This document shows, one piece after another, positions 1 through 34,445 of a stretch of 34,445 nucleotides of DNA; position 1 is the first letter of the stretch, and each line of letters opens with the position of its first letter. The position numbers and the translations under genes are program-made. The notes under the pieces are model-generated. The model searched no databases. It was not told the origin of the DNA and worked only from the letters and a program-made list of their open reading frames with translations. The stretch is taken from contig JAMCZK010000051.1 of NCBI GenBank assembly GCA_023485685.1, positions 1-34,445 of the forward strand, in the 5' to 3' direction. This DNA is from Chloroflexota bacterium (GTDB lineage: Bacteria; Chloroflexota; Anaerolineae; Anaerolineales; UBA11579).

Positions 1-45
1 AACGGGGTCACGTTAACGACGATGCCAGCCGCTGGTGATCTTTTC

Positions 46-321
46 CGTCATTACGAGGAGGCGTTTTTGAGCCGCTGCAGTCCTTCGGAAGGTTGCCGAA
101 GGCGCGAAAGCCAGAGCCTGTCCCGAGTGAGCCGCGGAGCCTGCCCTGACCCTGAACGAAGTGAAGGGGAAATGGGCGGCGACGAGGGAGGGCAATCTCG
201 AATAATCACGCCGGCAAACTGAACAAGCCGGACGTCAAGTTTCATTGGACTGAAGGCATTATGATTCGAGCTCGCTTCGTCCGCTTGCCCCACTCACGTC
301 GCAATGCTCCTCGCAATGACG
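46..321. repeat. MITE-like palindromic intergenic repeat, copy A
   Basis: Non-coding element bounded by 15-bp terminal inverted repeats: CGTCATTACGAGGAG at the left end and the complement of CGTCATTGCGAGGAG at the right end. The inside holds short arms of the type GCAATCTCGAA and TTCGTCCGCTTGC that also occur in the copy near 25.8-26.0 kb. It fills most of the 373 bases before dcd. Small open frames inside it on both strands are by-products of the repeat. This end type is seen widely in intergenic palindromic repeats of Chloroflexota and other bacteria. No transposase is encoded, so mobilisation in trans is an inference. Confidence 0.7.
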
Positions 322-373
322 ATCAGAAGCAAGCTTTCGACTAATCAAAAGATGGAGAAATAGTGAGGAATAT

Positions 374-928
374 ATGGGACTTAAATCTGATCATTGGATC
401 GAAAAACAAGCCAGGGAGCACCGTATGATCGAACCATTTGAGTCCAGCCAGGTGCGCGATGGGGTGATTTCCTTTGGCGTCTCCTCGTATGGTTATGACA
501 TCCGCGTGGCGGACGAATTCAAGATCTTCACCAATATTTACTCTGCAGTCGTGGACCCCAAGCATTTCGATCACAAATCCATGGTGGATTTCAAGGGAGA
601 CGTCTGCATCATTCCGCCGAATTCCTTTGCTCTCGCTCGCACCGTGGAATATTTCCGCATCCCGCGCAAAGTGCTTACTGTCTGCCTGGGCAAGAGCACC
701 TATGCCCGCTGTGGCATCATCGTTAACGTGACCCCGTTCGAACCGGAATGGGAGGGTTTCGTCACCTTGGAAATCTCAAACACGACCCCGCTGCCCGCGA
801 AGATCTATGCCAACGAAGGCATCGCGCAAGTCCTGTTTTTCGAAGCCGACGAAGAATGCCGCATCTCATATGCAGATAAGAAGGGGAAATATCAAAAGCA
901 GCAGTCAATAGAGTTGCCGAAACTTTAA
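374..928 (+). CDS. dcd: dCTP deaminase
   Basis: Deaminates dCTP to dUTP in the cytoplasm, feeding dUMP and then dTMP synthesis. The 184-residue product matches the usual family length of about 185-195. The family block [16 protein letters not shown] is at residues 106-121. It is followed by [16 protein letters not shown], whose Glu133 is the expected catalytic base, and by the substrate-loop segment [15 protein letters not shown]. The ATG at 374 is supported by a TGAGGA Shine-Dalgarno-like sequence about 5 nt upstream. The gene stands alone on the plus strand: a palindromic repeat lies upstream, and a long hairpin shared with convergent thrB lies just after its stop. A bifunctional dCTP deaminase/dUTPase cannot be excluded by eye, but the sequence reads like the monofunctional bacterial type. 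Confidence 0.95.
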
Positions 929-980
929 ATTGATACGCAATACGTAATACGTATTGTGTATTACGTATTGCGTATCAATT
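928..980. terminator. Long perfect hairpin between convergent dcd and thrB
   Basis: A 23-bp perfect inverted repeat (928-950 and 958-980) with a 7-nt loop occupies the whole gap between two convergent genes. The left arm starts on the last base of the dcd stop codon. The right arm includes the last codons and the stop of thrB. There is no long T-run, so it may act as a bidirectional terminator or mRNA 3' protector, or be an inserted palindromic repeat. Confidence 0.6.
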
Positions 981-1892
981 AACAGGGATGATTTCCGCAC
1001 CTTTGGTAGTGCTCTTCAGCAAATACTGCTGCGTTTTGATGCCTTTTCCTGCGAAGGGGGCGCGTAAGGCTTCGGCGATAGATTTTTCCCTGCCCTCGTC
1101 GACAAAAGCGATCAGGCTGGGCCCTGCTCCCGAAAGGGCCGCTGCCGCGCCAGCTAGTTGAGAGGCTGCCAGGGCTTCTGCCGCGCCGGGAATGAGAGAG
1201 AGGCGATAGGGTTGATGTAATCTATCTTGAAAAGCGTTTGCCAAGGCAGGAATGTCTCCGTTGCGCAAGGCTTCAATAACCTGGATGCTGTGCCCAATAT
1301 TGAACACCGCATCCGAAAGGGAAACTTGTTTGGGTAAGGCCTTGCGCGACTCTGTGGTTGTCAGCCGCTGCTCGGGCCGGATGACGACCGCACTCAGCGA
1401 TTCACACTCCAGCTTTTGGGCTGCAGGCCCGCCGGCTTCCTGCGTTACGAGTACCAGTCCGCCAAGCAGCGCCGCGGCCAGGTTATCGGCATGCCCCTCC
1501 AGTTCAGCGCCCAATTGCAGCAGATATGGCACCTTTTGGGGTTGGCCGAGCAGCCAGTTGGCCGCCAGCAAGCCGGTGGCGGTTGCAGCGGCGCTGGAGC
1601 CGATTCCGCTTCCGGGGGGGATGCGTTGCTTACAGTCGATATGCAAACCCTTGGGCATCTTTTCGCCCACCTCGGCATATACGCGTGCCATGGCTTGGAC
1701 GATGCGGTTGGACTGGTCGCGCGGTAGAGTTTCGGCGCCCTCTCCACTGACATCGAGAACGAGGACCTCGCCTGTCAGTTCGACGCGGGTCTCATTCCAC
1801 AAGTCGAGGGCAAGAGCCAGGCAATCGAAGGCCGGCCCCAGGTTGGCGGTGCTGGCCGGGGCGCGGACAGTAACTACATGTGTTCGGTCCAC
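975..1892 (-). CDS. thrB: Homoserine kinase
   Basis: Phosphorylates L-homoserine with ATP to O-phospho-L-homoserine, the substrate of threonine synthase; thrC lies about 1.7 kb away on the same strand. The product is 305 residues, normal for the GHMP-kinase family. The N-terminal block APASTANLGPAFDCLA (11-26) is the family substrate region. IPPGSGIGSSAAA (91-103) is the glycine/serine-rich ATP loop. ALSGAGPSLIAF near the C-terminus is the third GHMP motif. The ATG lies inside the end of the DUF3052 gene (19-bp overlap), so the two are probably co-transcribed and translationally coupled. The last codons form one arm of the hairpin shared with dcd. Confidence 0.93.
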   Translation of the reverse strand: MDRTHVVTVRAPASTANLGPAFDCLALALDLWNETRVELTGEVLVLDVSGEGAETLPRDQSNRIVQAMARVYAEVGEKMPKGLHIDCKQRIPPGSGIGSSAAATATGLLAANWLLGQPQKVPYLLQLGAELEGHADNLAAALLGGLVLVTQEAGGPAAQKLECESLSAVVIRPEQRLTTTESRKALPKQVSLSDAVFNIGHSIQVIEALRNGDIPALANAFQDRLHQPYRLSLIPGAAEALAASQLAGAAAALSGAGPSLIAFVDEGREKSIAEALRAPFAGKGIKTQQYLLKSTTKGAEIIPVN

Positions 1893-2302
1893 GGGATGGC
1901 TTGCCTTTCCTCGCCGGGTTTATAGGTGCGCAGGTTAAAAGCGGACCAGGTGTCATTCACCGAGATTAGATTCACCCACTTGAGGTCCATCCCTTTCAGG
2001 CTGTCCCATCCTTTGTCGCGGGTCAGGTCGGTCTGTATTTTCGAGCTGCCCTTTGGAAAACTGATCCAAATGCGCGATTCGGGAGCCATGGCCCTTAGCG
2101 CCTTAGGCAAAAGCTTGTCGAACTCGGCCTTGTTTTTTACGAAGACCTGAATCCAATCGAATTTCCCTTTCAGCTCATGAAGCAACTCAAGGTCTTTGCG
2201 GATGGGTTTCAGCAAATCCAAATAGCCTTCAGGCGAATTGATGATCGCTGCGCGCTTGGCGCGGTCGAATTTCATTTTCTTGGCAAGAGGGCTAGAAGCC
2301 AT
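1874..2302 (-). CDS. DUF3052-like protein of unknown function
   Basis: A 142-residue soluble protein that I assign to the DUF3052 group from recall. The basis is the C-terminal half: IWISFPKGSSKIQTDLTRDKG, then LISVNDTWSAFNLR. The N-terminal half has the pattern of a short alpha/beta fold, with KFDWIQVFVKNKAEFDKLLPKA near 47-68. No catalytic motif is visible and no function is proposed. The ATG at 2302 is preceded by GGAG about 6 nt upstream. It is first in a two-gene unit with thrB. Its upstream region runs straight into a 39-bp repeat at 2320-2358. Confidence 0.75.
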   Translation of the reverse strand: MASSPLAKKMKFDRAKRAAIINSPEGYLDLLKPIRKDLELLHELKGKFDWIQVFVKNKAEFDKLLPKALRAMAPESRIWISFPKGSSKIQTDLTRDKGWDSLKGMDLKWVNLISVNDTWSAFNLRTYKPGEERQAIPWTEHM

Positions 2303-2319
2303 AAAATCTCCGCTAGGAA

Positions 2320-2358
2320 AGAGCTTGTCCCGAATGAGCCGCTTTGCGGCGACGAGGG
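2320..2358 (+). repeat. 39-bp repeat, left copy flanking the LLM oxidoreductase
   Basis: This segment, with core CCGAATGAGCCGCTTTGCGG, matches the reverse complement of 3425-3463 at 37 of 39 positions. Parts of the same motif also appear, split, at 113-135 and about 175-187 in repeat copy A. It lies between the divergent DUF3052 and oxidoreductase genes, where their promoters should be. Confidence 0.7.
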
Positions 2359-2413
2359 ATAATATAACATTCTAAACGGTTGAACTTATGAGAATGTCTC
2401 AGTCAGGAGAACT

Positions 2414-3286
2414 ATGAGATTTGGCGTTGTCTTTCCCCAACTTGAATTCGGCCACGATCCGGGAGCTTTGCGCGAGTACGCGCAAACCGCTGAGGCTCTG
2501 GGCTATACCCATCTTTTGGCTTACGATCATGTTCTCGGGGCCAACCCGAAGCGTCCCGGCGGTTGGAAAGGACCTTACACCCACGAAAATCCCTTCCTGG
2601 AACCGTTCGTTTTGTTCAGCTTCCTGGCGCAGCTGACTAAACGCCTGGAATTCACCACGGGAATTTTGATCCTGCCTCAACGCCAAACCGCGCTGGTGGC
2701 CAAGCAGGCGGCCACCTTGGATGTGCTCAGCGGCGGGCGCTTGCGCCTGGGCGTCGGTTTGGGCTGGAACGAAGTGGAATACCAAGCGCTCGGAGAGAAA
2801 TTCAGCAACCGGGGCAGACGTATTGAGGAACAAATCAAGGTGCTGCAGCGATTGTGGGCTGAGCCGTTAGTGAAGTTTGAAGGGCGCTGGCATCAGATCC
2901 CGGACGCCGGATTAAATCCGCTGCCGGTAAATCGAAAGATCCCAATTTGGTTCGGCGGCCATCATGAAAATGTCTTGAAACGTGTGGCGAAGTATGGTGA
3001 CGGCTGGATGCCGAATTATCGTAAAGCCGCCGATGTCCAACCTCATCTTGAACTGTTGGATAAATTCCTGGAAACACAAGGGAAGAAACGATCCGATATT
3101 GGTTTGGAGGCTAGAATCCAATTTGGTGATGGTGACCCTAACGCTTGGAGGCAAACGCTTGAAGAATGGAAAGCAGTCGACGCAACCCACATCACCATCA
3201 ACACAATGGGAGTGGGACTTGATACACCCCAGAAACATATTGATGCAATAAAGAAGTTTGCGAAAGAGATGGGGATGGGGAAATGA
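2414..3286 (+). CDS. LLM-class (luciferase-like) F420-dependent oxidoreductase
   Basis: A 290-residue TIM-barrel flavin/F420 oxidoreductase of the bacterial luciferase superfamily; the substrate cannot be told from sequence. Family features in order: MRFGVVFPQ at the N-terminus, AEALGYTHLLAYDH (27-40), TGILILPQRQTALVAKQAATLD (82-103), the LSGGRLRLGVGLGWNEVEYQ block (105-124) typical of this subgroup, and a PIWFGGHHENVLKRVAKYGDGW block in the C-terminal half. The ATG is preceded by GGAG. It is a single gene between divergent DUF3052 and convergent thrC, flanked by two inverted copies of a 39-bp repeat. F420 rather than FMN as cofactor is inferred from resemblance to the F420-dependent subfamily and is not proven. 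Confidence 0.88.
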   Translation: MRFGVVFPQLEFGHDPGALREYAQTAEALGYTHLLAYDHVLGANPKRPGGWKGPYTHENPFLEPFVLFSFLAQLTKRLEFTTGILILPQRQTALVAKQAATLDVLSGGRLRLGVGLGWNEVEYQALGEKFSNRGRRIEEQIKVLQRLWAEPLVKFEGRWHQIPDAGLNPLPVNRKIPIWFGGHHENVLKRVAKYGDGWMPNYRKAADVQPHLELLDKFLETQGKKRSDIGLEARIQFGDGDPNAWRQTLEEWKAVDATHITINTMGVGLDTPQKHIDAIKKFAKEMGMGK

Positions 3287-3299
3287 ATTTCCTTCCCTG

Positions 3300-3500
3300 T
3301 CATTCCGAGCCAGTAAGGCGGGTTCATTCGCTTCGCTCAGGATAAACTCCGCTAGCCGTGACCCCGCGAAGAATCCCTTAAGTCAGAAAAAACTACCTGG
3401 TTTCGAATGACAAAGGGATTCCTCCCCTCGTCGCCGCAAAGCGGCTCATTCGGGGCAGGCTCTGGGCAGCGCCGTTAAAAGCGGCGTTAACGTCCTCCTC
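3300..3500. repeat. Non-coding repeat region between the oxidoreductase and thrC
   Basis: The 304-base gap holds no gene. It starts with TGTCATTCCGAG and shows GCGAAGAATCCC and TTCGAATGACA segments, which look like a second palindromic-repeat type. The right part, 3425-3463, is the inverted copy of the 39-bp repeat seen at 2320-2358. A small hairpin made of GCCG and CGGC arms follows near 3470-3490 and may serve as an end signal. The remainder up to thrC is AT-rich and featureless to me. Confidence 0.5.
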
Positions 3501-3590
3501 GGAGTAACAATTTTCTAAGCGATCTGTTTTCTGGGAATTTGGTTCGAAATCGTGTTTTAATCCAAGATTTCGTCGCTGTTTAAAATGTGG

Positions 3591-4649
3591 TTATTTGTAA
3601 TCAAATAATCGATTTTCCAGGGAGGAATAATTTGCTTCGATTTTGATGGGGGAGGGCATTGAATCCGAGATGATGTTGGGGTCTTTGAGGCCGTGCCCCG
3701 TGCACACTGCGACGACAGTCATCCCTTTCACGTCGACGTCGCCTCCACTAATCTCTTTCGCCAGTCCCGCCAATCCGGCTGCCGACGCCGGTTCCACCCA
3801 GACGCCTTCGGCGGCCAGACGCCGTTGCATCGCCAGAATTTCATCGTCACTGCATGCGATGATGCGTCCGCCGGATTCCTGGGCGGCTTCCAGCGCCTGC
3901 TCACCGCGCGCCGGCTTGCCGATGCGGATGGCTGTCGCCACCGTTTCCGGCTGCTCGACGGAATGGCCGAGCACCAGGGGGGCGGCTCCCGCCGCTTGAA
4001 CGCCCAACAGGCGCGGCAGGCCGGAGCTATGCAGTTGGTGATATTGACGGAAACCCATCCAATAGGCGGTGATATTGCCAGCGTTTCCCACCGGCAGGCA
4101 CAACCAGTCCGGTGCGCGACCCAATTCTTCGATGATCTCGAAGGCAGATGTTTTTTGTCCTTCCAAACGATACGAGTTGAGGGAGTTCACCAGGGCGATC
4201 GGATGCCGCTCGCTGATCTCCACGACCAGCTCCAATGCCTTATCGAAAGATCCGGCAATTTGCAACACCTGCGCGCCGTAGGCGACGGCTCCGGCCAGCT
4301 TCCCCGTCGCAACCTTGCCTTCCGGAATAAGCACAATGGCGCGCAATCCCGCCCGGGCGGCGTATGCGGCTGCGCTGGCAGCTGTGTTTCCTGTCGAAGC
4401 ACAGATCAACGCTTTAGCCCCGCGGCCCAATGCCTCGCTCACCGCGGCGGTCATGCCGCGGTCTTTGAACGACCCCGTTGGATTTAAGCCATCAAACTTC
4501 GCGAAGAGTTCAAAGCCGTCACCGAGTTCTGTCGCTAGGCGGGGCAAGGGTATGAGCGGTGTATCGCCTTCGTGGAGTGAAACCAGTTTCGTGTGTTCGG
4601 GAAGATCGACCAGAGCGCGATAACGTTGGAGCAGTGGCAGCTTTACCAT
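3591..4649 (-). CDS. thrC: Threonine synthase
   Basis: PLP enzyme converting O-phosphohomoserine to L-threonine and phosphate. The 352-residue product has GDTPLIPLPRL near the N-terminus and NPTGSFKDRGM with the PLP-binding Lys at residue 62. It also has STGNTAASAAAYAARAGL, which binds phosphate and substrate, VGNAGN for the PLP phosphate, and the C-terminal EPASAAGLAGL block. I chose the ATG at 4649 over the in-frame TTG one codon upstream. The ATG shares one base with the stop of the preceding ComEA-like gene (TGATG), so translation is probably coupled to it. With thrB nearby, the window carries the last two steps of threonine synthesis. Confidence 0.95.
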   Translation of the reverse strand: MVKLPLLQRYRALVDLPEHTKLVSLHEGDTPLIPLPRLATELGDGFELFAKFDGLNPTGSFKDRGMTAAVSEALGRGAKALICASTGNTAASAAAYAARAGLRAIVLIPEGKVATGKLAGAVAYGAQVLQIAGSFDKALELVVEISERHPIALVNSLNSYRLEGQKTSAFEIIEELGRAPDWLCLPVGNAGNITAYWMGFRQYHQLHSSGLPRLLGVQAAGAAPLVLGHSVEQPETVATAIRIGKPARGEQALEAAQESGGRIIACSDDEILAMQRRLAAEGVWVEPASAAGLAGLAKEISGGDVDVKGMTVVAVCTGHGLKDPNIISDSMPSPIKIEANYSSLENRLFDYK

Positions 4650-5074
4650 CAAGGTTCGTCCACGGTAATGAAAGGCATGATGCCCTCGTAGGTCCTTGGG
4701 CCGATCTCAGGCACATTCTGAATGTCGTCGATGGTGGCGAACAGTCCGTGAGCTTCGCGGTAAGCCACAATGCTTTGTGCCAGCGTCGGGCCGATGCCAG
4801 GCAGTCGCTCTAATTCCTGCGCAGTTGCCGTATTGATATTGATCGGAAATGAGGTCGTTGGTATTGGGCTGGCGATTGGCGTTTGCTCGATTTCTGCTTC
4901 GAGTTCAATGCTTGTGGCTGAACGAGTTGGCGCCGGGAGCAATTGAATAGGCTCACCTCGCCTGGGTGCCGCCAGCAGCAGGATGAGCCCTGCGGCACCC
5001 AGGCCGCACAGCACTCCGTAGGCAATCCACCAGGCCGGATTGAGCGATGTGATCTTTCCCTCTCTTTTTCTCAT
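4649..5074 (-). CDS. ComEA-like membrane-anchored helix-hairpin-helix protein
   Basis: A 141-residue protein with one N-terminal transmembrane helix (about 14-36), a Pro/Ser/Thr-rich linker (37-77) and a C-terminal double helix-hairpin-helix domain. The hairpins are LPGIGPTLA (91-99) and VPEIGPRTYE (121-130), introduced by ININTATAQELERL. This is the architecture of ComEA, the extracytoplasmic DNA receptor for transformation. No comEC lies in the window, so a competence role is inferred from family only. An in-frame ATG 17 codons upstream (5125) would give 158 residues. I prefer 5074 because TATAAT lies 7 nt before it and neither ATG has a clear Shine-Dalgarno. It overlaps thrC by one base. 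Confidence 0.85.
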   Translation of the reverse strand: MRKREGKITSLNPAWWIAYGVLCGLGAAGLILLLAAPRRGEPIQLLPAPTRSATSIELEAEIEQTPIASPIPTTSFPININTATAQELERLPGIGPTLAQSIVAYREAHGLFATIDDIQNVPEIGPRTYEGIMPFITVDEP

Positions 5075-5081
5075 GCCGCGG

Positions 5082-5087
5082 ATTATA
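5082..5087 (-). promoter_or_regulatory. Perfect -10 box close to the comEA-like start
   Basis: TATAAT on the minus strand with only 7 nt to the ATG at 5074 and no ribosome-binding site between. Transcription would start at or within a base or two of the ATG, suggesting a leaderless mRNA. No good -35 box was seen. Confidence 0.45.
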
Positions 5088-5158
5088 CGAGGAATCCGTA
5101 AATCGTTCCGTCGGTATAATCCCATGGCAATTAAGACATGGCTGGAGCTTGAAAAACG

Positions 5159-5875
5159 ATGATAGGAACTTTTCTTAATGTCGCCACTGTGCTGGTCGGC
5201 GGTACGCTGGGCCTGCTGTTTGGGGCGCGCCTGCCTGAGCGAGTCCGCGATACCGTGGTGGCGGGTCTTGGCTTGTTCACCGCGGCTTATGGTCTTAAAT
5301 TGTTCATGGATACTCAGAACGCTATTGTTGTTTTGGCTTCTTTATTATTTGGCGGGGTGATCGGAGAGTGGGCGCAGATCGAGGCCGGGCTGACGCGCCT
5401 GGGCGATTGGCTGCAAAAACGCTTTGCATCACGTGCCGAGGGGGGTAGCGCTCGCTTTGTCCGTGGCTTCCTCACCGCTTCTCTGGTTTTTTGCGTAGGA
5501 CCGATAACGATCCTTGGCTCCATTCAGGATGGTTTGACCGGTGATTTTCAACTGCTGGCGATCAAATCGGTGTTGGATGGATTTGCGGCGATGATATTTG
5601 CCTCAACGTTAGGCGTAGGCGTGCTCTTCTCCGCGCTGGTGATCCTGGGATATCAAGGTGTGCTCACAGTTTTGGCTTCGCAAGCCCAGACTGTGTTTAG
5701 CGAGGCGATGATGATCGAATTGAGCGCAGCCGGCGGCGTGCTCCTGCTTGGCATCGCGGTGAGCAGCCTGCTGGAGATTAAACCGGTTCGCGTAGGAAAT
5801 TTCCTGCCCGCCCTGGTTCTAGCCCCGCTAGTCGTTTTCATTTTGGCTTCGCTCGGTATAACCCCGATCCTCTAG
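5159..5875 (+). CDS. DUF554 family integral membrane protein
   Basis: A 238-residue polytopic membrane protein with about six to seven hydrophobic segments. Conserved-looking parts include MIGTFLNVATVLVGGTLGLL at the N-terminus, the GVIGEWAQIE turn, FCVGPITILGSIQDGLTGD near the middle, and the SVLDGFAAMIFASTLG segment. I recognise these from the DUF554 (YdfK/YqgA-type) family, which is often called a putative transporter but has no settled function. The ATG at 5159 has GGAG about 11 nt upstream, and a TATAAT at 5115-5120 may supply its -10 box. It is a single gene ending at a strong bidirectional terminator. Confidence 0.88.
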   Translation: MIGTFLNVATVLVGGTLGLLFGARLPERVRDTVVAGLGLFTAAYGLKLFMDTQNAIVVLASLLFGGVIGEWAQIEAGLTRLGDWLQKRFASRAEGGSARFVRGFLTASLVFCVGPITILGSIQDGLTGDFQLLAIKSVLDGFAAMIFASTLGVGVLFSALVILGYQGVLTVLASQAQTVFSEAMMIELSAAGGVLLLGIAVSSLLEIKPVRVGNFLPALVLAPLVVFILASLGITPIL

Positions 5876-5882
5876 CGAAAAC

Positions 5883-5914
5883 AAAAAAACCGCAACGAAC
5901 GTTGCGGTTTTTTT
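5883..5914. terminator. Bidirectional rho-independent terminator
   Basis: Seven A's, the arm CCGCAACG, a 2-nt centre, the arm CGTTGCGG, then seven T's. The symmetry serves both the DUF554 gene (plus strand) and the DsbA-like gene (minus strand), which converge here. Confidence 0.93.
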
Positions 5915-5926
5915 GTTGCGTAGCGC

Positions 5927-6625
5927 TTAATTTGCGCCAGATGCTGCCAAAGCAGCTTCGATCTGGGCCTGCAGGGTGGCGAGGGGTTGTGCGCCGGTCA
6001 GGACTTGACCGTTTATTACAAAGGCGGGGGTGCCATCGATACCTAATGCGCCGGCATCTGATTCAGCCTGTTCGATAAGTGCTAATTTTTCGTCACTAGC
6101 TAAGCACTGATTGAAGCTCGTCATGTCCAAGCCAACCGCTTCGGCAAAACGAGTTAGATCCGCCTCCGAATAACCACCGGAATTTTGGGAAGAAAAGTTT
6201 CCAAAGACAATGTCATGATATTCCCAGAATTTATTTTGGTCCGCTGCGCAGTAGCCCGCTTCGGCGGCTTGAACAGATTCTGGACCAAGAAAAGCCACTA
6301 TGACATACTCATATTTAATCTGGCTCGTATTCACGTATTGCTCAATGATAGACTCTTCGGTGGTTGCCCAAGATGACCGGCAAAATGAGCATTGGAAATC
6401 AACATATTCGACCAGGGTGACCGGTGCATCGAGATTGCCTAAGACGGTTCCGTTTTGAGTAGAACCATATTCTCGAACTGAGCCGGTAAGAACTTGGTTG
6501 GAGACAATCAGCAAGCCAACTACGACAACGGCGGCAAGGCTGATGTAGATTAGCCATTTCATCTGGCCCTGCCGTTGTTGTGCACGGCGGCGTTCTAAGC
6601 GGGCCTGGCGTTTGCTTTGATCCAT
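5927..6625 (-). CDS. Membrane-anchored DsbA-family thiol-disulfide oxidoreductase
   Basis: A 232-residue protein with a basic cytoplasmic N-terminus, one transmembrane helix (about 24-43) and an extracytoplasmic thioredoxin-fold domain. VEYVDFQCSFCRSS places the CXXC pair at Cys79-Cys82. GIDGTPAFVING carries the cis-proline at Pro200. A further pair, Cys126 and Cys174, lies in the helical insert. This layout matches BdbD-like extracellular oxidases that introduce disulfides into exported proteins. The start at 6625 is set by GGAGG about 11 nt upstream. A longer frame opening at 6751 would run across the end of the SDR gene and is rejected. It is last in the run GNAT-SDR-DsbA and ends at the terminator at 5883-5914. 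Confidence 0.9.
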   Translation of the reverse strand: MDQSKRQARLERRRAQQRQGQMKWLIYISLAAVVVVGLLIVSNQVLTGSVREYGSTQNGTVLGNLDAPVTLVEYVDFQCSFCRSSWATTEESIIEQYVNTSQIKYEYVIVAFLGPESVQAAEAGYCAADQNKFWEYHDIVFGNFSSQNSGGYSEADLTRFAEAVGLDMTSFNQCLASDEKLALIEQAESDAGALGIDGTPAFVINGQVLTGAQPLATLQAQIEAALAASGAN

Positions 6626-6645
6626 GTGTTGACTATCCTCCGTGA

Positions 6646-7382
6646 TTAGTAGGGTGCTCCGAAAAGCGGGATACGAGCTCCATTGATCATTCCGGCTTCT
6701 TCGCTGCAGAGGTGTAGAAGTGTAGCAGATATTTCTTCGGGGCTGGTCCAACTTTTGTTCTTTTCGCTGGGGTTGGTTTGCCGTTCGTGGGCAACATCAA
6801 TGGTGCGCACCAGCAGGAGGTTCGCGGTGACGCCGGTGCCCTTTACTTCCTGCGCCAGTGAGAGCATCAAGGCTTCCAAGGCGGATTTGCCCACGGCGTA
6901 TGGGGAATTATTGCCTGGCGGCCTGCCGGCATTAGGCGAAGAAACCGCCAGTACTCGGCCCCAACCGTTCTTGAGCATAGGCGGAACGAATGCCTTGATC
7001 ATCGCGTAGCTGGCGTGGAGATGCTGGTCGAGCATGGCATTCAGGTCTTCTTCTTCGGTTTCGAAAATGCCTTTTCCACCAATCCAACCGCCAAGGAAAT
7101 TCAAAAGGACATTGATGCCGCCGAAGCGCTTCAGGATGCTCTGGCAGCATCGCCCGCTTCCTGCGGCTTACTCAAATCCACAGCCTTAGTCAAAGAGCGG
7201 GAAGAAGGCAGCTTTCGTTCCGCAGCCAGTTCGTCGAGTTTCGCCTGGTCTCGGCCAAGCAAGGCCAACTTGGCGCCGGCTTCAGCAAATAGGGCTGTGA
7301 CCACAGATCCCAGGCTGCCAGTAGCCCCGGCGATGATGACAGTTCTTCCTGCTAGGGATGAATTGCTCACGGCAATTTCCAT
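6646..7382 (-). pseudogene. Short-chain dehydrogenase/reductase, split by a frameshift
   Basis: Two frames together make one SDR. The first (7382-7131) has the Rossmann motif GATGSLG (residues 19-25) and stops after GDAARAS. The second resumes with ILKRFGGINVLLNFLGGW and continues to 6646. It carries SSPNAGRPPGNNSPYAVGK, with the catalytic Ser and the YxxxK Tyr/Lys, and a typical C-terminal end. Adding one base near 7138 (gcatcc to gcaatcc) would join the frames as AARAILKRFGG. It is either a recent loss-of-function mutation or a one-base sequencing or assembly error; the strong conservation on both sides makes an error plausible. The ATG overlaps the GNAT stop by one base. Confidence 0.82.
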
Positions 7383-8236
7383 CAGCCGAGCTGATATTGG
7401 TAGACGGGGAAGCTTTCCCCTGCGAACTTGAATCCCAATTTCTTGTAAAGCCCCAATGAAGGCGTGTTGATGTCTTGCGTATTTACTGTCAGACGATCTT
7501 GGCCGCGACGCGCCTGCATTTGCACATCTTTTACCAAAGCGGAGCCCAGCCCTTGCCCCTGGAATTCGGGACTGGTGGCCAAGCGCGCCAGGTGTAATCC
7601 CTGGGAACTCCTTGTGGTGATTTGGTAGGCTGCGATCTTCCCTGCGCTTTCGATTAAAGTAGCGAACCCCGATTGATTAAAAGCCATCTGAATGGCTTCC
7701 AGTGAATTTTGCCAAAGCGGATTAAAGGCTGCCCGATCTACTTCATAAATGCCTTCAAGGTCTTTTTCTTCCATGCGACGAATAGTCAAGGAAGGTACTG
7801 CAGAGGGCTCCACCTTGTTCTTTGGGTTCCAGTCAAGCACCACTACGTTATGCGCATGCTGGAAATCACTTTTCGATAGAATTTTCAGGAACCAGTCCTG
7901 CAGGGGGATTGCAGCAACAGTTTCAGCGCCTAGTTCAACTAGCTGCTGACGGATTTGCTGCCAGAGCATTGCCCAAGCCTCGGCGGGGTCCAGGCGTGTG
8001 GCCACTGCGAAGATGCGAACCCAAGCTACACCGGGGGGATCTGGTTGGCAGGCGAGAGCGGCATTGAGGCGACCACCGGATTCAAGGACCAAATAGGGGT
8101 CTCGCCCCAGCCAGTCTAAAGGCCGTCGCCAATCCAGGTGACGGTGCACATAGGTTTCGAAATGCAGCAGGTTGGCCAACCGGCTGCGATCCTCTCCCAT
8201 TGCGGGGCGAAGGCTGAGGACGGCGGGAGCGGCCAT
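7382..8236 (-). CDS. GNAT family N-acetyltransferase, two-lobed
   Basis: A 284-residue protein. The C-terminal half is a standard GNAT domain: LTIRRMEEKDLEGIYEVDRA opens it, ARLATSPEFQGQGLGSALV holds the acetyl-CoA loop (QGQGLG), and NTPSLGLYKKLGFKFAGE forms the last strands. The N-terminal half (LRPAMGEDRSRLANLL and following) resembles a degenerate GNAT lobe without the loop. The substrate is unknown. I prefer the ATG at 8236. It has a perfect TATAAT 7 nt upstream, which itself falls inside the longer reading frame that starts at a GTG at 8260. The stop overlaps the SDR start, so the genes are coupled. Confidence 0.82.
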   Translation of the reverse strand: MAAPAVLSLRPAMGEDRSRLANLLHFETYVHRHLDWRRPLDWLGRDPYLVLESGGRLNAALACQPDPPGVAWVRIFAVATRLDPAEAWAMLWQQIRQQLVELGAETVAAIPLQDWFLKILSKSDFQHAHNVVVLDWNPKNKVEPSAVPSLTIRRMEEKDLEGIYEVDRAAFNPLWQNSLEAIQMAFNQSGFATLIESAGKIAAYQITTRSSQGLHLARLATSPEFQGQGLGSALVKDVQMQARRGQDRLTVNTQDINTPSLGLYKKLGFKFAGESFPVYQYQLG

Positions 8237-8243
8237 CGGGATG

Positions 8244-8249
8244 ATTATA
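8244..8249 (-). promoter_or_regulatory. Perfect -10 box close to the GNAT start
   Basis: TATAAT on the minus strand, followed by CATCCCG and then the ATG at 8236. The spacing leaves no room for a ribosome-binding site, again pointing to a leaderless transcript. No convincing -35 box is visible. Confidence 0.45.
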
Positions 8250-8338
8250 CTTGACTGCACCCGAGGGACTTTATTTATTATTTTTCCGCAGGAATGGAGA
8301 GAAAAAATGCTTTACTGAATGTTCGCGAAGATTCTAAA

Positions 8339-9016
8339 TTAACCCAGCAGTTCAGTTATGCTTTCAGCCAGAGCCCGCAATTTTTCCATAGAAATTCCCC
8401 TGAGTCGTTGAGCGAGATCTAAATAAGGACGATTTTCGGGATCGGCAATAAATTCTCTGAGGCTACGTGGCAGTTCTTCGAATTTCTCCACAGCTTGCTG
8501 GCTGGTGATCCATTCACCCACCGGCCCACTGTTGTCGGCGAATTGCTCCACCTGGTAACCCAGAGTGTTGGCTAACTGTTCCAACTCGGGGAGCGGAACT
8601 GGCGTTTCCCCGCTTTCGTACCGGCGAATTCGGCTGGTGGAAATCCCTGTGCGATCGGCCAAGTCTTTTTGGCTTAAGTTCTTTTCTGTGCGCGCCTGAC
8701 GCAGCATGGCGGCAATGGAGCGCTGGCGCAGCGCTAGCAAATTTTCAGTCTCCAGGCGTTCAGTGGGATGAGGTTCCTGAGAAACTACTTGCTCGCTCCA
8801 AAAATGATTGATGGGCATCCCTAAATAGAAAGCCAGCAACTCCAACTCGGGCAGGGAGGGCGAATTGGAACCGCGCTCGATGGACCTGATCGTTCCGCTG
8901 GAGAGGCCAATCACGTCGCCCAGTTCCTTCATGGATTTCCCGGCAGCCAGACGCGCGTCGCGCAAGTGCAACCCGATAATCTTAGCGCGCAGTTGGACGG
9001 CTTTATCTTGTGTCAT
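8339..9016 (-). CDS. Tandem XRE/Cro-type helix-turn-helix regulator
   Basis: A 225-residue cytoplasmic protein with two XRE-type helix-turn-helix domains: residues about 14-72 (LRDARLAAGKSMKELGDVIG, then LSSGTIRSIERG) and about 100-160 (LRQARTEKNLSQKDLADRTG, then ISTSRIRRYESGE). An acidic helical C-terminus follows. Two copies in one chain suggest binding to two half-sites as a monomer, or a clamp-like mode. The start is ambiguous: an in-frame ATG at 9052 overlaps a TATAAT box (9051-9056), so the ATG at 9016 downstream of that promoter is preferred. It is a single gene between the response regulator and the GNAT gene. No ligand domain is seen. Confidence 0.83.
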   Translation of the reverse strand: MTQDKAVQLRAKIIGLHLRDARLAAGKSMKELGDVIGLSSGTIRSIERGSNSPSLPELELLAFYLGMPINHFWSEQVVSQEPHPTERLETENLLALRQRSIAAMLRQARTEKNLSQKDLADRTGISTSRIRRYESGETPVPLPELEQLANTLGYQVEQFADNSGPVGEWITSQQAVEKFEELPRSLREFIADPENRPYLDLAQRLRGISMEKLRALAESITELLG

Positions 9017-9100
9017 GGTTTTCTGGAAAATAAACCTGCCGCTTCCCAGCATTATAGTTCATCTGTCATTTCCCTCTCCAGATTCCCCGCCTTAGCTATT

Positions 9101-9113
9101 GAATAGCATATTC
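9101..9113. promoter_or_regulatory. Short palindrome upstream of the tandem-HTH gene
   Basis: GAATA-GCA-TATTC is a perfect 5-bp inverted repeat in the 149-base gap between the response regulator stop and the HTH gene. It sits about 45 bases upstream of the TATAAT at 9051-9056. It could be an operator for the neighbouring regulator, but only one copy is present, so this is weak. Confidence 0.25.
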
Positions 9114-9165
9114 TCACGTCAACTGACTGTATTGGTTAGCTTGGTGGCCAGGGAACCTCTGGCGA

Positions 9166-9849
9166 TCAGGGCATCACGTATCCCTCGCCGGACAACGTTA
9201 CGATGAGTTGCGGGTTCTTGGGGTTCTTCTCCAATTTCTGCCGCAAACGCGAAATGCTCACCCACAGGATCTCCTTTTCCTCCCCGTACTCGGGACCCCA
9301 CACGTTGCGCAGTAATTCTTCCGAGGTCAAGGTATTCCCTGCATTGCGGGCAAATTGCAACAACAGCCGGTATTCGGTGGCAGACAGCGAAACCAATTGC
9401 CCGGCTACGCTTACTTCGGCGCGGGCAAAGTCGATAGTCAGATCGCCCCGCGAGAAGCGGCTTTCGCCGAACTCGGGCGCGGCATGCTGGGCCCGACGCA
9501 ACACAGCCCGCACGCGCGCTAGCAGTTCGTTGGCAGAGAAGGGTTTGATGACGTAATCATCGGCGCCGAGGTTGAGGCCGCGCACCTTGTGCTCTTCGTC
9601 GCCTTTGGCCGTGAGCATAATGATAGGAACCGTGGAGAATTCCCGGATGCGCTCACAAACGGCGAAGCCATCCATCTCGGGCATCATCACATCCAGCAGG
9701 ATCAAATCAGGTTTTTCGCTGACAGTCAGGTCAATGGCTTGCTGACCATTTTTGGCCTTGATGACATCGAAACCTTCAGTTTGCAGGTTGGCTTCAACCA
9801 GTCGGACAAAACGGGGTTCATCATCTACGACGAGAATTCGTTCAGCCAT
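9166..9849 (-). CDS. OmpR/PhoB-family response regulator
   Basis: A 227-residue two-component response regulator. The N-terminal receiver domain has the acidic pair Asp9-Asp10 in ILVVDDEP, the phosphoacceptor Asp53 in LILLDVMMPEMDG, the switch Thr80 (MLTAKGD) and Lys102 (YVIKPFSANELL). The C-terminal winged helix shows LTIDFARAEVSVAG, LSATEYRLLLQFARNAG and VSISRLRQKLEKNP, followed by TLSGEGYVM. The ATG at 9849 has AAAGGAA upstream; the longer frame to 9939 runs into the kinase gene. It is the third gene of an operon with two histidine kinases and is presumably phosphorylated by one or both. The target genes are unknown. Confidence 0.94.
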   Translation of the reverse strand: MAERILVVDDEPRFVRLVEANLQTEGFDVIKAKNGQQAIDLTVSEKPDLILLDVMMPEMDGFAVCERIREFSTVPIIMLTAKGDEEHKVRGLNLGADDYVIKPFSANELLARVRAVLRRAQHAAPEFGESRFSRGDLTIDFARAEVSVAGQLVSLSATEYRLLLQFARNAGNTLTSEELLRNVWGPEYGEEKEILWVSISRLRQKLEKNPKNPQLIVTLSGEGYVMP

Positions 9850-9862
9850 GGGTTCCTTTCGA

Positions 9863-11092
9863 TCATGCGGGTTGGGGGACTGCATGTTTGGGCAACGTGA
9901 CGATGAATTCCGCTCCCTTGCCCCGCGCAGAACGGACACTAATTTTTCCGTGGTGGGCTTGCACGATTTGCTTGCAAATATACAGGCCCAAACCGCTGCC
10001 GCGGACTTTCTCTTTTGCTTCCGCTGTGCGGTAAAAACGCTTGAAGATGAATTTTTGGTCTTCGCTGGTTACGCCGGCCCCATTGTCTTTCACGATTAGC
10101 TCGACGCTCGGCCCCTTGTCGTTCAGTGAAATTTGCAATGGAGATTCTGGCGCATATTTGGCCGCATTGCTTACCAGATTCTCGATAACTTGACTGAGCC
10201 GTTTGGGATCTGCTTCGATTATGAAGTCGCTCTCACGCGGTGTCCACTGGATATCCATCTCTGGATAGCGGATCCGCAGCCGCTCGATATTTTCTCCAAC
10301 CAATGTCGATAAATCGACGGTTTTCAGCTCAATGTCCAGAGTGCCCGATTGCAATCGCGACGAATCCAGCAGGTTATCTACCAGTTCGGTAAGGCGGTCT
10401 GTTTCCTCGTTGATGATGGAAAGAAATTCCTTCTGCGTTTCCGGGTTCCATTGGGTGTCTTCGCGCAATAACGTGGTCGAGTAGCCTTTGATAAAGCCAA
10501 GAGGCGTCTTCAGTTCATGGGAGACGGTTGCGATGAAATCGGATTGTAGTTGTACCAGGCGCCGCTCCGCTTCCAGGTTGGCTACGCGCTCCACCAAACG
10601 TTTATGTTCTAGCACCTGGGTAACGTGCAGCGCGATAAATTCCGCCAGAAGGATTTGATCGTCGGTAAATGGTGGGCCGCCAAAACGCACGAAGACCAGA
10701 GCGCCAATGTTCTTGCCGCCCAGCAACAATGGCAGGCCGAGGAAGAATCGTTGCTCGAGCCGGTCTTGGTTGGCCTTGATCTCCGGATGATGTAAAAAGT
10801 TCCCTCCGGTAGTGAATGCTTCTTTGGCTGCGACCTCGCCCCAGGCCGAATCGGCTTCCGAGGATCGGCCGCGACCTATCGCCCTGGCGAAGGCTGGTTC
10901 CAAGGCCCCGGATTGCTCGTTAACTAGATAGAGAACGGCGTTATCGAAGATAAATACGGGCCGCGCCAACCGTACGATTTCCGCAAGCGCCGTGTCGAAG
11001 TCGAGTGTCACAGCTACGGCGCGGCTGATGGAATACACCGCTGCCAATTCGTTCGGTCGCAGGTTGCCGGTTCCGCCGGGTCGTTTGGTCAC
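9863..11092 (-). CDS. GAF-domain sensor histidine kinase (cytoplasmic)
   Basis: A 409-residue kinase without membrane segments. Residues about 15-165 form a GAF-type sensor domain. A short coiled coil follows (LEHKRLVERVANLEAERRLV), then the HisKA block FIATVSHELKTPLGF with the phosphoacceptor His192. The catalytic ATPase domain has the N box ENLVSNAAKYAP (304-315), G1 DNGAGV (336-341) and G2 GSGLGLYICK (365-374). It begins at a GTG that overlaps the preceding kinase stop by four bases (GTGA), so the two kinases are translationally coupled. The signal is probably a cytoplasmic small molecule or redox state, but no haem or flavin ligand motif is evident. Confidence 0.92.
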   Translation of the reverse strand: MTKRPGGTGNLRPNELAAVYSISRAVAVTLDFDTALAEIVRLARPVFIFDNAVLYLVNEQSGALEPAFARAIGRGRSSEADSAWGEVAAKEAFTTGGNFLHHPEIKANQDRLEQRFFLGLPLLLGGKNIGALVFVRFGGPPFTDDQILLAEFIALHVTQVLEHKRLVERVANLEAERRLVQLQSDFIATVSHELKTPLGFIKGYSTTLLREDTQWNPETQKEFLSIINEETDRLTELVDNLLDSSRLQSGTLDIELKTVDLSTLVGENIERLRIRYPEMDIQWTPRESDFIIEADPKRLSQVIENLVSNAAKYAPESPLQISLNDKGPSVELIVKDNGAGVTSEDQKFIFKRFYRTAEAKEKVRGSGLGLYICKQIVQAHHGKISVRSARGKGAEFIVTLPKHAVPQPA

Positions 11093-12105
11093 AGTTTCCC
11101 TTGGGAGATGGGCAGGCTAAAGGAGAATCGGCTGCCTTGGCCCGCGTGGGTCTCGATTTGCAACTTGGAGCCGTGGGCTTCGACGATGCGCTTTACTAGT
11201 GTAAGTCCGATACCGGCGCCGCCCGCTTTACGCGTCGATGAGCTATCCAATTGATGGAAAGGCTCGAAGATTTCGTCGATCTTCTCACTGGGAATGCCGA
11301 TGCCCGTGTCAGCTACTGCGATCTGGACGCGCCGCGCGTCCAATTCGGCTCTCAAGTGGGCGCGGCCGCCGGACTGGTTGAACTTGACTGCGTTGTCGAG
11401 CAGTTGCCCCAATACCCACTCGATTTTGTTGATGTCTGCCTGAATGGGAGGTAAATCGGGCGGCAGCGAGCTTGTTACCTGGATCCCGGCAGCCTGCGCC
11501 TTGCTTTGGACTTGTTTGATAACAATAGCGAATAATTCACCAAGATTGACCGGACCTGTCTCCAGATGCAGGCTCTCGGCGGTGTCGAAGGCCATGAATA
11601 ATAGATTATCGATGAGACTGTTCAGCCGCCGGTATGATTTTTCCAACACCGTCAACGCCTGGCGCTGCTCGTTACTGAGCGAGCCCAGGGCTTCCGCCAA
11701 GAGCAGATCGATGTATCCAACCATGTGGGCTAGGGGGGTGCGCAACTCATGGGATACGTTGGAGATGAAATCGTTCTTCAGGCGGTTAAGTTCGGTAAGC
11801 TTGTCTAGCGCCTCTTGCAACTCGGCAGTGCGCTCTTGCACGCGCTGCTCCAGGAATAGGTTGCTCTGGTGTAGGGCTTCCTGCAATTGAGAGATTTGTT
11901 GGGTAATGGCAGCGTCCAGCTTGCTGCGCCCGATGAGGCCCAGATCGATGAGGGCTTGCCCAAGCAGGATACGCTGCCCCTGTTCGCCGCGTTCTTTTTG
12001 ATACGCCAGAGCGCGTTTCAGGTCGGAAGGGGTCAATAAGCCCTGATCCACCAGGCTCTCACCCAGGCGCGGCACCAGCACTTCCGGGGCCAGGGGGCCG
12101 GTCAT
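11089..12105 (-). CDS. Histidine kinase with an MshEN/GspE-N-like N-terminal domain
   Basis: A soluble kinase, 338 residues from the ATG at 12105. In-frame GTG (12126) and TTG (12144) starts would lengthen it to 351 residues at most; none has a clear ribosome-binding site. The N-terminal part (LGESLVDQGLLTPSDLKRAL, then ILLGQALIDLGLIGRSKLDAAI) repeats the helical pattern of the GspE/PilB/MshE N-terminal domain, a fold that can bind cyclic di-GMP in some families. A coiled coil and the HisKA motif NVSHELRTPLAHM follow (His119 in this numbering), then an ATPase domain with QLLDNAVKFN, DTGIGIP and GAGIGLTLVK. It is first in the kinase-kinase-regulator operon, behind a good promoter at 12227-12254. 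Confidence 0.88.
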   Translation of the reverse strand: MTGPLAPEVLVPRLGESLVDQGLLTPSDLKRALAYQKERGEQGQRILLGQALIDLGLIGRSKLDAAITQQISQLQEALHQSNLFLEQRVQERTAELQEALDKLTELNRLKNDFISNVSHELRTPLAHMVGYIDLLLAEALGSLSNEQRQALTVLEKSYRRLNSLIDNLLFMAFDTAESLHLETGPVNLGELFAIVIKQVQSKAQAAGIQVTSSLPPDLPPIQADINKIEWVLGQLLDNAVKFNQSGGRAHLRAELDARRVQIAVADTGIGIPSEKIDEIFEPFHQLDSSSTRKAGGAGIGLTLVKRIVEAHGSKLQIETHAGQGSRFSFSLPISQGKL

Positions 12106-12226
12106 TCGTGGTCTTTGCAGGGTCACAGCATCACCGCTCGGCAAAACTCAGCGCTCTCTTCAGCTCCCGGGGTTACAAAATCGTTTAGTCGACGAAGAAT
12201 CTGCGCCCTGGGCTTTCTTTTAGGAA

Positions 12227-12254
12227 AGTATACATGAGGAGGTGGTCTGTTCAA
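12227..12254 (-). promoter_or_regulatory. Sigma70-type promoter of the kinase operon
   Basis: On the minus strand: TTGAAC (12254-12249), a 16-nt spacer, TATACT (12232-12227). It points to the two-kinase operon and leaves a leader of about 75-115 nt, depending on which start codon is used. Confidence 0.65.
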
Positions 12255-12320
12255 GCGGTACAAAATACCCAGCCGAAAATTTAGACGCTCTTCGAGGGAG
12301 AGCTTACCCCTGTGTAAAGG

Positions 12321-12326
12321 TATAAT
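12321..12326 (+). promoter_or_regulatory. Probable -10 box of gyrA
   Basis: TATAAT lies about 59 bases before the gyrA ATG. No good -35 box is seen at the normal spacing. GAAAGG, 5 nt before the ATG, serves as ribosome-binding site. Confidence 0.45.
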
Positions 12327-12385
12327 TGATGAGTCTTACAAAATTCTGACCAATTTCCTGCTATAGCGCCTTCTGAAAGGTATTT

Positions 12386-14881
12386 ATGCCAGGTGGTACT
12401 TCAATCCAGCCTGTAGATATTGGCGAGCAGATGCGCTCTGCGTATCTGGATTACGCCATGAGCGTGATCGTCGCTCGTGCTCTTCCCGACGCGCGCGACG
12501 GACTGAAGCCTGTACATCGTCGCATTTTGTATGCCATGCTCGATATGGGCATTCGCTCGACCTCGGCCTACAAAAAATCTGCCCGTATCGTCGGCGAGGT
12601 GCTCGGCAAATATCACCCCCACAGTGACGTAGCCGTCTACGATGCCACGGCACGCATGGCGCAGGACTTCTCCATGCGCTATCCGCTCATCGATGGACAG
12701 GGTAATTTTGGCTCCATTGGGGGGGACCCGCCCGCGGCCATGCGCTACACCGAGGCGCGCCTCAACCCCATGGCCGAAGAACTGCTTGCGGATATCGATA
12801 AAGATACGGTTGATTTTGGCGATAACTTCGACTCTTCGCTCAAAGAACCACTGGTACTTCCCAGTCGAGTACCTAACTTGTTGCTTAATGGTTCCTCCGG
12901 CATCGCTGTGGGCATGGCCACCAACATCCCACCGCACAACCTCCGGGAATTGGTGGGCGCCCTGCGTTACATGATTGATCATTGGGAAAAATCCGACAAT
13001 ATCACTACCGAAAATTTGCTTAAATTTGTAAAAGGTCCCGATTTTCCTACGGGCGGAATTATCGCCGGCCTGGACGGTATCCGCGATTTGTACAGCAAAG
13101 GCAAGGGCCAATTGCTGGTGCGGGCCAAGTCGCGCATCGAAGAGGGCCGCCGCGGCCGCATGCGGATTGTCATCAGTGAGATCCCTTACCAGCTAAATCT
13201 CACGAACCTTATCGAACGCATCGCGGACTTGGTCCGTGAAGGGCGCCTGGAAGGCATCGCCGACCTGCGTGATGAATCCGACCGCGAAGGCCTGAGCATC
13301 GTGGTGGAACTGAAAGCTGGCGCCGAGCCGCGTTTGGTGCTCAATCGTCTGTACAAATACACCCCTCTGCAAAGCACCTTCGCTGCGCAAATGCTTGCGC
13401 TGGTGGACGGCGAACCGCGCCTGCTTTCCCTTAAGCGTGCCTTGCAGATTTTCGTTGAACATCGCCAGTTGGTCATTACACGCCGTTCCAAGTTCGAACT
13501 TGAAAAGGCGAAAGCCCGCGGCCATATTCTGGAAGGCTTGCTGAAGGCGCTGGCGAACCTAGACGCGGTCATCGAGACCATTCGCAAATCACCGGATGCT
13601 GAAGTAGCCAAAGAGCGATTGATGTCTAAATTCAAGCTCTCGGACAAACAATCCCAGGCAATCCTCGATATGCAGTTGCGCCGGCTGGCGGCTCTGGAGC
13701 GCAAGAAAATTGAGGACGAGTACAAAGAAATCACTGAGCGTATCGCTTACTTGGACGATTTGCTCAAGCATCCCAAAAAGATCCTCACACTAATTAAAGA
13801 AGACCTGGGCGAAATGGAAAAAGCGTATGGGGACGAGCGCAAAACCACCATCGATGCCGAGGGCAAAGGAAAACAAGACCTCACCGAAGAGAGCCTGGTT
13901 GCCGATGAGGCCGTGCTGGTTAGCCTCACCCAACAGGGCTATGTGAAACGCATCGCCGCCAAGGCATTCAAGGCGCAGGTCCGGGGAGGAACGGGAGTTA
14001 AAGGTCATGCCACCAAAGATGAGGACGAGGTCCTAATCCTGGTGCCCGCCCGAACTCTGGATACCGTGCTCTTCTTCTCTGACCGCGGTAAGGTGTATTC
14101 TGAGAAGGCATACCGTATCCCAGATGCCGATCGCACCTCACGTGGTACGCCCATCATCAATATTCTTAGCGTCAGCTCAGGGGAGACGATAACTGCCGCC
14201 GTTCCAGTTCCCGATTTCAAAGCGGCGGAGTTCTGCATGATGGCCACGCGCAAAGGCAAGATCAAGCGCATGGCGCTTAATGAGTTCGAAGCCGTGCGGC
14301 CCTCCGGGCTGATTGCCATGAGTCTGGATAAAGGCGACGAACTTGCCTGGGTGCGCTTGGCTAGCGGCAAGGACCAAATCATCCTTGCCACCCAACAGGG
14401 CAAAGCTCTGCGCTTCCCCGTCTCCTCGGTGCGACCGATGGGTCGCCAGGCGGCCGGTGTGAAGGCTATTAGCATTAAGACCAACGACCAAGTAGCGGGC
14501 ATGGAAGTGGTGGAACCCGGCGGGGACTTACTTGTCGTCACTACCAAGGGTTATGGCAAGCGCACTCCGCTTAAACAATACGCGGCAAAAGGGCGCGGCA
14601 CCAGCGGTATGCTTACCATCGATGTAAAGGCGCTTGCCAGTGTAGGCCGGATCGCGGCTGTCCGTGTCGTGCAAAGCGCCGATGAAGTGACGATCATCTC
14701 GACAGGCGGCGTTGTGCTCCGTACGAAAGTCAAAGACATTAAGCAGGCGGGGCGCGCTACGCGTGGCGTACGTCTTATGAACGTCGCAGGGAGCGATAGC
14801 GTGGCGACTCTGGCTCGTATCGCCGCTGCAGACCTCAAACGCGTGGGTGCATCTCAGGAAAACGGCAAAGAAGAGAAGTAG
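12386..14881 (+). CDS. gyrA: DNA gyrase subunit A
   Basis: The 831-residue breakage-reunion subunit of type II topoisomerase, normal in length. The N-terminal block reads [31 protein letters not shown]-like at 18-49. The catalytic Tyr121 is in [12 protein letters not shown]. The tower and coiled-coil regions follow, then a C-terminal beta-pinwheel with repeated blade motifs. The GyrA box appears in the degenerate form QVRGGTG, which supports GyrA over ParC, though not decisively. The quinolone-pocket segment reads [10 protein letters not shown]: relative to E. coli GyrA, Gly81 is Ser80 and Ser83 is Val82, while Asp87 is kept. gyrB is not in the window. The gene ends at a strong hairpin terminator. 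Confidence 0.95.
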
Positions 14882-14895
14882 AAAACTCTACGAAC

Positions 14896-14927
14896 AAAAA
14901 TGGGCGACCATCGGTCGCCCATTTTTT
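14896..14927. terminator. Rho-independent terminator after gyrA
   Basis: A stem of ATGGGCGACC and GGTCGCCCAT with a 3-nt loop, preceded by A's and followed by six T's. The symmetric A/T flanks mean it can also end the minus-strand birA/small membrane protein unit. Confidence 0.93.
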
Positions 14928-14941
14928 ATTGGTGTGATTTT

Positions 14942-15163
14942 TCAACTAATCGGAATCGCGATGATGCCTGTGACCAGCAAGAAAAACGCCCCGATGATTA
15001 TCACCATTAGAAAGAACATCAACGAAACAATGAAACGTTGAAAAGGAGTCATGCCCAGGAATCCCGTTTCGGGTTCTGGAGTTAATTCCGTGGTGGTAGT
15101 TTGCTCTATCTCGTCGAGGAAACTACTGGTTTCGTCTTCTTCCCTGAGAAAATCGTCGAGCAT
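14942..15163 (-). CDS. Small single-pass membrane protein of unknown function
   Basis: A 73-residue protein with an acidic, Thr/Glu-rich N-terminal half (residues 1-36) and one C-terminal hydrophobic helix (about 45-70, MFFLMVIIIGAFFLLVTGII). It is tail-anchored in layout. The ATG has GGAG 6 nt upstream and follows birA by 26 bases on the same strand, so it is probably co-transcribed. I do not recognise a family and propose no function. Confidence 0.65.
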   Translation of the reverse strand: MLDDFLREEDETSSFLDEIEQTTTTELTPEPETGFLGMTPFQRFIVSLMFFLMVIIIGAFFLLVTGIIAIPIS

Positions 15164-15189
15164 CTTTCTCCTATGCCAGGTAGTTTAGC

Positions 15190-15990
15190 TTATTTCAAAG
15201 GCCTGTCAACCAACGAGCGGATTTGGATTTCGCCCATGTGGAAGGTCTGCACTTCAGCAGACGGAAGGCGTATTTGTAACTGTCCGTCGGCACTTAGTCC
15301 GTGGATTTCACCTTCTACGATCGATTTTTCGCCGATCCCCAGCCGTACGCGCTCTCCTTTGAAAGCCAGACGCTGTTCCCAGGCCTGTACGAAGGTGGGC
15401 TCGCTCAGCCTATCTTTCCAGGCGATCAGGCTATCCAAAATGCTCCTTAAAAGCAGTGCGGAGTTGACTTTCTTTCCTAATACATTCTCCAGGCAGGTTG
15501 CCGGGAAATTCAGCTCTTTTGCTGGAGGCGCTGAGTTGGGTGCAACATTGATGCCAATGCCCAGGATCAGAGCCTGCAATTGCTCTCCTGCCCAACTAGA
15601 CTCGGCCAGTACCCCGGAAACTTTTCGACCCTCGAGTAAGACATCATTTGGCCATTTGATCTTTGGCGATAGTTGATACAAGGTCTCAAGCGCTTTGCAT
15701 ACCGCTAATGCTCCCAGGCCCGAAACCAATCCCAACAAATTAGGCTCAAACAACTGTGCCGGGGCGAGCAATAAACTGAAGGCCAACGCCGATCCTGATG
15801 GGGTAAGCCAACGCCGGCCGGCTCGCCCGCGCCCGCTGGTCTGCTCATCCGCATAGGCCAGGCAGAGCCCTTGTAAGCCCTCTCGTGCCCAAGTGGCGAC
15901 CACGTCATTTGTAGACGCTACGCTTGAAAAATATGCACTCTTTGCTAAGGGCAGTCCTCTAACAGCCTCACGAAATTCGGCTTCCAGCAT
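15190..15990 (-). CDS. birA: Biotin--[acetyl-CoA-carboxylase] ligase
   Basis: Activates biotin to biotinyl-AMP and transfers it to a lysine of a biotin carrier protein. The 266-residue product covers only the catalytic and C-terminal domains. It shows SVASTNDVV, the biotinyl-AMP loop [26 protein letters not shown] with the key Lys, KVSGVLAE and LGIGINV. The SH3-like C-terminal domain runs from about 215. The N-terminal DNA-binding HTH of bifunctional BirA is absent, so this one should not repress biotin genes directly. The ATG at 15990 has no ribosome-binding site but has TACAAT 6 nt upstream, suggesting leaderless translation. Confidence 0.93.
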
Positions 15991-15996
15991 ATTCGC

Positions 15997-16002
15997 ATTG
16001 TA
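15997..16002 (-). promoter_or_regulatory. -10-like box close to the birA start
   Basis: TACAAT on the minus strand, 6 nt before the birA ATG. This is the same spacing as at the GNAT, ComEA-like and 18782 genes. Confidence 0.35.
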
Positions 16003-16059
16003 CTAGGGGCTGGTTTTACCAGCCCCGTATTGCGAGCGAGGCAATCTTTTCGTTTTTTC

Positions 16060-16088
16060 TGGACGAACCCCATCACGCATGGTATACT
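16060..16088 (+). promoter_or_regulatory. Promoter of the rpsB-tsf operon
   Basis: TGGACG, a 17-nt spacer, then TATACT. This gives a start near 16095 and a leader of about 180 nt before rpsB, unusually long for the region. Confidence 0.6.
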
Positions 16089-16184
16089 TTTTTTGCGCTC
16101 GCGTTCGCGGGCGCGTTGTCTGCAAGCGAAAGGTACGAGGCGCAAATTTACGCCGTGCACCTTGGAGCAGACATCAATCTCACA

Positions 16185-16248
16185 CGCTTCCCGACCCGGC
16201 AGGGCGTGCCAACCAGCAGGTTGGTGCCTGCCAGGAATGACGGAAGCG
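16185..16248 (+). promoter_or_regulatory. Structured element in the rpsB leader
   Basis: The outer arms CGCTTCC (16185-16191) and GGAAGCG (16242-16248) pair. Inside them GGCAGG pairs with CCTGCC, and CCAACC with GGTTGG, around an AGCA loop. The structure ends 12 nt before the AAAGGAG ribosome-binding site. It could be an S2 autoregulatory leader, but the sequence also resembles palindromic intergenic repeats, so the role is open. Confidence 0.45.
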
Positions 16249-16275
16249 GAGGCGAAACGCAAAGGAGTATTGCTT

Positions 16276-17307
16276 ATGGCCGCAGTTGATATGAAGGCCT
16301 TACTCGAGGCAGGGGTCCATTTTGGCCATCGCACCCAGAAATGGGATCCGCGTATGAGGCCGTACATCTTCACCGAACGCAACGGTATCCACATTATTGA
16401 TTTGCAGCAAACAGTCAAAGCCCTCGAGGAGGCCTACACCTTGGTTCGCGACCTGGTGGCGGGCGGCGGCACGCTTCTCTTTGTGGGCACAAAACGCCAG
16501 GCAGTCGAAACGATTGAAGCTGAAGCTCAACGTTGCGGGATGCCCTATGTGACAGTGCGCTGGTTGGGCGGCATGCTCACCAACTGGCAAACCATGCGCC
16601 AACGCATCAACGAGCTGGAGAATCTGGAGCGGGTCAGTGAGCAGCCCACCACCTCCGGGCTCACGAAGCGCGAATTGCTTTCCAACACGCGCATGATCGA
16701 AAAACTGGAAGACCGCTTTGGGGGTATTCGCGAACTGACTCGAGTGCCCGACATGCTCTTCGTGGTGGATGTGAATCGCGAAGAGACAGCTGTGCGCGAA
16801 GCGAATATTCTTAAGATCCCGGTCTTGGGTCTCGTGGATACTAATTGCGACCCAAGCGTGATTGACCATGTAATCCCATCCAACGACGATGCTATCCGTG
16901 CAATTAAGCTTATGGTTTCTTATATCGCCGATGCCGCGCTGGAAGGTGCCTCACTGCACCAAGATAAACAGGCCCAGGAAGAGCCGAAGAAAGCTGTCAA
17001 GACAACAGCCAGGCGCCGCAGCGGCGAAGCCGTGCCTGAAGAACTGACCGATGCGGATCTGCTCGGTCAGGCGACCCTGGCTAAAGTTGCGGAAGAGCAG
17101 GCCAAGGTGGAGGCTGAAGCAGTCGCCAAGGCTGCCAAGGAAGCCAAGAAAGCAGAGGGAATGCCGGCTGAAATTGGCGAAGCAAAAGCCCCGGCTAAAA
17201 AGGCGCCCGCAAAGAGACCGGCCAGGAAACCTGCAGCCCCTAAGGCCCGGAAACCGAAGATTAAATTCAGGAAGTCAGATCTCGAAGGCGCAGGCGAAGA
17301 TAAATAA
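16276..17307 (+). CDS. rpsB: 30S ribosomal protein S2 with a long C-terminal extension
   Basis: S2 binds the 30S head-body junction and helps place S1 and the mRNA. Residues 1-230 are the conserved protein: [54 protein letters not shown], and [12 protein letters not shown] with [14 protein letters not shown]. Residues 231-343 are an extra tail of about 110 residues. It has an Ala/Glu/Lys coiled-coil stretch, then a very basic Ala/Lys/Pro segment, and ends [13 protein letters not shown]. The ATG at 16276 is fixed by AAAGGAG about 8 nt upstream; the longer frame to 16030 runs through leader sequence and is rejected. tsf follows after 4 bases. Confidence 0.95.
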
Positions 17308-17311
17308 TAAA

Positions 17312-17917
17312 ATGGCAATTACGACTGAACAGATCAAAGAACTGCGCGAAGCCACCGGCGCCGGCGTCTTAGATTGCCGGGCTGCGCTCGAGCAATCTGG
17401 CGGCGATTTTGAAAAAGCCGTGGCCTTCTTGCGCGAGAAGGGACTCGCCAAAGCTGCCAAACGCGCCGGTAAAGAAGCTTCCGACGGAATTGTGGAGTTG
17501 TACTCCCATGGAGGCGGACGGGTGGGTGTTATGGTCGAAGTGAACTGCGAGACCGACTTCGTCGCCCGCTCCGATGCTTTCCGTACGCTGGCCCATGAGA
17601 TCGCCCTGCAGATTGCGGCGGCCGCCCCTGAATGGGTGAAGGATGGAAATGTACCCGAGGCAGTTCTAAATGAGGAGCGCGAGATTGCCAAAAATCGCGC
17701 CAAAGAAGAAGGCAAACCCGAGGCTGCTTGGTCCAAAATAGTGGACGGCCGCCTCCAGAAATTTCTCGAAGAAAAAGTGTTGCTGCGCCAGACTTACATC
17801 CGAGATGAATCCAAGACCGTGCAGGACCTTATAAGTGAAGCCATCGGCTCTATCGGCGAAAACATCGTGGTACGGCGTTTTGCTCGCTGGGAACTCGGTG
17901 AGCATGTCGAAAAATGA
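17312..17917 (+). CDS. tsf: Translation elongation factor Ts, short form
   Basis: Nucleotide exchange factor for EF-Tu. The 201-residue product has the N-terminal UBA-like block IKELREATGAGVLDCRAAL and the central VMVEVNCETDFVARSDAF motif. Next comes a coiled-coil helical part, and the end is GENIVVRRFARWELG. It is well short of the E. coli protein (283 residues) and matches the compact form known from Thermus and Chloroflexota. The ATG is 4 bases after the rpsB stop with only a weak ribosome-binding site, so translation is probably coupled. A longer frame in this phase starting inside rpsB is not the gene. Confidence 0.95.
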   Translation: MAITTEQIKELREATGAGVLDCRAALEQSGGDFEKAVAFLREKGLAKAAKRAGKEASDGIVELYSHGGGRVGVMVEVNCETDFVARSDAFRTLAHEIALQIAAAAPEWVKDGNVPEAVLNEEREIAKNRAKEEGKPEAAWSKIVDGRLQKFLEEKVLLRQTYIRDESKTVQDLISEAIGSIGENIVVRRFARWELGEHVEK

Positions 17918-17924
17918 AGTAGTG

Positions 17925-17952
17925 AACGGCCAACGAAAGGTTGGCCGTTTTT
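17925..17952 (+). terminator. Rho-independent terminator after tsf
   Basis: AACGGCCAAC and GTTGGCCGTT around a GAAAG loop, followed by a run of T's. It should end or attenuate the rpsB-tsf transcript before pyrH. Confidence 0.85.
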
Positions 17953-17956
17953 GTAA

Positions 17957-18756
<800 letters not shown>

Positions 18757-18769
18757 CACCTGAAAATCG

Positions 18770-18775
18770 TATAAT
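18770..18775 (+). promoter_or_regulatory. Perfect -10 box close to the membrane-protein start
   Basis: TATAAT, six bases (CGACTC), then the ATG at 18782. There is no ribosome-binding site in between and no -35 box at standard spacing, which fits a leaderless transcript starting just after pyrH. Confidence 0.45.
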
Positions 18776-18781
18776 CGACTC

Positions 18782-19489
18782 ATGGCCTACCTGCTGTTGC
18801 TTGCGTTGGTCATGGTGGCGGGCATTGTCTTCATTCAGTTGTCACGGGCAGCCAGCCTCCGATCTGTTTCGCAGAATTTCTTTGGTATAGGCTTTATTTT
18901 CCTCGGTTTTGGTCTACTGGCCGAAATTATCCTGGGCTTTACCCTCGATGAATATGCCGCCAAGCTGTTTTATTTGGCGCGCGGAACGCTCGCCTTGGCC
19001 TGGCTTGGTCAAGGGTTGCTTCTGTTTCTGTTCCCCGGGCGCCCCATACTGCGCTGGCTCAACTATGCACTCGTTATTGGCAGTTTGGGCATGTTTGTTC
19101 TTATTCTAGTTTCTCAGGTCACCACGGCTCAAGATTGGTATTCACCCGCAAGCCCGATTTACGGACAAATTGGCGATTTACTGGCCACTAACCGGCCTAC
19201 TCGCTGGGGGACATTCGGCTTGAATCTTTTCGGATCGGCGATCCTTATCGCCGGCCCCTTGTACTTCTTGTTTATACAATCTGTGCATCGAACCGCAGTC
19301 AAAATTGTGGCGGCCGTGCTAATTGCTTTCAGTGCAATCGGCTTGTTCTTTCCACTCTATTGGCCACCTGCCAAGGCCGACCCTTTTTTCTATTTGATTG
19401 AATTGTTGGCGCCGGTTGCTTTGTTTGTCGGGCTGAATAATCTGCCTGCTGCCGATATCAGATCTGATGCAAGGCGGAAGCCGCGATGA
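18782..19489 (+). CDS. Polytopic membrane protein of unknown function
   Basis: A 235-residue protein with about seven hydrophobic helices (near residues 2-20, 34-54, 62-83, 90-112, 144-165, 172-192 and 200-220) and a short basic C-terminal tail. I do not recognise a family and no active-site motif stands out. It lies between pyrH and frr and its stop overlaps the next gene by four bases (ATGA), so these two membrane proteins form a unit. No ribosome-binding site precedes it; a TATAAT sits 6 nt upstream. Confidence 0.75.
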   Translation: MAYLLLLALVMVAGIVFIQLSRAASLRSVSQNFFGIGFIFLGFGLLAEIILGFTLDEYAAKLFYLARGTLALAWLGQGLLLFLFPGRPILRWLNYALVIGSLGMFVLILVSQVTTAQDWYSPASPIYGQIGDLLATNRPTRWGTFGLNLFGSAILIAGPLYFLFIQSVHRTAVKIVAAVLIAFSAIGLFFPLYWPPAKADPFFYLIELLAPVALFVGLNNLPAADIRSDARRKPR

Positions 19490-20943
19490 AAAATATCTGG
19501 CTGTTAATTGTTCTTGTTGCATTAGTAGTCGTTTTTCTTTTAATCCGCGTTAACGCCTACGAACCCATCGGTTATTCGATCTCGACCTACGATACCCAAG
19601 CCTTTATTACCGCTGGTCGGGTCCCGTTCTTCTCCAGAGAGTTCTTTACCTCGGACAGACCCGCAACCATTAGCTTGTTTTATAAACTATTGCAACCGGC
19701 CAGCGGTTACCAGATCACGGCTTTCGCCAGCCCGGCTGAAGATATCTATCAGCCGCCCGCTATCCAGCCTGGCTTGCAGCGGGTGGCGTTTGCCCAGGGT
19801 CTACTCTCCATCAGCGCCTGGTTGCTGCTTGCTGTGATTGTGGTGCGCCGTTTGACGAATCCTGGCCTCAAGATCATTGCCGGGCTGCTCATCCTGGCCT
19901 TTGGCTTTTCTCCGACCATAGCAGAGTGGGATGCAGTTTTATTATCGGAGCCGCTGTCCCTAACCCTGTTCGTTATCTTGCTGGCGATTTCAATTGAGTT
20001 GGCTTTTCGATTCGCGCAACAGGCTTCGGCAGCATCTTGGACCAAGGCTCTGTTTGCCTTCTGGGGAGTTGTTCTGTTGCTGTGGATTTTTGCCCGTGAC
20101 ACGAATGCTTACATGCTGCTTATCTTCATAGCAGCTTTGGGCGTTTTGCTCGTTTTGAGGTGGCAGCGAAAGTTCACCGGGTTGTTGTCCACTCGCGCCC
20201 TGATCGTTGCCATTGCATCATTGGCTTTGCTCTTCGTCATTCACAATTTCACCTTGCAGCAAAGTGGCCGCTGGATCAATCCCTTCTTCAACAATATTCT
20301 TCACAATGTCTTTCCCTACCCGGATCGAATAGCCTTCTTCGAAAGCAAGGGCATGCCGATTACCGACGAGGTCTGGGCACTGCGCAATAGTCCCGGTAAC
20401 GAGGACGGTTTCTTTGAGATCCCGGAATTAATGTCCTGGACCAATATACATGGGACCAGTACCTACATGCAATTTCTGCTTGCTTTTCCAGGTTGGGCTT
20501 TCGAAAAATTCTTCACTGGTGTCGAGACATCATTTAGCGAAAACCGGCAACCTTTCTTTTTCCCCAATGAATATCGAACTGCCCCAGCCATATCTTACAT
20601 TGGCGACCTGCTGCACCCAAAGTCCAGTTCCGTGATTTGGATCGTATTAATTGAATTGGCCGTATTCGGCTACCTGGCGTTCCGCCGGGATAAGCCCCCG
20701 CACATCGCATTATTTTTGCTCCTTGCCACCCTATTCCTCGGTGAGATCCTGATGCTGTTCGTCAGCATCCACGGGGATGCACTGGGTACCGTGAGGCATG
20801 CCATGGGCTCCGTCATGCCGTTGCGCCTCTCGGTTTGGCTATTTCTCCCCTTTATTCTCGATATGTATGGGCTGCCAGAAGATAAATCCATCGAGGCGCG
20901 AAAGCTCAAGCGAAACATGGCAAAACAAAAGAGGGTCCGCTGA
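19486..20943 (+). CDS. Multi-pass membrane protein, possibly GT-C-like
   Basis: A 485-residue integral membrane protein. The first helix (about 4-21) is followed by a long extracytoplasmic loop with aromatic and acidic residues (YEPIGYSISTYDTQAF). Several helices follow from about 105 to 260, then a large soluble loop (about 265-385), more helices to about 465, and a basic C-terminal tail. This layout, with acidic residues in the first loop, resembles GT-C lipid-linked glycosyltransferases or related polytopic enzymes. No diagnostic motif is certain, so the function is an inference. It overlaps the upstream membrane gene by ATGA. Its base composition is somewhat AT-richer than pyrH and frr around it. 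Confidence 0.7.
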   Translation: MKNIWLLIVLVALVVVFLLIRVNAYEPIGYSISTYDTQAFITAGRVPFFSREFFTSDRPATISLFYKLLQPASGYQITAFASPAEDIYQPPAIQPGLQRVAFAQGLLSISAWLLLAVIVVRRLTNPGLKIIAGLLILAFGFSPTIAEWDAVLLSEPLSLTLFVILLAISIELAFRFAQQASAASWTKALFAFWGVVLLLWIFARDTNAYMLLIFIAALGVLLVLRWQRKFTGLLSTRALIVAIASLALLFVIHNFTLQQSGRWINPFFNNILHNVFPYPDRIAFFESKGMPITDEVWALRNSPGNEDGFFEIPELMSWTNIHGTSTYMQFLLAFPGWAFEKFFTGVETSFSENRQPFFFPNEYRTAPAISYIGDLLHPKSSSVIWIVLIELAVFGYLAFRRDKPPHIALFLLLATLFLGEILMLFVSIHGDALGTVRHAMGSVMPLRLSVWLFLPFILDMYGLPEDKSIEARKLKRNMAKQKRVR

Positions 20944-21037
20944 GCCGGAATGGCGGCCGGTGGTAAAATCAAAAAGCTCCATATATCTGCGACAATAAAC
21001 TTCTTCTAGATCTCTCTCCCTGGCTTGGAGGTAATCA

Positions 21038-21595
21038 GTGATATCCGACATCCTCAAAGAGACCCGAGAACGCATGAACCATTCGGTGCAATCCCTTAGG
21101 GAGGATCTTGCTGTAATCCGCACCGGGCGCGCTTCGCCCGCGCTGGTTGAAAAGTTGTCCGTGGAATATTACGGCCAACCCACGCCCCTCATTCAATTGG
21201 CTTCGATTAGCGTTCCTGAGCCTCGCCAGTTACTCATCAAACCTTTCGATCCAGGCAGCCTTAAGAACATTGAGCGCGCCATCCTGACCTCTGACCTTGG
21301 TCTTACCCCCAACAATGATGGCAAACTGATTCGTCTGATACTTCCTCAACTAACCGAGGAGCGGCGCAAGAACTTGGTAAAGGTGGTTCATGCCCGCGTC
21401 GAGGAGGCCCATGTGGCCGTCCGCAACATCCGCCGCGATGCCATGAAAGATATCCGCGAGTTCAAAGAAGAGAAATTGATTGGTGAAGACGATGAAAAAA
21501 GGGGTGAAGAAGAAATGCAAAAACTTACCGATGAAATCATCAGGCAACTCGATACGATAGGCGCCGCTAAAGAGAAAGACGTCATGGAGGTCTAG
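21038..21595 (+). CDS. frr: Ribosome recycling factor
   Basis: Splits post-termination ribosomes together with EF-G. The 185-residue product is normal in size. It has [29 protein letters not shown] at the N-terminus, [20 protein letters not shown] in domain II, and the C-terminal helices with [13 protein letters not shown] and the [11 protein letters not shown] segment. It begins at a GTG, and the start is decided by a perfect GGAGGT (21027-21032) five bases upstream. uppS follows after 8 bases. Confidence 0.96.
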
Positions 21596-21603
21596 CCCCG
21601 CGG

Positions 21604-22326
21604 ATGGCTAAGGATAAACCTAAACTCCCCGATCAAGTGCCGCAGCATATCGCCATCATTATGGATGGCAATGGGCGCTGGGCTAAACAGCGCGGCTTGC
21701 CGCGCCTGGCTGGCCACCGCGCCGGCACAGATAACCTGCGACGCATCATCGAGGCCTGCGTGGAATTTGGAGTGAAGTACCTTACTATCTACGCGTTCTC
21801 GACTGAGAACTGGGGACGCCCCGAGGACGAAGTCAGCGGACTGATGAGCATCTTCGACGAGGTCTTCGAACGCGAATTGACTGAGTTGCACCGCCAGGGC
21901 GTTCAACTCCGCCACCTCGGCCGTTTGGAGGGATTGCGCGAGTCTCTGCGCGAAAAAGTGCGTAATGGCCTGGAACTGACCAAGAACAATAATCGCCTGG
22001 TACTCAACGTCGCCTTCAATTATGGCGGCCGCGATGAGATCGTACACGCCATTAAGTCGATGCTCAAGGAGAGCATGGCCCCCGGCGCGGTTACCGAAGA
22101 TTTGGTTTCCCGTTACTTGTATACGTCGGGTATCCCTGACCCCGATTTGGTAATCCGCACCTCTGGTGAGCAACGCATCAGCAATTTCCTCATATGGCAA
22201 GCCGCCTACGCAGAGTGGGTCTTCCCCGAAACCCTGTGGCCCGACTTCGGCCGCGAAGAGCTCCTGGCGGCCATCCAGGAATTCGGGCGGCGCGAACGTC
22301 GCTTCGGTTTGATCCTAGAGCATTAA
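21604..22326 (+). CDS. uppS: Isoprenyl transferase (undecaprenyl diphosphate synthase type)
   Basis: A cis-prenyltransferase that builds the polyprenyl diphosphate carrier for cell-wall and glycan synthesis. Its 240 residues carry [20 protein letters not shown] with the catalytic Asp21, the [10 protein letters not shown] segment, [15 protein letters not shown], and the C-terminal [18 protein letters not shown] with the AYAEW end motif. It is tightly packed between frr and cdsA, giving the common frr-uppS-cdsA order. Confidence 0.95.
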
Positions 22327-22330
22327 CCCT

Positions 22331-23164
22331 ATGTTGCAGCAACGCGTGTTGTTCACTGTTGTAGCTCTGCCATTGGGTATCGCCGCCGTGATGGCCGGCG
22401 GCTGGATTTATGCCGGTGTCGTTGCGCTGATCCTGGCACGCGCCGCTTGGGAATATGCAGCCTTGTTCCGTTCTGGCGGCGGGCAACCGTCCGCGCTGAT
22501 ACTGGTGGGTGGAGTGCTTGCGATCTTCGTTGTCCGGGCGACATCCGGCTTGGTTCACGACGGCTGGCTGTTGCCTGTTCTCATTGGTCTTACCATGGTC
22601 ATTCATCTGGTGCAATTCGAGCGAGGACGCGATCGCGCCGGTTCTGATTTTGCCGCCACGCTCAGCGGCATTTTTTATGTTGGCTTGCTCGGCAGCTACC
22701 TGATCCTCTTGCGCCAACTCCCCGATCATGGAGAATGGTGGCTGATGCTCACTCTGTTTGCCGTCATGCTGGCCGATACTTCTGCGTATTTCGTTGGCAT
22801 TACGCTTGGCACCCATCGCTTGGCGCCGCGCCTCAGCCCGAAAAAATCCTGGGAAGGCTATATCAGTGGCGTGTTCTTTGCCACGGTCGGCACACCATTG
22901 TTCCTCTTGCTCTTCCGCCTCTTCGGCCTGCCTGATACGCCTGCCTTTTCCCTGCTCAACGCTGGGCTGCTGGGCCTCGTGATCGGAATTGTGCCAACTT
23001 TGGGTGATTTGGGTATCAGCATGATCAAGCGCGAGATGCATCAAAAAGATACCAGTGACATTTTGCCCGGCCATGGCGGGGTGCTTGACCGCATCGATTC
23101 CTGGCTTTGGGCCATGCCCATTGGCTATTACCTGATTCTCTTCCTATTCCTCAATTCAAATTAA
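22331..23164 (+). CDS. cdsA: Phosphatidate cytidylyltransferase
   Basis: Makes CDP-diacylglycerol from phosphatidate and CTP in the membrane. The 277-residue protein has about seven to eight transmembrane helices. The family signature lies in the last fifth: a GDLGISMIKREMHQKD block, then PGHGGVLDRIDSWL with the metal-binding acidic residues. LSPKKSWEGYISG precedes it. Start after a 4-base gap from uppS. The genes that often follow in other bacteria (dxr, rseP) are not here; glpX comes next. Confidence 0.94.
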   Translation: MLQQRVLFTVVALPLGIAAVMAGGWIYAGVVALILARAAWEYAALFRSGGGQPSALILVGGVLAIFVVRATSGLVHDGWLLPVLIGLTMVIHLVQFERGRDRAGSDFAATLSGIFYVGLLGSYLILLRQLPDHGEWWLMLTLFAVMLADTSAYFVGITLGTHRLAPRLSPKKSWEGYISGVFFATVGTPLFLLLFRLFGLPDTPAFSLLNAGLLGLVIGIVPTLGDLGISMIKREMHQKDTSDILPGHGGVLDRIDSWLWAMPIGYYLILFLFLNSN

Positions 23165-23176
23165 GGAGCGAAATCA

Positions 23177-24163
23177 ATGCTGGATCGTACCCCTTCTCGC
23201 AATCTTGCCATGGAGTTGGTACGGGTTACCGAAGCGGCTGCGCTTTCCGCAGCCCGATACATGGGACGGGGTGACAAGAAAGCGGGGGATCAGGCTGCGG
23301 TGGATGGCATGCGCCTGGTGCTGAACACCGTCGAAATGGACGGGATCATTGTCATCGGTGAGGGTGAAAAAGATCATGCACCCATGCTCTACAATGGCGA
23401 GAAATTGGGCACAGGTGACCTGCCACAAGTGGATATCGCTGTTGACCCCATCGATGGCACTAGGCCGTTGGCCGAAGGTCGCGTAAACTCAATTTCCACC
23501 GTCGCGTTGGCGCCGCGCGGCGCCATGTACAATCCCGGCCCTTTTGTCTACATGAATAAGATTGCAGTAGGCCCCGCGGCTAAGGGCGCTATTAACGTCG
23601 AGGCTTCTGTGGAAGAGAACCTCCGTGAAATCGCCAAAGCCTCGGGGAAGCGAATTCAAGACCTGGCTGTTGTCATGCTGGAGCGGCCGCGGCACGAAGA
23701 ACTGAAAGCCGAAGTGCGCCGTTGTGGCGCTCGTCTCCGCATGATCGATGATGGCGATGTAGCCGGAGCGCTCATGAGCGCCTGGCCTGACTCGGGCATA
23801 GACGTACTCATGGGTATCGGCGGCACACCCGAAGGTGTATTGGCCGCCTGCGCTCTGCGCGCCATGGGCGGCGAGATCCAGGGCAAACTTTATGCTCGTA
23901 ACGATGAAGAGTTGGCCCGCGGCAAAGCCATGGGCTACGACTTCGATAAGGTTCTGACTATGGATGACCTGGTAGCTTCGGAAGATGTCTTCTTTGCTGC
24001 TACCGGCATTACCGATGGTGAGTTGTTGGATGGGGTCAAGTATTTCCCGAAGGGGGCGCGCACCCACAGTTTAGTCGTGCGCGGGGTCACTGGCACTGTC
24101 CGCCAGATCATCGCTACCCACAAGTTCGAAAAGCTCGAACACATCAGCTTCCTCGAATATTAA
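23177..24163 (+). CDS. glpX: Fructose-1,6-bisphosphatase, class II
   Basis: Hydrolyses fructose 1,6-bisphosphate in gluconeogenesis. The 328-residue product is normal for GlpX. Its metal/phosphate motifs are GEGEKDHAPMLYNG (61-74) and VDPIDGTRPLAEG (89-101). Further blocks are VMLERPRHEELKAEVRRCGARLRMIDDGDVAGA-like in the middle, GIGGTPEGVLAACALRAMGG, and TGITDGELLDGV near the end. GGAGCGAA lies 5' of the ATG at a usable distance. It is probably read through from cdsA and is followed by a 358-base gap containing the metK leader. Confidence 0.94.
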   Translation: MLDRTPSRNLAMELVRVTEAAALSAARYMGRGDKKAGDQAAVDGMRLVLNTVEMDGIIVIGEGEKDHAPMLYNGEKLGTGDLPQVDIAVDPIDGTRPLAEGRVNSISTVALAPRGAMYNPGPFVYMNKIAVGPAAKGAINVEASVEENLREIAKASGKRIQDLAVVMLERPRHEELKAEVRRCGARLRMIDDGDVAGALMSAWPDSGIDVLMGIGGTPEGVLAACALRAMGGEIQGKLYARNDEELARGKAMGYDFDKVLTMDDLVASEDVFFAATGITDGELLDGVKYFPKGARTHSLVVRGVTGTVRQIIATHKFEKLEHISFLEY

Positions 24164-24282
24164 CTGACCCGCTCGATTTACTAATTACCAATTACAAATT
24201 ACGAGGCTTCTAACTACTTGACTACCTCACGATCTGACTAAAATATGGTATAGTCTCGCCCACAATTTAATAAAGACCCGAT

Positions 24283-24349
24283 GGAGTTTTCATTTTCCGT
24301 TCCCAGAAGGAACGGAAAAGAAACTCCCGCGTGCCATCTTTTGGCACGC
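24283..24349 (+). promoter_or_regulatory. Two extra hairpins before the SAM aptamer
   Basis: Hairpin 1 pairs GGAGTTT with AAACTCC and, inside, TTTTCCGTTCC with GGAACGGAAAA around CAGAA (24283-24327). Hairpin 2 pairs GCGTGCCA with TGGCACGC around a T-rich loop (24329-24349), ending one base before aptamer helix P1. Possible -10 boxes (TAAAAT 24239-24244, TATAGT 24249-24254) lie upstream. They may stabilise the 5' end or add a second control; neither hairpin has a T-run. Confidence 0.6.
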
Positions 24350-24350
24350 A

Positions 24351-24499
24351 TTCATCCAGAGAGGTGGAGGGACCGGCCCTTTGAAGCCTCGGCAACCGCC
24401 GCGAAAGCGGAAGGTGCCAACTCCGGCAGCTAAGTCTGGAAGATGAAAGGGTGGTTGAAAAATACCGAGACCCTTTCAGTACGCCGAAAGGGTCTTTTT
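24351..24499 (+). ncRNA. SAM-I (S-box) riboswitch with transcription terminator
   Basis: The aptamer spans 24351-24447. Helix P1 is TTCATC/GATGAA. The conserved AGAGAGGTGGAGGGA, TTGAAGCCTCGGCAACC and AGGTGCCAACTCC segments are present in order. The expression platform is readable. GAAAGGGT (24445-24452) can pair with ACCCTTTC (24470-24477) as antiterminator. When SAM closes P1, the terminator GACCCTTTC/GAAAGGGTC (24469-24494) with five T's forms instead. This is an OFF switch: high SAM stops transcription into metK. Confidence 0.96.
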
Positions 24500-24521
24500 C
24501 ATAAACGGAGGTTTGTTTTCG

Positions 24522-25733
24522 ATGAGTAGCACATTCATGGCAGCAGAAAAACTATTGTTCACGTCTGAATCAGTGACGGAAGGACACCCGGACAAGATCT
24601 GCGACCAGGTGAGCGATGCGGTGTTGGATGCCTGCCTGGCGCAGGACAAGTATTCACGCGTGGCTTGCGAGACCGCGGTGAAAACGGGCTATGTGATGGT
24701 CCTGGGCGAGATCACCACCAAGGCTGTGTTGAATTTCGACCAACTGATCCGTTCGGTCATAAACGATATTGGTTACACAGACAGCGAGTACGGATTTGAT
24801 GGCAATTCATGCGGCGTGTTGGTTGCTCTTTCGCAACAGTCCGGTGACATCGCTCTGGGTGTGGATAAAGCCCTGGAAGCCAAATCCGGCGAGATGACTG
24901 ATAAGGAAATCGAGGCTGTCGGCGCCGGCGACCAGGGCATGATGTTCGGCTTTGCTTGCAATGAAACTGATACCTTGATGCCCATGCCCATCTATCTAGC
25001 GCATAAGTTAACCCGCAGCCTGGCGGAAAACCGCCGCAATGGCCGGCTGAAGTGGCTGCGCCCGGATGGCAAGAGCCAGGTAACCGTCGAATATTCGCAT
25101 GGCAAACCGAAGCGCGTGCACACCGTGCTGGTCAGCACCCAGCATGCTCCCGATATTTCCCACGCGGATATCGTTGAAGGCTTGATGGAAGAAGTGATCG
25201 GTCCCACGCTCCCCAAGGACTTGGTGGATAAAGATCTCAAGGTCTACGTGAATCCCACCGGCCGCTTTGTCATCGGCGGTCCCATGGGGGACGCCGGCGT
25301 TACCGGCCGCAAGATTATCGTCGACAGCTACGGCGGCATGGGCAGACACGGTGGCGGCGCCTTCAGCGGCAAAGATCCCACGAAGGTGGACCGTTCCGCG
25401 GCCTATGCGGCCCGTTGGGCGGCCAAGAACATCGTGGCTGCCGGGTTGGCAGATCGCTGCGAGATTCAGGTTGCTTATGCCATCGGCATGGCGAGGCCGA
25501 TGAGTGTGAACGTGGAAACATTTGGCACGGGTAAGATCCCCGATGAGCAGATCGCCAGAATTATTGACGAACATTTCGACCTGCGTCCGGGCGCTATTAT
25601 CCGCGACCTGGATCTGCGCCGCCCCATCTTCCGCCAAACTGCTGCCTACGGCCACTTCGGCCGCGACGACGTCAGCTTCCCCTGGGAGAACACCAGCAAA
25701 GCCAAAGACTTAGCGAAAGCTGCTGGACTATAA
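24522..25733 (+). CDS. metK: S-adenosylmethionine synthase
   Basis: Makes SAM from ATP and methionine. The 403-residue product has [17 protein letters not shown] with the catalytic His22 and metal Asp24, [10 protein letters not shown] (134-143), and the glycine-rich [19 protein letters not shown] loop. It ends with the [18 protein letters not shown] block. The ATG at 24522 has GGAGG 10 nt upstream; an in-frame TTG three codons earlier is less likely. Expression is controlled by the SAM-I riboswitch in its leader, a product-feedback loop. Confidence 0.97.
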
Positions 25734-25734
25734 C

Positions 25735-25810
25735 AAGAAAGAGCGCCGCACTAAGTGCGGCGCTTACTTTGTCCGTCGTTACGTGGAGCACTGAGGCGCT
25801 CTTTCTTTTT
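25735..25810 (+). terminator. Nested alternative hairpins after metK
   Basis: The inner stem is AGCGCCGCAC/GTGCGGCGCT (25742-25764), followed by TACTTT. The outer 13-bp inverted repeat is AAGAAAGAGCGCC (25735-25747) with GGCGCTCTTTCTT (25795-25807), ending in T's. The two share the same left-arm bases, so only one can form at a time. Either can end the metK transcript. Confidence 0.75.
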
Positions 25811-25811
25811 C

Positions 25812-26032
25812 CGTCATTGCGAGGAGGCGTTTTGCGTCGCCTTTAGCGACGCTGCCAGAGCCTGCCCTGACCCTGAGCGAAGCGAAGGGGAATGGGTGGC
25901 AATCTCGAAGAATTCGGTTCGCTCTGGAAACAGGCTTGTCGTACGTCCAATTTGATTAGCAAATGTAAATGCAGTTTCGAGATTGCTTCGTCCGCTTGCG
26001 ATGCAAGCATCGCAATGCTCCTCGCAAGGACG
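25812..26032. repeat. MITE-like palindromic intergenic repeat, copy B
   Basis: The ends are CGTCATTGCGAGGAG (25812-25826) and the complement of CGTCCTTGCGAGGAG (26018-26032), matching copy A at 46-321. The inside shares GCCTGCCCTGACCCTGA, GCGAAGGGG and GGCAATCTCGAA with copy A. The element is 221 bases against 276 in copy A, which has additional internal sequence. It sits between convergent metK and trxA and encodes nothing. Confidence 0.75.
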
Positions 26033-26039
26033 AATGAGT

Positions 26040-26372
26040 CTACGCCGTCTGTAGATGTGGCATCACCTTGCCGCTGATTCGCTCCTTCGGCTGGTATCCA
26101 ACCATGCGCTCGAGCATCTCGCCGTTTTTGAACAACATTGTTGTAGGCACGCTCATTACTTGGTAATCCATCGTGAGTTGGGTGGCCTCGTCCACATCCA
26201 ACTTGACCACCTTCACATCATCGGCCCATTCCTTAGCCAATTCCTCCAATACGGGCTCCAGAATAAGGCAAGGTTGGCACCATACCGCCCCGAATTCGAC
26301 CAGCACAGGCTTCTCGGATTTCAGTACTTCAGTTTCAAAACTCTCGCTAGTCACTTCCTGCAATTGACTCAT
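26040..26372 (-). CDS. trxA: Thioredoxin
   Basis: A 110-residue cytoplasmic thioredoxin. The active site reads AVWCQPC (Cys32-Cys35), a Gln in place of the usual Gly of WCGPC. VKLDVDEATQL, the cis-proline SVPTTMLFKNGE (Pro76) and MVGYQPKERI follow the canonical fold. The ATG at 26372 has GGAG 7 nt upstream; the longer frame to 26447 lacks support. It is a single gene between a palindromic repeat and tRNA-Lys. It may serve as general reductant, possibly with altered redox potential because of the CQPC site. Confidence 0.94.
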   Translation of the reverse strand: MSQLQEVTSESFETEVLKSEKPVLVEFGAVWCQPCLILEPVLEELAKEWADDVKVVKLDVDEATQLTMDYQVMSVPTTMLFKNGEMLERMVGYQPKERISGKVMPHLQTA

Positions 26373-26551
26373 CGGGCGACTCCGTTCATTGAGTGGGAAA
26401 TTCATCCTAGCAAGAGCAGAGAACGATGTCAAGCGGACAGATGTCATGGGGTCTTGAGGTCAAGAAGTCTAGAAGTTATGACGTCCGGACCTCTTGACTT
26501 CAAGGCCTTGGAACGCTTCCCCCCTTTCCCCATGATAAAATCTTGCTTCAC

Positions 26552-26623
26552 GGGCGCGTAGCTCAACGGCAGAGCAGTGGCCTTTTAAGCCATTGGTTGG
26601 AGGTTCGAATCCTCCCGCGCTCA
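26552..26623 (+). tRNA. tRNA-Lys (anticodon UUU)
   Basis: A 72-nt cloverleaf. Acceptor arms GGGCGCG/CGCGCTC have one G-U pair. The D stem is GCTC/GAGC and the anticodon stem GTGGC/GCCAT, with loop CTTTTAA giving anticodon TTT. The T stem is GGAGG/CCTCC with loop TTCGAAT, and the discriminator is A. CCA is not encoded. TAAAAT at 26536-26541 may be its -10 box. Its 3' end is the attachment site of the islands that follow: the last 35 nt recur at 30790-30824 and 32646-32680. Confidence 0.96.
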
Positions 26624-26700
26624 CTGAAAATTACCCGTAATTCTGACCGTTCTGCACTGAATTGAAGTTGATTTTCAAAATCGGGAGTAACGCGGGGTAA

Positions 26701-27130
26701 TTATTTTCCTGAAAGTAATTCTTCCAAAACTTCTGCGGCATGAACTTGCATAGAAGGTATCAGATGGCCGTGCATATCAAAGTAATACTCGGCTTGGCAT
26801 CCCCCAGTCTGTGAGATGCTATCAGCACATCAACACCTAGCGAAGCAGTCGTGTGTCGTAAGTCGTGAAAACGGATCGGCGGCACTTCAGCCAGTCGCAA
26901 GAGTTTCCTAAACGCCTTGGTCAAGTTGGTTGGGTCCATCGGAGTACCAACAGCGGAAGGGAAAACGAAATTCAAATCCTGCCAAAGCCCTTCGGCCTTC
27001 TCAGCATCAAAGCCATTCCGGATTTTTTTGCAACTGAGCGAATAGTCGCTGCGCAAGTTGATTTCGGAGACTTGGTTGTTACTCTGTACCTCGCAGGAAT
27101 AGGCCTGGCCGTAAGCAGTAATGTGAATTG
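26701..27130 (-). pseudogene. Tyrosine recombinase (integrase) remnant
   Basis: The main open part (27056-26760) matches the C-terminal catalytic domain of phage-type integrases. It has DLNFVFPSAVGTPMDPTNL, KAFRKLLRLAEVPPIRFHDLRHTTASL with the HxLRH arginine, then SHRLGDAKPSITL. A one-base deletion near 26779 breaks the frame. The shifted frame continues DMHGHLIPSMQVHAAEVLEELLSGK to a stop at 26701. In this tail the expected catalytic Tyr of the D-I-Y-G-H type motif reads His. Upstream to about 27130 only frame-broken traces remain (TTKSPKS), and the N-terminal domains are missing. It is adjacent to tRNA-Lys, its likely target. Confidence 0.85.
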
Positions 27131-27262
27131 ATCACCGTATTGCAGATCTTGCCCACACCCTTGAGGTGTGCCACAAAGAGGGTATCCTGCCCGGCCTTCT
27201 AGCTCACACCGCTCCGTGAGGCTTTAGCGGCGAATCATCAACTTCAATCTGCCTTTAATCAG
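27131..27262. other. No gene seen
   Basis: This gap between the integrase remnant and the next gene shows only a small hairpin of CACACC and GGTGTG arms near 27150-27170 and no coding pattern. It is probably decayed island sequence. Confidence 0.4.
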
Positions 27263-27589
27263 TTAGGGCGCGTTACAAATAGGGGCTGGAACCCAACTGG
27301 GGCATGGCATCCCTGGCCCCGTTAGGTCCACTCCATCATCAGAGGAATCAACCGGCGCACTCGTGGGAGTGTCACTTGGGGCAAGTGTGGGGGTCTCGGT
27401 TGGCATTCTGGTAGCAGTTTGGGTCGGAGTGAGGGTTGAGGTAGGGGTTGAAGTGGGGGTTGAAGTAGGGGTTGATGTCGCGGTCGAGGTCGGGGTTAAA
27501 GTCGGGGGTGTTAGTATTGGTGCTACCACCTTGTACGTCCCAAAAATAACCAGCAACACTATAGCTACCGCTATTACATATTTTGTCAT
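27263..27589 (-). CDS. Signal-anchored protein with a Thr-Pro-rich linker
   Basis: A 108-residue protein. The N-terminal hydrophobic helix (about 4-27) is an anchor or uncleaved signal. Residues 28-78 are a low-complexity linker built on TPTSTPTS-type units, encoded by a degenerate GGGGTTGAAGTA-type minisatellite on the plus strand. The short C-terminal part has two cysteines (PCPSWVPAPIC). Such linkers are common in cell-surface proteins of Anaerolineae. AGGA directly precedes the ATG, a weak ribosome-binding site. The function is unknown, and it may be a truncated surface protein that lost its folded domain. Confidence 0.5.
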   Translation of the reverse strand: MTKYVIAVAIVLLVIFGTYKVVAPILTPPTLTPTSTATSTPTSTPTSTPTSTLTPTQTATRMPTETPTLAPSDTPTSAPVDSSDDGVDLTGPGMPCPSWVPAPICNAP

Positions 27590-27739
27590 TCCTCGCTCGC
27601 TTTCTTATTGACTTGCTAGTGTAAACTATTTTCTGTAAATTTTTAGAAAGTAGGTCAGGTATCCCTTCGGCTTCGCAGGGAGGCTCTTTCAGAAGGTCTA
27701 GAAGCCAATGAAAGGAAAGACCATGACCCACCTTGACGA

Positions 27740-27960
27740 TTGTACTTTATCGAAAGAGTTCTCGAGCCGTTGGGCAATGCAGGCTTGGAGGGACCGCCAG
27801 AGATGATCCGCATCCTGGTTAACCAAGCTATGCAATTGGAACGACAGCAACATCTCCATGTGGCGCCCTTTGTACGCAACCCGGAGCGGCATGGCCGAGC
27901 GAATGGCTATAAACGCCAGAGGTCGAGAGGCGAGTGGGCGAAATCACCTTCGACCTTGGT
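27740..27960 (+). pseudogene. IS256-family transposase N-terminal remnant
   Basis: The frame gives PPEMIRILVNQAMQLERQQH, then VAPFVRNPERHGRANGYK, which matches the N-terminal part of IS256/Mutator transposases (ERxxxLGxxPYERxxERxGxANGYK pattern). After GYK the frame is broken: GEITFD, expected next, is found in another frame a few codons later. The sequence then ends at a 12-bp inverted repeat at 27961-27991. The DDE catalytic domain is missing. Confidence 0.72.
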
Positions 27961-27991
27961 ACAGTACAATTGTCCTGGGCAATTGTACTGT
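27961..27991. repeat. 12-bp perfect palindromic repeat
   Basis: ACAGTACAATTG and CAATTGTACTGT around TCCTGGG. It lies exactly where homology to the IS256 transposase stops, so it may mark an inserted small palindromic element or a deletion joint. No T-run follows. Confidence 0.6.
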
Positions 27992-28288
27992 TAAAAGACA
28001 GGGCAAATGACCCTTGTGGTGTCGAAAACCTGAGTAGATGATTGCTTACTGAAATGAAAGGGGCTAAGTGGGTGCGAAGCAAGAAAAGGAGCAATTCGAT
28101 AACCCCTTGCGTACTTATAAAAAATTGGTCAAAGTTGACTGTATTTGCTAAATTGAAGCTGTTTATTAAGACTATTTGGTATGCAGGACTGAATAACAAC
28201 CTGAGCGCAGCGGATAGGAGTTCGCCAATCTACCCCCGAAAAAGGGGAGAATTTTACAAGATTGTGTGACCCCTCGAATCCGGTTTGG
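27992..28288. other. No supported gene
   Basis: These 297 bases are AT-rich. A 75-codon frame at 28042-28269 starts at TTG without a ribosome-binding site, and I see no family pattern in it. The region probably contains decayed element sequence and the 3' flank of the HTH gene. Confidence 0.4.
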
Positions 28289-28609
28289 TTACCTCCTTTT
28301 TAAATTGGCTTCCATGGTTGCTAGCAGATTCTGCTTCTGCTTATCTGTTAGTTTGTCCCAGTTTTTGACAATGAATAGAAGTGTAGAATCTAGGTCCCTC
28401 CCCATTAGTTCGTAAACTTCAGTTCCTAGCTTAACCGCCATTTTCGCAATATTTTCATCATCTGGCAACCGTCTGCCATTGATATATTGACTCAACGACA
28501 CACGCGAGATTTGCAAGAAATCGGCAAATTCCCCTAGGGTGGTTCTCCTTCGTTGAGTGGCTTGCCACATTAAAAACTGTGTCTCAAGCCATTGTGAAAA
28601 TTTTGACAT
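28289..28609 (-). CDS. Soluble XRE-type HTH regulator
   Basis: A 106-residue cytoplasmic DNA-binding protein. Residues 23-70 form an XRE-like domain: TTLGEFADFLQISRVSLSQY, then INGRRLPDDENIAKMAVKLG and EVYELMG. A helical C-terminus follows (about 74-106). Its first 69 residues match the N-terminus of the HTH-membrane-pentapeptide protein at 29300 at roughly half of positions, including MS.FS.WLE at the start and ISRVSLSQY. The two are therefore paralogues. It is divergent from the secreted-protein gene, with an inverted repeat over that gene's promoter as a possible operator. No clear ribosome-binding site precedes its ATG. Confidence 0.85.
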   Translation of the reverse strand: MSKFSQWLETQFLMWQATQRRRTTLGEFADFLQISRVSLSQYINGRRLPDDENIAKMAVKLGTEVYELMGRDLDSTLLFIVKNWDKLTDKQKQNLLATMEANLKRR

Positions 28610-28670
28610 TCTTCTATGCTACCAGATTGTGAAATAATACAGGTGTTCTAGCTGTTAAATTTATTAACGA

Positions 28671-28699
28671 TTGACTTAATTTGTAATTAATGTTACAAA
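28671..28699 (+). promoter_or_regulatory. Promoter with overlapping operator before the secreted-protein gene
   Basis: TTGACT (28671-28676), a 17-nt spacer, then TACAAA (28694-28699). A perfect inverted repeat, TTTGTAA-N6-TTACAAA (28680-28699), covers the spacer and the -10 box, where a repressor would block polymerase. The two neighbouring HTH proteins are the obvious candidates. Confidence 0.5.
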
Positions 28700-28757
28700 C
28701 ATAAACGAAAGGGCGAATCAATCGGCTCGAACACCCAGTAGTAAGGAGGATTTTGCA

Positions 28758-29183
28758 ATGAGAAAAACAACTGTTTCTGTGGTGCTGGCCATCCTGATGT
28801 TGGTTGTCGGTTTTGGGGCCACACCCGCATATGCTGCAGGTGTACATTGCAGCAACGCTGACCTTTCCTTTAGCTACGATGCCACTACATTCAACGTATC
28901 ATGGGTAGGGAACTCAAGAGTTACCGGCGCCTGGCTGGTTGTCCCCAATGGTATCGCTGGCAGAAGTACGGCCCTTGGGATTCCATATTTCTTCATCCCA
29001 GTCAGCGGGGCTGGATCCAGGGCATTTCCTGGGGATGCCACACTTGTCCACAGTGGATCAGGTTCGACAGTCGATCTCCCTGAAGGCGGGTATACGCACT
29101 CCTACCTCCTGGTTCGCACAACCCAGGGCTTTTGCAAGACGCCACTACCCAACTTCTCAGTCGACTTTCTACCGAAGCAATAA
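28758..29183 (+). CDS. Small secreted protein of unknown function
   Basis: A 141-residue protein with a standard signal peptide (basic MRKTT, hydrophobic 6-20, cleavage likely after AYA at 26). The mature part of about 115 residues is mostly beta-like with aromatic and Gly/Ser-rich turns and has two cysteines (in VHCSNAD and GFCKTP), likely a disulfide. I do not recognise a family. AAGGAGG, 9 nt before the ATG, is a strong ribosome-binding site. It sits between two paralogous HTH genes and ends at a terminator, so it is an independent transcript and a likely target of one or both regulators. Confidence 0.8.
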   Translation: MRKTTVSVVLAILMLVVGFGATPAYAAGVHCSNADLSFSYDATTFNVSWVGNSRVTGAWLVVPNGIAGRSTALGIPYFFIPVSGAGSRAFPGDATLVHSGSGSTVDLPEGGYTHSYLLVRTTQGFCKTPLPNFSVDFLPKQ

Positions 29184-29222
29184 CGGGATTCTATTCAAAC
29201 TGTTTGAGCTGATTCAAGCCCA

Positions 29223-29261
29223 AAAAGGGAACGGAATGGTTATTGCCCACCGTTCCCTTTT
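29223..29261 (+). terminator. Terminator after the secreted-protein gene
   Basis: AAAAGGGAACGG and CCGTTCCCTTTT form a 12-bp stem with a 15-nt loop and a short T-run. It separates the secreted-protein gene from the HTH-pentapeptide gene. Confidence 0.75.
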
Positions 29262-29299
29262 GCTTTCTGGTGCGTGGACAGCACATCTTGGGACGAGTC

Positions 29300-30226
29300 A
29301 TGTCAAATTTCTCGCGCTGGCTTGAGGAAAAATACCTCAAGTGGCAAATGGAAACTGGGTCGCGGTCAACGCTTGCGGACTTTGCCAAGTTTCTCGGTAT
29401 TTCCCGGGTTTCCCTCAGCCAATACCTGCATGACACACGAACACCAAGTGATGCGCACTTGCTAAAGATTGCAATCCGGTTTGGAGAAGAAGTTTACGAA
29501 TCTGTTCAGCAAAGTAGGATTGTCCAACCCATTTCTATGGGAAATATGGCGCGCAAATACTTTTTGAGATATTGGCCATTTGTATTGACCGTAATCATAA
29601 CCTTAGCAGTATTCGAGGTGGGCCAATTACTTGCTTTATCAAATCAGAATAACAATCCGCAATCCTTCGAGCTCGAAACACCTTTGGCAAGTGAGATGGG
29701 TCAAAATCTCCCGGCAACCGCTGAAGCAGCACGTTTGCAGGCCCAGGTAACTGTGCAAGCCATTCAAAATTTGAAAAAAGGGGTATGTGATATTTTAGTT
29801 CCGGGTAGTAATCTGCGACTGTGTGATTTAAGTGGACGCGACCTTAGCAATATCGATCTTTCCGGTGCAAATCTTCAAGGTGCTATACTCGACAGTTCAA
29901 ATCTATCTGGGGCAAACCTCTCGGGGGCGGACCTAACCGGGGCTTCGATGGTCTCTTCAACATTGACGTCGGCAAATCTATCCGAAGCCAAAATGAGCGG
30001 GGCAAATCTTTCTGGGTCCAATTTTGCGTATGCAAATTTTATCAACGCAACCTTAACAGGCATAACAGCAAGGGGAGCTGACTTTACTTGGGTGAACTTT
30101 ACTGGAGCCACCCTTTTGGGGGCAGATCTTTCTGATAGCAATTTACTTAATGCAATTATGAATATTGAGCAGGCATCCGTCATATATTCGATGGAAAATA
30201 CTTTATTGCCAATGAATTTAAGATAA
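29300..30226 (+). CDS. HTH-transmembrane-pentapeptide-repeat fusion protein
   Basis: A 308-residue protein in three parts. Residues 1-70 are an XRE-like DNA-binding domain paralogous to the protein at 28289-28609 (STLADFAKFLGISRVSLSQY). About 92-113 is a single transmembrane helix (WPFVLTVIITLAVFEVGQLL). Residues 114-165 are a linker. Residues about 171-290 are a pentapeptide-repeat domain with A(N/D)LSG-type units (ANLSGADLTG, ANLSEAKMSG, ADLSDS), about 24 units or six coils of a right-handed beta-helix. A cytoplasmic HTH would put the repeats outside the membrane. By analogy with ToxR-like one-component regulators it could sense an external signal. The longer frame to 29243 lies in the upstream terminator and is rejected. 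Confidence 0.86.
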   Translation: MSNFSRWLEEKYLKWQMETGSRSTLADFAKFLGISRVSLSQYLHDTRTPSDAHLLKIAIRFGEEVYESVQQSRIVQPISMGNMARKYFLRYWPFVLTVIITLAVFEVGQLLALSNQNNNPQSFELETPLASEMGQNLPATAEAARLQAQVTVQAIQNLKKGVCDILVPGSNLRLCDLSGRDLSNIDLSGANLQGAILDSSNLSGANLSGADLTGASMVSSTLTSANLSEAKMSGANLSGSNFAYANFINATLTGITARGADFTWVNFTGATLLGADLSDSNLLNAIMNIEQASVIYSMENTLLPMNLR

Positions 30227-30382
30227 TAAACTCCTTGCCATGACCCTGGTAATCGCGGTTTTCTCCAATTGCGGGGCGGAAGACGCAAAATTTTACGCAG
30301 GGCGCCGTGAAAGATCAGTTAAATCTCCAGCCGACGCGGTGAGAGCGGCTGTTGCGAAATATTATCAGGAGAGGGAAGGGAA

Positions 30383-30589
30383 ATGAAGAAAACATACGCA
30401 CAAGTAAGAAGGGAATTAGCCGAGCTAGTGCAGGAACGCCGAAAGCTTTTGGATGGATCACTAAGCAAATCAAGCGGGCCATTGGGTGGAGGAACGCTAA
30501 AGCGAAACTCAATGATGAATGCCGAGAGGCGGAGACGAGTACGGGATTTAGAGAAAAGAATCAAAGGATTGAAGGCCAAGCTCACTTAA
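30383..30589 (+). CDS. Small basic coiled-coil protein of unknown function
   Basis: A 68-residue, strongly basic protein. Two charged helical stretches (YAQVRRELAELVQERRKLLDG and AERRRRVRDLEKRIKGLKAK) flank a Gly/Ser-rich turn, giving a likely helical hairpin. GGGAAGGGAA before the ATG provides a purine-rich ribosome-binding site. It is the last gene of island 1 before the attachment-site copy. No family is recognised, and it could be a nucleic-acid-binding or structural peptide. Confidence 0.5.
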   Translation: MKKTYAQVRRELAELVQERRKLLDGSLSKSSGPLGGGTLKRNSMMNAERRRRVRDLEKRIKGLKAKLT

Positions 30590-30783
30590 AATCTTACAAA
30601 ATTGGGACAAAACTGGTGCCGACTTAGATACCTTTCGAACTGCCTTCCTATCTCGATTTCGGGGCTAGTTCGGGAGTAATTAGCATATACACATTGGAAT
30701 TTGTAGACGCCTTTGACGCTTTTTTACGAGTAAATTCGGCATCCAAACGATGCCTGCCTGAAAAATGTGTTTCGGCTAATTTT
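30590..30783. other. No gene seen at the right end of island 1
   Basis: An AT-rich non-coding stretch leading to the attachment-site copy. No frame, tRNA or convincing hairpin was found. Confidence 0.4.
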
Positions 30784-30824
30784 TTTTAAGCCATTGGTTG
30801 GAGGTTCGAACCTTCCCGCGCTCA
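30784..30824 (+). repeat. tRNA-Lys 3'-end duplicate (attachment site 2)
   Basis: Matches the tRNA-Lys gene from the anticodon loop to the discriminator base (39 of 41 from TTTTAAG onward). The two differences are in the T-stem/loop boundary. The 5' half of the tRNA is absent, so this is not a tRNA gene. It marks the junction of island 1 with island 2. Confidence 0.92.
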
Positions 30825-30825
30825 T

Positions 30826-30857
30826 AAAAATTTCCTCGTAAATCGGGGAAATTTTTT
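30826..30857. terminator. Hairpin terminator at the end of the ArsA operon
   Basis: AAAAATTTCC and GGAAATTTTT around an 11-nt loop, with A/T tracts on both sides. It lies just downstream of arsA on the minus strand and directly beside attachment-site copy 2. Confidence 0.6.
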
Positions 30858-30892
30858 ATCTTGATAATTTTTCTGGGATTTGGGTTCAGTCT

Positions 30893-31819
30893 TCATCCGT
30901 AAAGCAACTTTCCAACCTTTCTCAAACTGGTCAGGTCCGAGACATCGTGATCAAGAAGGGGTAGGCGGGTTTGAAGTAGACTTGAGAAGCGATTGTCAAT
31001 CTCGTCCAGGTACGTTTTTTGCAGATCAGCTCTTGCTTGCAGGAAACGGTTGCCTTCGATCACTTCCGGCAGGATGGTTTGATTAACAAGTAATCCTTGC
31101 ACCGGAATTCCCAACTTAGCCAGTCCGGTTATGGCGCTTTGCGTTTCTTCTATTGGTAGCCTTTCGGGGAGGAGCACTAAGTTGAATACTGTTGCCGACT
31201 TGTTCTGCAGCACATTGAGGGCAGTGTCGTAACGCCTTTTGTCTTTTTCTAAATCCTGCATAGAGTTAGCGTTATCTCCGGTGTTTAGCAGTTCGGCCAG
31301 CTTTTTCCCTTCGACAATCTGTTTCTGCAGGAAACCTGCCCAGTCAAAAGGCATGGCTAGTTCTCGAAGAGACTTGCCGGTTGGGGCGGTGTCAAAAACT
31401 ACCACATCTCCATCCGGTTCTTCCAAGAAGGAGACAAACTGGTCAAAGGTTGCCATTTCTTCCATGCAGGGAGTGCTGACAACATCGTTGCCGAAAGTTC
31501 CGCTTATTTGCGACATGACTCCGGTAAGCCTTGTTAGGAAGACTCCTTTAGAGTCAGTTGGGTTGATGTTTAACCCGCAGAGGTTTTTGACTTCGTTGAT
31601 TGGAACCTTGGCATCTCCGCCTATATGTTGGGCAAAGATCGCAGACAAGCTGACTGTCGGGTCAGTGGAAACAATGGTTGTTTTATAACCGTGATCGGCA
31701 AACCAGACAGCGGTAGCGGTGGCCATCGTTGTTTTGCCGACTCCGCCTTTGCCCCCGAAAAAGAGGTATTTGGTATTTTTTTTATCAGGTAGCATGATGT
31801 TTAATAGGTCTTTATTCAT
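30893..31819 (-). CDS. ArsA/Get3-family ATPase
   Basis: A 308-residue single-domain ATPase of the ArsA group, which in other systems powers arsenite export or handles metalloids and tail-anchored proteins. The P-loop is FFGGKGGVGKTT (21-31). The A-loop region reads STDPTVSLSAIF, where the family usually has STDPAHSL. The switch II region reads FDTAPTGKSLRELAMP, where the family usually has DTAPTGHTLRLL. Cys81 and Cys118 (STPCMEEMATF) are candidate metalloid ligands. The ATG overlaps the upstream gene stop by eight bases. There is no arsB or acr3 permease here, so export in the classical sense is not supported. Confidence 0.88.
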   Translation of the reverse strand: MNKDLLNIMLPDKKNTKYLFFGGKGGVGKTTMATATAVWFADHGYKTTIVSTDPTVSLSAIFAQHIGGDAKVPINEVKNLCGLNINPTDSKGVFLTRLTGVMSQISGTFGNDVVSTPCMEEMATFDQFVSFLEEPDGDVVVFDTAPTGKSLRELAMPFDWAGFLQKQIVEGKKLAELLNTGDNANSMQDLEKDKRRYDTALNVLQNKSATVFNLVLLPERLPIEETQSAITGLAKLGIPVQGLLVNQTILPEVIEGNRFLQARADLQKTYLDEIDNRFSSLLQTRLPLLDHDVSDLTSLRKVGKLLYG

Positions 31820-32183
31820 TTTGGTTTTTCTCTTTAAACTGGCTCAGCGCTTCTTTCATTATCTCCAAGGTAGGAACGCCGTAGGAGACGATTTCGCCGT
31901 TGATCAGAACGGCTGGGGCAGCTATCTTTCCCTGATTAAACATCGCCATCAACTCTCCCATTACTTTCTTAGGGACGCCTCCCCCAAATATGGCAGTCGT
32001 AACAGGAACGATCTTCACTTCGGCTTCAATACCGGTTTCCGTAATCGCTTTTCCTACGATCTGTTCCGCTTGTTTGTCAAAACCAGCCAGGCTTGGAATG
32101 CAGCAAGCCGCGCTCAGGATGACAATGTTTGCCCCGGAGCGTTCGTGATTGACTGTTGACTCGAGGTCTTCGATGATTTTCAT
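31812..32183 (-). CDS. Thioredoxin-fold Cys-Cys protein (ArsD-like by context)
   Basis: A 123-residue protein. IVILSAACCIPSL places a vicinal pair Cys27-Cys28 at the end of the first strand. KIAAPAVLINGEIVSYG has a cis-proline (Pro90) and strand pattern like thioredoxin folds, and a helix ends the protein. The lone CC in place of CXXC, and the position before an ArsA gene, recall ArsD, the As(III) chaperone that loads ArsA. The sequence is not clearly ArsD, so I leave the symbol out. It overlaps the AbrB gene by ATGA and arsA by eight bases. Confidence 0.78.
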   Translation of the reverse strand: MKIIEDLESTVNHERSGANIVILSAACCIPSLAGFDKQAEQIVGKAITETGIEAEVKIVPVTTAIFGGGVPKKVMGELMAMFNQGKIAAPAVLINGEIVSYGVPTLEIMKEALSQFKEKNQNE

Positions 32184-32437
32184 GGCAATGTGGTTACTTG
32201 TTTATTCAAAGCCCCGAGAATACTTTTAACAGTCTCGTCCAATACTTCTGCTTTGATAAGGGCAATGTAGTCAACCTTCCCATTCTGTTCTCCTGTTACC
32301 ACTGCCAGTTTGTCTCCGGCCCTTATTTGTGCCTTTTCCCTTACGTCTTTTGGCAGCACCATCTGTCCCCGTTCGTCGATCGGGATAACCGCCGCCACCT
32401 TGCAGCAGCTGAGAATGTTCTTATTCCGTTTTGGCAT
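32180..32437 (-). CDS. AbrB/MazE-type regulator with an N-terminal Cys-Cys pair
   Basis: An 85-residue SpoVT/AbrB swapped-hairpin protein. VIPIDERGQMVLPKDVREKAQIRAGDKLAVV (18-47 region) is the DNA-binding fold. It is preceded by ILSCCKVAAV with Cys11-Cys12. The C-terminal helix contains ALIKAEVLDETVKSILG. I recall close patterns in AbrB-like proteins annotated as HgcAB-associated, but no hgcAB is present here. A regulator carrying vicinal cysteines, next to a Cys-Cys thioredoxin-fold protein and an ArsA ATPase, suggests metalloid or metal sensing. GGAGGT, 6 nt before the ATG, is strong. It is the first gene of the operon and probably represses its own promoter. Confidence 0.85.
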   Translation of the reverse strand: MPKRNKNILSCCKVAAVIPIDERGQMVLPKDVREKAQIRAGDKLAVVTGEQNGKVDYIALIKAEVLDETVKSILGALNKQVTTLP

Positions 32438-32465
32438 TTCATTACCTCCGGTTTTTCTGAATTAT

Positions 32466-32516
32466 CTGATTTATCAGAATATGCTGATATTATACAGACT
32501 CGAACAAAAATGTCAA
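32466..32516 (-). promoter_or_regulatory. Consensus promoter and operator array of the AbrB/ArsA operon
   Basis: On the minus strand: TTGACA (32516-32511), a 16-nt spacer, TATAAT (32494-32489), both exact consensus. Immediately downstream lie three alternating half-sites, read on the plus strand as CTGAT (32466-32470), ATCAG (32473-32477) and CTGAT (32484-32488). They cover the expected start of transcription. A promoter this strong needs a repressor; the AbrB-type product is the candidate. Confidence 0.82.
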
Positions 32517-32645
32517 GGTGGTCTTCACTAGGGTTTTTGGGTGCTAAGCCCACTTTGGAATATATGGGTAGTATGAACGACATTTAGGGGTAAATGTGGC
32601 CCCTCTAAGAAGATTCAGCTCTGAAAAATCCTTTTCCCCTAAGGT

Positions 32646-32680
32646 GCCATCGGTTGGAGGTTTGAATCCCCCCGCTCTTA
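32646..32680 (+). repeat. tRNA-Lys 3'-end duplicate (attachment site 3)
   Basis: A 35-base segment beginning GCCATCGGTTGGAGG that matches the last 35 nt of tRNA-Lys at 30 positions without gaps. No other part of the tRNA is present. It marks the outer end of island 2, about 90 bases before the core acyl-CoA synthetase gene. Confidence 0.8.
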
Positions 32681-32771
32681 TTTTCGATTAGATTGCCAGC
32701 CCCGTCTCCAACCAAGATTGGAATTGATAAGTTAGTTTTACCCCGGTGTATATGGCATCCCTACCTGTTTA

Positions 32772-34445
32772 TTACCCAACTCTCATTCGTGTATCGATGG
32801 CTACTGCCCCTTGTGTCGTCGCTCTGAGTGGATTGATTTCAATTTCCAGCAGTTGGGGATAATCGGAAGCTAATTGCCCCACCCGATATAGCACATCGAG
32901 CACCGCCTTCCTGTTAGCTGGGGGAATGTTACGGTACCCGTCCAACTTGCGTCCCGCCCAGGATTGTTTCAAGAGCGATTCAGCGTCATGTTCGGTCAGG
33001 GGGGTGAGAGAAAAAACGACATCATGCAGGCCTTCAACCTCTATACCGCCCGAGCCAAACATTAAAACAGCGCCGAATTGCGCATCTTGAACAGTCCCAA
33101 TGATCACTTCTTGACCAGGGGCAGCCATTTGCTGGACATGAACACCCTGGATCTGAGCATCCGGTTGGACACTGGCGCAGTTTTGAAGGATGGTGTCGAA
33201 TCCTTGTATAACATCTTGCGCGGTTGCCACATTCAATAAGACGCCGCCTACATCCGACTTATGCACAAGCTCTGTTGAGGCTACTTTGAGCACAACTGGG
33301 AACCCCACATCTTCCGCAAGTGCCACCGCCTCTTTTGCCGTTGTGGCTAACCCCATTTTTAGAAGCGGAATGCCATAGGCAGATAAGATTTGATGGACAA
33401 TATCGGTGGGCAAAAAGCCTGATTTTTGTTTTTGTAAGATTGAGGCGACAAGTTCTTTTTGAATTCCGTCTATCGAAACTACTTGGGATTTAGCTTGTGC
33501 CAGATATTCAGCCCGTTGTGCCAAGATAGCCAGAGCCGAGGCAGCTCTTTCCGGAAAACGATATTCGGGAATGCGGGCGGCGCGGAAGAATTCGACCGCT
33601 TCCTGGACCATCCGTTCGCCCATAAGGGCCACAACCACTGGCTTCCTGGCCAAGTTGATGATGGGAATCAATGCTCTGGCAACGCTTCCCGCAGAGTGCA
33701 CCGGAGGAGGAGGCAAGATCACCAGACAACTATCCACATGGGGGTCATTGAGCAAGGCGCCTAAGCAGCTTGCATACTGCTCTGGGGACGCGCCAGCCAG
33801 CATATCGATTGGGTTTTTGATACTGGCTGCAGGAGGCAATAGGTTCCGCAAATTCGTTTGGGTTGCGTCGGATAATTGCGCTAGATGAAGGCCATTTGCC
33901 TCTATGGCGTCTGCGGCGGTCACACCGGGGCCGCCCGCATTGGTTAACACGGCTACACCACGTCCGGGTGATGGAGGACACCACGCCAGAGCTCTGGCCC
34001 AATCAAAGAGCTCTTCACTTGTTTCAGCGCGGATGACGCCTGCTCTTTGGAAAGCGGCGTTGTAGGCAGATTCTTTTCCTGCTAAAGCACCGGTGTGCGA
34101 GGAGACCGCTTGTTGGCCGCTTTCGAAACGGCCGACCTTGAGGGCGACGATGGGTTTGTTGCGCGTCACGCGTTGGGCAGCTTCCACGAAACGGCGTCCA
34201 TCACTTACGCCTTCCAGGTAAAGTGTAATGACGTGGGTGTGGGCATCTTCAGCTACCGGTTCCAACACATCACATTCGCTGACATCCGCCTGATTGCCTA
34301 AGCTGACGAGGCGGGATAAGCCAAAACCCTGCCCTCTGGCCCAATCGATAACTGCTGCACAGATAGCGCCTGAATGGGAAATAAAAGCCACATCGCCGGG
34401 GGTAGGTCCTGGGGGCGACAAGAAGGTGGCGTCTAGCGGTAAATG
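32772..34445 (-). CDS. ADP-forming acyl-CoA synthetase (acetate-CoA ligase type), 5' end outside the window
   Basis: Converts acyl-CoA, ADP and phosphate to acid, CoA and ATP (or the reverse); in fermenters it conserves energy from acetyl-CoA. At least 557 residues are visible, and the frame is open to the window end, so the N-terminal CoA-binding part is cut off. Present are DVAFISHSGAICAAVIDWA, the phospho-His segment SSHTGALAGKESAYNAAF, and NAGGPGVTAADAIE of the succinyl-CoA-ligase-like domains. The ATP-grasp domain follows (GFPVVLKVASTELVHKSDVGG, VHVQQMA, LMFGSGGIEVE, LEIEINPL). It is the fused alpha-beta type, and core sequence resumes here after the islands. Confidence 0.92.
   Translation of the reverse strand, partial: HLPLDATFLSPPGPTPGDVAFISHSGAICAAVIDWARGQGFGLSRLVSLGNQADVSECDVLEPVAEDAHTHVITLYLEGVSDGRRFVEAAQRVTRNKPIVALKVGRFESGQQAVSSHTGALAGKESAYNAAFQRAGVIRAETSEELFDWARALAWCPPSPGRGVAVLTNAGGPGVTAADAIEANGLHLAQLSDATQTNLRNLLPPAASIKNPIDMLAGASPEQYASCLGALLNDPHVDSCLVILPPPPVHSAGSVARALIPIINLARKPVVVALMGERMVQEAVEFFRAARIPEYRFPERAASALAILAQRAEYLAQAKSQVVSIDGIQKELVASILQKQKSGFLPTDIVHQILSAYGIPLLKMGLATTAKEAVALAEDVGFPVVLKVASTELVHKSDVGGVLLNVATAQDVIQGFDTILQNCASVQPDAQIQGVHVQQMAAPGQEVIIGTVQDAQFGAVLMFGSGGIEVEGLHDVVFSLTPLTEHDAESLLKQSWAGRKLDGYRNIPPANRKAVLDVLYRVGQLASDYPQLLEIEINPLRATTQGAVAIDTRMRVG

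What the first reader, a model, noticed from the sequence alone, without database searches (positions are those of the whole stretch)
26552..32680. Two tandem genomic islands stacked on one tRNA-Lys gene
The last 35 nt of tRNA-Lys(UUU) recur twice in direct orientation, at 30790-30824 (33/35) and 32646-32680 (30/35). This divides 26.6-32.7 kb into two segments, with an integrase remnant beside the intact tRNA. Established knowledge: tyrosine integrases use tRNA 3' ends and rebuild the gene, and repeated use makes tandem arrays. The divergence order implies the outer segment (AbrB/ArsA operon) came first.
Basis: partly seen in the sequence, partly recalled or inferred. Interest (0 to 1): 0.8.

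Follow-up and report, generated by a model that had tools for sequence, protein, structure and literature searches.

The report
Two decayed tandem islands beside tRNA-Lys
Next to one tRNA-lysine gene of an uncultured Anaerolineales bacterium lie what look like the remains of two mobile DNA segments that landed at the same spot, a known way for bacteria to pick up genes, here with the landing enzyme now broken.

Summary
The last 35 nt of tRNA-Lys(TTT) recur downstream in direct orientation at 33/35 and 30/35; other places in the window reach 20/35, and 200 shuffles at most 24. Best reading: two stacked, decayed tRNA-targeted islands in an Anaerolineales genome.

Main support: metK-trx-tRNA-Lys is syntenic in 9 of 9 same-genus loci read, and none of 11 downstream window genes is there. 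GC drops from 54.4% to 46-47% between the repeats. The broken integrase beside the tRNA has a 70% identical relative 82 bp after tRNA-Lys in G014. In 21 of 30 fetched loci, G014 included, this integrase family points at a tRNA 3' end 86-199 bp away. G016, same family, has tRNA-Lys(CTT) with two exact copies downstream and such integrases.

Limits: no empty site was found, the right flank is also foreign to the genus, and the contig ends 1.8 kb after copy 3. Segment 2 has no integrase. The divergence order (2 versus 5 differences) is not significant (p=0.43).

New member of a known kind. Segment 2 carries an HgcC-type AbrB; no hgcA was found.

The parts
24513..25733 (+). metK, left chromosomal anchor
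   Evidence: with trx and tRNA-Lys in 9 of 9 same-genus loci read
26040..26375 (-). thioredoxin, left chromosomal anchor
   Evidence: with metK and tRNA-Lys in 9 of 9 same-genus loci read
26552..26624 (+). intact tRNA-Lys(TTT); its 3' part (about 26583-26623) is the rebuilt target site
   Evidence: ARAGORN; Rfam RF00005 73.3 bits; G005 has the same 72 nt, with no copy in the 5.5 kb readable downstream
26701..27056 (-). tyrosine integrase remnant, C-terminus facing the tRNA, stop 76 bp after it; no N-terminal part recognised, frame broken near the end, the Tyr position of the relative reads His and its LGH reads LGD
   Evidence: PF00589; frames; 70% over 54 aa to the integrase fragment at G014 tRNA-Lys, 61% over 69 aa to one in G078
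26625..30789 (.). segment 1 (inner island), GC 46.8%
   Evidence: bounded by tRNA-Lys and copy 2; GC; none of its genes at tRNA-Lys in 9 loci
27263..27589 (-). short low-complexity ORF (cargo or chance)
   Evidence: ORF list; PT repeat below cut-off
28289..28609 (-). HTH (HTH_3) protein, cargo
   Evidence: PF01381 34.8 bits; relatives of 44-49% elsewhere in five same-genus genomes
28758..29183 (+). 141-aa protein with a signal-peptide-like start (my reading), cargo, no family over a cut-off
29300..30226 (+). HTH - membrane stretch (my reading) - pentapeptide-repeat protein, paralogue of the 28289 HTH gene
   Evidence: PF00805 123.3 bits and PF01381 28.0 bits; 52% over 69 aa
30784..30824 (+). 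copy 2 of the tRNA-Lys 3' end (att-like boundary between segments)
   Evidence: 33/35 over 30790-30824 plus 6 matching bases to the left
30825..32645 (.). segment 2 (outer island or cis-mobilizable remnant), GC 46.1%, no integrase seen
30893..31819 (-). ArsA/GET3-type ATPase, single domain
   Evidence: PF02374 224.9 bits; TIGR00345 203.8 bits, cut-off 135
31812..32183 (-). thioredoxin-fold protein with Cys-Cys motif
   Evidence: PF13192 25.6 bits, cut-off 24.8; ArsE family only below its cut-off
32180..32437 (-). AbrB-type regulator of the HgcC family
   Evidence: NF040962 94.4 bits, cut-off 70; 1 of 101 genomes over cut-off, this one
32646..32680 (+). copy 3 of the tRNA-Lys 3' end (outer att-like boundary)
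   Evidence: 30/35
32772..34421 (-). NDP-forming acyl-CoA synthetase-like gene, cut by the contig end; right flank
   Evidence: under the equivalog cut-offs, gene incomplete; not at tRNA-Lys in 9 loci

Best explanation
tRNA-Lys(TTT) of this Anaerolineales genome has served at least twice as landing site for integrative elements that use a tyrosine integrase of a family found at tRNA 3' ends. Each element carried a copy of the tRNA 3' part, from about the anticodon loop to the end. Integration joined this copy to the tRNA 5' half, so the gene stayed intact, and pushed the old 3' part away as a direct repeat. Copy 3 marks the far end of the outer segment (AbrB, Cys-Cys thioredoxin, ArsA). Copy 2 marks the junction between the outer and the inner segment. 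The inner segment's integrase next to the tRNA has since decayed, and segment 2 has none, so the array is now fixed unless an integrase acts in trans. Shown: repeats, synteny break, composition, integrase family and its placement, the same architecture with exact copies elsewhere in the family. Inferred: two separate events, their order, the loss of mobility.
For: Repeats far above chance, direct, 3' and downstream. Left anchor syntenic in 9 of 9 same-genus loci read (tenth genome, G009, not read there); 11 downstream window genes sought there, none found at E<=1e-3 in 5.5-18.1 kb; no second copy over 22/37. GC 46.8% and 46.1% in the two segments; 224 windows of 4.2 kb left of the tRNA range 52.4-56.3%, 248 of 1.8 kb range 50.5-58.5%; right flank 53.0%. 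ArsA: 23 other genomes of the family have only four weak matches; of 100 other relatives only G052 (72%) is close, the rest 54% or less and mostly partial or under 40%; of 400 genomes drawn from the phylum only this one and G213 (74-76%) pass 1e-60. Integrase: 70% to the fragment 82 bp after tRNA-Lys(TTT) in G014, same orientation; 21 of 30 fetched loci of the family (20 of 29 without the query's own) have the C-terminus convergent on a tRNA 3' end within 86-199 bp. G016: tRNA-Lys(CTT) with 36/36 copies 6.0 and 18.3 kb downstream and integrases of the family after the tRNA and after each copy; G007 (same genus): tRNA-Leu with a 36/36 copy 3.7 kb away. G016 also has phage genes after its tRNA-Lys(TTT) and, on another contig, phage genes and an integrase just before a 45-nt copy of that tRNA whose left end lies within 2 bases of copy 2's.
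Against: No genome was found with tRNA-Lys joined to the sequence after copy 2 or 3. The acyl-CoA synthetase gene right of copy 3 is itself absent from that place in the genus, so the outer end may not be the true end. Segment 2 (1.8 kb) has no integrase and is below the 2 kb limit of the Islander method. The integrase match is a remnant just over the Pfam cut-off. GC of the first kilobase after the tRNA (50.5%) is near the host range. Of 8 integrase sites read at length, 6 showed no tRNA copy of 27/36 or better in the range read (at G011 only 0.5 kb was readable). Of the 30 integrase loci, 9 do not fit the placement (5 without a tRNA in the held flank, 3 arranged otherwise, 1 at 497 bp). Three of the four tRNA-Leu loci are from one genus, so the 21 are not independent.
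Confidence: 0.85

Rival explanations
1. The array is longer than two: copy 3 is an internal boundary, and the acyl-CoA synthetase DNA beyond it is part of a third imported segment whose end lies past the contig end.
For: The acyl-CoA synthetase gene is not at this place in 9 same-genus loci. In the genus the best matches are 42-43%, in 3 of 10 genomes; outside it six of 30 other genomes have 60-64% over the full query, and contig-edge fragments reach 67% (G013) and 82% (G028, 159 residues). Two core genes that follow tRNA-Lys in G005 were not found as close matches in this genome.
Against: GC right of copy 3 returns to host level (53.0%). The genome is 76% complete, so missing core genes prove little. 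Compatible with the best explanation rather than opposed to it.
Confidence: 0.35
2. Two islands, but the inner one arrived first, or both came as one composite: the later element entered at an internal att copy, or both moved together by accretion.
For: Integration into a resident element's att site and joint transfer of composite tandems are described (PMC5704250, passages). Differences 2/35 and 5/35 are not significantly different. The DNA right of the tRNA and right of copy 2 are weakly alike (14 of 22), as expected for related left ends.
Against: With rebuilding at the tRNA, the simplest geometry puts the newest element next to the tRNA, and copy 3 is the more diverged.
Confidence: 0.25
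3. One island only, with an extra internal tRNA fragment from another cause (two att copies in one element, or a deletion inside a larger island).
For: Only one integrase remnant; the two segments have nearly the same GC.
Against: In the G016 array each copy is followed by an integrase of its own; copy 2 has nearly the same left end as the G016 prophage copy.
Confidence: 0.1
4. The copies are remains of duplicated tRNA-Lys genes, not att sites.
For: Sequence similarity to the tRNA.
Against: Homology stops at the anticodon loop or stem in both copies; no 5' half; an integrase remnant sits where related ones sit.
Confidence: 0.02
5. The contig is chimeric: a metagenome assembly joined unrelated DNA at a repeated tRNA fragment.
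For: The genome is a draft of 56 contigs; the genes right of the tRNA are absent from the 9 same-genus loci.
Against: Two different, diverged copies would be poor points for a false join; the integrase remnant next to the tRNA matches the arrangement in G014.
Confidence: 0.04

Closest known systems
tRNA/tmRNA genomic islands as defined by Islander (PMC4383910, passages read)
   Same: intact tRNA, 3' fragments downstream in the same orientation, tyrosine integrase of a family found at tRNA ends, anticodon-loop type left end; tandem arrays are listed (125 of two or more members, 2168 genomes)
   Different: integrase of segment 1 is a pseudogene, segment 2 has none and is under 2 kb, fragments have 2 and 5 differences
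Tandem ssrA islands of Dehalococcoides (PMC3146451, passages read); same phylum by recall
   Same: several islands stacked downstream of one RNA gene, separated by direct repeats of its 3' end; 15 without integration module, called possible cis-mobilizable elements
   Different: there the target is ssrA and the recombinase a serine recombinase; cargo is reductive dehalogenase genes
CIME / accretion tandems (PMC5704250, passages read)
   Same: decayed element without integrase but with att-like ends next to another element at one site
   Different: no conjugation or mobilization genes seen here; excision untested
tRNA-Lys(CTT) array of G016, contig C26 (this work)
   Same: same bacterial family, same integrase family, tRNA 3' copies in tandem, repeat begins at the anticodon loop
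   Different: exact 36/36 copies and open integrase frames of 262-373 aa: young, where the window's array is old; a third integrase follows the second copy, with no further copy of 26/36 in the next 20 kb

Membership tests
tRNA-targeted genomic island | intact tRNA gene plus a displaced 3' fragment downstream in the same orientation | tested here: met
tRNA-targeted genomic island | tyrosine integrase gene between tRNA and fragment | tested here: inconclusive
   present only as a broken remnant in segment 1; none among the ORFs of segment 2
tRNA-targeted genomic island | absence of the segment, with tRNA joined to the right flank, in relatives (empty site) | tested here: inconclusive
   segment genes absent in 9 of 9 loci read, but those loci have a different right flank
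tRNA-targeted genomic island | integrase of a family that sits at tRNA 3' ends | tested here: met
   21 of 30 fetched loci, 20 of 29 without the query's own, convergent within 86-199 bp of a tRNA 3' end
tandem island array (Islander definition) | each member has its own tRNA fragment and its own integrase | tested here: not met
   each member has a fragment; only one has an integrase remnant
CIME (cis-mobilizable element), segment 2 | no integrase or transfer genes, att sites kept | tested here: inconclusive
   no such genes and two att-like ends; whether the ends still work is untested
HgcC family (AbrB gene of segment 2) | match to NF040962 over the curated cut-off | tested here: met
   94.4 bits against 70
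HgcC family (AbrB gene of segment 2) | encoded beside hgcA/hgcB | tested here: not met
   neighbours are the thioredoxin-like gene and arsA; no hgcA match in the genome (76% complete); hgcB was not sought

The most novel reading that the evidence does not exclude
Segment 2 is a small travelling metal(loid) or thiol-chemistry cassette in which an HgcC-type AbrB regulator, known from genes next to the mercury-methylation pair hgcAB, controls a Cys-Cys thioredoxin and an ArsA-type ATPase without hgcAB, so that the HgcC family would be a regulator exchanged among mobile metal modules rather than a part of mercury methylation alone.
Probability: 0.2. Interest if true: 0.5.

Novelty: new member of a known kind. 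Interest (0 to 1): 0.3.

Why it matters
It documents tRNA 3' ends as island landing sites in Anaerolineales, for which one search of the held library listed no such paper (the single paper listed is on Corynebacterium). One integrase family links the window, G014, G016 and other genomes of the order (101 of 400 searched) to a range of tRNA genes. It also gives a mobile context for an HgcC-type regulator and an ArsA pair. The mechanism itself is textbook.

Tried and rejected
Chance repeats: rejected. Copies from another tRNA: four other tRNAs of the genome compared, best 21/35. Decayed tRNA duplicates: no 5' halves. Core genes: none of 11 downstream genes in 9 same-genus loci. Defence cargo: seven proteins scanned, PADLOC gave only weak HTH and ATPase matches. 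RNA genes in 25700-34445: only the tRNA at gathering scores. IS256 remnant near 27740-27890: Pfam 12.5 bits, cut-off 21, and nothing in NCBIfam, so not claimed. hgcA in the genome: no match. ArsA on plasmids: 2124 records, all under 60% identity, so no close plasmid source. Integrase fragment in viral contigs: 45 loci, best long match 67%; tRNAs were looked for in 4 of these 45 and none was found. A thought that copy 2 keeps the old tRNA terminator was dropped, because the hairpin may equally end the arsA operon. Paper searches: on ArsA and thioredoxin, too broad a term, 29,370 papers, nothing useful; on hgcA/hgcC with AbrB, only PMC10349881 bears on it; two searches were seen as listings except for the papers named as read in passages. 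A text look-up did not find its string; its printed place is not used. A tRNA scan inside the script printed nothing and was replaced. Most loci (other phyla) were not used.
Full report
What was checked. The window is the whole contig C25 of a 1.71 Mb draft genome, 76% complete. Its same-genus relatives include named Anaerolineales MAGs: contig lengths of G001, G006 and G008 agree with those of TGS_CHL6, DTUCFX4 and ACE_CHL7. The tRNA-Lys(TTT) lies at 26552-26624. Its last 35 nt (26589-26623) recur at 30790-30824 (33/35) and 32646-32680 (30/35). A scan of both strands with the 35-mer one base further right finds the same two places at 32 and 29 and nothing else above 20; 200 shuffles gave at most 24. 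Both copies are direct, 3' and downstream, as integration into a tRNA 3' end requires.

Boundaries. Copy 2 matches the tRNA without a break from TTTTAA of the anticodon loop on, apart from two substitutions further in; copy 3 from the anticodon stem. In G016, a genome of the same family, a copy of 45 identical nt of its tRNA-Lys(TTT) begins two bases further left than copy 2 does, with an integrase frame of 316 aa ending just before it. Phage genes lie on that contig (replication initiation) and on the contig that carries the intact tRNA (terminase small subunit, holin). That both belong to one prophage is inferred, since they are on two contigs. Islander reports anticodon-centred sites for 2083 of its 3919 islands (PMC4383910).

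Synteny. Of ten same-genus genomes, nine gave a tRNA-Lys locus that I read, with 5.5-18.1 kb downstream; the tenth, G009, had only a weak match and was not read there. metK and the thioredoxin gene precede the tRNA in all nine; none of eleven window genes from 26.7 to 34.4 kb is there at E<=1e-3. Instead these loci share other genes, for example a lipoprotein family in eight of nine. Two such genes, taken from G005, matched the window's genome at no more than 35% identity. So the insertion point is a true break, but the right flank of the window is not the genus's right flank either, and no empty site could be shown. G005 carries the same tRNA sequence (72 nt) without copies in the 5.5 kb readable.

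Composition. GC is 54.4% left of the tRNA, 46.8% in segment 1, 46.1% in segment 2 and 53.0% right of copy 3. The first kilobase of segment 1 is 50.5%.

Integrase. The remnant at 26701-27056 (minus strand) ends 76 bp after the tRNA. No N-terminal part was recognised, the frame is broken near the end, and the positions of the relative's active-site Tyr and of its LGH histidine read His and Asp (motif roles recalled). Its closest relative among the loci compared is at G014's tRNA-Lys(TTT), 82 bp after the tRNA, in the same orientation, 70% identical over 54 residues; that contig ends inside the gene. G078 has a broken relative (61% over 69 residues) 2.9 kb after its tRNA-Lys. A search with the last 77 residues of the G014 gene hit 101 of 400 genomes of the order at E<=1e-8. 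Of 30 loci fetched, the query's own among them, 25 have a tRNA in the held flank; in 21 the integrase C-terminus points at the tRNA 3' end from 86-199 bp, one more from 497 bp, three are arranged otherwise, five have no tRNA. The targets of the 21 are Lys, Leu, Met, Asn, Val, Arg, Ala and His tRNAs. The window's remnant sits where such integrases sit.

Tandem arrays elsewhere. I read eight of these sites at greater length (ten stretches). Two show tRNA copies. G016 contig C26 has tRNA-Lys(CTT) and two 36/36 copies, 6.0 and 18.3 kb downstream, with integrases of the family 1.1 kb after the tRNA, 127 bp after the first copy and 708 bp after the second; no further copy follows in the next 20 kb at 26/36. 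G007, same genus, has tRNA-Leu with one 36/36 copy 3.7 kb away. The other six showed no copy of 27/36 in the range read, one of them with only 0.5 kb to read. The G016 array looks like a young version of what the window shows in decay.

Cargo. Segment 1: an HTH gene and a paralogue fused to a membrane stretch and pentapeptide repeats (52% over 69 residues), a 141-aa secreted-looking protein, small ORFs. Relatives of the HTH gene exist elsewhere in five same-genus genomes at 44-49%, so this cargo is not foreign to the genus as a family. Segment 2: AbrB, Cys-Cys thioredoxin-fold protein and ArsA-type ATPase, in one row on the minus strand. The AbrB gene is over the cut-off of NF040962, HgcC; of 101 genomes it is the only one over the cut-off. 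PMC10349881 (passages) reports an abrB/prlF-like gene directly upstream of hgcA in 14 hgcAB contigs, and ars genes including arsA on four hgcAB contigs; that its gene is the HgcC family is my inference. The window's genome has no hgcA match. The thioredoxin-like gene and arsA also occur together in G052 and twice in G213, there after a MarR-type gene and before methyltransferase genes, with no tRNA in the 8.7-18.9 kb read (the MarR name is my reading of the sequence). In the window arsA is the last gene, and copy 2 ends 68 bp beyond its stop.

Mechanism and order. The data fit repeated integration into the tRNA 3' end with rebuilding of the gene (as described for tyrosine integrases, PMC4383910). 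If each newcomer lands at the rebuilt tRNA, the outer segment is older. The copies agree in direction (2 and 5 differences from the tRNA), but the difference is not significant (p=0.43), and landing at an internal att copy or joint movement is also described (PMC5704250).

Verdict. The closest precedent in the phylum that I know (phylum recalled) is the Dehalococcoides ssrA arrays (PMC3146451, passages), which use a serine recombinase. No paper on tRNA islands in Anaerolineae was found with the one search made.

Noticed in passing
window 32180-32437: AbrB ORF is an HgcC-family regulator (NF040962, 94.4 bits) with no hgcA match in the genome; the only one over the cut-off among 101 genomes searched.
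   Followed up: partly
L107 (G052:C102), L201 and L202 (G213:C53, C96): Shared gene order MarR-like, Cys-Cys thioredoxin-fold, ArsA-type ATPase, methyltransferase; arsA 71-75% identical to the window's.
   Followed up: partly
L280 (G016:C26:1308-1381, 7395, 19707): Tandem array at tRNA-Lys(CTT) with two 36/36 copies and integrases of the same family.
   Followed up: yes
L130 and L121 (G016:C21, C22): Phage genes after tRNA-Lys(TTT) and, on another contig, phage genes and an integrase next to a 45-nt tRNA copy; probably one prophage.
   Followed up: partly
L128 (G000:C43:8336-8366): Orphan tRNA 3'-end-like fragment in the window's own genome; no second place for its 21-base core within one mismatch in the genome held, so perhaps another displaced att site.
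   Followed up: partly
L122, L123, L124 (G078:C56, C93, C21): Three short copies of the tRNA-Lys anticodon arm, two of them preceded by a shared sequence; they look like att sites of several elements.
   Followed up: no
window 26431-26508: Stretch upstream of the tRNA resembles G000:C31:2544-2627 (74%), a possible dispersed repeat.
   Followed up: no
window 28289-28609 and 29300-29506: Neighbouring paralogous HTH domains, one fused to a membrane stretch and pentapeptide repeats; similar HTH genes occur elsewhere in the genus.
   Followed up: partly
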